Under the pieces are notes generated by a model, which made no database searches, was not told the origin of the DNA, and saw only the letters and a program-made list of their open reading frames with translations. The position numbers and the translations under genes were made by a program. Below, one piece after another: positions 1 through 64,000 of a stretch of 64,000 nucleotides of DNA. Source of the DNA: Bacteroidaceae bacterium (GTDB lineage Bacteria; Bacteroidota; Bacteroidia; Bacteroidales; Bacteroidaceae); the NCBI GenBank assembly GCA_024401215.1, contig JAKSLL010000012.1, forward strand, positions 1-64,000. Direction: 5' to 3'. The stretch's first letter is position 1. Each line of letters starts with the position of its first letter.

Positions 1-49
1 TCTAAAAAAACATAGTGTTTTTCATCTTTTTTCACACACCACCCATTTC

Positions 50-245
50 ATTATAAGTAGGTGATCAAAATTAGTTTTATAATAGATATACTCTATTTTG
101 ATGCAGATTACTATCTTCAGCTGAAGGAGCTATGCGGGCATAGTGACTGAGGATGAAGTAGTAAGGTGCGCAAAAGAGAGTATAGATATTAAGAATACAC
201 ATACGAGGATGAACATATAAATAATTTTGATTACCTACTTATAAT
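50..245. repeat. MITE-like element with 27-bp terminal inverted repeats
   Basis: The arm at 50-76 (beginning ATTATAAGTAGG) is the reverse complement of 219-245 at 25 of 27 positions. The ~140-bp interior has no open frame worth reporting and contains short palindromic segments. The size, matched ends and absence of coding capacity fit a non-autonomous transposon relic, but no target duplication was confirmed. Confidence 0.45.
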
Positions 246-250
246 ATAAT

Positions 251-392
251 ACAAGTTTCGCTCCACTTGTTGTGGAGTTAAATGGTAGTTAAAGTGACAA
301 ATGTCTGACAAGGCAAACGTCTCTTTAACTCCGAGCGAAGCGATAACTCCTCTTTAACTCCTCTTTAACTCCCCCAAACGAGCAAGTTGCAA
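251..392 (+). repeat. Interspersed repeat family, copy A
   Basis: The copy opens with a small hairpin (CTCCAC-loop-GTGGAG). It continues with AGTTAAA-type units, the core ACTCCGAGCGAAGCGATAAC, TTTAACTCC units in the opposite sense, and ends in GCAAGTTGCAA. Near-identical or degraded copies lie at 33757-33901, 38911-39046, 43067-43208, 46463-46508 (head only) and 53412-53576. This copy lies upstream of the promoter of the first GLUG gene. Confidence 0.7.
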
Positions 393-511
393 TGCCTTTG
401 TTGCTTGTATGCATCCATGTGGTCAAAATACTGAAAGTGACACAAATAGCACTCATAACAAGTAATTTAATACCATTTCCCTGTTATTTTATCAGAAAAA
501 AATCAAAAGAC

Positions 512-542
512 TTTGAAATCATGTACAAAAACCGTAACTTTA
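512..542 (+). promoter_or_regulatory. Bacteroidetes-type promoter for the GLUG gene
   Basis: A -33 TTTG (512-515) and a -7 TAACTTTA (535-542) are separated by 19 bp, the spacing known for the Bacteroidetes primary sigma factor. It predicts a start near 549 and a ~50-nt leader before the ATG at 602. Confidence 0.65.
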
Positions 543-601
543 CAACACAAAATAGAATACGTATTATATAAGTACACTTTACACTCTGAAAAAATACTTT
601 T

Positions 602-3600
602 ATGAATGAAAATATGGATTTAAAAAATATGGACATGAAGCATAGAATCATACAGATTGTTCAAAGGAGCATTTTTTGCGCCACTCTGCTCTTCTCTTGC
701 GGAGTTGCTATGGGTCAGACAAGGAAGAATGTCAACTCATGGGACGCTATCAACAATGAATTTAAAGACAACGCCAACTGTGTGCTTACGCTCACTCAAA
801 ATATTGAGCATAGCAAGCGCACTCTTATTGGAAGCATTATCTCAGATGGATATACTGTAACCCAGAAAGGAAATATTGTAATTGACGGTGCAAATCAGTA
901 TTCCATCACAATAAACACAAGAGCGACAAGCAGCACCCACAGCGGACTTATCTCCACAATGGCAGATAATGCCTCTCTCACTCTGCGCAACATAACAATA
1001 TACTTGAACTGCAACATATCATCCACTTCAGACAACATTGGAGTCATTGTTGACAACATGGGAAGTGGCTCTCAGCTGACACTTGAGAATGTGACCATCA
1101 AGTCAACAGGAGCAAAGAGAGATGTCAATGCCACCAACAATACTGGCGGAGTGGTTGGTAATGCACCTGCCAACTCAAGCATCACCCTCAGCAATGTTAC
1201 AATAGATAATTTTGATGTCGCCAGCAGAAGTCTTTTGGGCATTCGTGGCGATTATGCTGGAGGACTTGTGGGCAAGGCTGACGGCACTCTGTCAATTACC
1301 AACTGCAGCGTCGGTCAGAACATGACTGTCAATGGAAGAAATTATATCGGCGGACTTGTGGGCAGCTGTGCCACAGCCGTAAATTTCAATGGAATAAACC
1401 TCAACGGAATAACTGTTGAAGGAAGCGAAACGTGTGTCGGAGGATTCATAGGACTGGCATCTTCAACACTCAGCTTAACAAATTGTAGCATAGCAAACGC
1501 AAGCATCAAAGCAACAGGCGATAAGGTCGGCGGCTTTGCAGGAGAGTCAACCGGTAAGGTTACATTCAGCACTTGCAACGCCACCTCAACAACCGTGGAT
1601 GGCGCATCAAACAGAATCGGAGGATTCATAGGACGAGGCAGCGGAACAATCAGCGCAACCGACTGCAATGCCCTGCAGATGACCGTCAAAGGTTCTGGAA
1701 ACTCAAACAACAAAACCCGTGTGGGAGGATTTGTAGGCACTACAGGCGGCCGATTCACAGCAACAAACTGCAAATTCACAGGAAGCGTAACACAGCCAAA
1801 TGTCAGCACATCAACCAGCGAAAGCGACCCAGTAGGACGCATCGGAGGATTCATCGGCCAGGCTTATGGTGTGACATTCAGAAACTGCCAGGTGGGCGAA
1901 GCCAGCACAATGGCAACAATACAATCCAGAGGACGACGCATCGGAGGTTATGTCGGCACAACGGAAGGCGCTAACACTCTAGCATTCACCAACTGCAAGG
2001 TATATGCCAACATCAGCAACGACAACACATCATATCGCGTAGGAGGTTTCGTTGGATATCTCACAGCGGGAACATCATTCGATAAGGACTGCCTCTACTC
2101 AGGCGGCAACATAACAGGAAGTGCAGACATTGCAGCCTATGTGGGCAAGGCAGAGAATGTCAGCGAAGTGGCATTCAACGGCGCAAAGATAAAGGACGGA
2201 TTGACAATCACTTGCAATAGCGACAAAGCCGGAGGTTACATGGGATATGCAATAGGCACTACAATGACTATCAAAGATGTTGCGGTCAACAACTTAACAA
2301 TCAATGGAAAAACCAGCTCAGGAGTCCTCATCGGCGTTGCCGAGGGTGAAGGAGTGGTGACAGTAAGCAACGCGGCCGTCACTAACGGAAGGATTACATC
2401 AAGTGGTGAGCAGTCAGGCATTGTAATCGGATATTCGACAGCAAAAACGCTCGCCATCGAAAATGTCAGCATAACAAACGCATCAGTCAGCGGAAACAAA
2501 AATAATGGAGGCGTTGCAGGCAAGCTGGAAGGAGCCGAGAACAGTGTATATATAAATAATGTGAAAGTACAGAACTCAACAATCAGCGTTGACGGCTCAA
2601 GCAATAAAGACTACAACAACATCGGCGGTTTTGTGGGATTGTCAAACACAAACTTGACCATTCAGGAATGTGAAATGTCATCAGGTAACGTGACAGCCAC
2701 CAAGTCGCAGTCAGCAGGTGGACTCATAGGTGCCATAGAAGGACAAGTCATCACAAGCATCTACAAATGTACATCATCCGCCAAGATTGACACTGGCATA
2801 GGATATGCTGGCGGCATTATCGGATACGATGGCCATCAAGGTACAAACTCGCTCACACAGATTATCAGCTGTAGCAACTCTGGCAATGTTGACTGCCAAG
2901 AAGCAAGATTAACTTACGGTGGCGTCTTTAATAGAACAAATTACGAATCTGAACATTCAGGTGCTGGCGGCATCATAGGTTCCATAAGGCTTGGTGGAGC
3001 TGTTAGCATTGTCGATTGCAGCAATAGCGGTGCTATACACAATTACAACAGGCAGGAGACAAACAACAGCAACAGAGGTGCAGGTGGCATACTCGGTTAT
3101 GCCTTCGATAATAGCACAGCCACAACAATAAATATTGCTAACTGTTCTAACACAGGCTCAATCACAGGCGATGCTGGATTAAGAAACAACATAATGTGCT
3201 ATACTGCAGGTATTGTCGGTTATGTGAATGGCAATAACGCAAGAGTAACAATCAGCGAGTCAAGCAACCTCGGCAATGTGACAGGCTCCTCTGCTGACAT
3301 CACAGCGGGAATTATCGCATACGCCAACAATAAGACAAATATTGAATGGTGCTACAACCGTGGACAGGTAAGAAGCGGAAGTGCCGTAGCATACGGCATT
3401 GCAGCAAAGAGTGTTAGCGGAAACGTCAGCTACAGCTATAATACTGACTATGTAGGCACCAATACTCTTTTCGCGCCAAACAAAGACGCACAGAAGCACA
3501 ACTATCAGCTTCTGCCAAACGCCAACACACAATCCGACACAAAGCTCAGCTCTCTTGATGCCTCATACTTCAGCAGCGGACATGTGGCATACGCACTCGA

Positions 3601-4951
3601 GATGTATCGCATGACAGAACTGGCTAAACAAAGCCTTGAACCTGCAGAGGTGCATTACATTCAGGATCTCGCGGCAAGCGACAACTACCCTTCTTTAGCA
3701 AAGGAGAAGAAGACGGTGGGCGGCACAGAATGCTTCGCTGTCGATGCTACAGGAACATGGAGCATAAAAGACGGAGGCAAATACATACGCGAGCACGTTG
3801 TTTATGCAAACACCCACAACGAGGATGCCGACACCTACACGGCAGATGTGGCAAAGACAACCAACAGTCAATGCCTCACATACTCACAGTCATCATACTA
3901 CAGCAACATAAAACTTGACGGCTCAATTGTGAAGAAGGGCAATACAAAAATTGTGATTGGCAATAAGCTCAATAACTACATAGAAGCTGTGTCGGGAGCT
4001 GTTGACCCAACAACGGTAGTGAATAACACACTCTTCGCCATCGGCACATTCGCCAATGGAGTGATGAACACCACGTCATACCGAGGAGGCACAATCTCAC
4101 TCACCGACCCTAATGTCATGGGCAATTCGTCAAGATCAAGATGTGTGCCTTACAATTTCTACATTCCTAACGATGTGACAGCTAGCAACTTAAACTATGT
4201 ACGTAGCGTATCAAAGGGTTACTTCACACTCACCATCCCATTTGCTGTAGGCAGAGTGACCAGCAACGGAGCAGATGTAACGAGCAAGGTGAAGTTCGGC
4301 AAACTCAACAGATATGATGAAGAAAATACAGATGTTGATTTCGTCTTCAAGACTATTACTGAGTGGGGCGGCAGCGTGCCAGCAGGAGCATACCTCTGCG
4401 AATACATAGGCGAAGGCGATGCAGTGATAAGCATGGTGAGCAAGGATAATAAATTGACAAAATCAGGATGGTGCCCTGTTGAGTATGGAGGCGTGAACAG
4501 CACAAACGACGACCACTTTAAAGATTGCTATATTAATACATACAAGGGCGGTGACGATGTTGCATTGTGCGGCTACACCTCTCGCCACATTTCAAACTTT
4601 GAAAGTGGCGACGGCACAAAAGTGTGGGCAGGATTCTACTACTTCGGCAGCGACGACAGATTCTGCGGCCCTGCAACAAGAGGCGGTTCATGGGTGGCAC
4701 CTTTCCGCACACTCCTCTTCTTCAGCGACTATGTTGGTCCAGCAAGTTTAGAGGTGAAGGTGAGAGCATTCTCTGAAGACGGAGAGGTGACAGAGGTCAA
4801 TGCAAGCATGTTTGATGAAAACAATACGCTTGTCAATGTATTCACTCTACAAGGAACAAAGGTGAGAAGTGGCGTGCGCTATGGCGAAGCACTCGAGGGA
4901 CTTGCTCCAGGCATCTATGTGGTTGGCGGCAAGAAAATAATTAAAAGATAA
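602..4951 (+). CDS. Giant GLUG-repeat surface protein with T9SS-like C-terminus
   Basis: This 1449-aa protein has an N-terminal hydrophobic signal segment (about residues 20-40). A long array follows, from about residue 130 to 1000, of ~35-50-residue units containing GGF(V/I)G, GGLVG or GGIIGY, alternating with 'xxxNC' strands. This is the GLUG pattern, which generally forms a beta-helix on exported adhesin-like proteins. A non-repetitive region (~1000-1400) precedes a short terminal segment with LQGTKVRSG, LAPGIYVV and KKIIKR, typical of a type IX sorting domain. I infer an exported, surface-attached adhesin or glycan-binding protein; the ligand is unknown. A good promoter lies 60 bp upstream. 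Several in-frame Met codons exist in the first 12 residues, so the exact start is uncertain. Confidence 0.8.
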   Translation: MNENMDLKNMDMKHRIIQIVQRSIFCATLLFSCGVAMGQTRKNVNSWDAINNEFKDNANCVLTLTQNIEHSKRTLIGSIISDGYTVTQKGNIVIDGANQYSITINTRATSSTHSGLISTMADNASLTLRNITIYLNCNISSTSDNIGVIVDNMGSGSQLTLENVTIKSTGAKRDVNATNNTGGVVGNAPANSSITLSNVTIDNFDVASRSLLGIRGDYAGGLVGKADGTLSITNCSVGQNMTVNGRNYIGGLVGSCATAVNFNGINLNGITVEGSETCVGGFIGLASSTLSLTNCSIANASIKATGDKVGGFAGESTGKVTFSTCNATSTTVDGASNRIGGFIGRGSGTISATDCNALQMTVKGSGNSNNKTRVGGFVGTTGGRFTATNCKFTGSVTQPNVSTSTSESDPVGRIGGFIGQAYGVTFRNCQVGEASTMATIQSRGRRIGGYVGTTEGANTLAFTNCKVYANISNDNTSYRVGGFVGYLTAGTSFDKDCLYSGGNITGSADIAAYVGKAENVSEVAFNGAKIKDGLTITCNSDKAGGYMGYAIGTTMTIKDVAVNNLTINGKTSSGVLIGVAEGEGVVTVSNAAVTNGRITSSGEQSGIVIGYSTAKTLAIENVSITNASVSGNKNNGGVAGKLEGAENSVYINNVKVQNSTISVDGSSNKDYNNIGGFVGLSNTNLTIQECEMSSGNVTATKSQSAGGLIGAIEGQVITSIYKCTSSAKIDTGIGYAGGIIGYDGHQGTNSLTQIISCSNSGNVDCQEARLTYGGVFNRTNYESEHSGAGGIIGSIRLGGAVSIVDCSNSGAIHNYNRQETNNSNRGAGGILGYAFDNSTATTINIANCSNTGSITGDAGLRNNIMCYTAGIVGYVNGNNARVTISESSNLGNVTGSSADITAGIIAYANNKTNIEWCYNRGQVRSGSAVAYGIAAKSVSGNVSYSYNTDYVGTNTLFAPNKDAQKHNYQLLPNANTQSDTKLSSLDASYFSSGHVAYALEMYRMTELAKQSLEPAEVHYIQDLAASDNYPSLAKEKKTVGGTECFAVDATGTWSIKDGGKYIREHVVYANTHNEDADTYTADVAKTTNSQCLTYSQSSYYSNIKLDGSIVKKGNTKIVIGNKLNNYIEAVSGAVDPTTVVNNTLFAIGTFANGVMNTTSYRGGTISLTDPNVMGNSSRSRCVPYNFYIPNDVTASNLNYVRSVSKGYFTLTIPFAVGRVTSNGADVTSKVKFGKLNRYDEENTDVDFVFKTITEWGGSVPAGAYLCEYIGEGDAVISMVSKDNKLTKSGWCPVEYGGVNSTNDDHFKDCYINTYKGGDDVALCGYTSRHISNFESGDGTKVWAGFYYFGSDDRFCGPATRGGSWVAPFRTLLFFSDYVGPASLEVKVRAFSEDGEVTEVNASMFDENNTLVNVFTLQGTKVRSGVRYGEALEGLAPGIYVVGGKKIIKR

Positions 4952-4973
4952 GGATAAGGTAAAAAGATAAGAA

Positions 4974-5174
4974 GTGATGAGAAAAATGTATAATGCGCCA
5001 TTCATAAAGGCTTCCTCTATTATTGCGCTCAAGGAATTTAACATTGGGGTGGCTTCTAAACGTAAAGACCCCGATGATGAATGGGGAGGCGGACGAGCAA
5101 AGGAGTTAAACTTTGTAGAAAGCGACGACCAGGGTATGTTTGCAGACAATCTTTGGGGAGACATGCAGAATTAA
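4974..5174 (+). CDS. Small protein of unknown function (66 aa)
   Basis: The reading frame begins 22 nt after the GLUG gene, so it is probably cotranscribed. The product is short and acidic in its second half, with a DDEWGGGR segment and a tryptophan near the C-terminus (NLWGDMQN). It begins MMRKMYNAPFIKASSI, resembling the 'KxYxxPxxxxxxx' opening of small Bacteroidales proteins often found beside surface-protein genes. There is no signal peptide, cysteine or recognisable domain. I cannot assign a function. The tight spacing and non-random composition favour a real gene. Confidence 0.5.
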   Translation: MMRKMYNAPFIKASSIIALKEFNIGVASKRKDPDDEWGGGRAKELNFVESDDQGMFADNLWGDMQN

Positions 5175-5530
5175 GTAATGGTAAAAAAATAACTTCCTAA
5201 AGTTCATGAGCAATCAATATCAACAGCTTTGACTTGTCTTTTTGGCTCTTTTGCCCCAATTCATAGGTCATGATGCCCGCATCACTCCCTCTTTATTAGG
5301 ACAAAATAGCCTAAAAACACAAGCCAAATCTTCCGAAGTTATTATTTCACCATTACTAAATACGCAAAATGTGCTAAAAGTATTGACAAAAGAAGCACAA
5401 CTCCAGGATGTTAATTTACACAATTACATACATAGCGGGAATTAGTTTTGAAAAAGGCTTGTTCCCGCTTTATTGATAGAAAACAGGCAATCTCAATCCA
5501 TCACAAAAAAGTAAACAAGAAACTCCACTT
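5175..5530 (+). other. Intergenic region with one hairpin
   Basis: No convincing gene is present. An 8-bp perfect stem (AGCGGGAA at 5434-5441 with TTCCCGCT at 5462-5469) could end transcription of the upstream pair or structure the leader of the next gene, but it has only a short T run. No clear TAnnTTTG promoter was seen before 5531. Confidence 0.4.
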
Positions 5531-8146
5531 ATGTCTTTAACAATCAAGACTTTCATATTCTCTATACTTGCTTTATGCTATGTAACGACCTTGTCAGCTC
5601 AGACAAAGCCGAAGGAGGGTGACGGCACAGCAGCCAATCCCTATATGATAGGCGATGCAAGTGAACTGAAGTGGTTCAGAGACCAAGTAAACAGAGGAAG
5701 GAGAAGCATCTGCGCAGAACTGAAAAGCAACATCTTCCTCAACAACGAGCAATGGACGCCTATCGGCGAATACGGCGATGAATATGCTTACAGAGATGCC
5801 ACATTCGACGGAAAGGGACACACTATCTATGGTCTTGACGCTCAAACAACTTCCCCACACGAAAATGACTGCGTTGGTTTGTTCGGACACACAAAAGGTG
5901 TACAGATAAAGAATGTGAGGGTGAGCGGCTCAGCCACAGGCGTGGGATGCGTAGGTATGATTGTGGGATTCGCCACAAATTCAGAAACGCGTGAAGGAGA
6001 GATAACAAACTGCTCAGTAAATGGTTACGTCTATAGTTCTGGTGACTTCGCAGGAGGCATTGTCGGCAGAAGCGAAGTCGTCATAGCAATGTGCAGCAAT
6101 TATGCCGATGTACAAGGAGAAGGCAAAGGCTATGCAGGAGGCATCGCAGGAGCAGCCGATGCAGCATCAATAAGAGAGTGCATGAACGATGGCAGGATAA
6201 ACATCACAGGCAAGATGAAAGCAGCTGGCGGAGTGGCAGGAAGGTTCGGAGGAGACATCATTGCCGACTGCGCTAACGTGAACAACATAAGCCATCATCC
6301 ATGCGAAGCTGGCGACAGCAGCAGCATCGGCGGAGTGGCAGGTGTGCTGCGCGGAGAAGAAAAGACACAAATTGTGCATCTTGAGAGATGCTTCAACTAC
6401 GGCTATCTGGCAGGCAACGCCTACATTGCCCACATCATTGGAAATATCAACAAAGCATCAGCAACGTCTGAAAAATGCTTCTTCAACGCCGACGCTTGGA
6501 TTTGTCGCTATACATTTGACGCTGAAGGCTTTATGAGCGAAACAGAATACAAAGGACAAGCAGCCGATGGCGATAGCACAGGTGATGGGGGAAACGACAT
6601 AGAAGCGGCAATCAAAGCATTCAACACATCAACAAAATCTCTAACACCTGAAGAAATAGCAGAAGCAGGCAGAAATGTGACATTGGGCACGGCATGGGGC
6701 TTTGCGCTATGTTATGACAAATACCCTGTACTTGCCATCTGCGAACGTACGGGAGGACTTGCTACTGCTCATGACATAAACTTCGATATCGACGGACATT
6801 GCTCCTGCTGCGGTGCAACCGATGTTGGCAACCCACTGCTGGCGAAAGACGGATATTACGAGATAAGCACACGACGCGAACTCATCTGGCTGCGCAACAT
6901 GGTGAATGGCGGCTATACGAATATGAAATGCCGACTTATGGCTGACATAAATATCAGCGATGCAGAAGGCAACAGCTGGAATCCTATCGGCAACGTCTAT
7001 AACAGGATGTTCACGAACTCCATATTTGACGGCAACGGACACACTATCAGCGGTTTGTACATCAACAGTCCTAACACCACCGCAGCAATAGGACTTTTCG
7101 GTTTCGTGTCGTCAAGCACAATAAAGAATCTTACCGTATGCGGTTCTGTGACAGGCAACTCCAACGTGGGCATGCTTGCTGGATATGCAGAGAAGAGCTA
7201 CATCTCAAACTGCATCATCGGCAACGCAGACGAAGCAGAAACGGAAGTCACATCGAGTGTGCAAGGGAAGCATTATGTAGGAGGTATCGTTGGCACCACA
7301 TCAACATCAGGAACAATAGATAGATGCGTGAACTACGCCTCCGTCACAGCAATTGTCAATGGAGCATTCGCATTTGGAGGCGTGGCAGGCAGCGTGAGTT
7401 ACACAGACATACAAGCATGCGCTAACTATGGTGACATCCGCCCTGCACAAGGCAACTCCCTAACAGATGCTGGCGGTATTGCAGGAAGAGTGTCTGGCAG
7501 TTCAGATTTCACCAACAACGTGAATTGGGCTGATGTGTGCGCCAGCAGCAATGTTGGCGCTATGATAGGCAATCAGACATCCACCTATCAGTCAACAGCC
7601 ATCAGTAGATGCTGGAACGAGGGCACTCTGCAAGCTACTGATGCTGAAGGCAATGTGGCTGTGTTTGTGGGCAACTCAAAAAGCACAAAACTCTTTCTTT
7701 CTTCATGCTGCTATTCGTCGGCTTCAATACTTGATGCTGATGGCAGCGTGATAGAAATCGGAGATGGGAATCTGATGCATAACATAAAAGGTCTCGACTA
7801 TGCAGAGGAAAATGCTCGGCAGGCACATGCCTACGACTCCTCCACCGACCTTGCTTCGGGATACGTAGCTTACCATCTCGGCAAACCTTGGGGACAACAG
7901 ATAGGTACAGATCCCTACCCTCTAATTGGTGGCACCACGGTGTACCAGATAGGACAAACCTACCACAATCAGCCAAGCATAAAGGGCGATGTGAATAAGG
8001 ATGGCTACGTTAACATATCCGATGTAATCATGCTTGTCAACATGGTAACAGAAAAAACACCTGCCAACACAGCCTCCGACATCAATGGCGATGCTATCAC
8101 CGACATAGCAGATGTTGCTGCACTCATAAGCATGGTAAGGGAATAA
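5531..8146 (+). CDS. GLUG-repeat secreted protein with C-terminal type I dockerin
   Basis: This 871-aa protein has a signal peptide (residues 1-24, ending LSAQ). Two related halves follow, each opening with 'WFRDQVN / WLRNMVN' and 'FDGxGHTIxGL' segments and continuing through GLUG units such as GGIVG, GGVAG and GGIAG. The last 53 residues (about 819-871) form a dockerin: two calcium-loop F-hand repeats, GDVNKDGYVNISD and SDINGDAITDIAD. Dockerins bind cohesins or act as Ca-folded C-terminal modules in Prevotella secreted proteins; no cohesin is visible in the window. The partner is therefore unknown. It differs from the neighbouring 1449-aa GLUG protein, which uses a T9SS-like tail. Confidence 0.8.
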   Translation: MSLTIKTFIFSILALCYVTTLSAQTKPKEGDGTAANPYMIGDASELKWFRDQVNRGRRSICAELKSNIFLNNEQWTPIGEYGDEYAYRDATFDGKGHTIYGLDAQTTSPHENDCVGLFGHTKGVQIKNVRVSGSATGVGCVGMIVGFATNSETREGEITNCSVNGYVYSSGDFAGGIVGRSEVVIAMCSNYADVQGEGKGYAGGIAGAADAASIRECMNDGRINITGKMKAAGGVAGRFGGDIIADCANVNNISHHPCEAGDSSSIGGVAGVLRGEEKTQIVHLERCFNYGYLAGNAYIAHIIGNINKASATSEKCFFNADAWICRYTFDAEGFMSETEYKGQAADGDSTGDGGNDIEAAIKAFNTSTKSLTPEEIAEAGRNVTLGTAWGFALCYDKYPVLAICERTGGLATAHDINFDIDGHCSCCGATDVGNPLLAKDGYYEISTRRELIWLRNMVNGGYTNMKCRLMADINISDAEGNSWNPIGNVYNRMFTNSIFDGNGHTISGLYINSPNTTAAIGLFGFVSSSTIKNLTVCGSVTGNSNVGMLAGYAEKSYISNCIIGNADEAETEVTSSVQGKHYVGGIVGTTSTSGTIDRCVNYASVTAIVNGAFAFGGVAGSVSYTDIQACANYGDIRPAQGNSLTDAGGIAGRVSGSSDFTNNVNWADVCASSNVGAMIGNQTSTYQSTAISRCWNEGTLQATDAEGNVAVFVGNSKSTKLFLSSCCYSSASILDADGSVIEIGDGNLMHNIKGLDYAEENARQAHAYDSSTDLASGYVAYHLGKPWGQQIGTDPYPLIGGTTVYQIGQTYHNQPSIKGDVNKDGYVNISDVIMLVNMVTEKTPANTASDINGDAITDIADVAALISMVRE

Positions 8147-8236
8147 CGTAACATTTGATGAGTTTAAATTAACGAAACGTGCAGCATTCGATTATAGAAT
8201 GCCACCCCACTACCCCACCCTTCAAATCAGAATCAA

Positions 8237-8280
8237 TAAAAAGCGACTACCACCTCCGAATGGAAGTGATAGTCGTTTTT
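8237..8280. terminator. Bidirectional terminator between convergent genes
   Basis: A long imperfect stem, CGACTAcCACcTCC pairing with GGAaGTGaTAGTCG, is flanked by AAAAA on the left and TTTTT on the right. It can therefore terminate both the dockerin gene (+) and the giant-protein operon (-). Confidence 0.75.
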
Positions 8281-8335
8281 GCTATTAGGGCGGGCATCTA
8301 TATATGCCGTCTCATTTACCGTAACTCAAGGTGAA

Positions 8336-11300
8336 TCAAAGCGCTATCTTTTTCTTGTTCACAATGTAAACGCCCTTGTTAAATCCATTGTAATTGTTTA
8401 CGCCATTCTCAACATGAACGGTGCGGATAAACTGACCTGATGTATTGTAGATACGGAAGTCACCAGAGAAATTAGCCTCAATGACAAGGTTGCCGCCTCT
8501 ACCATAAACCTTGAAGAATTTGCCATCTGAATAATCCTCTTCAGGTTCATCCTCTATATCGAAGTCACCAATTGCAATGTATCGCATCTTTGCTAATGAA
8601 GAAGCGTCATTGATGTAGGTACGGAATGGAAGAGTAACAACATCTCCTGTTACATTCTCGAAACCGTTTCCTTCAGCATCGATAACATAGTCCTTAGCAT
8701 ACATAGCACGATGCAAGTATGTTCCGACATGACTATAACTACCTTCTACAGAAGACTGCTTCTCATCATCAGAAACCTTGATAGTTGCCTTGTTATTCTC
8801 GAACACCACAGGGTTAGTAAGATTGAACTCGTAGTAATCCTCACCTGGGAATGCGACAACATAAGGCACATCATTTGAGAGATATACGTAATCAGCGAAT
8901 GTATGAGGAGTATCATACCAAGCCTGATTCTTCTTGCTACCATAGACATCATCGTCACGAGTACCATAGTAGTCTTCGTAGTTAGGAAGCTTTACAAAGT
9001 AATCGTTCTGGAATACATAGTTGCCAGCCTCTTGCTTATCATTTGTAAAGAGACCTTCGCCATTAGTTGACGGACGAGCGAATGTGACACCAGAAGCAGC
9101 ACCCACCATACCGTTCAACCAGTACTCATGATGGAGAGTGTGGTCATTATCCTTTGGTTCACAAGTGAGATCCTCACCATAGAAGTGACTTATCACGCTT
9201 GCAAGGTCTGCGCCGCCATTAGGATTCTCAACCATAGAGAACACCTTCTTGGCTGTAAATGGTATGCAGATACCCTCCCATGCCATAGCTGAGCCATCAC
9301 GGTAATTCAGAGGTTGACGCTCGTACCATGCACGGGTTCCCACATTAAATGCAATAGGAGCATTGAAATCCTGCTTATCGACAAGGTGGAAGTAACTGGT
9401 GCTGAACTTGCTGTCAGAACCTTTCACGATGTTGTGGTAAACTATATTACTTTCTGCGATATCTTTCACATCCTTCTTGTCAAACACCTTCTCGCCAGAA
9501 TTATAAACAAGGAGATTCTGAGTGACATGGCCATAATTTGTATTGCTGTAAGCTGTAGCCTCAGCATCCTTATTGCTATCCACGCTGAACTTAGTCGGTA
9601 TGGTTACTGCTTTGTCACCTTCAGATGTCATAGATGTATAGTCAATAGCAGTAAGAGTTGGATCAAGAGCCCAAGCGTCCTTGTTATAGTAGAACTTCTT
9701 GTCAACCTTGCTTTGGTAGAAGCCAGCAGTCTCAAATACGCGGTTACCGCCCTTATCCTCATTTGCATCGCCTGTTGCCACCTGATTGATGTGCATTGGG
9801 TAGGCATCGGCATTCTCCTTGTCAAGATGCTGGCCGAAGAAGAGGTAGTCGTTGGCATAGCCCTCTGCAATACCCTTGTAGTAAACAGAGACACCATCAA
9901 TTTCACCCTTACGGTCCTCAAGAGTCATTTTTCCGTCATAAAGAGGAATGTTCACTCCTTCTGTCTCATTCCAACGTGCATCATCATGGAAGTGGCTTGC
10001 ATCATGACTTGAAAGAGTCTGTCCATAGTTAGGTGATCCTGTACGCAAAGACCAAGCACGGTTATTAGATGCGTACTGATAGTCACCGTTAGCATAGTAA
10101 GTTCCTACATAGTCATCATAGCTGTCATGATCTGTTGCTGGATTAAACACGTGGCTTAACTTGTAAGCTTTAGCGCCATCTTTAATGTCCTTAGAGCTAA
10201 AGTCTTTAGAGTCATAGCTATTGACCACCTGACCAGTGCTGGCTATCGTGCCACCAATCAAACCGAGGTTATAAACCTTACCATCAAGCATGTTACCGAA
10301 CAACAAAGTCTGCTTTCCATTGAGGTCAATATGATATCCGTCACCATGGAATGTGCCCTTAAACTTCTTGCTTATAGTAGGAAGCTTCTTTGTCAGAGTG
10401 ATATCCTTCTGGAGAATGATGTCAAGATCTTCAAGTCCTGCAGGAATATTATGTGCATTGCCTACAGCAGACATATTGAGATAGTTGACAAATGCTCTAA
10501 GGTCCTCCTCATCCTCTATGTAAATCTTCGCCTCTGCAAATGCAGCATGCTTAGTATTAACATCATGATTTGGAATATCCTGCATCTTCTCAATCTGGAG
10601 ATCATGTGCTACAACATCCTTCATGCGATGGTAGTTATGAACTACAATCATACGCTTCTCCTTGTTTGGAATGCTCTCAATCTTTTCCTTGACAGACAGA
10701 CCAGCAAACTGTTCCTTTGTCAAAGATGTACCCTTTGCGGCGTTATACTCATCAACATTTGAGTACAAGTTGCGCTGTACAGGGAATACAGGGAAGTTCT
10801 TACCACCTGCAGTAAAGACGTATGCAATGTTATACTCATTCTGCTTATAGAGAGCAGGGATAGCACCAAAAAGTGCGCCATGTTCATCCTTCTTGTACAT
10901 GCTTTCAGGAATATCAACACCATTGTTGATGTCCCACTTCCATTCTCCATGTTCATCAATCTCTGTCAATGGCACAATCTTCCAACCGCTTGAGATAACA
11001 GGCATCATCTCAGAAGTTCTGATTCTTATACCGTTTGAAGAGAATCCAATCATCTCGCCTGGCAATGCACAATTCTCAATATCAACACCACCATCAAATG
11101 TAGGTCCAAGCAGATAAACAATGTTGAGATTGATAGTATATTCATAATCCTGCCATGTGCCATTCTCATCCAGAGTCTGACCTGTGAGATAGATCTTAAC
11201 AAGTTCTGGTTCGTCAAGATGGTTGTCATAATTAGCCTTACCACTATTGTCAAGCTTATCCTGAAGACGAATATTGAACTGTGGCAATGCGTCTGTGTTA

Positions 11301-14300
11301 TAAGTCTTGCCAGTAGTATATGGTGAAGTGTTAGAACCTTTGCTGTGACGTGGCATGTCATTAGACCAAGCGTCTGTACCTATACCACCAACTTGAAGGT
11401 CGAACTCGTAGTCTTCAATGTAGTTAGGATTTGTCTTGTTCTGAAGGACTGTCTCATAACCTGCACGATGTGTGCTGAGCCACTCTATCTTCTTGACGTT
11501 GAGTTTGCTGCCCTTATCCATACCAGAAAGAATGATGTTAGGGTCATTCTCTATAAGGTTGAAGTCTATAGGATCCTTATATGTGAAACCTGTAAGAGTT
11601 GTGTTGAAGAAGTACTTGTTACCCTCAACATACCAATAGTGAGCCTCGTCAAGGTCGCCGACCCTTGTTGTCAAGTCAGTCTTACTGCCGAAATGATTCA
11701 AGAAACAGTCATCCACAATGTATTGGTTGTACTTGTCATCAGAAGAAGAGCTTGTATTGACAATACCAGGGAAGACAAAATTACCAGATGTGTTGAGGAA
11801 GTGATTCTCGTCTTTGTGAATATTATCAGCATAGACATAGCCACCGCCCTCACCCTCAACAACTGAGAGGAGTTTAATCTCACAAACACCGACTATAGGA
11901 CCGTAATATGTCTTTGAAGCGCGAGAATCGCCTTCGCCAACATACTCCAAATTCTGGATACGCAAGCTATAACCATTGTTAACACCAATAGCATTACGTG
12001 CTGTACCCACATTTCGCTTCTTGAACTCTGCAGTTGCAGCAAGATTCTTAGCAGATACAGAGTAAGCTTTAATATATTCGTTCTTCTTTTCTTTATAAGA
12101 TTTAGTTCCCTTTGAGCCATCAGCACCATGGAAAGCATGATGATCATCGTCAAAGTCATCGTTAGTTACAATAGAACCAAGATAACGGACATTGTTCAAG
12201 AACGCAAGATAGTTACGCTGATGCGCTTCATCATAGTTATTACCAGCACCACCTGCATTCGTTGGTGTACTTATCTCTCCGAACTTGCTATCAGGATCAA
12301 GTGAAGAGTTCAGACGGAGCTCGTTCACACGTGTGATGCTGTATGTTGTACCATCAAGCTGGTCTGTAGCAAAGTCCTGAGCACCCATAAGCATCAGACA
12401 GCAGTCATTTACTGACAACAAGTCAAGACGCTGGAATGTGTTCAAGATGATAGGATGCATAGGTGTACCCTTTGCCCAACCATAGCGTGTGATGTCTGCC
12501 GCACGGAATCCCTCACAGAATGTCAAGTGTCCATCACCGTAGATACCACCATCACCTGTGAGTCTATAGTATGTCTTACCTGCCACCTTAGGTCCATCAC
12601 CCTGGAACGTATATCGTCCATCAGATTCCTTTACGAACAGACCGAGGACAGTTCCACCAGATGGAACAGTTGCCTTAGTAGGAATAAGGGTAGAGATACG
12701 GATATGGTCAACTGTGCCATTCTCCTGATCACCGACCATGACGTTTGAGTTACCACCATAACCCTTGGTATCTGCAATATCGTAGCCATAACGTCCGTTG
12801 AAGTTTCTGAAATAACCTCCAACATTATCATTTGTCAACTTAAGAGTTGTAATAGCACCTGCTGATGCAGCAGTAGCATTGGCAATAGAATAACCACCGC
12901 CATACACGCCCTTACCAACATTGATATGTACAGCATCCCATGTAGTGCCGTCTTCGGTATGGTATGTTGTAGGGTCAACATCAATCAAGTCGAACTTAGC
13001 CGCTTTGCTGCCATCTGCTTCAACAATCTGCTGATAAACATTTTCTGGCACAAGGTCGCCCTTGAGGTAGTAAACACTCTTCTTGACAACGTCATCACCA
13101 AACACATCCTTCTTGCCTTCGTTCCACTTATCACCACGCTTTATATCATACTTAGCAGAAGATTTACACTGGTAGTATTTTGGATAACCAACAACAACCT
13201 GTGAACTTCCATACATATCAGAAGCATAGCATCCACCAACAATATCAGAGAACACAAGACCATTGCGCACCTCTATCGTTGAGTTACCAATGAGCTGACC
13301 GTTACGTCCACCACCGAAGACATTATTAGCTGAAGGATATGAGGCATCAGGATTGTCATCACCATTAGTACGGAAATTCGAGTAGAGCCTCTTGTCATCC
13401 AACTTAATATTAAATAGAGAAGTGGTTTGCGCAAACTGCAATCTAACAGGGTCGGTCAGATTACGTGCAGCAATACTAGACCCCATGAGACTATGATCAA
13501 GGCAACGGTCCATAGTGATATTCACATTACCCCAAACGTGTGAGTTCTGTCCGAAACCAGCACCATACACATTAAAACATGCAACGTGTGAAGCGTTACT
13601 TTCTTCAAGTATAGACTGATTTACATGACGCAACATATTTGAGTGAAGTTTTATGTTGACATCACCTACAATATCACCAGACTGGTAACATCCTCCGTAT
13701 ATGTTACAAGTAGGAGCATATACACCAGGAGCAACCTTATAGATAAATAACTCACCAGACTCCTCAAACTCTTCCTGACTTGTCCAATGACCTTCGTATA
13801 TCTCATTGAACTCCTCGTAATCCCAAATCTCACCATCACTGAAATTTGAATAGAGGAAATTATGCTTTTCTGCATCTTCAAAATTCTCTTTATGAGAGTT
13901 CTTCGTGGCAGGATTCTTATCAGCAGGGACATCCATTACCACAGGGATGAACTGTGAAGCAATAGTAAGATTCATCTTTGTGTTGCCGTATGTAGCATTG
14001 TCTGCAATGGCACGAGTGAAACCACCATTTGACACAATTTCCTTACCATTCTGGTTATATACGACTCTGGCATTCATACATCCTGCCACAATCTTATCAT
14101 AAAAGAGAATTCTATGGTGGAATGTCAATGAAACTGTCTCATCAACAAGCATAGAACCTCGGTTGCCACCGCCACAGAATGTACCGATATAAGCCTCCTT
14201 CAACTCCTTGTTAAGATCAAAATCCTTAGGCAATGCCTTCATGTCCACAGCCTTCATATATACATTGAGCAGAATAGGATTATGAGAAGCGTCATCAGAG

Positions 14301-17300
14301 TTAGCGAAATCAGAAGCGACGGTTGAAGCGCCCATATCTGTGATTTCGTTTATCTCTGCAAACTTGGCTATCTCTTCATTCTTTGAATAGGCTTCGCCAT
14401 CACATCCCATGAACACACCATTGAGTGTCACATACGAGCCAATCTTGAACTTTGTGAAGCTATTTTCACCCTCAACTGTTGACGCATTACCACCACAATA
14501 CACATTTCCTTTTACGTAAGCCACACGCTTAGGGACTGTAGTACCACTTGCCGCATTACCAGAGATATTTAGGAATGCCTTCTCTACGGAAGGACGAATA
14601 GAGTTAATGGCAAGGAGTTTCTTTGTATCACTTGCTCCTTCTTCACCAGGAACCTCATAATACAGATAATTTGCCTTTCCATCACTTTCATCACTCACCT
14701 TCTCTGTCAATGCTGTTGCATTCTTGTCATACTTATAAAGATAGAAACCATTACCAGAGCCATACACGTTACCTGATACTGCACCAGAGAGATTCACGTT
14801 AGTACCGTGATACACTTTTCCTGATATATCATTTCCTCCATATATGTTCTCGATGTATCCATCAAGGACATTGATAGTCGCACCATAGAAATCCTCGCCG
14901 TCATTACCTTCTGGCCATGCAGGCTGTCCAACCTTTGGTGTTGGATTGACATTAGATATACGACAGCCACCAAAGAGTGAACCGATATGGATGTCTGGCT
15001 GGTCAATTGTTATGCTAAGTCCACGTGGATTATAGTTAGCATTCGACTTGTCCGCATTATTCTCCACACCAGAAGGCTGACCAATTACACCCTTCTGCGT
15101 TGCAGGTTTACCGCCTGGGTTGTAATAAGTCATATCACCCATGTTACCGCCAGAATATACATTCTCGAGACGTCCCTTAACAAGGTTCCATGTTGGCTGG
15201 ATGTCCATTGTAGCAAGGTTGTTACCACCGAACATACGCACAACATGGAAAGGATCCATGGTCAAACGGTTCTTGTCCCACTTGTAACCAGCAGGCACAC
15301 CAGCAAAGAACACCTTGTTCATGATGTTCTTCTGATATTCAGTAAATGTCACATCTGCGAACTTATCTGTTGCTGCGTTTGCAAAGATATAAGTACCCTC
15401 AGTAATGGTAGCCTTATTACCGCCACCAAACGCCTGAAGTGTAGTACCTCCAGCTATTTCTATTATAGCATTCGCCACTTCTGGCTTATCGCCATACTTC
15501 GCCTCCCACTCTGCGCCATTACCTCCAGCGAACACACGACCAATGAGAGGGAATCCTTTGTTAACAGAGTTATCGTCAGAAGAAACCTCAACATAGCTGT
15601 TGAATTTCTTTCCTGTTATCGTTCCTGACTTTAATCCATGCTGTGCATCCCACTTTGCTGCGGTAAACTCTGCAGGCATAGCACCTTCAACAACACCAGC
15701 GACATCGTTACCACCATACATATTACAAATGATAAGGTGTTTTGAATTTGGGACACCACGGTATTTACCGTCGTAAGCCCATACGTGTGAAGCTCCACCT
15801 ATATTTGCCTGACGGCTACCACCAAACACGTTTACAACGAATCCGCTGGCAAGTTCCACGAACGTATTTCCATCAATCTTTCCCTTATATCCTCCACCAT
15901 AGAGAGAGCCGAGCAAAGTACCCTGAACACCTGAATCATAATAGACATTCACATTACCTGCCACAGTACCCATGTTAGAGCCGCCGAAAGCATTGAAAAT
16001 ATATGGGAAGTTTGCACTTGGATTATCGTCTCCTGTTGCCTGGCTGGCAATTGACTGTATGCACAGATACACATCACCCATTGAACGAGTGCCTGCACCA
16101 TATCCTGCTCCAAAAATATTCAATGCATTGTTACGGTCAAGGTCTGACACCTCACCATAGATGCCGAGGTTGTTCTTCTTGTTGAAGAAAACATCGTACA
16201 ATGGATCCTGCTCACAGAGAGATGACAGATAACATCCATAGTTAACCCATGTATCTCCCTCAATGTTTCCTGACTCAAAGCAGCCGCCATAAACATTACC
16301 TCCTTGCACACTATGCTCATCACCTACACCTTTTATACCGACTGGATGGAGGGCGCACTTCAGGTCAAGATAGACGAATGCCTTCTCCTTATTAGCATTG
16401 TAAAGCTTTGCCCTTGTAGCCTCATCCTCTGCATCTGGTACTTCTTTCTGCAAAGGCATGAAATATGAAGTGGCATATTCTGCATCATCATTTCTCGGGT
16501 CTGCATGGACACTATGAATACGGTTGTCTCTATCAGCATCATCTGCAGCAAGAATACCGCCCTTGAAGCTATAAGTAGGCTCCGTACTCTCAGGCTTGAA
16601 ATAATCAACATTGGCATTAAACGCTCCACCAATCACAGTATTAGCCACAGTAAGACCTTCTGGAAGACTGTAATGGAACTTGCCTGACGCAGTCTTAGCC
16701 TTCATTGAACCACGGAAACCACCGCCCACGAAGTTGCTCATCCACACATCCTCAACGTCATCAGCAAAGTTGAGCTGCACATCATCCGTCCAGGTAAGGA
16801 TATTGTCAACAAAAGCTTTGAAGGATTCTTCATCACCATCGGCAAAGCCTGACTTATAGCTACTATCATAATAGTAATGATAGTATTTCTCTTTTTCCTC
16901 CTTTTCTGGGTCGTCCTGCTTTGGCTGTGTCACGAGATACTGTCCGTTAGAACCCATGAAGAGACCATTTGGCTCCTCATGCGAATCGCTCTGAGTACCA
17001 AGCTGAACATGGTTGCCGATAGTAATACTGAGAGTTCCGTAACCATCGAAAGAGCCATCATCGTTCCAGTTACCTACATTACAAGAGTTTCCTCCACCGA
17101 AAGTGCGACCAAGGATACGAACTTTATCTACTGTTGCGGCATCAAAAAAGTCAGAACCTTCATTACCAGCTATCTTGAGATCCACATTAGTAGTACGAGG
17201 ACGGAACTTATAGAGAGTATCACCATGTACAAGTTCGTAGACATCATCATGCTCGCTGTCCTTATACTCCATATACTCAGGATTGGTATATCCAGGATGG

Positions 17301-18025
17301 TTTCCATTACCTGCACCATATACATCGTGCCCGATAGTACCACCATTGATAGCAACCTGAGCTGTACCCACAGAACCGCTGACATCGTTTCCACCATATA
17401 CATTTCCGCCTATCGTAATCTGATTTTTCTGAGAAGCAAAAGTGTATTTATTACCATTTATAGAGATATCAGCGTCAGCTGTACGCATACCGATTTTGGT
17501 AGCAGCTGTTCCATCGTTAGCACCTGTACCCACGACGCTACCCATCACACCACCTCCATATACATCATTGGTGATATTACCGCTGGTTATGACAAGAGAT
17601 GTATTTCCGACAGGCGCATAATAACCACCACCATAAACATTGTAAATGGCAGAACTTTTCACACCACCGATATGCACATTACATGTTCCGCCGACACTTC
17701 CGTTCATACCGCCTCCGACAACCTCAAAGAGGCTGTTACCCTTTTTGTCAAAGGAGACATCAACCGAGGTATTGCCTGTCACAATAGCAGTCTTACCAAG
17801 ACCACCACCGAAGACAGAATACTTCGGGCTACTGAGCAAGGTGTCAGAATCAAACTCAGGAACAACAGCATCAAGAACAGTAACAGCTGTACTGCCTTCC
17901 ACTCGTGCAACCTCACCACCGCCATAGACATTACCTCTAAGGGTAATAGTCTGTGACATCGCGTTATCAGCAACTCCTGACAGGAGCAGTGTAAGCCCCA
18001 AGAATATGTGTTTACCGTACTTCAT
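8336..18025 (-). CDS. Giant 3229-aa 'VYGGG'-repeat surface protein with T9SS-like tail
   Basis: A signal peptide (residues 1-24, ending AMSQ) is followed immediately by the first repeat, GNVYGGGEV. I count roughly thirty copies of a (N/D)(V/I)(Y/F)GGG or GG(N/C/S) motif over about the first 1750 residues, usually with 'G-x-(T/V)-x-(V/I)-x-(I/V)' strands between them. This suggests a long beta-solenoid stalk. The second part is non-repetitive, apart from a segment near the middle with 'GTFHGDGYHIDLNG' and 'NLGLIGGTIA' resembling GLUG. The last ~75 residues carry FRIYNTSGQFIRT and GVYIVNKKKIAL, a T9SS type A-like sorting end. It is the last gene of the fimbria-type operon, starting 12 nt after the 2171-aa gene in the same frame. 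I infer an exported adhesin or tip/stalk component; no enzyme motif was seen. Confidence 0.8.
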   Translation of the reverse strand: MKYGKHIFLGLTLLLSGVADNAMSQTITLRGNVYGGGEVARVEGSTAVTVLDAVVPEFDSDTLLSSPKYSVFGGGLGKTAIVTGNTSVDVSFDKKGNSLFEVVGGGMNGSVGGTCNVHIGGVKSSAIYNVYGGGYYAPVGNTSLVITSGNITNDVYGGGVMGSVVGTGANDGTAATKIGMRTADADISINGNKYTFASQKNQITIGGNVYGGNDVSGSVGTAQVAINGGTIGHDVYGAGNGNHPGYTNPEYMEYKDSEHDDVYELVHGDTLYKFRPRTTNVDLKIAGNEGSDFFDAATVDKVRILGRTFGGGNSCNVGNWNDDGSFDGYGTLSITIGNHVQLGTQSDSHEEPNGLFMGSNGQYLVTQPKQDDPEKEEKEKYYHYYYDSSYKSGFADGDEESFKAFVDNILTWTDDVQLNFADDVEDVWMSNFVGGGFRGSMKAKTASGKFHYSLPEGLTVANTVIGGAFNANVDYFKPESTEPTYSFKGGILAADDADRDNRIHSVHADPRNDDAEYATSYFMPLQKEVPDAEDEATRAKLYNANKEKAFVYLDLKCALHPVGIKGVGDEHSVQGGNVYGGCFESGNIEGDTWVNYGCYLSSLCEQDPLYDVFFNKKNNLGIYGEVSDLDRNNALNIFGAGYGAGTRSMGDVYLCIQSIASQATGDDNPSANFPYIFNAFGGSNMGTVAGNVNVYYDSGVQGTLLGSLYGGGYKGKIDGNTFVELASGFVVNVFGGSRQANIGGASHVWAYDGKYRGVPNSKHLIICNMYGGNDVAGVVEGAMPAEFTAAKWDAQHGLKSGTITGKKFNSYVEVSSDDNSVNKGFPLIGRVFAGGNGAEWEAKYGDKPEVANAIIEIAGGTTLQAFGGGNKATITEGTYIFANAATDKFADVTFTEYQKNIMNKVFFAGVPAGYKWDKNRLTMDPFHVVRMFGGNNLATMDIQPTWNLVKGRLENVYSGGNMGDMTYYNPGGKPATQKGVIGQPSGVENNADKSNANYNPRGLSITIDQPDIHIGSLFGGCRISNVNPTPKVGQPAWPEGNDGEDFYGATINVLDGYIENIYGGNDISGKVYHGTNVNLSGAVSGNVYGSGNGFYLYKYDKNATALTEKVSDESDGKANYLYYEVPGEEGASDTKKLLAINSIRPSVEKAFLNISGNAASGTTVPKRVAYVKGNVYCGGNASTVEGENSFTKFKIGSYVTLNGVFMGCDGEAYSKNEEIAKFAEINEITDMGASTVASDFANSDDASHNPILLNVYMKAVDMKALPKDFDLNKELKEAYIGTFCGGGNRGSMLVDETVSLTFHHRILFYDKIVAGCMNARVVYNQNGKEIVSNGGFTRAIADNATYGNTKMNLTIASQFIPVVMDVPADKNPATKNSHKENFEDAEKHNFLYSNFSDGEIWDYEEFNEIYEGHWTSQEEFEESGELFIYKVAPGVYAPTCNIYGGCYQSGDIVGDVNIKLHSNMLRHVNQSILEESNASHVACFNVYGAGFGQNSHVWGNVNITMDRCLDHSLMGSSIAARNLTDPVRLQFAQTTSLFNIKLDDKRLYSNFRTNGDDNPDASYPSANNVFGGGRNGQLIGNSTIEVRNGLVFSDIVGGCYASDMYGSSQVVVGYPKYYQCKSSAKYDIKRGDKWNEGKKDVFGDDVVKKSVYYLKGDLVPENVYQQIVEADGSKAAKFDLIDVDPTTYHTEDGTTWDAVHINVGKGVYGGGYSIANATAASAGAITTLKLTNDNVGGYFRNFNGRYGYDIADTKGYGGNSNVMVGDQENGTVDHIRISTLIPTKATVPSGGTVLGLFVKESDGRYTFQGDGPKVAGKTYYRLTGDGGIYGDGHLTFCEGFRAADITRYGWAKGTPMHPIILNTFQRLDLLSVNDCCLMLMGAQDFATDQLDGTTYSITRVNELRLNSSLDPDSKFGEISTPTNAGGAGNNYDEAHQRNYLAFLNNVRYLGSIVTNDDFDDDHHAFHGADGSKGTKSYKEKKNEYIKAYSVSAKNLAATAEFKKRNVGTARNAIGVNNGYSLRIQNLEYVGEGDSRASKTYYGPIVGVCEIKLLSVVEGEGGGYVYADNIHKDENHFLNTSGNFVFPGIVNTSSSSDDKYNQYIVDDCFLNHFGSKTDLTTRVGDLDEAHYWYVEGNKYFFNTTLTGFTYKDPIDFNLIENDPNIILSGMDKGSKLNVKKIEWLSTHRAGYETVLQNKTNPNYIEDYEFDLQVGGIGTDAWSNDMPRHSKGSNTSPYTTGKTYNTDALPQFNIRLQDKLDNSGKANYDNHLDEPELVKIYLTGQTLDENGTWQDYEYTINLNIVYLLGPTFDGGVDIENCALPGEMIGFSSNGIRIRTSEMMPVISSGWKIVPLTEIDEHGEWKWDINNGVDIPESMYKKDEHGALFGAIPALYKQNEYNIAYVFTAGGKNFPVFPVQRNLYSNVDEYNAAKGTSLTKEQFAGLSVKEKIESIPNKEKRMIVVHNYHRMKDVVAHDLQIEKMQDIPNHDVNTKHAAFAEAKIYIEDEEDLRAFVNYLNMSAVGNAHNIPAGLEDLDIILQKDITLTKKLPTISKKFKGTFHGDGYHIDLNGKQTLLFGNMLDGKVYNLGLIGGTIASTGQVVNSYDSKDFSSKDIKDGAKAYKLSHVFNPATDHDSYDDYVGTYYANGDYQYASNNRAWSLRTGSPNYGQTLSSHDASHFHDDARWNETEGVNIPLYDGKMTLEDRKGEIDGVSVYYKGIAEGYANDYLFFGQHLDKENADAYPMHINQVATGDANEDKGGNRVFETAGFYQSKVDKKFYYNKDAWALDPTLTAIDYTSMTSEGDKAVTIPTKFSVDSNKDAEATAYSNTNYGHVTQNLLVYNSGEKVFDKKDVKDIAESNIVYHNIVKGSDSKFSTSYFHLVDKQDFNAPIAFNVGTRAWYERQPLNYRDGSAMAWEGICIPFTAKKVFSMVENPNGGADLASVISHFYGEDLTCEPKDNDHTLHHEYWLNGMVGAASGVTFARPSTNGEGLFTNDKQEAGNYVFQNDYFVKLPNYEDYYGTRDDDVYGSKKNQAWYDTPHTFADYVYLSNDVPYVVAFPGEDYYEFNLTNPVVFENNKATIKVSDDEKQSSVEGSYSHVGTYLHRAMYAKDYVIDAEGNGFENVTGDVVTLPFRTYINDASSLAKMRYIAIGDFDIEDEPEEDYSDGKFFKVYGRGGNLVIEANFSGDFRIYNTSGQFIRTVHVENGVNNYNGFNKGVYIVNKKKIAL

Positions 18026-18037
18026 ATCTTGTAAATC

Positions 18038-21000
18038 TTATTGCATTATTTTATCACCAATCTTAACATTCGTGGAACCATTAACCCTTGCCTTGTTACG
18101 GTTATCATCATTATTCTTACCCTTACCGCCACCAAAGATGTTTCCATTGAATGTACCTCGTTTGATTGTAATATTCGTGTTACCATCCACAACACCAAAC
18201 TCACCGCCTCCATAGATGTTACCATCGAATGGAGCATTCTCAGGAAGGTCTATTAGGATATTAACATTAGTCTCATGATTTTCGCCCAGAAGTTCCTTAT
18301 TACCAGTAGTAGCAATACGCAGGTACTCCTCAGTATATGTATCTCCCACATTGACAGCCTTGCCTTCTTCAACATCTGCATCTGTCGCTTTTCTTGGAGC
18401 CGCCTCTAAGCCTTGACCTGCACCATAGATATTACCTCTAATGGTAGGATAATTATATTCATCACCAGTAATCCTGAGGTTTACGGTACCATTCATCTCC
18501 GCAATATGGTTAATGTACTGACCATAAGCATTTTTTCCTATATTGTAATAAGTTATTGATCCTCTACTTCCTCCATATACAGAGCCGTCAATTACACCGC
18601 CAGTAATATTTATGTTAGAAGTACCAAATACAGAGCCAATACCCTGCATAGCAGACAAAATAGGCATATCAGGCACTTCTCCGTAACCACCACCATAAAC
18701 ATTACCATTGATAGTACCACCAGAGATGTTCAGAGTAGTCGATGAATTGCTCAGGTCAAGTGAATCTATCTCATAACCATCACCAGTTGCTTTTCGGTTA
18801 TGCAATACTACCTTAGCCAAAGGAGATTCTTTTGTCATACTGCTCCAAGCAGGATTATAACCATACTGAACACCATCAATAATAGCTTTTGTACCATCAT
18901 TAGCTTCTTTTGTTGCGTAAGGCATGTGATCATCCCAAGGGTTAACGCCAATGACGCCACCTGTACCACCGCCATAGACATTACCTGATATAGTACCACT
19001 CTTGATGTTCACCTCTGTACGACCATACAGATACATATCTACAGGAGCACGTGAAGTTGATGCAGCCTGAACATCGCGTCCCAATCCTCCTGCATATAGA
19101 TGACCTATATTTATACTCTTAAGTTTTGGGTCTTGCTCTACATTTATAACAGAACGTCCAAAGAATGACGCATTAGGCCACTGTCCAAAAGTACCCTCTT
19201 CGCCATCTTTAGGAGTGTATGTCACCTCTCCATTACGCATAGCATTTCCCTGATTAGCACCTACTATATAAGAAATATTACCGCCATGGAAATTGACTTC
19301 AAAATCTCCATACATAGAACCATCGGTAAGACCAGCAATGATAGAGTTGATGTCTCGGGTATAGGTCACACTACCACCATCAGTCATCTCATTTTCATCG
19401 TCGATGTCAACATTAACGACTGCCCATACAGGACGCGTTGCAGAACCGAGGATAGAATAAGAAGTATTTTTCAGGAAATTACTTTTACCCTCATCATAAT
19501 TACCCCAAAAGAATTTCTGTGTAAAACGTCCTGACAAAATTCGTCCATAGTGGCCTGACTGGAAAGTCACGACCTGTGGAGTAGATCTATTTACCATTAG
19601 ATCAATTTCTTCCTTACTAAGGTTTGTAGCTGTAAAGACAATTGTTAGTTCTGGAATTTTCTCACTCTCGCCCATGTTACCATGCGCCTTACTAAGATTC
19701 TTGAAATTCTTCATCACCAATCCCTTTCCGAAAGTTACATCTCTGCCATGTAATTCTATGAAACTATTTCCACTATCATTTTTTCCATAGAACGTGAGAT
19801 TTTCAAACTTCGTATCACCAAGAACATAGCAGTTGGTACCAGAACCTATTGTTCGAAAAAGGTTTAGTGTATGCTCACCTGCTGTAGGTTTAATCTCATC
19901 AATTTTAATAACGCCATTATAATCTATACCATTCCATTTACCAGTCAGAGTGGCAGGATTAGTTCCATTACTCTGGAATCTAAAATCATTAGGATTCAAA
20001 GTTCCCATGATAACAATGATATTATTGTCCCATGTACCACCATCGTCTGCAGATTTCAGCAGGCTATTAGCATGGTCAATAGTCTTCACTGCAGTCTCTG
20101 GTGCCCAACCACGTTCACGAGAACCTGCAGTATTATCTATGCCATTAGTACCATCAACGAAGACAACGGTTGCGTCAATGTAACTTCTGATAGAGAACTT
20201 AGAAATTTCCCTACCCATGTAATTAATCTTAATCACACACCATACCGAACCGCCAGCTTCATCCAATCCATCCTTGTCAAGTTCGAGAGTGTTGGAAGTC
20301 TTACCTTCTATCGGAGTTAAGCCGTCAGACTTACACCACTGGTATATTACTTCATAAGAGCTATTAGGAACATCATCATTTTTCCACTTGACTTCAAAAC
20401 TGAACTTGTCATCTTCTTCGTCACCATTTTCATCAATACCCTCAGACTCCAGATAAGGACTGAATGTCAGATTTTTGCTATGGACATAATATGGCAACGT
20501 ACGATACTCCTTACCGCCTACTGTAATATATGAAACAATAAGCTTTGGCATATTTACATAAGCAGTCGGGTACATCTGAGAAGTCTCACCATCAAGGTCA
20601 ATCCACGAAGCACCGTCAAAGCTTTCCTGCCAACGATAAGTACCAGTACTTTCATCACTCATGTTTGCAGTAAGCTCTACGCCTGTTCTATCAGTTTTAT
20701 CTACTGATGTGAGGTACGCATCAAGACTTGGCGTTTTTGTCATGTGAACAAAGCCTTTCTCCCATGTCCAGTAAGTTTCATCTACTTTATTTTCATTGAG
20801 AGTCTTGAGCGAACTACCTTCAGCATCTACCCAGATTGCCCCGTAGTTCACGCCCTGATACATCTTTGGAGTATAAGTCTCTTTAGTACCGTTTCCATCA
20901 GCATGAGCTGTGACAGAACGAGCCTCCCATGCACATTTATTCTCAGGATAGAGCTCTGTAATCAGTTTACCATCTATGCTATAATTATAATAATGTGCAT

Positions 21001-24000
21001 TGGTGATTGTCAACTGAGTATTTGCAGCATTGTTGTTACCTTCCCACTGCTTTGAAAAGTATGAAAAGTTATTATCAAGCTTCTGATTGCTGTTATATCT
21101 CAATGATGCCAACACTGGGCTCACCCAAGCCTTTGGCGCAACTACATCACCCGAAAAGAGTGTATATTTAGGCATTATATTCGGCACTTGATCTTGTGTA
21201 CCACTTGTTGTGATCAATCGTCCGATGATACCACCCACATTGAACAGACAAATCTGATTTATGGCAGAGCTACTCTGGAATACCGGATTTTTCAGTGAGA
21301 TATTGACATTAGCAGCGATATGATCAATAGTAAGTTTAACAGGAAGCGTACTGATTGTATTGTATGCGTACTGCACAGAACCGATTGCACCGCCGACATA
21401 TAGACCCTTTGTTGCAAGACTATACTCTTCAGAACCTTCATCTGTAATCTTTGAATTACGGATTTCGATATTCTGAATAGTAGTATTTGAAACGACCATA
21501 CCAGCAAGCACACCAACCATACAGTTATTATAGTTATCTGCTGTAATATGCTTATAGTCTTTCTTGTATGAGAACGTGGTATTATTGACATCATGAGTAA
21601 GCACAGCACCATCTATCACAAGATTCTTGACTACTGTGTTGCTTGTTGTTGTGCCATCTCCCCACTTCGCCGTAGCTGCAGAGTGACCTACAGCACCAAA
21701 AAGTCCATAATAGATATTAGCATCATTGCCATTATACTGACCAGCGCCCCATTTTATGTGGAGATTCTTTATCGCATGCAGCTTACCATCGAAATGACCT
21801 TGGAAGATAAAGTTATTAGAGTATGATCCCCATGAACCATCACTACCATACCCCACATGCGAAATTGGCACAAAATCTGTATTCGACATAGTGATATCCT
21901 TACTCAACTCATAATAAGCACGGTTGTAGTGATATCGTGTCTGATTTGAACCATTTCCACTAGCATCGACAGGCACTCCTATTCCTTCCCAACGAATAGA
22001 CGTTCCAGAAGAGAGGTATGACCACTGACGTAAAGCCTCATCACAATCAATAATATATGGATTATCTTTTGTTCCTCGAGTAGCACTTTCAGTTGTCAGA
22101 ACAAAGTCTTTTGTACATGCAATATTTCCACCAACAATATCGTCATTTTTTTTCGTCTTCATCACTCCAGGTCTGAGTGTGTAAGTAGCAGTTGCTACAA
22201 CAACACCGTCTTTCAAAGCATTGAGAGTTATACCCTGTCCATTCTTCCAATGAGGTCTAAGAGAGAATGAAGTCTTTGTTGTCTTAGCCTTTCCGTCAAC
22301 ATACCACTGGTATGTATAGCTACTTGTCATATCCGTTTCACCGAGCATAGCCTTGACAGAGATAGTGCGATTATCAAAACCACGCTCTTTCTCTTTGTCA
22401 CAGGAAATGGTAAGAACAAGCGGCTTTTCCTTCTGTGCCTCCTTGAAGTTACCTTCTATACCTGCAATAATCTTATCAGAAACTGCAGCAGTAGTATATG
22501 TAGCATTAGCAACACCCTGATAGAAGTACATGTAGTATGGGTAATCCTTTAGATTGCCAGAAGTAGTATTATCACTCTGATAAGGATACATAGGCTGCTC
22601 CTCATTTGTAAAGTGTTCAACACCTACACCTGAAGCACTATAACCAGCAGTTTTTGTCCAATGAAGAACAGTCCAAGAGTCACGCTCACTATCCTGATAG
22701 CGGTTCTGACGAAGGAAAGTAGTGTTCTTAACAGTAATATAACTGATACCATTCTCCTTTTTAGGTGACACACTATAGTTCTTACGGAACTTGTCCTTTG
22801 CAGGTGCCACATTATATGCTATTACTGAGCTGGAGCCCAGAAACTCCGCTGATAGTCCGAGCTTGTAGTCACTATAGTACCACGACCTTACCCTGCTCGC
22901 ATCCAAAGCATCTATGGAAGTGATTACCTCTGTGGTCATAGTATTATGTCCAGGGTTGCTTGCATTGAAGTTAGACACCGTAGGACTGGTAGAAGCCCAT
23001 GGAGCATAAATTTTACCGCCCTTGAAGATAAGGTTCTCAGGCATACCGCAAAAGCCGTTGGAATCTTTATTCGGAGCATTGACACATCCAGCAATACCAC
23101 CAACTGCAAACTTATGATTTTTAATGATGCCGCCCGGCACATAATTAGCGAGATTGATATCTATGCCTGTCACTGCAATGTTCATGAACTTGTCAGGCTG
23201 GTAATTTGCTGTACCAGAACTATTCATCTGACCAATGAAACCACCGACAAAGAAGACCACACTATTCTTGACAACCTTGCTTGTAGAAGGACCAGAGATA
23301 GAACCGCCACTAACAATCATACCGTCAATGGTATTGTATCCAGCCTGACGTCCAACAGCGCCACCTACGTATGTCTCCGCATTAATGTTGCCTGCAATAG
23401 TAACCTTTGCCGTATCAACCTTATTATTAAAGACATCGGCATTAGTATCAGCATAGCCAAGGAAACCACCCTCATAGAAGGCTTTATTAACATCACCATT
23501 CATGGTAACAGTTGGCTTAGTAACGGTATTACCTTGAATGAGTATGCGGTTATTAGGGGAAGCCTTACCCTTAGCTTGACCGATAAAGCCACCGATATAG
23601 GACGCATTATTTGCATTATTACCTTTGGCTGTAACCTCAACTTTTGAAACAGCATTATAAAGTATGCGAATCTTATCCGTTGTACCGTTAGCCTCTGCGT
23701 AACCGATAAAACCAGCAAGACGCATACCATCATTAACGCCATCAGTCGTAATAGAGACATTGCTGACAGAATCTCGCTGTATGCTTAGTTTGTCACCTGA
23801 ATAATAGCCTACCAAACCTCCCACATAAAGGTTTTTAACATCACTGGAATATGTAGCTTTTACATTATCCACCTTTGATGAATCAATCGACGTATAGGTA
23901 TCTGCACAACCAATAATACCACCCATTTGGTTATTACCTGTAGTAGTATTGGTATAAGTGAAAGTAACATTCTTTACCTCAATGTTTGATATATCAGCCT

Positions 24001-24553
24001 GCTTGGCATAACCTGCCAAGCCGCCAAGGCGAGTGTTACCAGCACGTGATGCTGCAGACACGAATTTAACACCATCAATCTTCAAGTTCTTTACCTCGGC
24101 ACGATTTGTAGCACTTGCGCCTTGAATTGTTGGAAAGAGACCATAGTTGCTATTGGTCGTAACATTTAAAGACACATTCTTAATGGTATGACCACCACCA
24201 TCAAAGTGTCCTTGGAATGCTTTTCCAGAGTTTGAGCCAGGTGCCCACTCAATATTGTTAAGATCAATATCGGTAGTAAGTAACCAGTAATAACCAGAAG
24301 CTCTACCCGTCCATTCCTGATTAACAATACGTATGAAGTAAGCAAACTCCTTGGCGTTGTCAATAGTATATGGATTGGTTGCAGAGTTTGCTTGACCAGG
24401 AGTCTTCAAAGTGATACCATTCTCAGCAAACTTATTGTTGCCATTACTTGCAATAGTTCCATCCCAAGTATCTGCCATAGCAGAGCCCACTCCCATCATA
24501 ACGATGGTAAGGAGAGCTATCAATCTATTCATATATGTGCGACGTATATTCAT
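18038..24553 (-). CDS. Giant 2171-aa GLUG and 'VYGGG' repeat protein
   Basis: The signal peptide is MNRLIALLTIVMMGVGSAMA; translation may start at this internal Met (24532) rather than at 24553. The first ~530 residues contain GLUG-type units (GGLAGY, GGIIGC, GGLVGYY, GGFIGY). A middle region has a WEGIGVPVD-type second GLUG block and Ig-like segments with YQWYVDGK and YRWQESFDG. From about residue 1780 to the end come GNVYGGG, GSVYGG, GNIYGAG and GNIYGGGEFG repeats of the same kind as the next gene. It ends abruptly (KIGDKIMQ) without the T9SS-like tail seen in its neighbour, so surface attachment may depend on another subunit. It sits between three fimbrillin-like lipoproteins and the 3229-aa gene, consistent with one assembly. 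Confidence 0.75.
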   Translation of the reverse strand: MNIRRTYMNRLIALLTIVMMGVGSAMADTWDGTIASNGNNKFAENGITLKTPGQANSATNPYTIDNAKEFAYFIRIVNQEWTGRASGYYWLLTTDIDLNNIEWAPGSNSGKAFQGHFDGGGHTIKNVSLNVTTNSNYGLFPTIQGASATNRAEVKNLKIDGVKFVSAASRAGNTRLGGLAGYAKQADISNIEVKNVTFTYTNTTTGNNQMGGIIGCADTYTSIDSSKVDNVKATYSSDVKNLYVGGLVGYYSGDKLSIQRDSVSNVSITTDGVNDGMRLAGFIGYAEANGTTDKIRILYNAVSKVEVTAKGNNANNASYIGGFIGQAKGKASPNNRILIQGNTVTKPTVTMNGDVNKAFYEGGFLGYADTNADVFNNKVDTAKVTIAGNINAETYVGGAVGRQAGYNTIDGMIVSGGSISGPSTSKVVKNSVVFFVGGFIGQMNSSGTANYQPDKFMNIAVTGIDINLANYVPGGIIKNHKFAVGGIAGCVNAPNKDSNGFCGMPENLIFKGGKIYAPWASTSPTVSNFNASNPGHNTMTTEVITSIDALDASRVRSWYYSDYKLGLSAEFLGSSSVIAYNVAPAKDKFRKNYSVSPKKENGISYITVKNTTFLRQNRYQDSERDSWTVLHWTKTAGYSASGVGVEHFTNEEQPMYPYQSDNTTSGNLKDYPYYMYFYQGVANATYTTAAVSDKIIAGIEGNFKEAQKEKPLVLTISCDKEKERGFDNRTISVKAMLGETDMTSSYTYQWYVDGKAKTTKTSFSLRPHWKNGQGITLNALKDGVVVATATYTLRPGVMKTKKNDDIVGGNIACTKDFVLTTESATRGTKDNPYIIDCDEALRQWSYLSSGTSIRWEGIGVPVDASGNGSNQTRYHYNRAYYELSKDITMSNTDFVPISHVGYGSDGSWGSYSNNFIFQGHFDGKLHAIKNLHIKWGAGQYNGNDANIYYGLFGAVGHSAATAKWGDGTTTSNTVVKNLVIDGAVLTHDVNNTTFSYKKDYKHITADNYNNCMVGVLAGMVVSNTTIQNIEIRNSKITDEGSEEYSLATKGLYVGGAIGSVQYAYNTISTLPVKLTIDHIAANVNISLKNPVFQSSSAINQICLFNVGGIIGRLITTSGTQDQVPNIMPKYTLFSGDVVAPKAWVSPVLASLRYNSNQKLDNNFSYFSKQWEGNNNAANTQLTITNAHYYNYSIDGKLITELYPENKCAWEARSVTAHADGNGTKETYTPKMYQGVNYGAIWVDAEGSSLKTLNENKVDETYWTWEKGFVHMTKTPSLDAYLTSVDKTDRTGVELTANMSDESTGTYRWQESFDGASWIDLDGETSQMYPTAYVNMPKLIVSYITVGGKEYRTLPYYVHSKNLTFSPYLESEGIDENGDEEDDKFSFEVKWKNDDVPNSSYEVIYQWCKSDGLTPIEGKTSNTLELDKDGLDEAGGSVWCVIKINYMGREISKFSIRSYIDATVVFVDGTNGIDNTAGSRERGWAPETAVKTIDHANSLLKSADDGGTWDNNIIVIMGTLNPNDFRFQSNGTNPATLTGKWNGIDYNGVIKIDEIKPTAGEHTLNLFRTIGSGTNCYVLGDTKFENLTFYGKNDSGNSFIELHGRDVTFGKGLVMKNFKNLSKAHGNMGESEKIPELTIVFTATNLSKEEIDLMVNRSTPQVVTFQSGHYGRILSGRFTQKFFWGNYDEGKSNFLKNTSYSILGSATRPVWAVVNVDIDDENEMTDGGSVTYTRDINSIIAGLTDGSMYGDFEVNFHGGNISYIVGANQGNAMRNGEVTYTPKDGEEGTFGQWPNASFFGRSVINVEQDPKLKSINIGHLYAGGLGRDVQAASTSRAPVDMYLYGRTEVNIKSGTISGNVYGGGTGGVIGVNPWDDHMPYATKEANDGTKAIIDGVQYGYNPAWSSMTKESPLAKVVLHNRKATGDGYEIDSLDLSNSSTTLNISGGTINGNVYGGGYGEVPDMPILSAMQGIGSVFGTSNINITGGVIDGSVYGGSRGSITYYNIGKNAYGQYINHIAEMNGTVNLRITGDEYNYPTIRGNIYGAGQGLEAAPRKATDADVEEGKAVNVGDTYTEEYLRIATTGNKELLGENHETNVNILIDLPENAPFDGNIYGGGEFGVVDGNTNITIKRGTFNGNIFGGGKGKNNDDNRNKARVNGSTNVKIGDKIMQ

Positions 24554-24601
24554 TGTCTTTTGTTGTTTAATTTCTATTTTTGAGGGGGACTTTATTGTCC
24601 G

Positions 24602-25672
24602 CTACTTCACCGTCACAGCCTTGTCATCATGCTCGGAGAGCACATACAGGTAATCTGGATTGATAGTGACGCTTAGGTCATAATACTTACCAGACTCAAG
24701 CTTAGTGATAGATGCACTCTTCAATGTGAATGCCGATGACACAGCTGTCACATTCTTACGTGTGCGATGAGCGCTGATGTCATCCGCTATTGGATTGCCG
24801 TCAGAGTCAAATGCCTCATCATCATATATGTCGTATGTACACTCCAGCAACAACTTAGTCGATACCAGAATCTTATCGTTATCTGGATTGACATACAAGT
24901 ATCCGAATGCCTTAGAGGATGTAGAAAGACGGAAACCAGGAGCACCATCGATAGTTGTGAAGCGGGCTCTTTCTGCCAAGTCCAATGTATTTACCTTCTT
25001 CGTGCCATTAAGACTGCTTATCTTAACTTGGCGCAATACGATGTTACGCACCTTTGCATACTTTGAACTGTAGCCATAGAAGAGACGCAGCATTGCTGTG
25101 TAGTGCTTTAAGTCAAAAAGGACATGCGCTGACTTATTGTCTGACGCTATATCTATAGGAGCTTTACGGCTGTACAGATAGTCACAGAATCCAAATGCAG
25201 GAATATTCTTCCATAACTTTGGATTCGATACTGTTGTAGAAGCTCCCGGACTTGGCTCACCGTCAAGAGTTGCCCATGCATAGAAATCATAATTATCTCC
25301 CAGGTGGTCAACATAAAAGTGAGTATTTACTCCTTGCGCGTCATACAAATAATAAGTTGAATGATTCTCGCACTCTGTCATCGCATTCAACTTAGAAATA
25401 AAGAATGGCTCTAACAGATTTTTTCCATCGCGATCCACTTGAACAGCAACACGCTGAGGGAAGTTCTCATAAGAGACTGCTATATTGCCCGTTCCCATAA
25501 GTTCATCAGAATAAGCACGCGTAGATAGCGACTTGCCATCAACCCATGAAGATGAAACGGCAAATGACAATGTACGATTGTCTATAGACTCATCATGCAT
25601 ATCATCAGAACATGATGATATGCATAAACCCACGAGCATAGCGCTTAATATATATAAATATGTCAGTTTCAT
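24602..25672 (-). CDS. Fimbrillin-like lipoprotein (third in operon)
   Basis: This 356-aa protein has a lipoprotein signal peptide with lipobox LCISSC and cysteine ~21. The FimA/Mfa-type layout follows: a 'LSFAVSSSWVDGKSLSTRA' strand after the lipid anchor with an Arg (TRA) suited to gingipain-like maturation, then an N-domain with 'FDLKHYTAMLRLFYGY', the usual conserved helix-strand of fimbrillin family proteins. The stop is 48 nt before the 2171-aa giant gene. It probably acts as an accessory or anchor fimbrial subunit exported to the outer membrane and assembled into a pilus. Which subunit role it plays cannot be read from sequence alone. Confidence 0.7.
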   Translation of the reverse strand: MKLTYLYILSAMLVGLCISSCSDDMHDESIDNRTLSFAVSSSWVDGKSLSTRAYSDELMGTGNIAVSYENFPQRVAVQVDRDGKNLLEPFFISKLNAMTECENHSTYYLYDAQGVNTHFYVDHLGDNYDFYAWATLDGEPSPGASTTVSNPKLWKNIPAFGFCDYLYSRKAPIDIASDNKSAHVLFDLKHYTAMLRLFYGYSSKYAKVRNIVLRQVKISSLNGTKKVNTLDLAERARFTTIDGAPGFRLSTSSKAFGYLYVNPDNDKILVSTKLLLECTYDIYDDEAFDSDGNPIADDISAHRTRKNVTAVSSAFTLKSASITKLESGKYYDLSVTINPDYLYVLSEHDDKAVTVK

Positions 25673-25739
25673 AGTCTGTGTATTTCCTGTTCAATGATTG
25701 TTTAACCCTGCATTGGTATTAGCGTCTGTCACCTTATCA

Positions 25740-26795
25740 TCACCAATTCTTAAATTCAAGCTCTTGATGTCCGCCCTGAATCCAAGGCTCAACCTTTACG
25801 TCGTAAAGGACAGGTTCAAGTCCCTCTCCTATCTTAAAAAGATAGACGTATTTATAGTTTGCTTTCCAATTGTTATAGACAGCTGGCACCGATGCTGTTT
25901 TGTACTCACCGTCCTGCCTTAGTTGAAGTGTGAAAGAAGTTGAGCCGTTAAACGGATAAACCGTATAAACATTCACGTCAGCCCCTGTCGCCTCAGATGG
26001 TTTTGCAATGGCGGAAGAGTTGGATGAAATGTTTGTGTTATGAAGCACAACATCATCGAATGCCATATATTGGAGTGTGCCCGCAGGCCACGTAATTTTC
26101 GCTTTAGGATCCCCTGTGAGAGGATAGTCAATACTTACCGGGCCCTTTGCTGCTATCTTATCACCATTGCTTGGTGAAAAACGTATATTTGTGAGATTAA
26201 CAACATCTTCATCGCCGGCAAGAGGAATATTTGTGTAAAATCTAAGCTCTACCTTTGCACATAAACGCTTGAAAGTCATATTCACTATGTTACGATAGTC
26301 TGCGCTATTGACGCAGCTAACCTCCGAAACGTAGATATGTTCCATAGAACTCATTGGTGTATCAGAAGAACCGATTTTAATTTTTGATTTATCTGAAGAA
26401 ACATCAACACTAACACCGTTTGAGACAAATGACCAAAAACGATACTCATCAGCAGAATAATCCCAGAACTTTTGTTCTTGTTTGACACCATAAAAAGAAG
26501 TACCACCCTCATACGAATATGGGGTAATACCTGTCATATCTTTTCCATCATACTTCACCGTATATCCGTCAAACACACACTGGTTTGCACCGCCTACTGT
26601 CTTAAAGCCAAACACGATAAAATCATGGGCAAGCGGCATTGATGCAGCTCGAGTCATTATGTTTTCTTCAGCCTGAACATCAACAGAGAAAGATATTGGC
26701 TTACCCTGTCCTTGAACGTCTGGGATAATATCATCGTCTGAACTTGAACAAGCACAGAGAACACTGAGTGATATGTAAAATAGAAATCGTTTCAC
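25740..26795 (-). CDS. Fimbrillin-like lipoprotein (second in operon)
   Basis: This 351-aa lipoprotein has lipobox VLCAC and cysteine ~16. It shares the fimbrillin pattern: 'ISFSVDVQAEENIMTRA' (a potential Arg cleavage site), 'YWDYSADEYRFW'-type segment and 'MTFKRLCAKVELRFY', then a C-terminal 'NWKANYKYVYLFKI' strand common to Bacteroidales fimbrillin paralogs. It is separated from the upstream major-type fimbrillin by 185 bp containing a strong hairpin, so it may be expressed at a lower level. A minor or tip-proximal subunit is the likely role. Confidence 0.75.
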   Translation of the reverse strand: MKRFLFYISLSVLCACSSSDDDIIPDVQGQGKPISFSVDVQAEENIMTRAASMPLAHDFIVFGFKTVGGANQCVFDGYTVKYDGKDMTGITPYSYEGGTSFYGVKQEQKFWDYSADEYRFWSFVSNGVSVDVSSDKSKIKIGSSDTPMSSMEHIYVSEVSCVNSADYRNIVNMTFKRLCAKVELRFYTNIPLAGDEDVVNLTNIRFSPSNGDKIAAKGPVSIDYPLTGDPKAKITWPAGTLQYMAFDDVVLHNTNISSNSSAIAKPSEATGADVNVYTVYPFNGSTSFTLQLRQDGEYKTASVPAVYNNWKANYKYVYLFKIGEGLEPVLYDVKVEPWIQGGHQELEFKNW

Positions 26796-26927
26796 TTGTA
26801 AGCTATTAAGTTACATCACAAGAATTCACACAAGAGTTATGTGACCTTCTTGCTTTGTCTAATTGTTTTCTAAGAACCTACATTATATACGCATACGCGC
26901 GTAAAAAAAAATTAAATATTACATCTG

Positions 26928-26953
26928 CTCCCTCCCGACTTTGCGGGAGGGAG
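26928..26953 (-). terminator. Strong hairpin after the major-type fimbrillin
   Basis: A perfect 10-bp stem, CTCCCTCCCG with CGGGAGGGAG and a 6-nt loop, lies 27 nt after the 597-aa gene's stop on the minus strand. A run of nine T follows about 17 nt further on. It may be a leaky terminator or an RNA-stabilising 3' structure within the operon, lowering the yield of downstream subunits. Confidence 0.6.
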
Positions 26954-26980
26954 AGATGTCAATATGTGGGATTCAACAGA

Positions 26981-28774
26981 TTACTGAATCTTGATAACCT
27001 TTACAGCGTACTCGCCGTCAGAGATAGTAACCTTCTTGTAGTAGTGCATATCAGCAACAGCAACATCAGTAGCACCACAAGCTGTGAAGCTTATGCCGTC
27101 AGTTGTTGTGAAGAATCCTTCAACAGAAGAACCTAATGTTACAGCAACCTCAACATACTTTGTTGCTGGTGTGCCAGCCTTTGTCTCATATACTACTACG
27201 TAAGACTTGCCTGAAGTAAGTTTACCAGCAGCAATCTTAGCAGCTTCACCTGCTGTAACAGTAACATCACTACCTGCTGTTGGAATTGCAGTTACTGTAG
27301 CATCGATAGCAGAAGTAACCTCTGTGAGTGTAATAGCTGCAGGAGTGATGTTGAGAGCGTCAATAACATCAGCCTCAGTAGCATTAGCTGCAGAAACCTC
27401 ATAAACCTTAGCATTAGCCATATCTGTGACGCCGTCAATCATTACATAGATATCCTTTGTAGCATCATACTCACTACCTGCAGTAACAACTACGCCTTCC
27501 TGATAAGAAGTTACAGATGGAGTAGCAACTGTAGTAACAGTCTCCTGGAAACCAGCGATTTCGCTCTCTACTACTGCATCGAATGTGATTGCAAAGAGTC
27601 CTTCTGGATCGTCTGGAGTTGCAGGTACCTCTGGAGTGTCGTCAGATGGATCGTCTGGAGTACCACCGTCATCACCTGGAGTACCAGGGTTCATACCACC
27701 TGTTGTACCGTTAGTGTTTGGAGAAAGCTTGAAGAGGTAAGTGTAAGCGTAGTTTGTCTTCCACTCAGCATACTGAACAGGAACGACAGCACGAGCGTTG
27801 CTTACCTTGATTTCCTCACCAGAACCGTCATCTGATACGAGAGTATAGTCAATACGGATAGAGAGAGAAGAAGCATTGCCTTCGTTAGAAGATACACCAG
27901 CATAGTCTGTGAAAGATGCTGTGCTTGATGTAGTGCCGAGAAGACCTGAGTTATAAGTGATAGCACCCAAATTCTGGATATGACCAGCAGCACCGCCACC
28001 TGAAGTAGAAGCGATAACCTTAGCCTTATTATTCTCAGGATTTGAAGGGTCATTAACTACTGGGAAATATACCAAGTACTCACCACCAGTCACGATGTTG
28101 TCAGTAGATGAGATAAGCTTAGCATCTGTATTTGTACCATTAACAGAAGAGAAATCCTCATAGAAGACGATGTTCTTTACTGAATAGCCAGGAATTGTCT
28201 CATAGAAACCGAGGCGAACCTGTGAACCAGAGTTCTTGAATGTAAGAGTGACTGTCTTGTTATAGTCTGCTGGCTTAACAGTCACCATATCAGCAATCTT
28301 TGCATTTCCTGTGAAAGTGTAAGCACCACCTACAGAGTAAGTTGCTGTTGCAGGAGTGATAGCTGTTGCTGTTGCACCACTTACTGCGATGAAGTCATAG
28401 TGGTCTGCGCTGTAGTCCCAATACTTGATAGACTGACCAGAAACAACACCTACATATTCCCAACCTGCTGTGTTTGACTCTGTAGAGTAAGCAGAACCTG
28501 CTGTGTACTTTACCTTGTAGTTGTCGAATACTTTAGTCTGAGCAATCTTATCCCCAACATACTCGCCCTTTGTACCCATAACTGTAAACTGACCACCGAG
28601 TTCAGTGGCAGCATCAGAACCAGTCTTAGTGGCACGAGTCATGTTCTTTGCACTCTGAGAGAACGAAATCATTCCACTCTCTTTCTTTCCAGAAGAATCG
28701 CCAATAAATTCGTCACTTGAACAGCTTGCCAATACAAGCGCAGCTGCTAAATAATAATAATTCTTCATAAGCAT
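26981..28774 (-). CDS. Fimbrillin family lipoprotein, probable major subunit
   Basis: This 597-aa protein has a lipoprotein signal (ALVLASC, cysteine ~18). An N-terminal fimbrillin region contains 'ISFSQSAKNMTRATKTG' with a possible Arg cleavage site, 'YWDYSADHYDF' and 'VTLTFKNSGSQVRLGFYE', ending in 'AEWKTNYAYTYLFKLS'. That closing strand is followed by a Gly/Pro/Asp-rich linker (about residues 350-390). An unusual ~200-residue Ala/Val/Thr-rich C-terminal extension follows, with 'AVVESEIAGFQE' and two beta-rich segments. Being first of three fimbrillins, and followed by a strong hairpin, it is the best candidate for the main pilus subunit. The extension is atypical for FimA or Mfa1. Confidence 0.8.
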   Translation of the reverse strand: MLMKNYYYLAAALVLASCSSDEFIGDSSGKKESGMISFSQSAKNMTRATKTGSDAATELGGQFTVMGTKGEYVGDKIAQTKVFDNYKVKYTAGSAYSTESNTAGWEYVGVVSGQSIKYWDYSADHYDFIAVSGATATAITPATATYSVGGAYTFTGNAKIADMVTVKPADYNKTVTLTFKNSGSQVRLGFYETIPGYSVKNIVFYEDFSSVNGTNTDAKLISSTDNIVTGGEYLVYFPVVNDPSNPENNKAKVIASTSGGGAAGHIQNLGAITYNSGLLGTTSSTASFTDYAGVSSNEGNASSLSIRIDYTLVSDDGSGEEIKVSNARAVVPVQYAEWKTNYAYTYLFKLSPNTNGTTGGMNPGTPGDDGGTPDDPSDDTPEVPATPDDPEGLFAITFDAVVESEIAGFQETVTTVATPSVTSYQEGVVVTAGSEYDATKDIYVMIDGVTDMANAKVYEVSAANATEADVIDALNITPAAITLTEVTSAIDATVTAIPTAGSDVTVTAGEAAKIAAGKLTSGKSYVVVYETKAGTPATKYVEVAVTLGSSVEGFFTTTDGISFTACGATDVAVADMHYYKKVTISDGEYAVKVIKIQ

Positions 28775-28815
28775 TTTTTTATTAAATTATTGTCACCTAT
28801 TTATTTATCTCTAAT

Positions 28816-30000
28816 TTACATTTCAAATTCAATCTCCTCCATTTCATAATCTTCGACTTCAGCATTAAAACCTGAACCATGAGAAATGGTAGGGATTTTT
28901 ACAGAATCAACATCAAGATCGACAGTCAAGACTCCTCCTTTGTAGAATTTGCGCACCTGATCTGTAACATCAAACACGAATGTTGAGTCTTTACCATTGT
29001 TGAAGATGAAGTTGACATCCATATAGTGCCTTACATCATCCTTAACTTCTGATGCTCGCATCACACGCGAAGAGTTCTGGTTAGGGATTCCGAAGGTAAG
29101 ACAACGTCCTCCTGCCACATCCACCATCTCGCCTGTATTCTGAATTCGGCATGAACGCTTGAAGCGAACATTATAATGGACTGAGATTGCATCCGACCCT
29201 GCCATTCCGTTGTTGAGCGTCACGCTTCGCGCCATTCCGCTGAGGTTTGCCTCACCTGCCACTCCGTCTATTCTGCCCCTGTTGTTGTGAAGTCTCACCT
29301 GTGTGAGGTAGATATAAGTGAGAGGATGAATCTCCATTGTCAGATTCTTATAGTATGTGTTGGTTGCCTCATCAAAATAGTCGTAATCCTCAAAATTGTC
29401 TGAGACATAGATATTTCTCTCATACCCGGCAAAGAACTCCTCTGGCTGATAGAACGAATTAGGGTATTTTGACTTCACCCTTAATTCCTTAATGGCTGGA
29501 GAAAGTGTCGAATTCGTGAAAGCTGTAACCTCGTCGAGCGATGTCTCCTCATCAATCACAACACTCTGGATACCTTCAGGCGCATAGATGTCGTTCCATG
29601 CAAGAATGTCATAATACCCGAAATCATATACTGTACGAAGTCTATTGCCAACAATATGGAACTTGTCAACAGTATTATGCTTCTTATTCGTTTCGTAGCC
29701 TAAATAGTAACGGCGTATTTCAAACTCCTCTGGCATGGTGTATCCAATCTCGCCAAAGAGCTTCCTGTCTGTGTCATCCCATCCGTATGTCCACTGCGCT
29801 CTCCAGTCTTCCTCCAATTCAACATAATAGTCCCAATAGACAGAGAGGTCAAGGTTTACGATCGGCATTACAACCTCAACATGGCGGTCACGGTGGAGAT
29901 GCAACGGTGGCACTCGCTCACATGAAGTGAAGCAGACAAGAACCGACTGCAAAGCCACGGCCATGATTACTGCCAATTTCATTATACGCTTATAATCCAT
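28816..30000 (-). CDS. DUF5119-type lipoprotein of the fimbrial operon
   Basis: I place the start at 30000 (MDYKRIMKLAVIMAVALQ), which gives a clean lipoprotein signal ending VCFTSC; the longer frame to 30057 only overlaps the previous gene. The ~394-aa product has 'RHVEVVMPIVNLDLSVYWDYY' near the mature N-terminus and later 'FKRSCRIQNTGEMVDVAGG'. This matches the DUF5119 proteins that accompany DUF3575 and fimbrillin genes in Bacteroidales. It overlaps the upstream stop by 11 nt, so translation is probably coupled. I infer a periplasmic or outer-membrane assembly or anchoring role. Confidence 0.7.
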   Translation of the reverse strand: MDYKRIMKLAVIMAVALQSVLVCFTSCERVPPLHLHRDRHVEVVMPIVNLDLSVYWDYYVELEEDWRAQWTYGWDDTDRKLFGEIGYTMPEEFEIRRYYLGYETNKKHNTVDKFHIVGNRLRTVYDFGYYDILAWNDIYAPEGIQSVVIDEETSLDEVTAFTNSTLSPAIKELRVKSKYPNSFYQPEEFFAGYERNIYVSDNFEDYDYFDEATNTYYKNLTMEIHPLTYIYLTQVRLHNNRGRIDGVAGEANLSGMARSVTLNNGMAGSDAISVHYNVRFKRSCRIQNTGEMVDVAGGRCLTFGIPNQNSSRVMRASEVKDDVRHYMDVNFIFNNGKDSTFVFDVTDQVRKFYKGGVLTVDLDVDSVKIPTISHGSGFNAEVEDYEMEEIEFEM

Positions 30001-31336
30001 TACGCACCCCCTTTCTCTTGCGATAAAGCAAGTCATAAGTAAGACTGATGCCAACACGTGTTGGACCTACCCATACAAAGCGGTGCTGACGCTCTTTGAA
30101 CAAATCGGCATCTCCTGTATAATTATAGTAATACAATCCGTCTTCGATATTTTCAACAGGACATCCATAAACAAATGGGTCATGCTTTGTTACAAAGAAA
30201 CCAAATGTGGCGCCAAATTCAAGTCGCCAGTGCTGGCTGCGACCTAACGGCATGACATAGCCAAGTCCAAGACCTGCACCTAAACCTTCGCCGACCCATC
30301 CCTTCTTTGCATTAAATCCAAGCTGGTAAAGGAATGCGTTTGTATAAGCAGAGAAGTACAATTTCTGGAATGCAGCCTTATGATCCACATAACTCAAATC
30401 ACTAAGTCGCAGATAGAAACGGCTCTCAATCGTATAATTGCGCAACTCAAAATACTTGTGGTTTGTAGTGTTTCCTATCCACCATGGGCAGTCAAATGAC
30501 GCACCATAAGTGAAATGTCCGTGACTCGGATAATATTCGAGAGAGACATTAGGTATAGGACACTGACCATACTGAGGAACGTATGCGCCCCACTCCAGGA
30601 AGTTTGTCTTGATTGACAGCATTTCTCGTCTGTAATCATCTTCTGGAACAACAGGCTCATCAGCATCAATCTTTGGCACCTTATCCATGACAATTCGCTC
30701 GTTCTTAAAGTCCACAGGAGGAACAATCAAATCTGATGGCATGCTGAACAAGTCACGTCTGTCAGCAACCATGATGCGCACCGCACGCAGCTCAGGATAA
30801 TATTGCTTCAAAAGTCGATCCCACAACTTTCCGCCGTCAAGCTTCTGAAGGCGGCTCTTGATTATATCATACTTTCCATCATATTCATCTACCAACTGGC
30901 GCACCCTCTCATAGTCAGGGTCATTTGCCTGCTTCATCATATATTTCAGCAACACATAATCCTCAGGAATGGCGTTGAATAATATCTTTGTCACATCAAA
31001 GCCGTTAGCCTTAAGATATTTGAATGCAGAATCACGACGTCCCTTAGCAAGTCTCACATTATTTAAAAATGGGCCTTCTGGTGAAGCAGCAGACCTACCG
31101 ACAAGTACACCTGTAGGACCTACGGCTTTAAGTGCTGGAAGAAGTGAGTCAACTATCCAAATGGAGTCATTTTTCTGTACGTATGTCTTATTGACTTTAA
31201 AGATGACTGGCCTTGAGTTTTTGAGAAACATAGAATCGGGCATAATCTGTGCTGTCGCTTTTACAGCAACCACCATTTGCATAAAAACAATTAATATGCA
31301 AACACATTGCCTTACTATGTCTTTTTCTCTGTTCAC
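29990..31336 (-). CDS. DUF3575 / OmpA-like outer-membrane protein, first gene of the fimbrial operon
   Basis: This 448-aa protein has an N-terminal membrane or signal segment (about residues 12-32). Residues ~70-120 contain 'SPEGPFLNNVRLAKGRRDS', which resembles the peptidoglycan-associated loop of OmpA-like domains. From about 235 the sequence 'SIKTNFLEWGAYVPQYG' begins a DUF3575 beta-barrel-like region with alternating aromatic strands to the C-terminus. Proteins of this type head Bacteroidales fimbrial clusters and are thought to sit in the outer membrane during pilus assembly; that role is inferred here. A matched promoter lies ~170 bp upstream. Confidence 0.75.
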   Translation of the reverse strand: MNREKDIVRQCVCILIVFMQMVVAVKATAQIMPDSMFLKNSRPVIFKVNKTYVQKNDSIWIVDSLLPALKAVGPTGVLVGRSAASPEGPFLNNVRLAKGRRDSAFKYLKANGFDVTKILFNAIPEDYVLLKYMMKQANDPDYERVRQLVDEYDGKYDIIKSRLQKLDGGKLWDRLLKQYYPELRAVRIMVADRRDLFSMPSDLIVPPVDFKNERIVMDKVPKIDADEPVVPEDDYRREMLSIKTNFLEWGAYVPQYGQCPIPNVSLEYYPSHGHFTYGASFDCPWWIGNTTNHKYFELRNYTIESRFYLRLSDLSYVDHKAAFQKLYFSAYTNAFLYQLGFNAKKGWVGEGLGAGLGLGYVMPLGRSQHWRLEFGATFGFFVTKHDPFVYGCPVENIEDGLYYYNYTGDADLFKERQHRFVWVGPTRVGISLTYDLLYRKRKGVRNGL

Positions 31337-31505
31337 TTTTTTTATAATCTATACTTATATAATGAGTGTTTCACAGCTTCTATTGTACAAAGGTGTGCTT
31401 CTTACTTTCTCAATAATTTTACTGACACGCCCCTGTGCTTTTCATGTCGGTATTCTGTTTTTACAGAAAACTAAGTATTGTTAACACTTCATTTTAAATT
31501 TCTTG

Positions 31506-31536
31506 CAAAAGTATATATTTTTTCAAATGTAACAAA
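31506..31536 (-). promoter_or_regulatory. Promoter of the fimbrial operon
   Basis: On the minus strand, TTTG (31536-31533) and TACTTTTG (31513-31506) are 19 bp apart, a consensus Bacteroidetes promoter. It implies a leader of ~160 nt before the DUF3575 gene. Confidence 0.65.
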
Positions 31537-31841
31537 ACACTTTTTAACTTTTAACTACATTTTTCTTATATTGTACACTATTTATTCCAAACAATCAACA
31601 TTCGCAATCAAACTCCGTGAACAGTCACCTATCCCATCCTCATTTCTTATGAAATCAGCAGAAAATAGAATACGAGCCGCTGACAGAATGTCTGCTAACC
31701 GCGGAGCACTGTCAACTAAATCAGGACGCATTCAAGGCAAGTGTCAACCTGAGCAGTATTAACTAATGAATGTGTCAACTAAAACCAGTACCATACAGTA
31801 CCATACAGTCCGTTATTTGTTACACAAATTAGCATACAGCG

Positions 31842-31933
31842 TGTTACAAGTGTAACATGCGGTGTGTTACAAGTGTAACACGCTGTGTGTTGCACATGTT
31901 ACAGCGAGCATGTTACATTTGTTACAACGCAGC
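31842..31933. repeat. Four 16-bp palindromic sites at exact 23-bp spacing
   Basis: Sites start at 31842, 31865, 31888 and 31911. The first two are TGTTACAAGTGTAACA, the third TGTTGCACATGTTACA, and the fourth TGTTACATTTGTTACA, which is direct rather than inverted. Each is followed by a 7-bp G/C-rich spacer. A fifth half site, TGTTACA, is at 31818. The regular spacing (about two helical turns) points to cooperative binding of a dimeric regulator. It lies 300 bp upstream of the fimbrial promoter and 76 bp upstream of the LytTR-side promoter. Confidence 0.7.
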
Positions 31934-32008
31934 AAACAAAATCCAGAAAATGCGGCAAATAAAAATTCACACAAAAATTAAGGTGGTTCATACAACGGGT
32001 ATTATTTT

Positions 32009-32041
32009 TTTGTCCGCCTACATAAAAGATAAGTAACTTTG
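32009..32041 (+). promoter_or_regulatory. Promoter toward the LytTR gene
   Basis: TTTG (32009-32012) and TAACTTTG (32034-32041) are separated by 21 bp. It would give a ~370-nt leader containing the folded element at 32234-32301, unless a second start near 32180 is used. Confidence 0.6.
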
Positions 32042-32233
32042 CATCACACTCTGCCATATTCTTTTCTCATTGCATTAGGAATCAATGACGAAAACGAGAC
32101 AAAAAGAGTTTTTTTTGATATTATAATATTTTTCCAACAGGAAATGCAGATAACAATCAACATTTATGCGTAACTTTGACAACAAATTATTATCGACAGA
32201 AAAGTATGTTATAAGCATCTATAAAAAGCAGAA

Positions 32234-32301
32234 GGTGCCGCATCCTAACCTGCATTATTTATGCAGGAATTAGCCTTAATGCTGCAAGACAGCATAGGCA
32301 C
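32234..32301 (+). ncRNA. Compact structured leader RNA candidate
   Basis: The closing helix GTGCC/GGCAC (32235-32239 with 32297-32301) encloses two hairpins: CCTGCAT-TATTT-ATGCAGG (32249-32267), extendable by CTAA/TTAG, and ATGCTG-CAAGA-CAGCAT (32279-32295). Together they form a three-way-junction-like fold 115 nt before the LytTR start codon. I do not recognise it as any standard riboswitch. It could be a leader, a small RNA or a regulatory fold. Confidence 0.45.
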
Positions 32302-32415
32302 ATTCCTATATAGGGCTAAAAAAGTGCTTATATTCGATAATTTTCATTTCCTAAACTTAGCAAGTTTGCGAAATACGAATAACATATTTTGAACACTTCT
32401 TAAGAACGCCCATAT

Positions 32416-32787
32416 ATGGAATGGATTAAAATCGCCACACAATCAGAGCTGGTAAGGGTAAGAACTGACGAGATTGCCTATGTACAAGCAGACGGCAACT
32501 ACTCTGACCTTTATCTTTTCAGCGGGAAAAGTCACAAGATGACTTTCAAGCTGCACTTCTTCAACGAGACATTTCAACAACTGCACAAGAATATGTTTGT
32601 ACGAGTTGGAAGAAGCCTGATTGTCAACAAAAAATACATCTACATTATAAACCTCGTAGAACAGAAATTGGTGCTCAGCGGCAAAGACCTTAGAGGAGAA
32701 TTCACACTCAAAGCATCAAAAGATGCACTTGCTGAGCTAAAAGCAACTATGGAAAGAGAGAAAGGAGGAACAGAAGATGAAAACTAA
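32416..32787 (+). CDS. LytTR-domain DNA-binding regulator without receiver
   Basis: The 123-aa product is almost entirely a LytTR domain: 'RVRTDEIAYVQADGNYSDLYLF' is the characteristic entry to the beta-beta-beta fold, followed by 'FVRVGRSLIVNKKYI'. No response-regulator receiver is present, so it is a stand-alone DNA-binding protein. Its stop overlaps the next gene's start by 11 nt, suggesting coupled translation with a membrane protein that might relay a signal. It lies divergent from the fimbrial operon across a regulatory region, and I infer that it controls that operon or itself. LytTR proteins usually bind direct repeats, so the palindromic array upstream may belong to another factor. 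Confidence 0.85.
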   Translation: MEWIKIATQSELVRVRTDEIAYVQADGNYSDLYLFSGKSHKMTFKLHFFNETFQQLHKNMFVRVGRSLIVNKKYIYIINLVEQKLVLSGKDLRGEFTLKASKDALAELKATMEREKGGTEDEN

Positions 32788-33751
32788 CGACAATACCAGA
32801 TATATTGATGAACGCCACTTGGCTTTCGAAAGTCAAAGGGTGGATTTCAGCCATATCTCCGAAGAAAACGAAGAGACACCTGTCATCTTCATTGAGCGGG
32901 AAGATGATAGTCTGATTTCCGATGCAGAGACACCTAAGCTGTCTTATGGCAGAAGGTCAAAAATAGCGATGCTGATTATCGCAATAATTTTCTTCGTGGC
33001 AATGACAGGAGCTGGCATTGCGGTATTCATCTACAACAGGCACACAAACATAGGAATACCAATCTCATGCACTCCTGCACAGAATATAGAAAAGCTCAAA
33101 ACGCAGACCTTAAATGAAGTGCAGTCAGAGGTGGTACTGACTTCTGACACCATTCTCGGAGTTGGCCTCAACTTATACGAAATGCGAGGACTTCGTGCCG
33201 AACTCTCTCTCGAAGAGCCTGATACACTGGACAAATCTGTGTATCTTTACAGCAGATCTGCTGACCACACCGCAGATGGCAACTACATAGGCTCGCTCGT
33301 CATGAACGGCAAGGAGATGCAGAGTGACTTGAGCCGCATTGGATATTGCGCCATGCTGGGCAACAACATGGTGGTGGGTGTCTCACCCAGCGAAGACGTA
33401 AAGGATTTCGTGCAAGAACAGGGAGGAAGCTTTTTCCGCCAGTTCATTCTTGTCAGCAACGGTATTATTCCAAACCGTTTCTACCTGCATGGCAAAGTGG
33501 AACGAAGAGGACTCGGACGCATCAATGACACATATTATTATATAGAGACACTCAACAAAGAAACCCTATGGGACTTTGCTGACGCCCTCCGCGAATATGG
33601 CTTTACCGATGCCATCTACATCACTGGCGGCACAGACTACTGCTTCTACCGCACAGCAGACGGCGTTCGCCATGACATCGGTTCCCCAGAGAATTATCCA
33701 CATAAGAAATGGAAAGGCGTCATCCCATGGCTGGTGTTCAGAAAAAAATAG
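32777..33751 (+). CDS. Membrane-anchored NAGPA-like (phosphodiester glycosidase-like) protein
   Basis: This 324-aa protein has a charged N-terminal cytoplasmic part (~1-60) and one transmembrane helix near residues 63-87 (IAMLIIAIIFFVAMTGAGIA). The extracytoplasmic domain contains 'GYCAMLGNNMVVGVSP', 'ILVSNGIIPNRFYLHGKVERRGLG' and 'DAIYITGGTDYCFY'. The latter layout matches the conserved glycine-rich core of NAGPA-type phosphodiester glycosidase domains, although the usual DGGGS is replaced by TGGTD, so catalysis is uncertain. It is cotranscribed with the LytTR regulator (11-nt overlap) and may sense or modify envelope glycans in that circuit. The family assignment is moderate. Confidence 0.55.
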   Translation: MKTNDNTRYIDERHLAFESQRVDFSHISEENEETPVIFIEREDDSLISDAETPKLSYGRRSKIAMLIIAIIFFVAMTGAGIAVFIYNRHTNIGIPISCTPAQNIEKLKTQTLNEVQSEVVLTSDTILGVGLNLYEMRGLRAELSLEEPDTLDKSVYLYSRSADHTADGNYIGSLVMNGKEMQSDLSRIGYCAMLGNNMVVGVSPSEDVKDFVQEQGGSFFRQFILVSNGIIPNRFYLHGKVERRGLGRINDTYYYIETLNKETLWDFADALREYGFTDAIYITGGTDYCFYRTADGVRHDIGSPENYPHKKWKGVIPWLVFRKK

Positions 33752-33756
33752 AAAGA

Positions 33757-33901
33757 ACTCCTCTTGTTGTTAAGTTAAAGGGTAGTTAAAGAGTGGTTAA
33801 AGGGACAAATGTCCGTATATGGCAAACGTCTCTTTAACTCCGAGCGAAGCGATAACTCCTTTTTAACTACCCTTTAACCACCCAAACTAAGCAAGTTGCA
33901 A
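33757..33901 (+). repeat. Interspersed repeat family, copy B
   Basis: It has the same design as copy A, with three GTTAAAG-type units, the CTCCGAGCGAAGCGATAACT core and the GCAAGTTGCAA end. It lies between the convergent NAGPA-like and lyase genes. Confidence 0.7.
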
Positions 33902-33912
33902 AGCGAAAGTTT

Positions 33913-36339
33913 CTATTTCGTCACAACTTTCTTTACTTTGCCATCGCACATGCGGACAATAGTGATTCCCCGTTTTGGAGAGGCGATGCGGACTCCATCG
34001 AGCGTATAGTACATCTCAGCTGCTGAATCTGTCGTTAATGAAGTGCCGACAGAAGTCTCGTAGTCAGTTGGGATGAGTTCAAATGGGTATGAATAGAGCT
34101 GTTTGACACCATTGAAGGTGATTGTTCCTTCATTATTCACCCACCAATAAGCGTTGTCGGTATTGCCAATGATGAAGCATTCGGAGCCTTGGGCGAAGGT
34201 TGCGGTAAAATTGCGCAGTTTTATCTTCGACATTGTGCCATCCTTCTTAACAAAGAGTGAGTCAGCATGCGACATGAGACTGTATTTTGCAGTAGTGCCA
34301 GGATGCTCAATGTACCACAACTGCGCAGCAGGCTTCGATTCGTCTAATGGAAGGAAAGACAGCATGCCGCCCTGGTTGGTGAGGTATGTGTCGTTGTCTG
34401 CAAGGCGGATGCGGTAGCTGCCATTATCCACGAAATGCGATGATTCTGTCTCGATGTCATTGACATAGATATGGAAAGTGCGCCAAGTCTTTTGTCCTCC
34501 TTGGTTTTGGAAGCATCCGCGTATGGTCTGATTCTGCTTTATACTACTGACGGTGACAGATTGCCCAGTCTTGCCATTGTCCCAAATGTAGTTGCCCCAT
34601 CCTTCTTTGCAATCAACCTTGAGCGTGACAGAAGCACCGGTCTTCACCACGATGATGCTGTCGTTGACTGTCATGCCTGAATAGGTATAGCTCTGTGTCA
34701 CATCACTCTCGTGGCAGTCGCCCAAGACTGCTATAGGGAAGCAGAGCTGGCTTACAGCGCCTGAGGCGTTGGTATAGCTGACGCGATAGATGTATGAACT
34801 GTTGGCTGTGACGGTTATCTCACGAGATGTCTCGCCTGTGCTCCACTGCCACTTTCCGGTATCTTCCTCACCATCAGGAAGCTGAGGAGAGAGGGTGACT
34901 TCTGTGCCAGCAGCCAAACCTCGCTTATTTACTGCTGTGGTCTGATAGGTGTTGGTTAGTCCGCCAAGATCATTCTGCTTGTATATTTTGCCTCCGCAAG
35001 ATATCTTTGGAGAGAGTTCTGTTGGAGGGTTCGGGTTGTAGATGCCGTTGTCACCATGGTTGTAGGTGTTCATCAGCACAGAGTAGCCAAGATGGTCATA
35101 ACCGCCAGAAGTTGAGCCTTGTCCACCTGCATCGATGCCCATGTCCTTGTAAGCCTTCTCCGAGAAAGGCATTGTCACACCCTTTATTCCGCAATAATGA
35201 CCAATGACAGCGCCCCAGTAAGGCCGCATCTGAGTGCCAAGGGCTGGTTCCGTCATGAGCCAGGCGCGACTGTCGGAATAATAATAGCCGCTTGAACCGT
35301 AATGGTAGTTTGTCCAAGGAAGGTCAGCTACACTCTGCGTCTGTGCAGCAACATATTCGATGCCTGCCGCGAGACGGTGATCCATATAGGCAAAAAGATC
35401 GTCACCTTGGTTCCATCCCAGATGAGCTATGTCGATGGCGAGACCAAGCGCCATAGCCGCATGACCTGTGTCGCGCCCGCTCTCGTTCATCTGACCGACC
35501 TTGCCGTAAGCTCCTGTCTCTTTATCCCAGGCAGTTGTAGTTACGATGAGGTTACCCCAGAATTCAGTGAGACCGTCATTAAGGATTGGGTTGGCTGTAC
35601 GTGGATCCTTGAATGTGCCACATTGGTCGTACTTGATAAACGACATACCTTGATTGTAGATGAACACGTCATCACAAAGCACACCTATACTGATGACTGC
35701 CAAGGCGTTGCACAAACCCCAGTTGCTCCAGTAGTGTCCCGGAGCCTGCCACCACTTCCCTGAGTTCTCCCATGTGCCGTTGCGGTCACGCAAGAAGCTG
35801 ATACAGCCAGGATACCACACTTCGAGCATCCACTTCTGAAACTTAGCAAAATCTTCTCGCTTCCATCCTTCGTAATCGCGCATCAACTCTGCTGCCTGCG
35901 CGAACTCGTAGCCATAGAGTCCAAAGGCAAGCTTAGCGTCGCTGTTGCCAGTTATTGATTTGGTGGTATTGCACCATTGCATGAGCACCTGCACCGCATG
36001 ATTGGCACAAGCTTTGTTGTCCTCTATCTTCCAGCGAAGTGCATTCTGGTAGGCTATGGCAGCCCCACGGGCAGCATTGATGTAATTCTCACCATTACCT
36101 CCACCGCGAATGATAGTTTCGACAGGGCTGGTGCCTGCAGATGACTGCGCGTAGGCTGCAGACTTGAGCACGCTATAAGCCTGAGTGACTTTAGCGTCGC
36201 CATCTGCAAGCTGTTGTCTCACTCGGTCAAAGTCCGCCTGAGTGTGAATACCGCCAGGATGGATAAATCCGCGATCCTGCTGTGCATGCATAACGCTTAT
36301 AGAGAGAACGCATACAAGAGAAAGTAGTAGTTTTTTCAT
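33913..36339 (-). CDS. Secreted alginate-lyase-fold polysaccharide lyase with T9SS-like tail
   Basis: The signal peptide is residues 1-20 (MHAQ). Residues ~25-400 match the alginate_lyase (alpha/alpha) barrel pattern: 'FIHPGGIHTQADFDRVRQQL', 'WKREDFAKFQKWM', 'GHYWSNWGLCNALAV', 'QMNESGRDTGHAAMALG' and 'NYHYGSSGYY'. Asn, His and Tyr residues in these segments are candidates for catalysis. An Ig-like or carbohydrate-binding middle part follows, and the last ~35 residues (YYTLDGVRIASPKRGI...) form a sorting domain. It is last in the operon with GH43, isomerase, lyase-GH88 and GH28-like genes. The substrate is an acidic polysaccharide; alginate, glucuronan or another uronan cannot be told apart by eye (PL38-like is one possibility). 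Confidence 0.7.
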   Translation of the reverse strand: MKKLLLSLVCVLSISVMHAQQDRGFIHPGGIHTQADFDRVRQQLADGDAKVTQAYSVLKSAAYAQSSAGTSPVETIIRGGGNGENYINAARGAAIAYQNALRWKIEDNKACANHAVQVLMQWCNTTKSITGNSDAKLAFGLYGYEFAQAAELMRDYEGWKREDFAKFQKWMLEVWYPGCISFLRDRNGTWENSGKWWQAPGHYWSNWGLCNALAVISIGVLCDDVFIYNQGMSFIKYDQCGTFKDPRTANPILNDGLTEFWGNLIVTTTAWDKETGAYGKVGQMNESGRDTGHAAMALGLAIDIAHLGWNQGDDLFAYMDHRLAAGIEYVAAQTQSVADLPWTNYHYGSSGYYYSDSRAWLMTEPALGTQMRPYWGAVIGHYCGIKGVTMPFSEKAYKDMGIDAGGQGSTSGGYDHLGYSVLMNTYNHGDNGIYNPNPPTELSPKISCGGKIYKQNDLGGLTNTYQTTAVNKRGLAAGTEVTLSPQLPDGEEDTGKWQWSTGETSREITVTANSSYIYRVSYTNASGAVSQLCFPIAVLGDCHESDVTQSYTYSGMTVNDSIIVVKTGASVTLKVDCKEGWGNYIWDNGKTGQSVTVSSIKQNQTIRGCFQNQGGQKTWRTFHIYVNDIETESSHFVDNGSYRIRLADNDTYLTNQGGMLSFLPLDESKPAAQLWYIEHPGTTAKYSLMSHADSLFVKKDGTMSKIKLRNFTATFAQGSECFIIGNTDNAYWWVNNEGTITFNGVKQLYSYPFELIPTDYETSVGTSLTTDSAAEMYYTLDGVRIASPKRGITIVRMCDGKVKKVVTK

Positions 36340-36366
36340 ATTGTGGGTTTTGATTATTCGTTTATT

Positions 36367-37893
36367 CTATTCTCCAAAGCTTATCTCGCACCAGCCCTTT
36401 CTCACCTCTTCGCTCGAAAGACTGAAGATTCCATACTTAGCGCCAATCCATTTGCCTTCGCGAGCTTGGAAGCGCGCAGGAAGCATGGTGAACGTACTCC
36501 CATTGTCGCTATAGGCAAATGAGCATATAGCATCCCTGTCGCACTTGACAATCACAGAAAGACGGCATTCGTAGTTATCGCGTGCACCAGCGTTATACTT
36601 ACGTGCAGGAATCACAGCTATGTCTTCGGCAGGCAATTCATTCTTGCCCTTGTCGGCATTCTTGCATATTATCTGACGAAGGTGGAAGTTACCGTCTTTG
36701 TATTGAGCAGACAAACGACAATAGTCTCTGCCCATAACAATCACACCCGACTCATGTCCTTCGGAAGAAGCTGTGATGACAATATTCAATGTGTCGGAAA
36801 AAGTCTCGCCCTCGAACTTCTTGAGGTAAAGGTTTGGCACTTCCCAACAGTTGGTATAGCCTTTTGGCAGATTAAAGCCATAGATACGCATGCCCTTTGA
36901 GGTTGGAAAGCCAAAAGTGTCACGGTAGTTGCTGTGCCACTGGTAGCGCTGTCGCTCAGATGCGCTGACAGACAGCCCTGCAGGCTTGTCAAGTTTGCTT
37001 TGCGACATCATTGGCCAACCATCCTTCCATTTCACGTCAAGGCGATGAAGCACTCGTCCGTAGGCGGCACACTCCTTGAAAGCAATGAAGGCATCATCGA
37101 TGAGACCGCCTTGGTGAATACCATTGTAATTGAAGACCTTACAGCTTTCGTAAGGTCCATATACATTCTTGCTTCGGAGCGCTATCTGCCACCCCTTCTC
37201 CACTCCGCCTGCAGGAGCAAGAATATAATACATGCCGTCGTGCTTGTAGAACTTAGGCCCCTCAACAGTATGGTTGCCTTCCAACTGACCATCGTACACC
37301 ATCATAGGGGCACTAATTACACGAGTGCCGTCAGCACTCAACTCGCGTACAGTCAGCACGCTGTTGAACCCACATCGGCTGGCTGCCCATCCGTTAACAA
37401 GATACACACGACCATCCTCATCCCATAGCGGTGTAGTGTCGATGACCCCCTTGGCTGGCAGCACAAGCACAGGTTCGTCCCACTTGCCGCGAGGATCACG
37501 TGTCTTTGTCATCCAAACACCATAGTCGGGGTCGCCCCAATAGATATAATATGTGTCGCCATGAAGCCTGATGCTTGGAGCCCACACACCGCATCCATGT
37601 GGCACACCTTCGCCTGCCTGAGGCGCACCACTCTCGAATTTGCATGAACGTTGCTGCCCTTCTGGAAGAGGAACAGAGTCGATAGCGTAGTTCACTAAAG
37701 TCCAGTCACGAAGGTTCTCGCTGTAAAGGATAGGCAGACCAGGAGCGCACTGGAAGGAAGAAGCGGTGAGCCAATAGCCACCATCCTTGCCCTTGCACAC
37801 ATCTGGGTCGCTGTAGTCGCTGAAGAGAATCTGAGCCGATGCCGTGATGATGGTCAGCAGCAGGGTGAAGATTGTAATGAGTGTTCTTTTCAT
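36367..37893 (-). CDS. Glycoside hydrolase family 43 enzyme
   Basis: The start at 37893 (MKRTLITIFTLLL) gives a good signal peptide; a longer frame begins at 37902. Counting from the longer start, the five-blade propeller catalytic set is visible: base Asp32 in SDPDV, pKa modulator Asp155 in IDTTPLWDEDG, and acid Glu214 in TVEGPKFYK. The N-terminal 'YWLTASSFQCAPGLPILYS' is typical of xylosidase/arabinofuranosidase-type GH43. The C-terminal ~180 residues, with 'SGVIVMGRDYCRLS', form the beta-sandwich found in such enzymes. It is adjacent to the isomerase gene (stop ~10 nt upstream) and 27 nt before the lyase, so cotranscribed. It probably removes arabinose, xylose or galactose side chains. Confidence 0.85.
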   Translation of the reverse strand: MKRTLITIFTLLLTIITASAQILFSDYSDPDVCKGKDGGYWLTASSFQCAPGLPILYSENLRDWTLVNYAIDSVPLPEGQQRSCKFESGAPQAGEGVPHGCGVWAPSIRLHGDTYYIYWGDPDYGVWMTKTRDPRGKWDEPVLVLPAKGVIDTTPLWDEDGRVYLVNGWAASRCGFNSVLTVRELSADGTRVISAPMMVYDGQLEGNHTVEGPKFYKHDGMYYILAPAGGVEKGWQIALRSKNVYGPYESCKVFNYNGIHQGGLIDDAFIAFKECAAYGRVLHRLDVKWKDGWPMMSQSKLDKPAGLSVSASERQRYQWHSNYRDTFGFPTSKGMRIYGFNLPKGYTNCWEVPNLYLKKFEGETFSDTLNIVITASSEGHESGVIVMGRDYCRLSAQYKDGNFHLRQIICKNADKGKNELPAEDIAVIPARKYNAGARDNYECRLSVIVKCDRDAICSFAYSDNGSTFTMLPARFQAREGKWIGAKYGIFSLSSEEVRKGWCEISFGE

Positions 37894-37903
37894 GTATGAC
37901 ATT

Positions 37904-38878
37904 TTATAAAGTTGCAGTCAGGAATGTGGCGTTGCCAAATATGTAAAGCACATTCTCACATGCTGGTACGAGTATCGTTTCTCCTTGATGGATGGAGATG
38001 CCGTTGATGTTTGCCTCTCCCCAAAGACAGACAACGATGACGAACGAGTCGCACTTGAAATCAATCTGCTGAGCAACCTGCACCACAACTCTATGCACAG
38101 TAAAATACGGACAGCTGATAAGCTGGCTCGTAGGCTTTGTGCTGTCGTAGCTGGTGCGATACTCTGGCCACACTTGATAGTCAATAGCTTCCTTTGCCTG
38201 TTCAATATGGAGTTCACGAGGGTTACCATGCACATCCTTACGGCCGAAATCATACACCCTATATGTTATGTCGCTTGTTTGCTGAATCTCAGCAAGAAAA
38301 TTGCCTGCGCCTATGGCGTGAAGACGACCTGCAGGAAGGAAATACAGGTCGCCCTCGTGAGCTTCGTGAGCCACAATGACATCCTGCATCGGACTCCTTC
38401 CAGCCACAGGCTCTGCAGTAGCAAGCTGCTCATACTCTTCGGGGGTGATGCTCTTGTTGAGACCTGCGTAAATCTTACTTCCCACATCACTCTTTATGAC
38501 ATACCACATTTCTGTCTTGCCGTTGCATGAGTGACGCTTCTGAGCCAGCTTGTCATCGGGATGGACCTGTACGGAGAGGTCTTGACGAGAGTCGATAAAC
38601 TTCACCAAGAGCGGGAACTTGTTTCCAAACTTGCGATACACCGACTCACCCACGAGGAGGCCTTTGTACTTGTCTATGAGCTGAGTGAGAGTAAGCCCCT
38701 CGTCAACATCATCCACAAGTCCACGGTGAATAGCCACACTTTCGTGACCGCTCACACCACTAATTTCCCAGCTTTCTCCAATATTAGGCTGAGCTGTATA
38801 AATACCTTTGAAGGGCGCAATCTGATAACCGCCCCAAATAGTTGTTTTGAGATAAGGTTCAAACTTATATGGTTTCAT
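37904..38878 (-). CDS. manA: Class I mannose-6-phosphate isomerase-like protein
   Basis: I use the Met at 38878 (MKPYKFEPYLKTTIWGG), which matches the usual start of the short Bacteroidales enzymes; a frame extends to 38899. The cupin zinc site is visible in 'DLSVQVHPDD', 'CNGKTEMWYV' and, later, 'HAIGAGNFLAEIQQTSDITYRVYDFGR'. The ~324-aa length fits ManA. It interconverts fructose-6-P and mannose-6-P in the cytoplasm. Its location inside a degradation operon, between the lyase-GH88 fusion and GH43, suggests that a sugar-phosphate produced by this pathway, perhaps mannose-derived, enters central metabolism here. Confidence 0.8.
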   Translation of the reverse strand: MKPYKFEPYLKTTIWGGYQIAPFKGIYTAQPNIGESWEISGVSGHESVAIHRGLVDDVDEGLTLTQLIDKYKGLLVGESVYRKFGNKFPLLVKFIDSRQDLSVQVHPDDKLAQKRHSCNGKTEMWYVIKSDVGSKIYAGLNKSITPEEYEQLATAEPVAGRSPMQDVIVAHEAHEGDLYFLPAGRLHAIGAGNFLAEIQQTSDITYRVYDFGRKDVHGNPRELHIEQAKEAIDYQVWPEYRTSYDSTKPTSQLISCPYFTVHRVVVQVAQQIDFKCDSFVIVVCLWGEANINGISIHQGETILVPACENVLYIFGNATFLTATL

Positions 38879-38910
38879 AGCTAATAATAATTTATTCAAC
38901 TTTCATAATT

Positions 38911-39046
38911 TTGCAACTCATTCTGTTTTAGAAGTTTAAGAGGAATTGATGGGACGTTTTCCATATACAGACATTTGTCATTTTAACAACACTTCAACTT
39001 CTCTTTAACTACACTTTAACTCCCCAACAAGTGGAGCGAAACTTAT
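38911..39046 (-). repeat. Interspersed repeat family, copy C (degraded)
   Basis: Inverted relative to copy A. The outer end (CAAGTGGAGCGAAACTTATA), CTTTAACTACACTTTAACTC units and GACATTTGTC are conserved, but the central core is strongly diverged. It sits inside the degradation operon. Confidence 0.5.
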
Positions 39047-39071
39047 ACTAATTAAACAAACATATTGACAA

Positions 39072-41594
39072 TTAATAATTCAAAGATTTAAGCCGTCTTA
39101 GCGCTTCAATATAGTAATAGTCGGCATAGTTGATGCTCGCATCCACCTCGCTTCCTGCAGGCATGTTGCCCACGGAGTGAAGAAGAAAGGCAGGCTTCTT
39201 GTCACGACACTGATATTCAGTCGATGAGAGCGTTGTGAGAATTGCTACTGCCTGTTCAAGGTACGTCTTCCCTTTCTCGCCGCCAACATAGTCCGACAGT
39301 TCTATGAGACCACAGGCGATGACAGCCGCTGCACTTGCATCACGGAACGTGTGAGGTGCCATCGGGTCACCCATATCCCAAAGAGGGATGCCATCAGCAG
39401 GAAGTTGACGAAGCATAACATCGGTAACCTTTTGGGCGAAGTCAAGGAACCTCTGCTCATTAGTATAGCGATAAACCATCGTGTAGCCATAGATAGCCCA
39501 AGCCTGACCACGACTCCAGAGCGTATTGTTTGCAAACCCCTGATGGGTACAGTTGTAGAGATGCTTTCCACTAAAAGGGTCATACACAGCCACATGGTTC
39601 ACCGTTCCGTCGGGACGGAAATGGTATCGCATGGTAGTGTCGGCATGGTTCACCGCAATGTCATATAATTCCTTCTTACCCGAAAAGAACAGAAGTTCGA
39701 GATTTATCATGTTGTCAATGATTGTGTTGTGCCCCTTGAACATCTCCACGTTTCTCGGCCATGAGAGCATTGTACCAACACGAGGATTGAAGAGAGTTGC
39801 GAGAGTGTCGGCTGCAGCAAGAAACACCTTGCGGTAATGCTCTTTCAATTCATAATTTTCGTTTGGGGTTTTGTCCAGCCATTCATACCCCTTCATAAAA
39901 CTTCCTATCATCTGGAAACCAAGGTCGTGGTCATACACTTTCTGATAGGCGAGAAATTCAAGCTCTTTGGTGTATCTTTTTGCGTGGAGCGTGTCGTCCA
40001 CCATCCAAAGTATGCCTGGCCAGAAGCCACTGCACCATTCCTCAGCAGTCTTTGCATCGCGCAGATTCCAATGATTTTCGTCAGCACCGATGTTACGAGG
40101 AATGCGAGTGTAGTCTGCAGGAGAAAGCTCCTCCATAGAACGCTTAGCCTGATTGACACAATACTCAATCTGTGCATCTACATTTAATTTTTCTGCCACG
40201 AAGGCTGTCTTGACTTTACCATCCTCAAAGCGATAGCCATTGCGGGAGATAGCATCCTTTGGCTCGTATTCGTAAACGAAACTATTAGGATCGTTGATGT
40301 CACCCATCTTGCGCACAGGCTTCAAGTCCCAGTACTCAGGCCAACAATCCACGTTGCGAACAAGCGAGAGACGTGATATGCCGTTAAGCCTTATCACTGG
40401 CTCTTCGTATATAGAGTAGTCGCGCCTCTCGTTCATCAGAAACTGCTTAGGAGCAGGAACGGACGAAATAGAATCCACCTCTGTGCCTTGATAGAAGAGC
40501 AGCGAGCCAAAACCAGGGTTGTCGCATGTAAAACCAGCACCTTCTGGACGCACATAGTGACCAAGCACTTTCGCTGTATAAGGCATGTCGAGATGCTTGC
40601 GACCCACATAGTGGTTGTAGGCAATCTCGAACACCGCTCTCCACTGACCCAGAGCGGCATTGCTCAGACATGACCAGTTGCAATACTTGCCTGTTTGATC
40701 TTTCCATGTGAAGAAAGGAACTTCGTAGCCAAGATTAGCCTTAGACGAGTATTCATACCCTACCATCACCCTATTGTCAAGAGCACCATAAAGGTCATCT
40801 CCTTGAGACCAAGCAATCTCGCAAATCTCAGCCAACTGACCGAGTCCGAGCATCACGTGAGCTTGGTCACGCCCTGACTCCTGACACTGACCGCTTGCAG
40901 CCACATAATAAGGTAGCGCGCCATTGTCGTTGCCATAAAGGAAATACTCCGTAGCACGCTGATACTGAGCTTTATCATCACAATACACACCGATAGCCAT
41001 ACGCATCTTACACACAGCCGCCCCCCAATTTCCGTTTGCATAAGGCGACATGCGTTCGAACTCGTCAAGCACAGGCAGGAAAGCACTACGAAACATTTTC
41101 TCCGACAATTTCGTGTCCTCCTTTGTCCATCCCGAACCTTTGGTGTAACGCATCAATTCGCATGCATTGATGAATATAGCCCCTTGTAAGGCAGCGCAGA
41201 GCGGAGCGTCATGGCCATCAATTCGAGTGAGTTCTCGGCTGTAGGCACGAATAATCTCCATCGACTTCTGAGCATGAGCCTCTCCGCCTTCAATGACATA
41301 GAGCAGCGCATTGTAATAGGCGGCGAGGAAATCGTTCTCGCATGCCCCCTTGGTATTTCCATACTGACCATCGCGAGCAATGATGTCGAAAGGTCCATTC
41401 ATCTTATAGTCTGCGCTTGATTTTGCATCTGCGACAAGCTTCTTGTACGAGCCCATAGCGACAGCATTCTCTTCCGCACGGAGGCTACGCATTCGTTGAA
41501 TGGATTCCTTCGAATGCAGCAATCCTGGATGGTTGAATGCCTGACATAGGCTAAGCATCGAGAGAAATGATATAAATATGATTAGTCTTTTCAT
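39072..41594 (-). CDS. Bifunctional polysaccharide lyase - GH88 unsaturated uronyl hydrolase
   Basis: This 840-aa secreted protein has a signal peptide (1-19). Residues ~20-400 form an alginate_lyase-type (alpha/alpha) domain: 'FNHPGLLHSKESIQRMR', 'YANGNWGAAVCKMRMAIGVY', 'QCQESGRDQAHVMLGLGQ'. Residues ~465-840 are a GH88 domain with 'WCSGFWPGILW', the Asp557 motif YDHDLGF, the Asp627 motif TIIDNMINLELL and 'SRGQAWAIYG'. Those two Asp residues correspond to the known GH88 catalytic pair. The lyase would leave a 4,5-unsaturated uronate at each new non-reducing end and the GH88 half would hydrolyse it. It lies 34 nt after the GH28-like gene in one operon. The exact uronan is unknown. Confidence 0.8.
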   Translation of the reverse strand: MKRLIIFISFLSMLSLCQAFNHPGLLHSKESIQRMRSLRAEENAVAMGSYKKLVADAKSSADYKMNGPFDIIARDGQYGNTKGACENDFLAAYYNALLYVIEGGEAHAQKSMEIIRAYSRELTRIDGHDAPLCAALQGAIFINACELMRYTKGSGWTKEDTKLSEKMFRSAFLPVLDEFERMSPYANGNWGAAVCKMRMAIGVYCDDKAQYQRATEYFLYGNDNGALPYYVAASGQCQESGRDQAHVMLGLGQLAEICEIAWSQGDDLYGALDNRVMVGYEYSSKANLGYEVPFFTWKDQTGKYCNWSCLSNAALGQWRAVFEIAYNHYVGRKHLDMPYTAKVLGHYVRPEGAGFTCDNPGFGSLLFYQGTEVDSISSVPAPKQFLMNERRDYSIYEEPVIRLNGISRLSLVRNVDCWPEYWDLKPVRKMGDINDPNSFVYEYEPKDAISRNGYRFEDGKVKTAFVAEKLNVDAQIEYCVNQAKRSMEELSPADYTRIPRNIGADENHWNLRDAKTAEEWCSGFWPGILWMVDDTLHAKRYTKELEFLAYQKVYDHDLGFQMIGSFMKGYEWLDKTPNENYELKEHYRKVFLAAADTLATLFNPRVGTMLSWPRNVEMFKGHNTIIDNMINLELLFFSGKKELYDIAVNHADTTMRYHFRPDGTVNHVAVYDPFSGKHLYNCTHQGFANNTLWSRGQAWAIYGYTMVYRYTNEQRFLDFAQKVTDVMLRQLPADGIPLWDMGDPMAPHTFRDASAAAVIACGLIELSDYVGGEKGKTYLEQAVAILTTLSSTEYQCRDKKPAFLLHSVGNMPAGSEVDASINYADYYYIEALRRLKSLNY

Positions 41595-41628
41595 TCTTAA
41601 TTATATTACTTGTACTGAGAAAGTTGAA

Positions 41629-43032
41629 TTACTTAATCTCCACCTTCTTTCCGTTCACACGAATGTTATCGAAGTGAAGGTCGCTGACAGCATGCTCAGC
41701 GTCATAGCTCTTGATGATGTCAGGTACAAGACTCTTCTCATCTCCGTTGTACTGAACGTCCTTCACCCACACATCGCGGATGTAGTTGCCCGGAGCGCGA
41801 TTGTACTTCTCCGAGAAGTTCACCTGGATATTGAAGAGAGCAGCCTTCACCACATCCTCGATGCGAATGTTCGTGAAATGAATGTCTTCGACCATGTTTT
41901 TGTCACCACATCGCACCGCCATGATGCCATCACAGTCGGCAGAGAGAATATCACAGTCCTCAATGCGCACGTCGTGAAGCAGTTCGCCGTTATCCGAACG
42001 GTCATCGCCATGACTGCCAATATTGAACGGATGAGCGAGGTCATTGAAGATTGTAGCACGACGAATGCATATATTCTCAGTACCACCCCAATACCACCAA
42101 CGGTGGTTGTAAATGGCAAAGGCATCATCGTTGTTCCTCAAAAATACATCCTCCACCACCACATTCTTGCAACACATCATATCTACTCCGTCGCTCCAAG
42201 GATGACGCGAGAAGCTGCGCAAATTACGAATAGTGACACCCTCTGACTGTCCGCCAAACACAGTATAGTGCTGAGGGTTGATGACCGTAAGACCATCAAC
42301 AAGCACGTTTTTAGAATATGTGATTTCCACACCTCGTAAAGGGTTGAGCAGCACACCTCGACCGATGATGCGAACGTTCTCTGCTCTATCAACAATAAGG
42401 CGAGCCCGAACCACAGCGCCAGGAGCGATATATACTGTCGCCCCACTTGGAATCTTAATCTCTGTACTTGGCAGATCGTGAGGCTTGTGGATTCCAGGGC
42501 CAAAGTAGATGAGACGAGGGTTCTTTACGAACACGTCGTGGCTGTTGGTAGTCTTCCAGTTGACATCCTGCTTCGAATCAGGGTCTGGAGCATCATAAGT
42601 TTCAAGTTCTTTTCCATCAACGAAGATGTGGAGGCAGTGTTCACGGTCACCATTGATGTCCACCTCAAGTGCATAACTTCTATTGTCCTTCACGCCTGGG
42701 ATGCAGAACTGAATCGTCGAGTCATTGACCACCTTATGCTTGATGCCCTTCGACAGAGGACGCACCACAGCTTCCTTAATTTTATCGCCACACTTGACAA
42801 CCTGCAACACGACTTCCTTTTCCGTCTCGAACTGACACCACGAAGCCTTCTGTACCTTCTTGTGCGGATTGACCTCACACATGTATGTCTTCACCTTCTG
42901 CCCATCGGCAGTAACTGAAAAATCGTTCATGGGAGTCAGCCCATCCTTCCCTTCAGGATAGTCGTATGTCTTAACTTGCGCATTGCAAAAATATGCAATG
43001 GTGAGCATGGTAATCAACAATAATTTCTTCAT
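41629..43032 (-). CDS. GH28/GH49-like beta-helix glycoside hydrolase, first gene of the degradation operon
   Basis: This 467-aa protein has a signal peptide (1-18). Residues 1-170 form a beta-rich N-domain and ~170-460 a right-handed beta-helix. The helix carries 'VRIIGRGVLLNP', Asp281/Asp284 in SDGVD, Asp302-Asp303 in NNDDAFAIY, 'GSHGDD' (His341) and 'VRIEDCD'. These align with the GH28 NTD, DD, GHG and RIK motifs, but Ser replaces the first Asn and Glu replaces the Lys. The 'NNDDAFAIY...RRATIFN' stretch also resembles GH49. It probably cleaves a galacturonate- or related glycan-containing polymer in the periplasm. It is divergent from the membrane regulator across a copy of the interspersed repeat. 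Confidence 0.7.
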   Translation of the reverse strand: MKKLLLITMLTIAYFCNAQVKTYDYPEGKDGLTPMNDFSVTADGQKVKTYMCEVNPHKKVQKASWCQFETEKEVVLQVVKCGDKIKEAVVRPLSKGIKHKVVNDSTIQFCIPGVKDNRSYALEVDINGDREHCLHIFVDGKELETYDAPDPDSKQDVNWKTTNSHDVFVKNPRLIYFGPGIHKPHDLPSTEIKIPSGATVYIAPGAVVRARLIVDRAENVRIIGRGVLLNPLRGVEITYSKNVLVDGLTVINPQHYTVFGGQSEGVTIRNLRSFSRHPWSDGVDMMCCKNVVVEDVFLRNNDDAFAIYNHRWWYWGGTENICIRRATIFNDLAHPFNIGSHGDDRSDNGELLHDVRIEDCDILSADCDGIMAVRCGDKNMVEDIHFTNIRIEDVVKAALFNIQVNFSEKYNRAPGNYIRDVWVKDVQYNGDEKSLVPDIIKSYDAEHAVSDLHFDNIRVNGKKVEIK

Positions 43033-43066
43033 ATAATATATGTTTTAGTCACAATTTATTATTTAT

Positions 43067-43208
43067 ACAAGTTTCGCGCCTCTTGTTGTGGAGTTAAAAA
43101 GAAGTTAAAGGGTAGTTAAAGTGACAAATGTCCGACAAGGCAAACGCCTCTTTAACTCCGAGCGAAGCGATAACTCCTCTTTAACTCCCCAAAACGAGCA
43201 AGTTGCAA
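43067..43208 (+). repeat. Interspersed repeat family, copy D
   Basis: Very similar to copy A throughout, including the hairpin head, GTTAAAG units, the CTCCGAGCGAAGCGATAACT core and the GCAAGTTGCAA tail. It lies just upstream of the GH28-like start codon, so it would be in the leader RNA if the operon starts at 43279 or 43407. Confidence 0.7.
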
Positions 43209-43569
43209 CTTTCTCGCAATATGAAAATAGCGTTTGTCGCGAAGCGGTACGCGTTTCTAATTTTCGTATTGCAAAGGTATATAAATTCTTTTGATTTAAT
43301 CTGCATTTCCAACACTAACGTCAAAAAGTTTCTTTTGAATTATTGGTGACTGCCGTTGATATTGATTGCTCAAGAAACTTAAGACGTTCAACAAATAATT
43401 CGACTGCAAAGTTAGTGCTTCAAACTCTCATATATGTAATAAACAGGTGATAAAAATGTTTTTCTTTATCGCAACAAACAAATTGCACTCCCACTATTTG
43501 GTTTTCAGCTATTTGAACTAAATACAAAAGTAGTTCGCCAATTTCAGCGAACTATTATTGCTTTTTTTC

Positions 43570-43600
43570 TTTGAATATTTATTTGCTTTTATTACCTTTG
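43570..43600 (+). promoter_or_regulatory. Promoter of the membrane AraC regulator
   Basis: TTTG (43570-43573) and TACCTTTG (43593-43600) are separated by 19 bp. It lies downstream of the Met at 43558 and so rules out that codon, supporting translation from 43645. Confidence 0.7.
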
Positions 43601-43644
43601 TTCATACATTTAATAACATATCTGACAAAGTCAACTTTACTACA

Positions 43645-46458
43645 ATGAAACGTTCGTTTATCCTCATACTGATAACCCTACTCACTTGGTCGTTCACACA
43701 AGCTCAGATTCAAGACACATGTAGGATAAGTTCCCTTGATGGTTTGCCCGATGACAATGTCAACTGCATCTTTAAGGATCACCGAGGATTGATGTGGTTT
43801 GCCACCGACAAGGGTGTTACATGCTACAACGGCGCATCCATAGTGAATGTGGAGTGGGAAGACAAGCAGTTCCGACGTGTTGTTGACATCAAGGAGGATG
43901 TGCAAGGTCGCATCTTTGTTGCCACGAACGACGGCATCTTCAAGGTTGAGATGAACGACTTCATACTTAAACTCATCTATCCTGATTGTACAGAGATAAA
44001 CTCCCTACTTATCACAACAGATGGCACCTTGTACGCTTGCAGCAACCATGGGCTGTATAAATGCAACGAACAAAACAGCCCTCTGCTCATCACCTTTGAA
44101 GACAATGTCATGTCGGAAGAGAACGCCACAACCAACATCTGCGCATCAACCGAGAACGATAAGCTACTATGGGTGTGTTCCAATCGTAAACTCTACAGCA
44201 TCGACACCATCACGGGAAAGCGTCATTGCTACGACCTCACACACCTCATAGGAGCATCCTCCCGTATGACAACAATAGCAAGTTATAAGAACAACCTTTA
44301 CATAGGCACAAAGGACAGAGGCGTGCTACGATTCTGCACAAAGGAAAAGAAAGCGCAGTTCTACCCTCTCTTGCCAGAAGGCGATGTGCGCGACTTGAAT
44401 GTGGATGCGCAAGGACATCTCAACGTCAGCATGTACAACTTCTACGAGGTTGACATTGACAAAAACTCCATTGTGCGCACAACAAAGTCGCACAGCGCAT
44501 ATACAAGTCTTCATGACACAGACTTGGGAGTCACATGGTTTGGACACTATCTCGAAGGTCTTGCATACAACTATCACAAACGTCAGCTTGTCAGCCACTT
44601 CACCTACAAGAACTTCGACTCATGCACTCTGTTCGTGCGCTCACTATGCAAACATGGCAATGACATACTAATTGGCACTCGCGAAGGCTTCTATCACATC
44701 AACAGCCTTACCGAGACATGCCGCTACTTCGCCCCTAAAGAAATAGGAGCTAACATCGTCACCGACATCGTGTGGTTCGCAGGACGTTTTGTACTTGCAA
44801 CATGGGAGTTCGGCATCAGAACCTATGATCCTCTCACCCATACAGTAAGCCTACCAGAGGCATTCAACGAACAAGACGAAACCTTTCACTTTGACATGGG
44901 CGACTTCTCAAGCCTCACCGTCTCGCAAGACAAGAAAACACTCGTGGCAGTAGGCAACCAAGGCTGTTTCTTCTTCGACCAAGAAATGCGCTGCCAGCAC
45001 AACTACAACTCCAAGAATTCAAAACTGCACAACGAATACATTACATCTGCATTCTTCGACAATCAAGGAATATTGTGGATAGGTTCTATGAAACGTCTCT
45101 ACATGTTCGACCTTCAGAACCGCACCTTCATTAGTCGTTTTCCAAAGCCATTCTTCGACAATACACAATATCTCGCTTTCAGCCAGGATACGGACGGCGA
45201 TGTGCTTGCCTTTGGAGAGGGGAAAATCTTCAAGTGCAAATCAGACCTCAGTTCCTACACCACATTCGACCTCAGCCTTTCACCAGGATGCGGCAACATT
45301 TACTTTGTCCATCCCCACAAAGGGCAATACCTCGTAGGCACGTCCCTTGGCCTCTTTCTCTTCGATAAGGACTTCAAGCAATATAAACAATATTCATTCT
45401 CCGATAACCTTCCCACACTGGCTTTCAACAAGTCTGAGATACAGCAGATGGAGGACGGCTCGCTCTGGATGGCAACAAACAAGGGCATAATAAGCCTCTC
45501 ATCTCTCCAACTAGACAAACTGAACGACAGCGTGAAAGGGAAAGTGATACTCGACAAACTGTGGATAAGCAACAAGGTGGTATCGCCCAACACGTTATAC
45601 TCCATGATAGACAACCCAGAGATAAGCATTTCCTGGACTTTCGGCAGCGAGGACATCTCCTTCGTTCCTCTCCTCCTTGACTATTCGCTCAACATCGCAA
45701 AGCTCTACGAATACAAGATTGACAATGGCGACTTCTCCGCCTCACGAGATCGTGAGACAGTCAACATCGGCTCACTATCCCTTGGCACCCATACCATCAC
45801 CATCCGCCTTGCTGGTCACCCCGAAACAACAACGCGCTACACCGTCACCGTCCTACCATCAGCACTCTTCTTCTTCGAAATAATCTTCTTCATCCTCCTG
45901 TGTGTCAGTATCTTCGTAGGCATCGACATGCGCAAGCGCTGGAAAAAGCGTAAACAGAAGCTACTCCTAAAACATAAGCTCGAACGTGAGATTTCTGCCC
46001 AAAACGCCATTGTTGACATGAAGCGACAGCAACTCGCTGAGCAAGAAGCGCAAGAGCATGCTTTGGAGGAGGCACGCCGTCAGCGCACATCCACAAGGGA
46101 GTTCAAGGAACTACAAGCAAAGATGAAACAATACATGGAGTTAGAGCGGCCGTATCGCAACCCTAACTTCCGTCTCAGCGACCTTGCCAAAGCCGTCGAT
46201 TCTACTCCTGCAGCCATCTCACTGATGCTCAACGAAAGTTTGAAAACCAACTTCTACGACTACATCAACCGCTACCGACTTGAAGACTTCAAGCACAAAT
46301 ACAAGTCGCCAACAAACCAGAACCTCTCCACATCTGCTCTCTACGAGAAATGCGGATTCAAGAAGACCACCTTCTTCGCTGCCTTTAAGAAGTTTGAAGG
46401 ATGCACACCATTAGAATGGATGAAAAAAAATGATTGCGAGCGAACAAGTCAACCTTAG
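43645..46458 (+). CDS. Membrane sensor-regulator: propeller, Y_Y_Y, TM, coiled coil, AraC HTH (no kinase)
   Basis: The start at 43645 (MKRSFILILITLLTWSFTQAQ) gives a signal peptide and lies 45 bp after a good promoter. The 937-aa product has periplasmic propeller repeats (LPDDNVNCIFKDHRGLMWF, GILWIGSMKRLYMFD, GSLWMATNKGIISL), a Y_Y_Y-like Ig domain (~660-730), one TM near 741-762, a charged coiled coil (~765-830) and a C-terminal AraC HTH (~838-937; SDLAKAVDSTPAAISLMLNE, ALYEKCGFKKTTFFAAFKKFEG). Classical HTCS proteins carry histidine kinase and receiver domains between TM and HTH; here both are absent. It probably senses oligosaccharides in the periplasm and directly activates the divergent operon. 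Confidence 0.85.
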   Translation: MKRSFILILITLLTWSFTQAQIQDTCRISSLDGLPDDNVNCIFKDHRGLMWFATDKGVTCYNGASIVNVEWEDKQFRRVVDIKEDVQGRIFVATNDGIFKVEMNDFILKLIYPDCTEINSLLITTDGTLYACSNHGLYKCNEQNSPLLITFEDNVMSEENATTNICASTENDKLLWVCSNRKLYSIDTITGKRHCYDLTHLIGASSRMTTIASYKNNLYIGTKDRGVLRFCTKEKKAQFYPLLPEGDVRDLNVDAQGHLNVSMYNFYEVDIDKNSIVRTTKSHSAYTSLHDTDLGVTWFGHYLEGLAYNYHKRQLVSHFTYKNFDSCTLFVRSLCKHGNDILIGTREGFYHINSLTETCRYFAPKEIGANIVTDIVWFAGRFVLATWEFGIRTYDPLTHTVSLPEAFNEQDETFHFDMGDFSSLTVSQDKKTLVAVGNQGCFFFDQEMRCQHNYNSKNSKLHNEYITSAFFDNQGILWIGSMKRLYMFDLQNRTFISRFPKPFFDNTQYLAFSQDTDGDVLAFGEGKIFKCKSDLSSYTTFDLSLSPGCGNIYFVHPHKGQYLVGTSLGLFLFDKDFKQYKQYSFSDNLPTLAFNKSEIQQMEDGSLWMATNKGIISLSSLQLDKLNDSVKGKVILDKLWISNKVVSPNTLYSMIDNPEISISWTFGSEDISFVPLLLDYSLNIAKLYEYKIDNGDFSASRDRETVNIGSLSLGTHTITIRLAGHPETTTRYTVTVLPSALFFFEIIFFILLCVSIFVGIDMRKRWKKRKQKLLLKHKLEREISAQNAIVDMKRQQLAEQEAQEHALEEARRQRTSTREFKELQAKMKQYMELERPYRNPNFRLSDLAKAVDSTPAAISLMLNESLKTNFYDYINRYRLEDFKHKYKSPTNQNLSTSALYEKCGFKKTTFFAAFKKFEGCTPLEWMKKNDCERTSQP

Positions 46459-46462
46459 TAAT

Positions 46463-46508
46463 TACGAAAAACTTCGCTCCACATGCTGTAGAGTTAATGG
46501 ATAGTTAA
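46463..46508 (+). repeat. Interspersed repeat family, copy E (head only)
   Basis: ACTTCGCTCCACATGCTGTA and a GTTAATGGATAGTTAA stretch match the opening of the family. The copy stops exactly where the inverted-repeat element at 46509 begins, and no remaining part is visible on the far side. Confidence 0.45.
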
Positions 46509-46792
46509 GTGATGATATAATAATTCAACTTTCGCACGTGTGCCTGGAAGGCACTACAGCCTCGTAGAGGCGGTCAGTAACCGGGGGCAACGCCCTCGGA
46601 ATCAGGATACAAAGTAACATCTGCCTGGAGGGCAGTACCTCATTCGCTAGGCAAGGTAGTGCCCTCCAGGCACCTGAGTCGGGTGGTTCTTTGTGTCCGG
46701 CAGCATCTCCTTCGTCGATGCAACCGGTTACTAAGATACTGGCTTCCAGCCAGAACACTACGTGCGAAACTCTTGAATTATTTTACCATCAC
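46509..46792. mobile_element. MITE- or REP-like element with ~35-bp terminal inverted repeats
   Basis: The left end (GTGATGATATAATAATTCA, then CTTTCGCACGTGTG) is matched by the reverse complement of the right end (GTGATGGTAAAATAATTCA, then GTTTCGCACGTAGTG). The interior holds a 19-bp near-perfect hairpin (46622-46640 with 46654-46672, 18 of 19 pairs) and a second hairpin CCGGGGGC/GCCCTCGG at 46581-46599. There is no credible ORF. It fills the gap between convergent genes, so it could also act as a bidirectional terminator. Confidence 0.6.
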
Positions 46793-46804
46793 ATAATAAT
46801 CGTG

Positions 46805-49003
46805 TTATTTGACAACCTTCCTGCTCACTACCGAACCGTCAGAATACACCTGGCGAAGGATGTAGATATTTGGAAGAGTCGAACTCTTTGCCGTAATGAC
46901 CTGACCACTTAGGGTGTAACATCTCTCAAACACAAGTGTGCGTGGAGAGGCAGGGACATCAGAAACGGCAGTTGGATCGACAACATCAGGGACACCTGCG
47001 AATGATGCCGCATAGTCTGGGAGATAGTAGCCGAGATGTGGCGGCTGGTTGTAAGCAACATTCTGCCATGCCACGCCCATGCGATATAGGTGGTCGTGCA
47101 TGAGAGTTGGCACACGGAACTTAGTGGCAGCGGTAGAACTTACGATGTAGAGCCGGGCAGCATTCTTAGAGTCTCTCCAAACCACCTCTTCACGCCAGTC
47201 ACCAAAAATGTCCGCCTGCAAGCATGGGGTGTTCTTAGTGCCATTACATGAAGCTGGCGATATGCCGAGTTCAGAGAACTGCTTCTCCGCGGTTGCACTT
47301 GTGTAGATACCAAGTTTCTTGTTTGATGAAGGAGTCCACTTTGTGATAGTGGTGCCATCGAGCAACTCCTCATATTCGTCGCCATCCCAGAAGATGCGGA
47401 AGTTCATGGACGGCTTTGCTGCGGAATACGACTTGCCGTCCACATTATAAGTATTATCCACCTTAGCAGACCAGAACTCTGCTCCTCTGCGTCCGCCGAC
47501 ATCGGCACTCACGCCACGACCATTGTCGGCAGATCCTGATTTATAGAAGATTATCTCGCCTGTGCCAGCATCACGATAGTTGCATCCGTAAGGACTCTCC
47601 TCATGCACCATGAAGAGCTCAAGTCCTGGACGGTCAGGGTCAAGATCGCCAAGATGGAGAGCATCGCCATGACCAAAGCCTGTGGAATACAGCATCCAAC
47701 CATTGTCATCAATGACAGCACTACCATAGACAATCTCATCCTTTCCGTCTCCATCAAGGTCGCCTACGCTTATGCCGTGGGCGCCCTGTCCCATAGCGGT
47801 GTATGCGTTGTGAGTCTTGAGTGGGTCGGTGGTCTTGGAATAAGTCTTTGTAGAGACCTTCCCCTTAGAATCTGTAAGACGTACAGAGGTGTTGCTGATA
47901 GAGCTGTGAAGCCAGTGGGTTGTGAGCTTCACGCCGTCAAAGTCAACAGCCCAGAGGTGCGCATAAGTGTAATATCCACGGCACATAACAGCCGAAGGGC
48001 GCTGCTCCTTGCCATCAAGGTACGCCACACATGCAAGGTAGCGCTCACCACGGTTGCCGTAGCTTCCCTTGTCGTTCTTGCCCGAACGAGTGTCCCAGTT
48101 GTAAGTACCCTCAGCTGTGCTCAGCTTGCTCTCTGCGTTACGGTTCGGGAAATAAGGGATGGTATGTATGGCTCTTCCTGTTGCTCCTTCAAAGACCGTC
48201 AGGTACTCGTGTCCGCCATTGATTCGTCCCGAAGATGTCACATAGCTCTTCTTGTTGTCGGCGGATTTGATGGCAGCAAGTTCTGCTGCCTCGCTCACAT
48301 ATTTGCCAATGCCGTCAAGAGTTCCGGGAGCAGTTTTGCAGATGACCTCTGCTTTGCCATCCTTATCGAAGTCATAGACGAGGAACTGTGTGTAATGAGC
48401 TCCGGCACGTATATTGACGCCAAGGTCAATACGCCACAGCTTCTCGCTTGTAAAAATCTTATAGCAGTCAAGATAGACCTTGCCTGTGATGCCATCCTGC
48501 GAGTTATCCTTGGCATTTGTTGGGTTCCACTTGATGATGAGTTCGTATTCTCCATCGCCATCAACGTCACCGACGGATGCGTCGTTTGCCTCGTAAGAAT
48601 AATCCGAACCGGCAGCAGGAAGGTCAAGGTTCATCTGGTGGTAGCCGATGTTGCTGAAAGCCTGTGCCGAGAGTGTGTCCTGAGGCACGCCATTCTGGAG
48701 GGTGACGAGCTGCAGCATATCCTTTGCCATGGCAGACACTCGCTTGAATGTAGCGTTGCGTATCGTATCACCGTTCACCTCTCCGTTCTTCAGCACAAGA
48801 AACGAAGTGTGTTCATTGTCCGTATCAAGCAACCTCCAGGAGAGGACCTGCGAAATTGAAGAAGTGCGAACACAGATAAGCCCACGATTAAGACGTTCCT
48901 TCTGATAGGCAGAAGTATGACTTGGTGAGGGTTTCTCTACGCCATCAGCATTTGCTGCAAGTGCAAAGACGAATGCCAAAAGAAAAGATGTTAATTTGTG
49001 CAT
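46805..49003 (-). CDS. Rhamnogalacturonan lyase, PL11 type, with T9SS-like tail
   Basis: The 732-aa protein has a signal peptide (1-19). 'ERLNRGLICVRTS' near residue 37 and 'VSWRLLDTD'-type strands open the PL11 beta-domain. The eight-bladed propeller follows with repeated calcium-loop sequences: DASVGDVDGDGEYELIIKW, YDFDKDGKAEVICK, GAHGISVGDLDGDGKDEIVYG and ADIFGDWREEVVW. PL11 enzymes cleave the rhamnose-galacturonate backbone of rhamnogalacturonan I, leaving unsaturated galacturonate. The last ~40 residues (CYTLSGQVITAKSS, IYILRQVY) form a sorting tail. It faces the regulator's 3' end and is not in the GH28-headed operon, but its products would suit the GH88 and GH28-like enzymes next door. 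Confidence 0.88.
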   Translation of the reverse strand: MHKLTSFLLAFVFALAANADGVEKPSPSHTSAYQKERLNRGLICVRTSSISQVLSWRLLDTDNEHTSFLVLKNGEVNGDTIRNATFKRVSAMAKDMLQLVTLQNGVPQDTLSAQAFSNIGYHQMNLDLPAAGSDYSYEANDASVGDVDGDGEYELIIKWNPTNAKDNSQDGITGKVYLDCYKIFTSEKLWRIDLGVNIRAGAHYTQFLVYDFDKDGKAEVICKTAPGTLDGIGKYVSEAAELAAIKSADNKKSYVTSSGRINGGHEYLTVFEGATGRAIHTIPYFPNRNAESKLSTAEGTYNWDTRSGKNDKGSYGNRGERYLACVAYLDGKEQRPSAVMCRGYYTYAHLWAVDFDGVKLTTHWLHSSISNTSVRLTDSKGKVSTKTYSKTTDPLKTHNAYTAMGQGAHGISVGDLDGDGKDEIVYGSAVIDDNGWMLYSTGFGHGDALHLGDLDPDRPGLELFMVHEESPYGCNYRDAGTGEIIFYKSGSADNGRGVSADVGGRRGAEFWSAKVDNTYNVDGKSYSAAKPSMNFRIFWDGDEYEELLDGTTITKWTPSSNKKLGIYTSATAEKQFSELGISPASCNGTKNTPCLQADIFGDWREEVVWRDSKNAARLYIVSSTAATKFRVPTLMHDHLYRMGVAWQNVAYNQPPHLGYYLPDYAASFAGVPDVVDPTAVSDVPASPRTLVFERCYTLSGQVITAKSSTLPNIYILRQVYSDGSVVSRKVVK

Positions 49004-49730
49004 AAAGAATTTAGGTTAACGTGAGTTTGACATAAATCTTAGTTATATTCATTATTAGGCAGATAGCGAAAAAGCTACAAATTTATAGACTAAAAAACAA
49101 TTATCGCTATGCTTTCTGAATACAAAATTACCGAAATTCATCCAAATACCGATGATTTTTGCAAGATTTTTGACAAAGAAATTGAAAAAAGTCCATATTG
49201 TTAAAGTACAGAAATTGGAAGGTGGTACACTTTTCAATTACTATATACAATTAAACATGATAGATTTAATATCAAGAAGGTAACTACTCAGCGATATGCT
49301 CTATAAAAAAAGGATTGGATGAATAACCACTCAAGACGTTATAAATGCTAAAGTTGAGGAATTTAAAAACACTCATCACTCGTCACAAACAGCCTTTAAC
49401 TGCCTGTAAATCTTAGCCATACAATGGTGACGAGTGTGTGACGAGTTGCAAACAACTCATCACAGTGCTAAAGACTTTAATTTCAGTCGTTTACAGGCGG
49501 ATTGTGACGAGTGACGAGTTAGTTGCAAAATTCATTTCTGATCAATCCAAAGCGGTATTCTGATATGACAAAAACTTCTCGTATTCTACAGATCAATCAA
49601 CAACGGTTCTTACATGACAAAACTGTCTCGCTAAGTGAATACTTTCATTCTATTCAAGTGAATAATGTCAGTCATGCCGTGTGAATAATGTCAGTCACGC
49701 CAGCAGCATAATAGCATTCACGCTAAGTGA
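49004..49730. other. Gene-free stretch with inverted and direct repeats
   Basis: No gene is supported. It contains the nested inverted repeat at 49372-49518 and two direct copies of GTGAATAATGTCAGTCA near 49659 and 49681, with related AAGTGAATA fragments nearby. The unpaired minus-strand -7 candidates for the PL11 gene are TAAATTTG (49085-49078) and TAATTTTG (49130-49123). Confidence 0.4.
49372..49518. repeat. Nested inverted repeat with TGACGAGT octamers
   Basis: The outer arms CTCATCACTCGTCACAA (49372-49388) and TTGTGACGAGTGACGAG (49502-49518) pair at 16 of 17 bases. Inner arms GCCTGTAAA (49402-49410) and TTTACAGGC (49490-49498) are perfect. A central hairpin, GTGACGAGTTG/CAACTCATCAC, lies at 49438-49463. 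Together they form a cruciform- or RNA-capable structure of unknown role at the edge of the accessory island. Confidence 0.55.
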
Positions 49731-49865
49731 ATAGGAAGTGTAGTTAAAGGGAAGTTAAACGATAGTTTCCGCAAGATAGTCATCGTAGCAGACGACATAG
49801 TACCATACACCGATGACCAAGGCATAACCTTTATGGGCCTGTTCCATTTCCTTATGAAATGGTAG
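49731..49865 (+). pseudogene. Orphan C-terminal coding fragment
   Basis: The frame from 49731 to the TAG at 49863 has no start codon but reads as natural protein (FRKIVIVADDIVPYTDDQG then a hydrophobic end). It looks like the tail of a gene whose body has been lost. I do not recognise the family. Confidence 0.35.
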
Positions 49866-49956
49866 TAAATAAGAAAACACACCAAGGGCTGCCAGCAGCA
49901 TTGATTGCCGCGAGCAGCCCTTGTATTGTTGTTATTAGTGGTTACCAGTTGAAGTC

Positions 49957-50236
49957 TTATTCATCCAAGTTCTCTGTTTTGCCAGGATCTTGCTTCTCCC
50001 TGCCGAGCAGCTTATCGACGATTTCGTTAATCTTCTCGATGGTTACGCCCGAGTTTGGATCCTTCAGTTTCTCGATCGTCTTTACGAGCGTGCTGAGAGA
50101 TGCTGGCTCGATTCCCAACTCTATTGAAAGCCTTTAGAAGGATTCTGTTGTTTTGAGATTTTACATATCGATCAATAGTGTTGAATCCATCTTCGGTAGT
50201 AGTGAAACATCCTGCGCTTCTTCCATCAAGCGCCAT
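49957..50236 (-). pseudogene. Small gene with a single-base frameshift
   Basis: The first frame from ATG 50236 reads MALDGRSAGCFTTTEDG... to LLKAF. Near 50128 the sensible sequence moves to the next frame, SIELGIEPASLSTLVKTIEK ... KINEIVDKLLGREKQD ... ENLDE, ending at the TAA at 49957. The joined ~93-residue product is charged and helical, with no known domain. The unshifted frame ends in unrelated basic residues. It follows the 351-aa gene by ~8 nt if that gene is also corrected. Confidence 0.5.
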
Positions 50237-50293
50237 AGGCTCCTTTATCTGTGCATTGGAATCACAGGTGACGCTTTGCCATCTAACATAATC

Positions 50294-51349
50294 TTATTGT
50301 TCTTGACAAACCAATCTGCGCTCAAGTGCTATCTTCTTTGCTCCACCACGAGGACCGGCAATGAAGAAAGCACTTGCCTTGTATTGTCCAAGTGCAGAAA
50401 TGAACGCACGTCGGATGCGAGCACATTTTTCGTTAATTGAATTGTTGGTTGGATCCGTCACATCGTCAATACTCTTCTGCATTGAAGCTGTTGTTCTATA
50501 GTTCATTAGCGAACGATATATTTCCATCAGTTCCTCGCGATAATCTGGGAGAAAAGAGAAGTTTATTCCTTCGGGATGGCGGAGAAATAGCATATAAACA
50601 GCTTTGTCAAGGGGCGAAAGGCGAATCTCTTGTTCTGTGGGATTGCCATTTTTTGTTATGAAGAACTTTCCACGTTTTGAGATGTACAAACCCATTTCAT
50701 CTGAATCTGTGCACACGGCAACTTTGATGTCGTTGCGATTCATACCCATCTTCATGAGTTTTGATTCGTACTCTCTGATGTATGCTTCCAGCTGCATTAC
50801 CTTTTGGCGCAGTTCTGCAATAACATCATTACGCTCAGCCTCAATAGCCGATTCCCTCTCGTAACTCAATGCCGCTGTCTTGTCGCGTGAGTCCATATAC
50901 AACAAGACATCATTGAGCGTAGAAAGCAACCCATGGCGATCCACCTCAAATTGGATAAAACGATGATAACCAGAAGTGTCTTCGTCATCATATATGAATA
51001 TAGATGGCCTGAGATTGTCTGCCAAAACCTGCGGAAGAAGATATTGCCTGAAGTTGAATTTATCGACCAATTCCGACTCTATATCATGACGTTCTTCATC
51101 AGAGAAAAACTCCCAAAACTCAGGACGTTTCAGCATCTCTATTATGAGCGTACCATAGCTCTCTGCATATCCTTCAGGCACATTCAGAAGCCCACTGATG
51201 AAATCCTTATAATAGTCGATGCGCCATCTCTCAACCTTGATGGTGTGTGCGCCATCCACAAAGATTATCTCGTCAGGATAGGGAGTGTAGGGTAAATCCT
51301 TCTTTACCCTTACACTTACTCCCAATTCATTGATATTTCTCATAATCAC
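50294..51349 (-). CDS. Unrecognised 351-aa protein, probably with a frameshifted C-terminus
   Basis: I recognise no family. The protein is cytosolic. It has an acidic, aromatic N-terminal half (SEELVDKFNFRQYLLPQVL-like region, 'FIQFEVDRHGLLSTLND'), a coiled coil about residues 165-215 (ESAIEAERNDVIAELRQKVM), then 'ISKRGKFFITKNG' and 'RLSPLDKAVYMLFLRHPEG', which could be a winged-helix-like or nucleotide-signalling segment. The end changes abruptly after GGAKKI. Skipping one base near 50328 gives a smoother end (HLSADWFVKNNKIML ... PMHR) and a TAA at 50245, 8 nt before the next gene. It is second in a unit headed by the operator at 52018-52066. Confidence 0.6.
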   Translation of the reverse strand: MIMRNINELGVSVRVKKDLPYTPYPDEIIFVDGAHTIKVERWRIDYYKDFISGLLNVPEGYAESYGTLIIEMLKRPEFWEFFSDEERHDIESELVDKFNFRQYLLPQVLADNLRPSIFIYDDEDTSGYHRFIQFEVDRHGLLSTLNDVLLYMDSRDKTAALSYERESAIEAERNDVIAELRQKVMQLEAYIREYESKLMKMGMNRNDIKVAVCTDSDEMGLYISKRGKFFITKNGNPTEQEIRLSPLDKAVYMLFLRHPEGINFSFLPDYREELMEIYRSLMNYRTTASMQKSIDDVTDPTNNSINEKCARIRRAFISALGQYKASAFFIAGPRGGAKKIALERRLVCQEQ

Positions 51350-51392
51350 TTAATTTCGAAGTCTTGATGTCATTACTCAAATTACCAAAAGA

Positions 51393-51941
51393 TTACTCTG
51401 GATAATTGCCCTCAATGTATGCCTTTATCAAACTTGCATGAGATAAAGGTTTCTTTGGATCCCAGACATCGGAATTTGTATCATAATCAAGCAGCACAAC
51501 AGCCTTCTTTTGAGAAATGATACGAATAAGCTTGACAAGGTCTGCACATCGATTCTCCAGCACCCACTTGTAAGATGGCAAATAAATTAGTTTGCGGGCT
51601 TCAATGTAGCCAAGCAGTTCTTCGCTATTCACACCTTTCTGATGGCCCAGGCATTTGCCGAACTTGCGAGTGGTGCGCTTGATGTTCTTCATGTTCTTCA
51701 CTCCAAACATCTTACTATCTATGCCTTCAGATTCAAACACCTTGAGTCCCTGCCAAATACCTTCCACGCTTGCAGACGTTTTCATAGGCGAGAACGGAAC
51801 AGGAATGCCACCGTTTGGGTAAAAAGGACTCAACTTGACAAACTGGTCTGTAGCATGGCTTGTCACATCGATAATGTAAGCATCAGCATACTGCTTCTTG
51901 ATTGTTTCAATGCTTTTCTTCTTTGATTCAATAACTATCAT
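51393..51941 (-). CDS. Unrecognised 182-aa protein of the accessory island
   Basis: The start at 51941 follows a conserved promoter-operator module by ~77 nt. The product begins 'MIVIESKKKSIETIKKQYADAYIIDVTSHATDQFVKLSPFYP' in content, then has 'GGIPVPFSP', 'GYIEARKLIYLPSYKW' and 'ISQKKAVVLLDYDTNSDV'. The repeated short hydrophobic strands and conserved Asp/Lys positions suggest an alpha/beta fold in the cytoplasm. It may belong to a DUF found in Bacteroidales (DUF6939 is possible but unverified). There is no membrane segment. The next gene (351 aa) starts 43 nt downstream, so both probably form one unit. Confidence 0.6.
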   Translation of the reverse strand: MIVIESKKKSIETIKKQYADAYIIDVTSHATDQFVKLSPFYPNGGIPVPFSPMKTSASVEGIWQGLKVFESEGIDSKMFGVKNMKNIKRTTRKFGKCLGHQKGVNSEELLGYIEARKLIYLPSYKWVLENRCADLVKLIRIISQKKAVVLLDYDTNSDVWDPKKPLSHASLIKAYIEGNYPE

Positions 51942-52017
51942 AATGCAAATTGGGTTTGGTTCATGTGAGTTCTATAAATAACCCACCTGAAAAACATTAG
52001 GTTTCTTAAATCTGCTG

Positions 52018-52066
52018 CAAAGTTACGAAAATTATGCTCAACTTGTATGACTTTACAAGGTTGTAA
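52018..52066 (-). promoter_or_regulatory. Shared promoter-operator module 1
   Basis: On the minus strand, palindrome TTACAACCTTGTAA (52066-52053) is followed after exactly 27 bp by TAACTTTG (52025-52018) and then CAGCAG. An extra TACAA half site lies in the spacer. It drives the 182-aa gene. Confidence 0.75.
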
Positions 52067-52070
52067 GGTT

Positions 52071-52673
52071 TTATGGCTCGTACATGAAATCAAACATAAG
52101 CTGCCTGTCGTCATGCACTACCTCCTTACGTTTTCTTGGTTTTGGAGGAGCCTTTTCTTTCTTCTTCCTTACGTATGGCAGGAGTTCGAAAATCCTATCT
52201 TTCACAACATCTGAAAGCCAACATCCACATTCTTCATCAAAACGTTTTGCAGCTCTATAGTCACGATTAAGTCTTTTCAAAGCTTCTTTATATCTACCAA
52301 GTTGCACATATATATCTATAAGTGTTATAGGGTAAATAGAATCCATAATCTCAAGACTTTTCTCCTCGTAGTACAATGCTGTGTTGGGATCACCTTGCTC
52401 CAAATATATACGAGCAATTTCCTCCAATAACCACTTATCCCCATTATCTGCCATTTCGCACAACTTTTGCAACGCTTCTGCATGACCTTGTTCTGCGGCT
52501 TTGAGAAGTAAATTCCGAGCTTTTGCATAATTTTTTGTAACATCTTCACCTATCAGGTATTTGATGCCCAGCTCGTATTGAGCATGGGCATCTCCACATT
52601 CAACCAGATTGCAGAGGTCAATATATTCATCTGGTATGATTACAGGTTCGAAAGATTCATCAATACAATTCAT
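52071..52673 (-). CDS. Sel1-like / TPR repeat protein
   Basis: This 200-aa protein contains Sel1-type helical repeats: 'AHAQYELGIKYLIGEDVTKNYAKARNLLLKAAEQGHAEALQKLCEMA' in content from about residue 34, then TPR-like 'LEEIARIYLEQGDPNTALYYEEKSLEI' and 'IDIYVQLGRYKEALKRLNRDY'. A basic tail (KKKEKAPPKPRKRKEV) ends the chain. Such repeats mediate protein-protein binding. There is no signal peptide, so it is cytoplasmic. It lies 42 nt after the 149-aa gene, in the unit headed by operator module 2. The partner and role are unknown. Confidence 0.7.
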   Translation of the reverse strand: MNCIDESFEPVIIPDEYIDLCNLVECGDAHAQYELGIKYLIGEDVTKNYAKARNLLLKAAEQGHAEALQKLCEMADNGDKWLLEEIARIYLEQGDPNTALYYEEKSLEIMDSIYPITLIDIYVQLGRYKEALKRLNRDYRAAKRFDEECGCWLSDVVKDRIFELLPYVRKKKEKAPPKPRKRKEVVHDDRQLMFDFMYEP

Positions 52674-52715
52674 AGAAGCTCGGTATTTACAATTAAGATT
52701 ATTTTTGATTGCTAC

Positions 52716-53162
52716 TTACTTATTGCGTATATAAATATACTTAGGATACTCACCCAATACGAATAGAGTGACAGGACAAATCCAGATGTTGTGATAAAAT
52801 CCCTCAAGTCCACACACCTCGTAATTGGAACCTCCAAAGAGAGAAGCATCAATCTGATCGCAGCGGAAGAAACGCTCATCCTCATCATACTTCGCCAAAG
52901 GCTTATCTGACTTAACCACCTCAACCTCCACACGATTGCCATCCTTCAAGAGGAAATCGAGAAGCAAATCCGAACCTGCCACCATAGCGAGATTAGCATG
53001 CGCTCCCGTCCATTCAGGCAAATCTATATACCAACCGCCTTCCTCTTCCTTCACGAACGCAAGTTGATAGATATTGTTCTTGCTTGCAGCCTCTTTTGCT
53101 ACGCCACTGATGTACTGACCAATAACACCAGGATTCTTCACAATGTTTGAAATTCTACTCAT
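52716..53162 (-). CDS. Unrecognised 148-aa protein (DUF6717-like is possible)
   Basis: I use the Met at 53162 (MSRISNIVKNPGVIGQY). The longer frame to 53246 would begin upstream of the -7 box of operator module 2, so it is excluded. The product has 'GGWYIDLPEWTGAHANLAMVAGSDLLLDFL' in content, a pattern like the short 'WYIDLPxW...NL.MVAG' family, and then 'RCDQIDASLFGGSNYEVCGLEG' and 'YHNIWICPVTLFVLGEYP'. It is a cytoplasmic protein of unknown function. It is first in a unit with the Sel1-like gene. Confidence 0.6.
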   Translation of the reverse strand: MSRISNIVKNPGVIGQYISGVAKEAASKNNIYQLAFVKEEEGGWYIDLPEWTGAHANLAMVAGSDLLLDFLLKDGNRVEVEVVKSDKPLAKYDEDERFFRCDQIDASLFGGSNYEVCGLEGFYHNIWICPVTLFVLGEYPKYIYIRNK

Positions 53163-53213
53163 AACTTCTAACAAATTTTTAATTAAACAATACTTCGTTT
53201 TTGAAATCTGCTG

Positions 53214-53262
53214 CAAAGTTACGACAAGAGAATCCTGTTTGTACACTTTTACAAGGTTGTAA
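53214..53262 (-). promoter_or_regulatory. Shared promoter-operator module 2
   Basis: TTACAACCTTGTAA (53262-53249), exactly 27 bp, TAACTTTG (53221-53214), then CAGCAG. A TACAA half site lies in the spacer. It is positioned ~50 nt before the ATG at 53162. Confidence 0.75.
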
Positions 53263-53629
53263 GGTCAGAGGAGTAAAATCTTGTTATGTTCCTAATCCAT
53301 TAGCGCGTAACCTTTCAAGAATCATTTGCGATTCTGTACTCCCTTGCTCTGCGGCTTTCTCGTACAAATGCTAAGGACGCAAGCATTAATCTAATTCAAC
53401 TTTCGCAAGCATGCAACTTGCTCGTTTTGAGGAGTTAAAGTGGAGTTAAAGAGGAGTTATCGCTTCGCTCGGAGTTAAAGAGACGTTTGCCATGTCAGAC
53501 ATTTGTCACTTTAACTACCCTTTAACTTCTCTTTAACTACCCTTTAACTACACAACAAGTGGAGCGAAACTTGTATTAATCTAATTATACATCTTTTCCT
53601 TGTCATATTTTTGGGGGATATCCATATTA
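53263..53629. other. Gene-free stretch containing repeat copy F
   Basis: Apart from the interspersed repeat at 53412-53576, only AT-rich sequence is seen. No gene is supported, and no promoter was identified outside the repeat. Confidence 0.4.
53412..53576 (-). repeat. Interspersed repeat family, copy F
   Basis: Reverse orientation relative to copy A and the longest copy (165 bp). GCAACTTGCTCG, GGAGTTAAAG units, the GTTATCGCTTCGCTCGGAGT core, GACATTTGTC and CAAGTGGAGCGAAACTTGTA are all present. It has four CTTTAACTNC units on one side where copy A has two, showing unit-number variation. Confidence 0.7.
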
Positions 53630-55273
53630 TCAAACAAGTGGTTCGTCACAATGAAGTGCATAATCTATTTCGAAGCATTCATTGATGACCTTTGCTTCCT
53701 GTTGCCTTTCTGGGATGTCTGCCTTTCTACGATTTATTACCTCTTTCAATATGGATTCATCCAGCCCTCCATTAGGATAATATGCTGGATTATCCGTCAT
53801 TGTCTTATAGCCCTCGCCTTTATATGCCAACAATTTAATAATCTCTATGAAATCGCTAGGCGTAACAAAATCTCTGGAATCACATCGGCTTGAAGCAAAA
53901 GTGTATTCTCGCTCACTATCTTTTATTATTTTGCGAATCCTATTTTCCTTGCTTTCGTATAGAGCCTTATCAAGACGCATCCTGCCTGTATGAGTTAGAC
54001 GAGTGTGAGTTGCCATATATTGAAATGCGTTGACAGCTGCTTCCCATTGATTGTGTATATTCACACCCCCATTTAACGCATCGTTCTCTATGTCATGACC
54101 GAAAAATGGAATATCTAATAGGTAGGTCGCTAACTTGTCATCATTATTTTTTAGAAGGAGAACTTCTTGAGAAGCACAATATAAACGTTCAAACAACCAA
54201 TCTGAATCTTCCGGCAATGGAGTGTTCTGATGCAACGCTATATCATGCACTTCACATTCTTCTACTTCACCCGTATCTTCGTAAACAAAATCCTCATGCC
54301 AAACTTCTTTGACTGCCAACGCCAAAATTCTGCCTACATAATCCTTATAATTGTCTTTATTCAATACCACCTTCTCTGTTTCAATACCGAAAGCCCTATA
54401 AAGGTCTGATTGAGTATGGATGCCAATCATCGGGAATAGTACAGAAATAGGGAGCCATTCGTTGTTTATCATCACTAAATTATCACGGAAATGCCATTCC
54501 GCTCCGTCAGTACGCATTACGAGTTCTATGCCATGTTTGCTATTTGATTTCTTATACAAGCCTTCGTCCGAACCCAATACGGATTTCATCTCAGAAAAGA
54601 TCTTACCATCATAATGTGGGTGATTAGGAAAATATGTATCCCATAGCAGCTTTGGTAAATTCCGAGAGCTTTCTCTGCAGAAATACCCATTTTCCATATT
54701 CAAGTAATAATCATCCATCCAATAAAACAAGGAGTGTGGTTGTTCTTGAAGTAGAGGTTCAACTTTTTCTAATGCAGCCTCAGCTTCTTCTTGTGTGGCG
54801 AAAAGAATAGCAGGATCAAAATACGATTCATCACTATAGTAATAGTACATAAAACTACCATCATCATAATACAAACATTTTATGTCGAATCCTGATTTGG
54901 AATGAACATCATGAGACAAAGATATAGTCCAAAATTCAAGACTATCCGCGTCCGTTTTAATATTATATTGATTCCTTACAGATTCATCCTCAACATCAAT
55001 TAGCAATTTTCCACTATCTTTGTCAAAGATTCTGTCATCATTAAATGGCAACAACAATGACCTGATTTCCTCGTGGCGAGCAACAGCCTCTTCTTTGGTG
55101 AGGAACATTCTTCCTTTTTGAAGATGAAATGAAAGATACCAGTCTGTCCAATTCACACTGTCACAATTGACCTCCTGAATTGCCCACTCGAGGTTATGGA
55201 AAATCTCTTCCACAAAAAAGGCATTGCCATCTTTGATGGTTCTTAAAATATATTCTTCTAGAGCCCTGTACAT
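53630..55273 (-). CDS. Large unrecognised protein (547 aa) of the accessory island
   Basis: No family recognised. It is acidic, rich in aromatic residues and without signal peptide or membrane segment. Two related segments, 'RMFLTKEEAVARHEEIRSLL' (~residues 55-75) and 'ILFATQEEAEAALEKVEPLL' (~175-195), show an internal duplication of a 'F-x-T-x-EEA' unit followed by similar helices. Later parts have 'WLPISVLFPMIGIHTQSDLYRAFG' and 'RLTHTGRMRLDKALYESKENRIRKI', with no catalytic signature. It is 69 nt after the zinc-ribbon gene and may belong to the unit headed by operator module 3. Regulatory or scaffold use is possible; no function is assigned. Confidence 0.6.
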   Translation of the reverse strand: MYRALEEYILRTIKDGNAFFVEEIFHNLEWAIQEVNCDSVNWTDWYLSFHLQKGRMFLTKEEAVARHEEIRSLLLPFNDDRIFDKDSGKLLIDVEDESVRNQYNIKTDADSLEFWTISLSHDVHSKSGFDIKCLYYDDGSFMYYYYSDESYFDPAILFATQEEAEAALEKVEPLLQEQPHSLFYWMDDYYLNMENGYFCRESSRNLPKLLWDTYFPNHPHYDGKIFSEMKSVLGSDEGLYKKSNSKHGIELVMRTDGAEWHFRDNLVMINNEWLPISVLFPMIGIHTQSDLYRAFGIETEKVVLNKDNYKDYVGRILALAVKEVWHEDFVYEDTGEVEECEVHDIALHQNTPLPEDSDWLFERLYCASQEVLLLKNNDDKLATYLLDIPFFGHDIENDALNGGVNIHNQWEAAVNAFQYMATHTRLTHTGRMRLDKALYESKENRIRKIIKDSEREYTFASSRCDSRDFVTPSDFIEIIKLLAYKGEGYKTMTDNPAYYPNGGLDESILKEVINRRKADIPERQQEAKVINECFEIDYALHCDEPLV

Positions 55274-55342
55274 TTTTATGTAATTTTACGTTTTATTAAG
55301 AAATTACTAGTTATTTTATTTACAAAGGAATAAGTAAACTTA

Positions 55343-55636
55343 TCAAAAGAAAGTGCCTACACATTCCCATTCTATATCTTTTGAGTCACATTTAGGGCAA
55401 TTGCTTATCTCCTCATGCACTTCAATATCCTCACTGCCACAGAACACACATTTATTTTCTTGGACAACCTTACCATCCGTCTTGGTGTATCCTCTCTGAG
55501 ATATCCGATGACAATGATTGCACACACAATGATGAAACTCTGGCAAGCCCATTGGATCAATAAGGCAATGCTCCTCCTCCATTCCTGGAGTTCTGTATCC
55601 ACACGAATTACAAGATAGTTGTAGATAGAATCCCAT
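55343..55636 (-). CDS. Double zinc-ribbon protein (97 aa)
   Basis: Four CxxC pairs are visible: CNSC (about residue 9), CNHC (~39), CVFC (~66) and CPKC (~82). Two zinc ribbons of four cysteines each are therefore likely. The rest is acidic and hydrophilic (GFYLQLSCNSCGYRTP). Small zinc-ribbon proteins often bind RNA or protein partners; no specific role can be read. It starts 5 nt after the small membrane protein's stop, so both share the module 3 promoter. Confidence 0.7.
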   Translation of the reverse strand: MGFYLQLSCNSCGYRTPGMEEEHCLIDPMGLPEFHHCVCNHCHRISQRGYTKTDGKVVQENKCVFCGSEDIEVHEEISNCPKCDSKDIEWECVGTFF

Positions 55637-55641
55637 AATGA

Positions 55642-55827
55642 CTACTTGTTTTTTCTTCTATGACTGAAAAATGCATACAATACGATAGCAATTATCACAA
55701 CAACAGCCAGTAACCCCGAGGAACCACTACCATCTCTTACAGAATAATCTCTACCATGTCTGTCATAAGCAAGCAAAGGAAGCACATTCAGCACTAACAA
55801 TGCGAAAGAAATAAAATGTCGTCTCAT
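55642..55827 (-). CDS. Small membrane protein (61 aa)
   Basis: There is an N-terminal hydrophobic segment, ISFALLVLNVLPLLAY, which could be a signal peptide, and a second one, LLAVVVIIAIVLYAFF, near the basic C-terminus (SHRRKNK). A Gly/Ser/Asp hinge lies between them. This suggests either one cleaved signal and one anchor, or two TM helices. It is the first gene in the unit of operator module 3, followed by the zinc-ribbon gene. It may localise that unit to the membrane; the function is unknown. Confidence 0.6.
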   Translation of the reverse strand: MRRHFISFALLVLNVLPLLAYDRHGRDYSVRDGSGSSGLLAVVVIIAIVLYAFFSHRRKNK

Positions 55828-55855
55828 AATTTAAATTCAGATTTGATTTGTTGTG

Positions 55856-55904
55856 CAAAGGTACGACTATCCCACGCATGTTGTACATCTTTACAAGGTT
55901 GTAA
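55856..55904 (-). promoter_or_regulatory. Shared promoter-operator module 3
   Basis: TTACAACCTTGTAA (55904-55891), exactly 27 bp, TACCTTTG (55863-55856). The spacer contains GTACAA near its palindrome-proximal end, as in modules 1 and 2. Confidence 0.75.
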
Positions 55905-55948
55905 AGTCCTTATTTTACATCAAAGAACACATCAAGGTCGAACTATGT

Positions 55949-56272
55949 TTATGCAGGAAATATATTGCTAAGCAACTCCAGCACCACCGATGCAGGTAAT
56001 GACAGAGTATTTCCACTGGCAAAGTTATATCTAATATCCTCACCTTTACTTGCCAAGTCATTCAGCAATTCTATCTCCCAATCCTCTGGTCCGTTAGATA
56101 ATTTTTCATATATCCAAAGCACATCAGAAGCTTCCAACTCGATAATCTTGCCATCAATCGAATACACCAAACTTTCATTGTTCTGTGCCTTCTCCTTAAG
56201 GAAGCTCTGAACAAACTGATTAAGTCCTTGATTGTATATGGCACTCAGGTTCTGTATTCTTATATTATTCAT
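55949..56272 (-). CDS. Small protein partner of the zeta-like kinase (107 aa)
   Basis: Its start overlaps the zeta-like gene's stop by 8 nt, so translation is probably coupled. The product is cytoplasmic and helical, with 'YNQGLNQFVQSFLKEKAQ', 'IIELEASDVLWIYEKLS' and 'ASVVLELLSNIFPA'. It has no HTH motif, so it does not look like a self-regulating DNA-binding antitoxin. The pairing could be toxin-antitoxin (as in epsilon-zeta) or an effector with a helper; neither can be shown here. No family was recognised. Confidence 0.55.
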   Translation of the reverse strand: MNNIRIQNLSAIYNQGLNQFVQSFLKEKAQNNESLVYSIDGKIIELEASDVLWIYEKLSNGPEDWEIELLNDLASKGEDIRYNFASGNTLSLPASVVLELLSNIFPA

Positions 56273-56858
56273 ATCCTTTCAATTTTGTGTAAATCTCGTT
56301 ATCGTAAATCTCTCTGCCACCCTCAGCAATCTGCATCGGCACAAACCCACTATTGTTGTCTATATGCCAATAATCAACAATAGGTATATATAGATTGAAA
56401 AGGTTGTGGATACCTCGCTCGTATCTGCGATGAATAATATCGGTAGGAATGTTATGCCCTCCAGACTTTACTCGAAGAGCGACACGCGCTACTGCCAGAT
56501 CAGACGATTCAAGCCAATAGAAAAACAATGCCACCTTGAATCCCTTGGCATGAGCCTTATGAACAAGGGTATAGAAATTGCGTGTAGATAATGTCGTTTC
56601 TATACAGAAACTCTCATTATGTTCGAGCTGTTCATCTATCCTCTGCAACATGCACCTTCCTGCAGCAAAGGCAGCCGACTCCACATTTTCCGGACACATC
56701 TCTCTGGCTATTTCATCCGCATTGATGAAAAGCGGAACATTAAACTGTTCAGATAATCGATTGCGGAAAGCAGTCGTCTTTCCTGCACCATTACAGCCTG
56801 CAACGATATAAAGAATCTTGCCCGACTGTTCATTTAAGTTAATGCTGATATTGTTCAT
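56265..56858 (-). CDS. Zeta-toxin-like P-loop kinase
   Basis: This 197-aa protein has Walker A 'GCNGAGKTT' (residues 22-30). 'FINADEIAREM' and 'FCIETTLSTRNF' follow: the Asp/Glu-containing positions that in zeta toxins and related small-molecule kinases position substrate. Later come 'KGFKVALFFYWLES', 'ARVALRVKSGGHNIPTDIIHRRYERG' with a lid-like basic helix, and 'YIPIVDYWHIDNN'. Zeta toxins phosphorylate UDP-N-acetylglucosamine, but Bacteroidales homologs of this short form are uncharacterised. It is followed with 8-nt overlap by a 107-aa gene. It lies downstream of operator module 4 and the helicase stub. Confidence 0.75.
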   Translation of the reverse strand: MNNISINLNEQSGKILYIVAGCNGAGKTTAFRNRLSEQFNVPLFINADEIAREMCPENVESAAFAAGRCMLQRIDEQLEHNESFCIETTLSTRNFYTLVHKAHAKGFKVALFFYWLESSDLAVARVALRVKSGGHNIPTDIIHRRYERGIHNLFNLYIPIVDYWHIDNNSGFVPMQIAEGGREIYDNEIYTKLKGYE

Positions 56859-56932
56859 GATACTATCTTTTTTTCATTTAGAAAGTATATAACTGCTAAA
56901 GAAATTACATATTGCCTTAGGAAGAGCGTTCG

Positions 56933-57070
56933 TCAATCCCACATACATACTGTGTCTTCATATATTTCTGTTGACTTTCCTGTTCCCACCTTTTCTGACA
57001 GGAATATGTTAGCATTGGTATTTTTGACCAAATCAAACGCTATGTCTATTTGTTTGTTAGTTCTTGGCAT
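56933..57070 (-). pseudogene. Truncated helicase stub (Walker A only)
   Basis: From ATG 57070 the frame reads MPRTNKQIDIAFDLV, NTNANIFLSEKVGTGKST, then ends after a few unrelated residues. This is the beginning of the PIF1/UvrD-like superfamily 1 helicases of Bacteroidales, whose N-terminus has '...NIFLTGKAGTGKTTFL'. Only ~35 of several hundred residues remain. The longer frame starting at 57136 lies upstream of the -7 box and is not used. Its operator module is intact. Confidence 0.55.
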
Positions 57071-57114
57071 TGTATTATTGTTTGTAGATAAGTTCCGAGT
57101 GTGAAAAACCGCTG

Positions 57115-57163
57115 CAAAATTACAAAGATATTGCATTGTTAGGACAGCATTACAAGGTTGTAG
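57115..57163 (-). promoter_or_regulatory. Shared promoter-operator module 4
   Basis: Palindrome with one change, CTACAACCTTGTAA (57163-57150), exactly 27 bp, TAATTTTG (57122-57115), then CAGCGG. The TACAA half site in the spacer has decayed to TAACAA. It precedes the helicase stub and may feed the zeta-like pair. Confidence 0.65.
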
Positions 57164-57654
57164 AGTTCACTTTCAAAACAAAATATTGAAGCCTGTAAGC
57201 CTGTTTCTCTTACAATTATTGTTTTGTAGAGGATACGCCAAGAGCCCTTTTCCAAGAAAAGTAGACTCCTGTGATGCCTGTGGATGTTTTTACGTCTTGC
57301 CATGATATTTAAAGTCTTGTTGAGGGTTACGGTTATAAGATTGTTGATGATTAAAAAGAGCGTAGGTATCTTATTTCTGCTCGTTTGCGTATCAGGCTTA
57401 CAACAGCCTTCCCAATAACGAGTCTTACAAAATAGACACCTAAGTATGGACACAATACACACACGCGTGCGTGATGGCCAAAACAGCCCTCGGCGCGCAA
57501 ACGGTGATCAACAATCCAACCGTAGCTTCTATGTCCTCTTGGTTTGTTGGGAATCTGATGTGGTAGTTTAGATTTTCAAAAACAAGCGTCCATAAACGCT
57601 TTTTCAAATATGTAGTTCCTTGCCCGCAGGCAAGAGGTTGCTTACTGCAACCAT
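57164..57654. other. Gene-free stretch downstream of the polyvalent cluster
   Basis: Short frames on either strand here have no domain-like content. Two adjacent perfect hairpins, CTTGCC-CGCA-GGCAAG (57619-57634) and GGTTGC-TTACT-GCAACC (57636-57652), lie just past the minus-strand cluster's end and could mark its 3' terminus. Confidence 0.4.
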
Positions 57655-58437
57655 TCAGTCGTCCAATCCTTTTAACGCCATGATGAACCTTGGGCGTGTA
57701 TCATATTTATTTGAATTTCACTATGCAATCAATGCAGATTGGTTTGCCGCTTTGAACATCAATGAATATGTTGGCTGGATGCATGTCTTCGAGGATGTGG
57801 CGATCACTCACAAAGCTCTCCTTGAAATCATCCTCGTTGAGGCGTAACCCCTTGGAGGTGACGTATTCGTAGATTTCCTCCTTTGTGGCAAGGCGTTCGC
57901 ATTGTATGTAGGGTTGTGTTAGAATGGTACGGAACAAACCTACAGCGTCACGCGAGAAACCTATCACCTGCATGGGGCTCTCGGGGAAGAAGTAGTTATG
58001 AAGGGCTATTGCATCAAATGCTTTCTGCAAAGTAGAGTAGATGGAAGTGCGCTCTTTTATCACACACGGTTCTCCTGATTGGTAATAGACTTTAGCCTCT
58101 GCTCCTTGTGCTATCTTCGGTCCAAATGACTCTATGATTTGTTGTTCTGAATCCTCAAACCAAAAGCCAGCAGCTTGTGCCCATTGCTCTACAAACTTCT
58201 CCTGCGTTTCATCTATCTGCCAGTTTGGTACCGTTGCTTTGCTCTTTCCAGCATCTCCACTTGTGTCAAGGCTTGCTCTCGCGTAACTGACGATGGTCTC
58301 CGCCCCGATGAGCACCTTACCCGCACTACAGAGTCCTGCATGCTCTGGCGTATTGAATCTATCAAAGTTGGTGTTGCCATTGTAAATATTGCTTATGTAA
58401 TTATCTATCAGTTGTAATGTATGTGGCGTAAAGCCAT
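57655..58437 (-). pseudogene. Putative polyvalent protein kinase-domain gene with frameshifts at both ends
   Basis: The central ~200-residue frame is intact: 'VLIGAETIVSYARASLDTSG', 'EKFVEQWAQAAGFWFEDSE', 'KIAQGAEAKVYYQSGEPCVIKE', 'HILEDMHPANIFIDVQSGKP' and 'ICIDCI'. The AKVYY-xx-CVIKE and DMHPANIF parts correspond to the ATP-binding Lys and catalytic-type Asp/Asn loops of kinase-like 'polyvalent' proteins of mobile elements. The ATG at 58437 is one T short of reading MAFTPHTLQLIDNY. Near the end, one extra A converts FNKYDTRPRFIMALKGLDD into FK and a stop at 57707. The extended product would be ~260 aa. Unrepaired, only a GTG-started fragment (58315-57707) is open. Confidence 0.55.
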
Positions 58438-58459
58438 TGTATTTTATCGATGTAAATAC

Positions 58460-58696
58460 TCAATCCTTGTCCGTTGGCAGGTATTCCTCTTTGTGACTTA
58501 GATGTTCTGTTGTGTTCCAATCGGGCTCAGGATGGCAGACAATATCAATCACTTCTCGCATTTCCTCATCGCTAAGACCAAGCCCACTGAGTTGCAGTTC
58601 CTCATAGACGTCCAGCGTCCATCGAGGATCTATCAGCTCCGACCAACCTCGTTCATCAAGGTAGAGCAATCCGTTTCTGATATTGCCGTTGTTCAT
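58460..58696 (-). CDS. Small acidic protein of the polyvalent-type cluster (78 aa)
   Basis: The frame is intact and reads naturally (MNNGNIRNGLLYLDERGWSE, PRWTLDVYEELQLSGLG, SDEEMREVIDIVCHPEPDW). It begins 5 nt after the previous gene's true stop at 58702 and ends 22 nt before the kinase-like pseudogene's ATG, so it is the middle gene of a three-gene cluster. Its frame is directly continuous with the kinase gene's current open frame, separated by one TGA. It has no recognised domain. Confidence 0.55.
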   Translation of the reverse strand: MNNGNIRNGLLYLDERGWSELIDPRWTLDVYEELQLSGLGLSDEEMREVIDIVCHPEPDWNTTEHLSHKEEYLPTDKD

Positions 58697-58701
58697 ATTA
58701 T

Positions 58702-58936
58702 CTATTCTTCTTCAGTGACTGAATCTGAGCCAACTTCTGCTCCCGTGAGCAGGGATGCAATAACATGAGCATAGCCTCCCTTTGTACAGCCATACTGTTC
58801 TGGCGGTGAAAAGCGTTTATAAAGTAGCTGTCCACATGTGAATTTGTCTGCATATTCGTCAAGTTCTGCCAGACCTTCGGGAGTAAACCCTCTTTATGAT
58901 GGCTTTGATATGCTCCCAAAAATCTGAATTATTCAT
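58702..58936 (-). pseudogene. Frameshifted small gene of the polyvalent-type cluster
   Basis: ATG 58936 begins MNNSDFWEHIKAIIK. The frame then shifts near 58890 to GFTPEGLAELDEYADKFTCG, LLYKRFSPPEQYGCTKGGYA, HVIASLLTGAEVG, ending in TEEE and a TAG at 58702. One base inserted or removed in the AAAGAGGGTTT stretch rejoins the ~78-aa protein. The alternative open frame in this region (58919-58698) gives low-complexity, unrelated sequence. Confidence 0.55.
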
Positions 58937-59052
58937 TTGTTTCTGTTGATTACTATTTGACTTTGCATTTCTTTGTCCAGTCCTTTTAACGCCATGATGA
59001 ACATTGGGCTTATTCAGTCAGTGACTATTAGGTATCCGAAGTACTGCTTGTC
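58933..59052 (-). pseudogene. C-terminal remnant of a second polyvalent-type gene
   Basis: The minus frame reads DKQYFGYLIVTD, a stop at 59014-59016, then ISPMFIMALKGLDKEMQSQI, ending at the TGA that overlaps the next ATG. FIMALKGLD is also the repaired C-terminus of the kinase-like gene 1.3 kb downstream, so this is the tail of a related, lost gene. Confidence 0.45.
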
Positions 59053-59457
59053 TTGACTAATATTTGTCGCAAATATATTAAAAACAAATCAAACTGCTGT
59101 ATTCTCGGTGCCAAATCTGTGTATATTATATATAATGTGTAGCTTTTGGTGGTAATATTGGACAAAAATGTACATTATGATAGCAAGGCACCTTCGAATT
59201 TATATTTCCCTTAAATCTGTTCACAAGTATGGAGTCGCAAGAAAAAAGGCTGTTTTCTGTTTTTTGGTTCTATTGAGGGGGTAAAATAGAACCAAAGATT
59301 TTTGGGAAAGGGCTATTTTGATAGGTTTTGCGAACCAATTCTGCAAAATGATGTGTTTTTGAGATAATTTTGCATCGTCATTCAACGCAAGGCGATACAC
59401 AGTCATGCGTCATGAATCTCAAAAGATAAAAAATGAATAACGTAAAAATAAGTCAAT
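59053..59457. other. Intergenic stretch with a strong hairpin
   Basis: A perfect 12-bp stem, TTTGGTTCTATT (59263-59274) with AATAGAACCAAA (59285-59296) and a 10-nt loop, is followed by GATTTTTGGG and could terminate + strand RNA. A TAATTTTG -7 box at 59365-59372 precedes the HTH gene, but no -33 box is at the right distance. Confidence 0.45.
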
Positions 59458-59757
59458 ATGATTCAAAACCTAATGAACCAGGCAAGAATGGGTACTATCA
59501 CAATTACTGTGAACCCACAAGATCTGCACGACATGATTGTTCTGGCAGTGCAGGAGGCTGTTGGCCAATCAAAGAAAGATGATAAGCAGCCGCATCGCAC
59601 CTACCTCACTTCTGACGAGGTGATGGAGCATTTGAACATCAGCCGCTCCACACTTGACCGTAAGAGAAAGATGGGCATTCTCGTGCCTGTCAAGATAGGC
59701 AAGCTGAACCGCTACCGCATTGAGGATGTTGAACTGTTCGAGCGTCTTGGAGAATAA
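59458..59757 (+). CDS. Helix-turn-helix DNA-binding protein of the excisionase/HTH_17 type
   Basis: This 99-aa protein has an N-terminal helical part (QNLMNQARMGTITITVNP, DLHDMIVLAVQEAVGQ), then 'TYLTSDEVMEHLNISRSTLDRKRKMGILVPVKIGKLNRYRIEDVE' in content. This is the MerR-like winged-helix used by excisionases and by Bacteroidales mobile-element regulators. Such proteins bind DNA near attachment sites or steer element genes. No integrase or att site is visible. It probably belongs to a former element that also included the polyvalent-type genes, though it is transcribed in the other direction. Confidence 0.8.
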   Translation: MIQNLMNQARMGTITITVNPQDLHDMIVLAVQEAVGQSKKDDKQPHRTYLTSDEVMEHLNISRSTLDRKRKMGILVPVKIGKLNRYRIEDVELFERLGE

Positions 59758-60150
59758 GCATGGCAACGCAAGGTATTAGCTTATACACCTTGGAAGGTTT
59801 CCGCTTGGCTGATGCCGTCCTTGTTTGAGCGTATTTCAAAAACCAATTTGTTTTCTGCCATATTATTATAGTGTGTATCCTCTGAGCTTGCTCTGAACAA
59901 CCTTCTCGGGTTGGTCAACAGAGCGTTAATGTAAGTTAACGCATATTAGGCTATGCGATTGAGGAAACATGTCAGGTTGGGGAAGAAACAAGGATGAAGA
60001 TGATGAACGATGGTGGATGCGATGCATCTCAAAGGCTGCATCTATGGTAAAAAAGAGCAGCAGAAAAGTTGGATATGGAAGATAATCGCAGTAGAAATGT
60101 ATTCCTTTACTGACTTCTGAACCACTTTCAGCACTACTTTTTGGTATACA
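59758..60150. other. Mostly non-coding stretch
   Basis: It holds a 22-codon frame at 59760 (MATQGISLYTLEGFRLADAV...) too short to support, and the small ORF at 59969. No promoter, att site or other element was recognised. Confidence 0.35.
59969..60085 (+). CDS. Possible small basic protein (38 aa)
   Basis: The ATG at 59969 is preceded by GAGGAAAC, a fair ribosome-binding sequence. The product has an acidic start (GWGRNKDEDDERWW) and a basic end (KKSSRKVGYGR), with no known domain. Its brevity and lack of any match to memory make it doubtful. Confidence 0.25.
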   Translation: MSGWGRNKDEDDERWWMRCISKAASMVKKSSRKVGYGR

Positions 60151-60191
60151 AGAAAAAAAAGACTCCTAACTTTCAGCAAGTTAGGAGTCTT
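60151..60191 (-). terminator. Terminator of tRNA-Lys
   Basis: On the minus strand a 12-bp perfect stem, GACTCCTAACTT with AAGTTAGGAGTC (60161-60172 and 60178-60189), is followed by eight T residues: a classic intrinsic terminator just past the tRNA. Confidence 0.85.
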
Positions 60192-60196
60192 TAAAG

Positions 60197-60269
60197 TGAT
60201 CCGCTTGGGGCTCGAACCCAAGACCCCAACATTAAAAGTGTTGTGCTCTACCTACTGAGCTAGCGGATC
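60197..60269 (-). tRNA. tRNA-Lys (UUU)
   Basis: The 73-nt cloverleaf on the minus strand has acceptor GATCCGC/GCGGATC, D-arm GCTCAGTAGGTAGAGC, and anticodon loop CTTTTAA (anticodon TTT) with stem AACAC/GTGTT-like pairing. The T-arm is TTGGGTTCGAGCCCCAA, with discriminator A and no encoded CCA. It reads AAA/AAG lysine codons. Confidence 0.95.
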
Positions 60270-60344
60270 TACCTAATTAAGCTTATGACAAGTCAATTAA
60301 GACTCTGAACATGTTTTTAAGCAGTCATTTGTCGTAAGCGAGTG

Positions 60345-60375
60345 CAAAGGTAGGGACTTTTTTGATTCTGACAAA
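60345..60375 (-). promoter_or_regulatory. Promoter of tRNA-Lys
   Basis: TTTG (60375-60372), 19 bp, TACCTTTG (60352-60345) on the minus strand, ~75 bp before the tRNA 5' end. Confidence 0.65.
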
Positions 60376-60496
60376 ATTTTGGAGATGTTTTTTCATTTTG
60401 TCATGTAAAAAAGCCCTCTCAGAGTCGATGAAAGACAATTTTATTCATATTTTGAAAAGAAAAAGCCCGTATAATTACAAATTTAAGGACGAACAA

Positions 60497-61774
60497 TCAA
60501 AGACGCTTCTTAGCTCTAAAACCATAAATAATGATTACCACGAAACAAACAAGTGGCAGAATGAAGCTAAAGTTTACAGCAGGATGATTCATAACTGTAC
60601 CGAGGTCTATAATTTTGCCCTGAAGTGGTGGCATTAGCGCACCTCCAACAATAGCCATAACAAGAAAGGCTGCTCCAAGAGTGGAATCCTCCGTCTTCAC
60701 ATTTTCGAGAGCAATTCCGTATATAGTAGGGAACATGAGACTCATGAAGAAACTAATACACATAAGGCAATAAAGTCCTGGCATACCAACAATAACAATA
60801 GCGCCTACGGAGCATAAGGCTGCACCTATGCCAAAGACAGCAAGCAGAGTACGGCTGTTAACATACCTCATCAAGAATGTAGAAATGAAACGAGCACTCA
60901 GGAACATCACCATCGCAATGATATTGTATTTCTGAGCTGTCGCCTTATCAATGCCAAGGTTATCGGCATACTGTATGATGAATGTCCATACCATAATTTG
61001 AGCTGCCACATACATCATCTGCGCAAAGACACCCTCACGATAGACGGTGTTTCTCCAAAGATTACTAAGCGTTTCTTTTGCTGTATTGTCCTTCTCTGTT
61101 TTCGCAGTATTTGGCATCTTTGTCAAAGCAAAAACTACCAGTACAAGCAAAACAACAATGCCTATTGCCACATAAGGGTCGCGAATCACAGCCAAGTCCT
61201 GAAGACGGATATCCGCCTTTTCCGCCTCCGACAATGTGCTATAAATGATATTACCCGCAGCATCTCGCTTATCAGAAATGAGATTAGGCAAAACGAGGAA
61301 CGATGCTACCGCCATACCTGAAAGTGAGCCCATAGGATTGAAAGCCTGAGCCAGATTCAAGCGACGTGTTGATGTCTCTTTGCTTCCAAGTGACAGGATA
61401 AAAGGATTTGCTGTGGTCTCAAGAAAAGCAAGTCCGAAAGTCAGGATATAAAGAGACACACAGAAGAAGGTGAACTCCTGATAATTTGCTGCTGGAATAA
61501 AGAGAAATGCTCCGACAGCATATAAGGCGAGTCCCAAAATGATACCACTCTTGTACGAATACTTTTTTATGAATAGAGCAGCAGGGATAGCCATTGTAGC
61601 ATAGCCTCCATAGAAAGCGAACTGAATCATGGACGCCTTTGTCGCGCTGAGCTCCATCAACGTCTGAAACGCTGCTACCATAGGGTTGGTAATGTCATTG
61701 GCAAATCCCCACAAAGCAAACAGGGATGTTGTTAGGATAAAAGGAATTAGATATTTTTTTTCGATTGTCTTCAT
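60497..61774 (-). CDS. fucP: L-fucose:H+ symporter, FucP-type MFS permease
   Basis: This 425-aa integral membrane protein has 12 predicted TM helices. It shows the FucP-subfamily features: 'LFALWGFANDITNPMVAAFQTLMELS' in the first helix with the Asn-Asp pair, 'QFAFYGGYATMAIPAALFIKKYSYKSG', 'FGLAFLETTANPFILSLGS' and, in the C-half, 'CISFFMSLMFPTIYGIALE' and 'MAIVGGALMPPLQGKI'. It would import L-fucose by proton symport in the inner membrane. It begins 73 nt after the fkp stop, so they are probably cotranscribed. Other hexoses are used by relatives, but the fkp neighbour supports fucose. Confidence 0.88.
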   Translation of the reverse strand: MKTIEKKYLIPFILTTSLFALWGFANDITNPMVAAFQTLMELSATKASMIQFAFYGGYATMAIPAALFIKKYSYKSGIILGLALYAVGAFLFIPAANYQEFTFFCVSLYILTFGLAFLETTANPFILSLGSKETSTRRLNLAQAFNPMGSLSGMAVASFLVLPNLISDKRDAAGNIIYSTLSEAEKADIRLQDLAVIRDPYVAIGIVVLLVLVVFALTKMPNTAKTEKDNTAKETLSNLWRNTVYREGVFAQMMYVAAQIMVWTFIIQYADNLGIDKATAQKYNIIAMVMFLSARFISTFLMRYVNSRTLLAVFGIGAALCSVGAIVIVGMPGLYCLMCISFFMSLMFPTIYGIALENVKTEDSTLGAAFLVMAIVGGALMPPLQGKIIDLGTVMNHPAVNFSFILPLVCFVVIIIYGFRAKKRL

Positions 61775-61847
61775 TGTTATATTAGAGTTTTTTACATTAT
61801 TAATAAGAGAGATTCTTTAACCGAGCCATAAGGGGAATTTGATGATT

Positions 61848-64000
61848 TTAGCTTCTGCTCACTTGCAAACCTTTATCACTCAATGTCATATCGACAAAGC
61901 GCGAAGAATCGGTTATTGGGTTATTGGTGAGAGTCTCACGGATGCGTGATGCCGCCTCTGGATCTTTTGCCACCATATACAAATAGCCACCTCCACCAGC
62001 TCCTGGCAATTTATATCCAAGACACAGGTCGTCAATCTTCTTGCACACTTCTGCAATGAGCAAGGGTTCTGTACCTGAGTCTAATGCCTTATTCTGCTGC
62101 CATGTCTTGCGTACAAGTTCTCCGTACTTCTGGAAGTTGCCGAGCTGAATGGCATCGAAAAGGTCGAGAGCATGCTGTTTCATCTGCTGGAGGATGTCAA
62201 GATGGTCCGACGAGTTGAGGAACATTCCCTGCACAATCTCCGCAAGAATCTGCTTTGCTGTGCGCGTGATGCCAGTATAATACAGAAGATGGCATTGCTG
62301 ATATTCCGGCTGTCGGAAAAATGTGTCGGGCAGCCATCTGACAACAGGTATCTGGTTGAAGCCGCCTTCCGTCTGAAGAAGTTTGATACCTGGAAGTATT
62401 CCGCCATACTGGTCTTGCCACCCTCCGCCCGTGGTGAGCAGCTGTTCGAGTATCAGAGAGCGGTTGCCAATCTCATATTTATCCCAACCCAATCCGCAGA
62501 AATCTGCAAGAGCGCCGATGACGGTGGACGCAAGAATAGAACTTGTGCCAAGTCCAGAACCAGCAGGTATAGCAGAAAGGAGTGTGATTTCTATGCCCGA
62601 GCCAAACTCCCTAAGCTGCTGCTGAAGACTCGCATATTTCTCAGAGCAGAACTGAGGGAGAAATCCGCAAAGAGCAAGGGCTGCCTTAGGTATTGAGAAT
62701 GGCGACCCCACCCTATTATACATCGCAAGTTCATCATAGCTTGTGATTGTTTCGACAGCACCAAGATCTATAGAACGGCACTTTATGTGGTATTCTGGGG
62801 TTGGCTTGACATACACCTGCAAAGGCTGCTGTCCGTTAAGTTCGATAGCAAGATTCACCACATTGCCACCCGCCAGAAGGCAATGAGGCGGAGTGTCTGT
62901 CCATCCGCCAGCAATGTCAATCCTGACAGCCGAACGCCCCCACACTATCTGATCCTTGAAGGCGTCAAGATGCGGAAGTTGAGGATGCAGCACAGCGGTA
63001 TTCACCAGCTGCTGCTGAAGAATAGAAAAGGCAAGCCTTTCATTCTCAAGATGTTCCTCACCATGCAGTTTCTGCACCTGCGAACGGAACATAGCATCAT
63101 GTATCTTCTGAAGCGGCAGCGCATCATCATCAAGTGGCGATGGCATAGGAATGTCGTTATCGGCATACTTCTTCGCCATATCCTTCAAGTCTATCTGATA
63201 GAAAACAGACTTACGATAGTTCTTTGCCAGTTCAGAGACATTTGCAGCAAGATTACGCTTTCGCTGGCTGCTCTGTCTCTCAAGATTAGCCTGTGCAGAA
63301 ATCTCATCAGCCGACAAACGGAGAAGCGACTCCCATTCGCCACTCAAATCCACTTTTGGAGCCTCATCAAGCATCCATCGGAGTATTCGACCCGCCTGTT
63401 CCATATCTCTGCACACAGGGAATATATTTGCTGCCTGCAAATCGTCATGGTTGGCAATAGAAGAAAGTCTGATGTTATGAGAATCCATCCATTTAGTAAC
63501 CGGCATCGAGAGATATTGTGTGGAGTCATCAGTTATGCTGCCACGCATGGCATCCCTATATCCGTATGGTCTAAGAACGTATTCACTCTCACCAAACGCC
63601 TGCACATCAACACATTGAGAAGGTTTCAGCATTACTGTCCAGTCATTTACAGGCACTCCTGTCACAACATTCTGCGAACTCAGTTTCCACGAAGCCGGCA
63701 CATGTGAATTTTCTATCCATATCTCGCTATTCTGCTCCGTAAGAGGCACCTCCACAACTGCGTTTTGTGTGAACACAGCAGGATGCTTCTTCACATTCTT
63801 CTGGATAATCATTCTCTGGTCGAGAACAATATTCTGAAGAGTTGCTGTGGAGGATATCATCTCCGGAGTCGTACCATAATGATAGAACTCTCCCCCTTCA
63901 AGAGGTAGTATCACCACCTTCAGTTTGTTTATCTCTTCATCTATAGATGTAGGATGCACACCGAGTGCTGTACCGAAGTCTGAATATAAATCGTATGACT
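61848..64000 (-). CDS. fkp: Bifunctional fucokinase / GDP-fucose pyrophosphorylase (Fkp), 3' part
   Basis: The frame is open to the window edge and the upstream codons read YDLYSDFGTALGVHP, so ~716 C-terminal residues of a ~950-aa protein are present and the true start lies outside. The middle segment, with 'LNGQQPLQVYVKP' nearby, leads to the GHMP kinase domain: 'IVWGRSAVRIDIAGGWTDTPPHCLLAGG', 'SAIPAGSGLGTSSILASTV' (phosphate-binding loop) and 'KLPGAGGGGYLYMVAKD' (motif 3). Fkp phosphorylates L-fucose and then makes GDP-fucose, which Bacteroidales put on capsule and glycoproteins. FucP just downstream supplies the substrate. Confidence 0.93.
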   Translation of the reverse strand, partial: SYDLYSDFGTALGVHPTSIDEEINKLKVVILPLEGGEFYHYGTTPEMISSTATLQNIVLDQRMIIQKNVKKHPAVFTQNAVVEVPLTEQNSEIWIENSHVPASWKLSSQNVVTGVPVNDWTVMLKPSQCVDVQAFGESEYVLRPYGYRDAMRGSITDDSTQYLSMPVTKWMDSHNIRLSSIANHDDLQAANIFPVCRDMEQAGRILRWMLDEAPKVDLSGEWESLLRLSADEISAQANLERQSSQRKRNLAANVSELAKNYRKSVFYQIDLKDMAKKYADNDIPMPSPLDDDALPLQKIHDAMFRSQVQKLHGEEHLENERLAFSILQQQLVNTAVLHPQLPHLDAFKDQIVWGRSAVRIDIAGGWTDTPPHCLLAGGNVVNLAIELNGQQPLQVYVKPTPEYHIKCRSIDLGAVETITSYDELAMYNRVGSPFSIPKAALALCGFLPQFCSEKYASLQQQLREFGSGIEITLLSAIPAGSGLGTSSILASTVIGALADFCGLGWDKYEIGNRSLILEQLLTTGGGWQDQYGGILPGIKLLQTEGGFNQIPVVRWLPDTFFRQPEYQQCHLLYYTGITRTAKQILAEIVQGMFLNSSDHLDILQQMKQHALDLFDAIQLGNFQKYGELVRKTWQQNKALDSGTEPLLIAEVCKKIDDLCLGYKLPGAGGGGYLYMVAKDPEAASRIRETLTNNPITDSSRFVDMTLSDKGLQVSRS

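What the first reader, a model, noticed from the sequence alone, without database searches (positions are those of the whole stretch)
52018..57163. Four accessory transcription units share one 49-bp promoter-operator with fixed geometry
Modules at 52018-52066, 53214-53262, 55856-55904 and 57115-57163 each have TTACAACCTTGTAA (one base off in the last), exactly 27 bp, then TA(A/C)(C/T)TTTG, in three cases with a further TACAA half site in the spacer. No TTTG -33 box is present, so the palindrome may be an activator site or a repressor site replacing it. The genes they head are unrelated in sequence (unknowns, Sel1, zinc ribbon, zeta-like kinase, helicase stub), and coding sequence has decayed while the modules stayed intact. 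This looks like one regulon, such as stress or phage response, built by recruiting genes behind a common control site.
Basis: seen in the sequence. Interest (0 to 1): 0.82.

Follow-up and report, generated by a model that had tools for sequence, protein, structure and literature searches.

The report
Island regulon with fixed-distance promoter operators
Four neighbouring accessory gene units in a Prevotella-like bacterium each start at a promoter with the same paired DNA control site at one exact distance, and the same kind of site recurs beside one uncharacterised gene family in related bacteria, which makes that family the prime candidate for an unknown regulator of their defence-like gene islands.

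Summary
In detail: four co-oriented 49-bp modules (TTACAACCTTGTAA-N27-TAnnTTTG; one base off in the last) lie in 5.1 kb, with no further copy found in this genome; spacers have diverged. A scan of 84,980 species with the module gave 13 stretches; two, both Bacteroidota, hold a gene of one family, and in one (L038, exact N27) the module directly heads it. That family, here called RHPEGI, is window gene 50294-51349, second gene behind module 1. Loci with RHPEGI genes carry CAAGnCTTG palindromes 30, 37 or 48 bp upstream of TAnnTTTG: 54 cases against 10 at all other distances. The geometry held in 17 loci outside the family and on two named plasmids. In 201 genomes 50 of 86 such sites lie within 10 kb of a RHPEGI gene. 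Best reading: a self-contained island regulon, each unit with its own operator, probably activated by the RHPEGI protein, a weakly supported winged-helix candidate. Binding, activation and signal are inferred. The link is not exclusive: 36 of 86 sites lack a nearby RHPEGI gene, 17 expected by chance.

The parts
52018..52066 (-). Module 1: operator TTACAACCTTGTAA (52053-52066), 27-bp spacer with TACAA half site, -7 box TAACTTTG (52018-52025); heads DUF6939 and the RHPEGI gene
53214..53262 (-). Module 2: exact palindrome, N27, TAACTTTG; heads DUF6717 and Sel1 genes
55856..55904 (-). Module 3: palindrome extended to CTTTACAACCTTGTAAAG, N27, TACCTTTG; heads the 61-aa, zinc-ribbon-like and 547-aa genes
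57115..57163 (-). Module 4: CTACAACCTTGTAA, N27, TAATTTTG; heads the helicase stub, zeta-like kinase and 107-aa genes
50294..51349 (-). Candidate regulator ('RHPEGI' protein, my name; 351 aa; conserved C-terminal ~110 residues, winged-helix-like), second gene of the module 1 unit, 43 bp after DUF6939
51393..51941 (-). DUF6939 gene (Pfam E 7.4e-75; sub-cut-off match to the DarT1-associated NADAR antitoxin family, E 2.4e-4); no DarT family match among the array genes scanned
52071..52673 (-). Sel1/TPR repeat gene, second gene of the module 2 unit
52716..53162 (-). DUF6717 gene, first gene of the module 2 unit (likely ATG at 53162, by eye)
53630..55273 (-). 547-aa gene, no Pfam or NCBIfam match; module 3 unit
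55343..55636 (-). 97-aa CxxC-rich (zinc-ribbon-like by eye) gene, no Pfam match; module 3 unit
55642..55827 (-). 61-aa gene with a hydrophobic segment (by eye), first gene of the module 3 unit
55949..56272 (-). 107-aa gene, no Pfam or NCBIfam match; module 4 unit
56265..56858 (-). Zeta-toxin/AAA_33-like P-loop kinase gene; module 4 unit
56936..57070 (-). Helicase stub (45 codons) related to the N-terminus of a 690-aa PIF1-like helicase, directly behind module 4

Best explanation
The four modules are the promoters of one self-contained island regulon. Each is a Bacteroidales -7 box (TAnnTTTG) with a dimer operator, core CAA-CC-TTG, whose end lies 30 bp upstream of the box (centre about -45 from the start of transcription, by recalled Bacteroides numbering). 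The operator belongs to a wider class (CAAGnCTTG or CAAnnTTG) found at 30, 37 or 48 bp from the -7 box beside genes with the RHPEGI domain. I propose that the RHPEGI protein (50294-51349), whose C-terminus resembles an OmpR-type winged helix, binds the palindrome as a dimer and recruits RNA polymerase; at 30 bp it replaces the weak or missing -33 contact, at 37/48 bp it helps a promoter that more often keeps a -33-like TTG. It feeds back on itself through module 1 and switches on the whole island when its N-terminal part senses a stress. Shown: modules, geometry, co-localisation, gene order. Inferred: binding, activation, signal, island function.
For: (1) Blind retrieval: the DNA pattern of the module, scanned over 84,980 species, gave 13 stretches; 2 hold a RHPEGI gene (L036, L038; the other 11 do not), and in L038 the exact N27 module directly heads it. 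(2) Distances: in 48 loci (45 with a RHPEGI gene) CAAGnCTTG lies 29-31, 37-38 or 48-49 bp from TAnnTTTG in 18, 22 and 14 cases, against 10 over the other 114 distances of 0-120; CAAnnTTG 8 at 29-31 against 34 elsewhere. The window sites are at 30. (3) Held-out, 17 loci outside the family: CAAnnTTG 9 at 29-31 against 20 over the 114 other distances; CAAGnCTTG 5 at 29-31 and 2 at 37-38 against 6. (4) 201 genomes: 31 sites at 30/31 (reversed-pattern control 11) and 55 at 37/38 (control 6); 18 and 32 of them within 10 kb of a RHPEGI gene, with RHPEGI found in 52 of the 201. (5) One palindrome serves divergent units with both boxes at class distances: L130, L132, L143, L147, L149, and ftsZ / RHPEGI on a Segatella hominis plasmid. 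(6) RHPEGI genes themselves lie behind such sites: L127, L130, L132, L147, L149, L150, L163, L255, L038. (7) L036 combines a RHPEGI gene with CAACCTTG, CAAGGTTG and CAAGGCTTG sites at 29-30. (8) L255 repeats the window's architecture. (9) TTG at -33 in 10 of 31 non-redundant 30-class, 18 of 29 37-class and 5 of 11 48-class sites; TTTG in 7, 11 and 3. (10) hhalign with OmpR-type domains: P 0.0027.
Against: 36 of 86 genome-wide sites have no RHPEGI gene within 10 kb (17 expected from the controls); G156 (99% complete) has convincing sites (one at 30, one shared palindrome at 37/49) but no RHPEGI match. The 50 near sites are not independent: five same-genus genomes share one locus, and G142 gives several contigs. 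Ten of 45 RHPEGI loci and 5 of 17 held-out loci show no class site by these patterns (my counts). A looser pattern, TTRCAANNTTGYAA at N25-29, found 7 further sites in 6 of 300 other family genomes (control 0), none with a RHPEGI domain in the ~3 kb held. The 7-bp step from 30 to 37 is not a whole helical turn. Discovery and held-out loci were mostly fetched by RHPEGI, so they test geometry, not association.
Confidence: 0.64

Rival explanations
1. Same regulon and same regulator, but the protein represses: the palindrome-bound dimer blocks RNA polymerase and releases it on a signal.
For: Some regulators named beside defence islands are repressors (RptR and CapS in the titles and abstract starts; the same listing also names activators). 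The site at 30 lies next to the place of the -33 box.
Against: The sites lie upstream of the promoter core, at a few discrete distances; a repressor would more often overlap the -7 box or the start. The window promoters lack TTTG at -33, so they look weak without help.
Confidence: 0.2
2. The palindrome is read by another, unlinked regulator; the RHPEGI protein is only a frequent passenger or a target in these islands.
For: Sites in genomes without a detected RHPEGI gene; no demonstrated DNA-binding fold.
Against: The module alone retrieved two RHPEGI loci out of 13 stretches from 84,980 species. Sites are concentrated next to RHPEGI genes (50 of 86 within 10 kb, 47 within 3 kb). One search used one protein as query and may have missed divergent copies or copies at contig ends (L263 ends behind a VWA-like gene).
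Confidence: 0.1
3. The modules are recombination or cassette-boundary sequences of a rAID-like array that also carry a promoter.
For: Co-oriented, mostly short genes, fairly AT-rich (array G+C 39.2%, window 43.7%), separated by a conserved intergenic motif, as rAID is described (passages of PMC12247911).
Against: No tyrosine recombinase match among the window ORFs scanned with Pfam, nor recognised by eye in the ORF lists. The motif is tied to a -7 box at fixed distance and stands between divergent genes in relatives, which a cassette boundary does not explain. The rAID intergenic motif itself could not be read (paper not held).
Confidence: 0.04
4. Promoter copies spread by recent duplication, with no dedicated regulator.
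For: Modules 1 and 2 also share 14 of the first 16 bases after the -7 box (0.88).
Against: Spacers are only 0.41-0.56 identical while the palindrome is 0.93-1.00 identical, so the palindrome is probably kept by selection; same geometry in other families with other flanks.
Confidence: 0.02

Closest known systems
BrxR / CapW / RptR / CapK-CapS type local regulators of defence islands (titles and abstract starts in the listing; details recalled)
   Same: A regulator encoded beside the genes it controls, acting at the island's own promoters.
   Different: No WYL or other known regulator domain was matched by the window protein. Here each of four units carries its own operator copy, and the distance classes suggest activation rather than repression. 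Function of the island not shown.
OmpR/PhoB-type winged-helix effector domains (PF00486)
   Same: Order of predicted elements by eye, and alignment of the beta sheet and first helix in register (hhalign P 0.0027).
   Different: No Pfam match, so no receiver domain seen either; operator is a palindrome rather than the direct repeats usual for OmpR/PhoB (recalled).
rAID (recombinase-associated acquired interbacterial defence)
   Same: Array of co-oriented, mostly short accessory genes with conserved intergenic motifs in Bacteroidales.
   Different: No recombinase found among the ORFs looked at; motif is a promoter-operator at fixed distance.
Bacteroidetes LexA-like SOS operators (PMC8565304, passages)
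   Same: Palindromic operators of Bacteroidetes stress genes.
   Different: GGA-N5-TCC and CTAA-N5-TTAG against CAA(N2 or GNC)TTG; no SOS gene among the array genes scanned.
CARF5 proteins of PADLOC (PDLC01904)
   Same: 8 of 47 RHPEGI domains match this model (best E 8.5e-6); for L155 the match is to its C-terminal part, positions 238-338 of 351.
   Different: The window protein itself does not match. Source paper not held.

Membership tests
Local regulon with island-encoded regulator | Same operator at several promoters of one island, rare elsewhere in the genome | tested here: met
Local regulon with island-encoded regulator | Regulator gene encoded in the island and co-occurring with the operator class | tested here: met
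   not exclusive (36 of 86 sites without a RHPEGI gene within 10 kb, 17 expected from controls)
Local regulon with island-encoded regulator | Regulator binds the operator and changes transcription | not testable with these tools
   needs EMSA or ChIP and RNA-seq
OmpR/PhoB-type winged helix (PF00486) | Profile match or matching fold | tested here: inconclusive
   no Pfam match, no PDB profile match, hhalign P 0.0027 with probability 11%, shuffles 1 of 60 local and 0 of 60 global; fold prediction off
rAID | Tyrosine recombinase upstream of the array | tested here: not met
   no match among the window ORFs scanned, none recognised by eye in the ORF lists; not every window ORF was scanned
rAID | Co-oriented short genes below 41% G+C | tested here: inconclusive
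   all array genes on minus strand; G+C 0.376-0.436, 5 of 9 genes above 0.41; two of 9 over 300 codons (351 and 547)
WYL-type defence regulators (BrxR, CapW) | WYL domain | tested here: not met
   no Pfam match for 50294-51349
Bacteroidetes LexA regulon | GGA-N5-TCC or CTAA-N5-TTAG operator | tested here: not met
   operator is TTACAACCTTGTAA; motifs from passages of PMC8565304
CARF5 (PADLOC) | Match to the CARF5 model | tested here: not met
   no match for the window protein or its domain, though 8 of 47 domains in the alignment match

The most novel reading that the evidence does not exclude
The RHPEGI domain is an undescribed Bacteroidota family of island-borne transcription activators with exchangeable partner domains (DUF1810-bearing in some, TPR-bearing in others), each reading its own flank-variant of a CAA..TTG palindrome placed at one of three permitted distances, so that toxin, ADP-ribose, VWA/kinase/phosphatase and FtsZ-like genes can be plugged in as ready-wired units.
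Probability: 0.48. Interest if true: 0.82.

Novelty: new variant of a known kind. Interest (0 to 1): 0.7.

Why it matters
How Bacteroidales switch on their many accessory and defence-like islands is, to my knowledge, little understood. A simple sequence rule (CAA..TTG palindrome 30, 37 or 48 bp from TAnnTTTG, often next to a RHPEGI gene) predicts regulator, operator and target genes in many genomes at once, names an unannotated protein family as the likely regulator, and gives a direct way to find new members of these islands, including the FtsZ-like genes carried by some of them.

Tried and rejected
Genome-wide regulon: rejected, module found only in this island. Chance: rejected (held-out test, L038). 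Of the 13 stretches, L036 and L038 hold a RHPEGI domain and the other 11 do not; these 11, among them near-identical sites in Tychonema/Microcoleus/Oscillatoriales and in Rheinheimera relatives, I take for chance. The two viral-contig pattern hits L043 and L044 hold no RHPEGI domain. A viral-contig search with the Sel1 protein found no relative; the RHPEGI protein matches no phage record and two plasmid records. SOS/LexA: motifs differ. rAID: no recombinase seen. DUF6939 and DUF6717 as regulators: not pursued; the upstream stretches of their homologues that I read often lack the module. Papers: TTACAACCTTGTAA in 0 papers; six CAAGnCTTG palindromes in 32 papers, of which 20 were listed and none by title concerns Bacteroidales regulation; no title listed names this family, and one search listed nothing. 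PMC12247911, PMC8565304 and PMC7159879 were seen as passages, those as listing only; Makarova 2020 and Ross 2019 (recalled) were not held. PDB profile search: only matches with E 0.19 or worse. PADLOC on 9 window proteins: one weak match, the zeta-like kinase to PtuA, E 0.005.

Rows dropped before counts: L198 (copy of L197) and L206 (overlaps L205) were left out of the 17 held-out loci; regions were fetched from 14 of the 16 other genomes with a RHPEGI match (not G081 and G504). Class counts were made non-redundant at 70% identity (31 of 40, 29 of 32, 11 of 15). In one search the 8-base core was listed only at chosen distances.


Full report
What is there. Four modules on the minus strand, at 52018-52066, 53214-53262, 55856-55904 and 57115-57163, consist of TTACAACCTTGTAA (CTACAA... 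in the last), exactly 27 bp, and TAnnTTTG. A search of the whole window with loose palindrome and gap finds no fifth copy. Pairwise identity is 0.93-1.00 in the palindrome, 0.41-0.56 in the spacer and about 0.3 on average outside, apart from the first 16 bases after the -7 box. So the palindrome and the -7 box are what is kept, not the stretch as a whole. Modules 1-3 have an extra TACAA in the spacer, 18 bp downstream of the first TACAA. In five same-genus relatives (L092, L093, L129, L131, L133) two whole palindromes stand in tandem at the same 18-bp step.

What the modules head. Module 1: DUF6939 (51393-51941) and, 43 bp further, a 351-aa gene (50294-51349). Module 2: DUF6717 and a Sel1 gene. 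Module 3: a 61-aa gene, a CxxC-rich gene and a 547-aa gene. Module 4: a stub related to the start of a PIF1-like helicase, then a zeta-like kinase and a 107-aa gene. Neither Pfam nor NCBIfam names the 351-aa protein (no match over a cut-off).

Where else. In this genome the module was found only here (two further 2-mismatch hits do not share the sequence). In the 100 other genomes the exact pattern is absent. A scan of 84,980 species gave 13 stretches. In two of them, and in none of the other 11, lies a gene with one conserved C-terminal domain. L036, a Bacteroidales MAG from water buffalo, has TTACAACCTTGTAA-N26-TAGTTTTG, and a gene whose C-terminus is 42% identical over 189 residues to the window's 351-aa protein. 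L038, a pond Bacteroidetes MAG, has the exact N27 module directly before such a gene (3284-4504, minus), divergent from a VWA-like gene and a DUF6717-like gene (labels by eye). I call the domain RHPEGI after its sequence; the name is mine.

The class of site. I fetched loci around RHPEGI relatives and around the DUF6939 and DUF6717 relatives: 48 loci with the window and L036, 45 of them with a RHPEGI gene. The core CAAGnCTTG occurs 128 times on both strands. Its distance to a TAnnTTTG box is 29-31 in 18, 37-38 in 22 and 48-49 in 14 cases, against 10 cases over the 114 other distances from 0 to 120. CAAnnTTG, the window's form, has 8 at 29-31 (four of them the window's own) and 34 elsewhere; CAAnTTG has none at 29-31. 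The window sites are at exactly 30. Thirty-five of the 45 RHPEGI loci have at least one class site (my count).

Held-out test. RHPEGI relatives were then sought in other families of the order (16 of 246 other genomes) and in viral contigs (3 loci). In 17 loci, CAAnnTTG is at 29-31 nine times against 20 over 114 other distances, and CAAGnCTTG is at 29-31 five times and at 37-38 twice against 6 elsewhere. Twelve of the 17 loci have a class site (my count). Two named plasmids agree. On the Segatella hominis HDD12 plasmid NZ_CP137560.1 a single palindrome serves an ftsZ-annotated gene at 37 and the RHPEGI gene KUA50_RS15640 at 49 (one further pair, at 77, in that stretch). On Prevotella sp. E2-28 plasmid NZ_CP091789.1 a site at 37 follows the RHPEGI match, which is not in the gene table shown, and heads the next gene; in the 66 kb read, class distances occur 3 times and other distances 4 times.

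Is the site tied to the RHPEGI gene? In 201 genomes of the family, sites at 30/31 number 31 (reversed-pattern control 11) and at 37/38 number 55 (control 6). Within 10 kb of a RHPEGI gene lie 18 and 32 of them, 47 of the 50 within 3 kb; RHPEGI was found in 52 of the 201 genomes. These 50 are not all independent (five same-genus genomes share one locus; G142 gives several contigs). The 13 remaining sites at 30/31 match the control. Of the 23 remaining at 37/38 more are left than the control predicts. Some of those look real, for example the shared palindrome at 37/49 in G156 and sites in G045, and no RHPEGI domain was found in the loci examined there. One (L263) ends at a contig end behind a VWA-like gene. 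A looser palindrome pattern in 301 genomes gave 10 hits, 3 of them the window's; the other 7 have no RHPEGI domain in the ~3 kb held. So the tie is strong but not exclusive, or the single-query search missed copies.

Why I think it is an activator site. The sites keep to a few distances, lie upstream of the promoter core and serve divergent promoters from one palindrome (L130, L132, L143, L147, L149). At 37 a -33-like TTG is more often kept (18 of 29 non-redundant sites) than at 30 (10 of 31), and the window has none. This looks like a bound dimer that replaces or helps the -33 contact. The step from 30 to 37 is not a full helical turn, which I cannot explain.

Why I think the RHPEGI protein reads it. 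It lies in the island and behind module 1; in relatives its gene is itself headed by the site, and in L255 a RHPEGI gene and the successive units after it each have their own site at 37, the same architecture as in the window. By eye its C-terminus has the order strand-strand-strand-helix-helix-helix-hairpin of OmpR-type domains, and hhalign puts the first half in that register with P 0.0027. One of 60 column shuffles scored higher in local mode and none in global mode. Eight of 47 RHPEGI domains match the PADLOC CARF5 model; what the matched C-terminal part does I could not read.

What the islands may do. Single-linkage families recurring in the 48 loci are FtsZ-like proteins (13 loci), DUF6939 (9), kinases (9), DUF6717 (8), a DarT-containing family (7) and a PP2C-like family (7). 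One member each of the FtsZ, DarT and kinase families was confirmed by Pfam; PP2C and VWA labels are by eye, without a Pfam match for the members scanned. RHPEGI is fused to DUF1810 in L139 and to TPR repeats in L161, L208 and L209. This resembles conflict or stress modules; the signal is unknown.

Bottom line. A local regulon of four units with a candidate self-regulating activator: the geometry and the co-localisation are well supported, binding and direction of control are inferred.

Noticed in passing
L138, L141, L149, L151, L154, L155 and others; L271:6322-7689 (Segatella hominis plasmid NZ_CP137560.1): FtsZ-like genes (Tubulin and FtsZ_C domains in the one scanned) recur in 13 of the 48 loci and several share the operator class; one is annotated ftsZ on a plasmid.
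   Followed up: partly
L255:4582-9486 (G154:C26): Parallel array in another genus: a RHPEGI gene and successive small units, each behind its own CAAGCCTTG site at distance 37; the three array proteins scanned have no Pfam match.
   Followed up: partly
L038:3284-5637 (JAIYAW010000009.1, pond Bacteroidetes MAG): Exact window module before a RHPEGI gene, divergent from a VWA-like and a DUF6717-like gene.
   Followed up: partly
window 56936-57070: Helicase stub behind module 4, related to the start of a PIF1-like helicase; the promoter now seems to serve the zeta-like kinase.
   Followed up: yes
window 51393-51941: DUF6939 resembles DarT1-associated NADAR antitoxins, but no DarT was seen among the array genes; several relatives have a DarT-family gene in the same locus.
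   Followed up: partly
window 53283-53370: Tail of a second Sel1-like gene directly upstream of module 2, apparently a remnant.
   Followed up: no
window 53430-53560: Short direct and inverted repeats built on GGAGTTAAAG / CTTTAACT in the gap before module 2.
   Followed up: no
window 31860-31922, plus strand: Unrelated strong palindrome GTGTTACAAGTGTAACAC 32 bp upstream of TACATTTG.
   Followed up: no
window 57707-58315: Kinase-PolyVal domain gene upstream of the array; with an HTH_17 gene (59458-59757) and tRNA-Lys (60196-60269) it may mark the edge of an acquired region.
   Followed up: no
L271:7818-7832: On the Segatella plasmid the RHPEGI start codon lies 4 bases after the -7 box, which suggests a leaderless or near-leaderless message.
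   Followed up: no
L142 (G000:C198): The same genome has a second RHPEGI gene, with a different operator (CTTTCGCAAGACTTGCGAAAG, distance 37) in front of an FtsZ-like gene, which suggests that the two islands are insulated from each other.
   Followed up: partly
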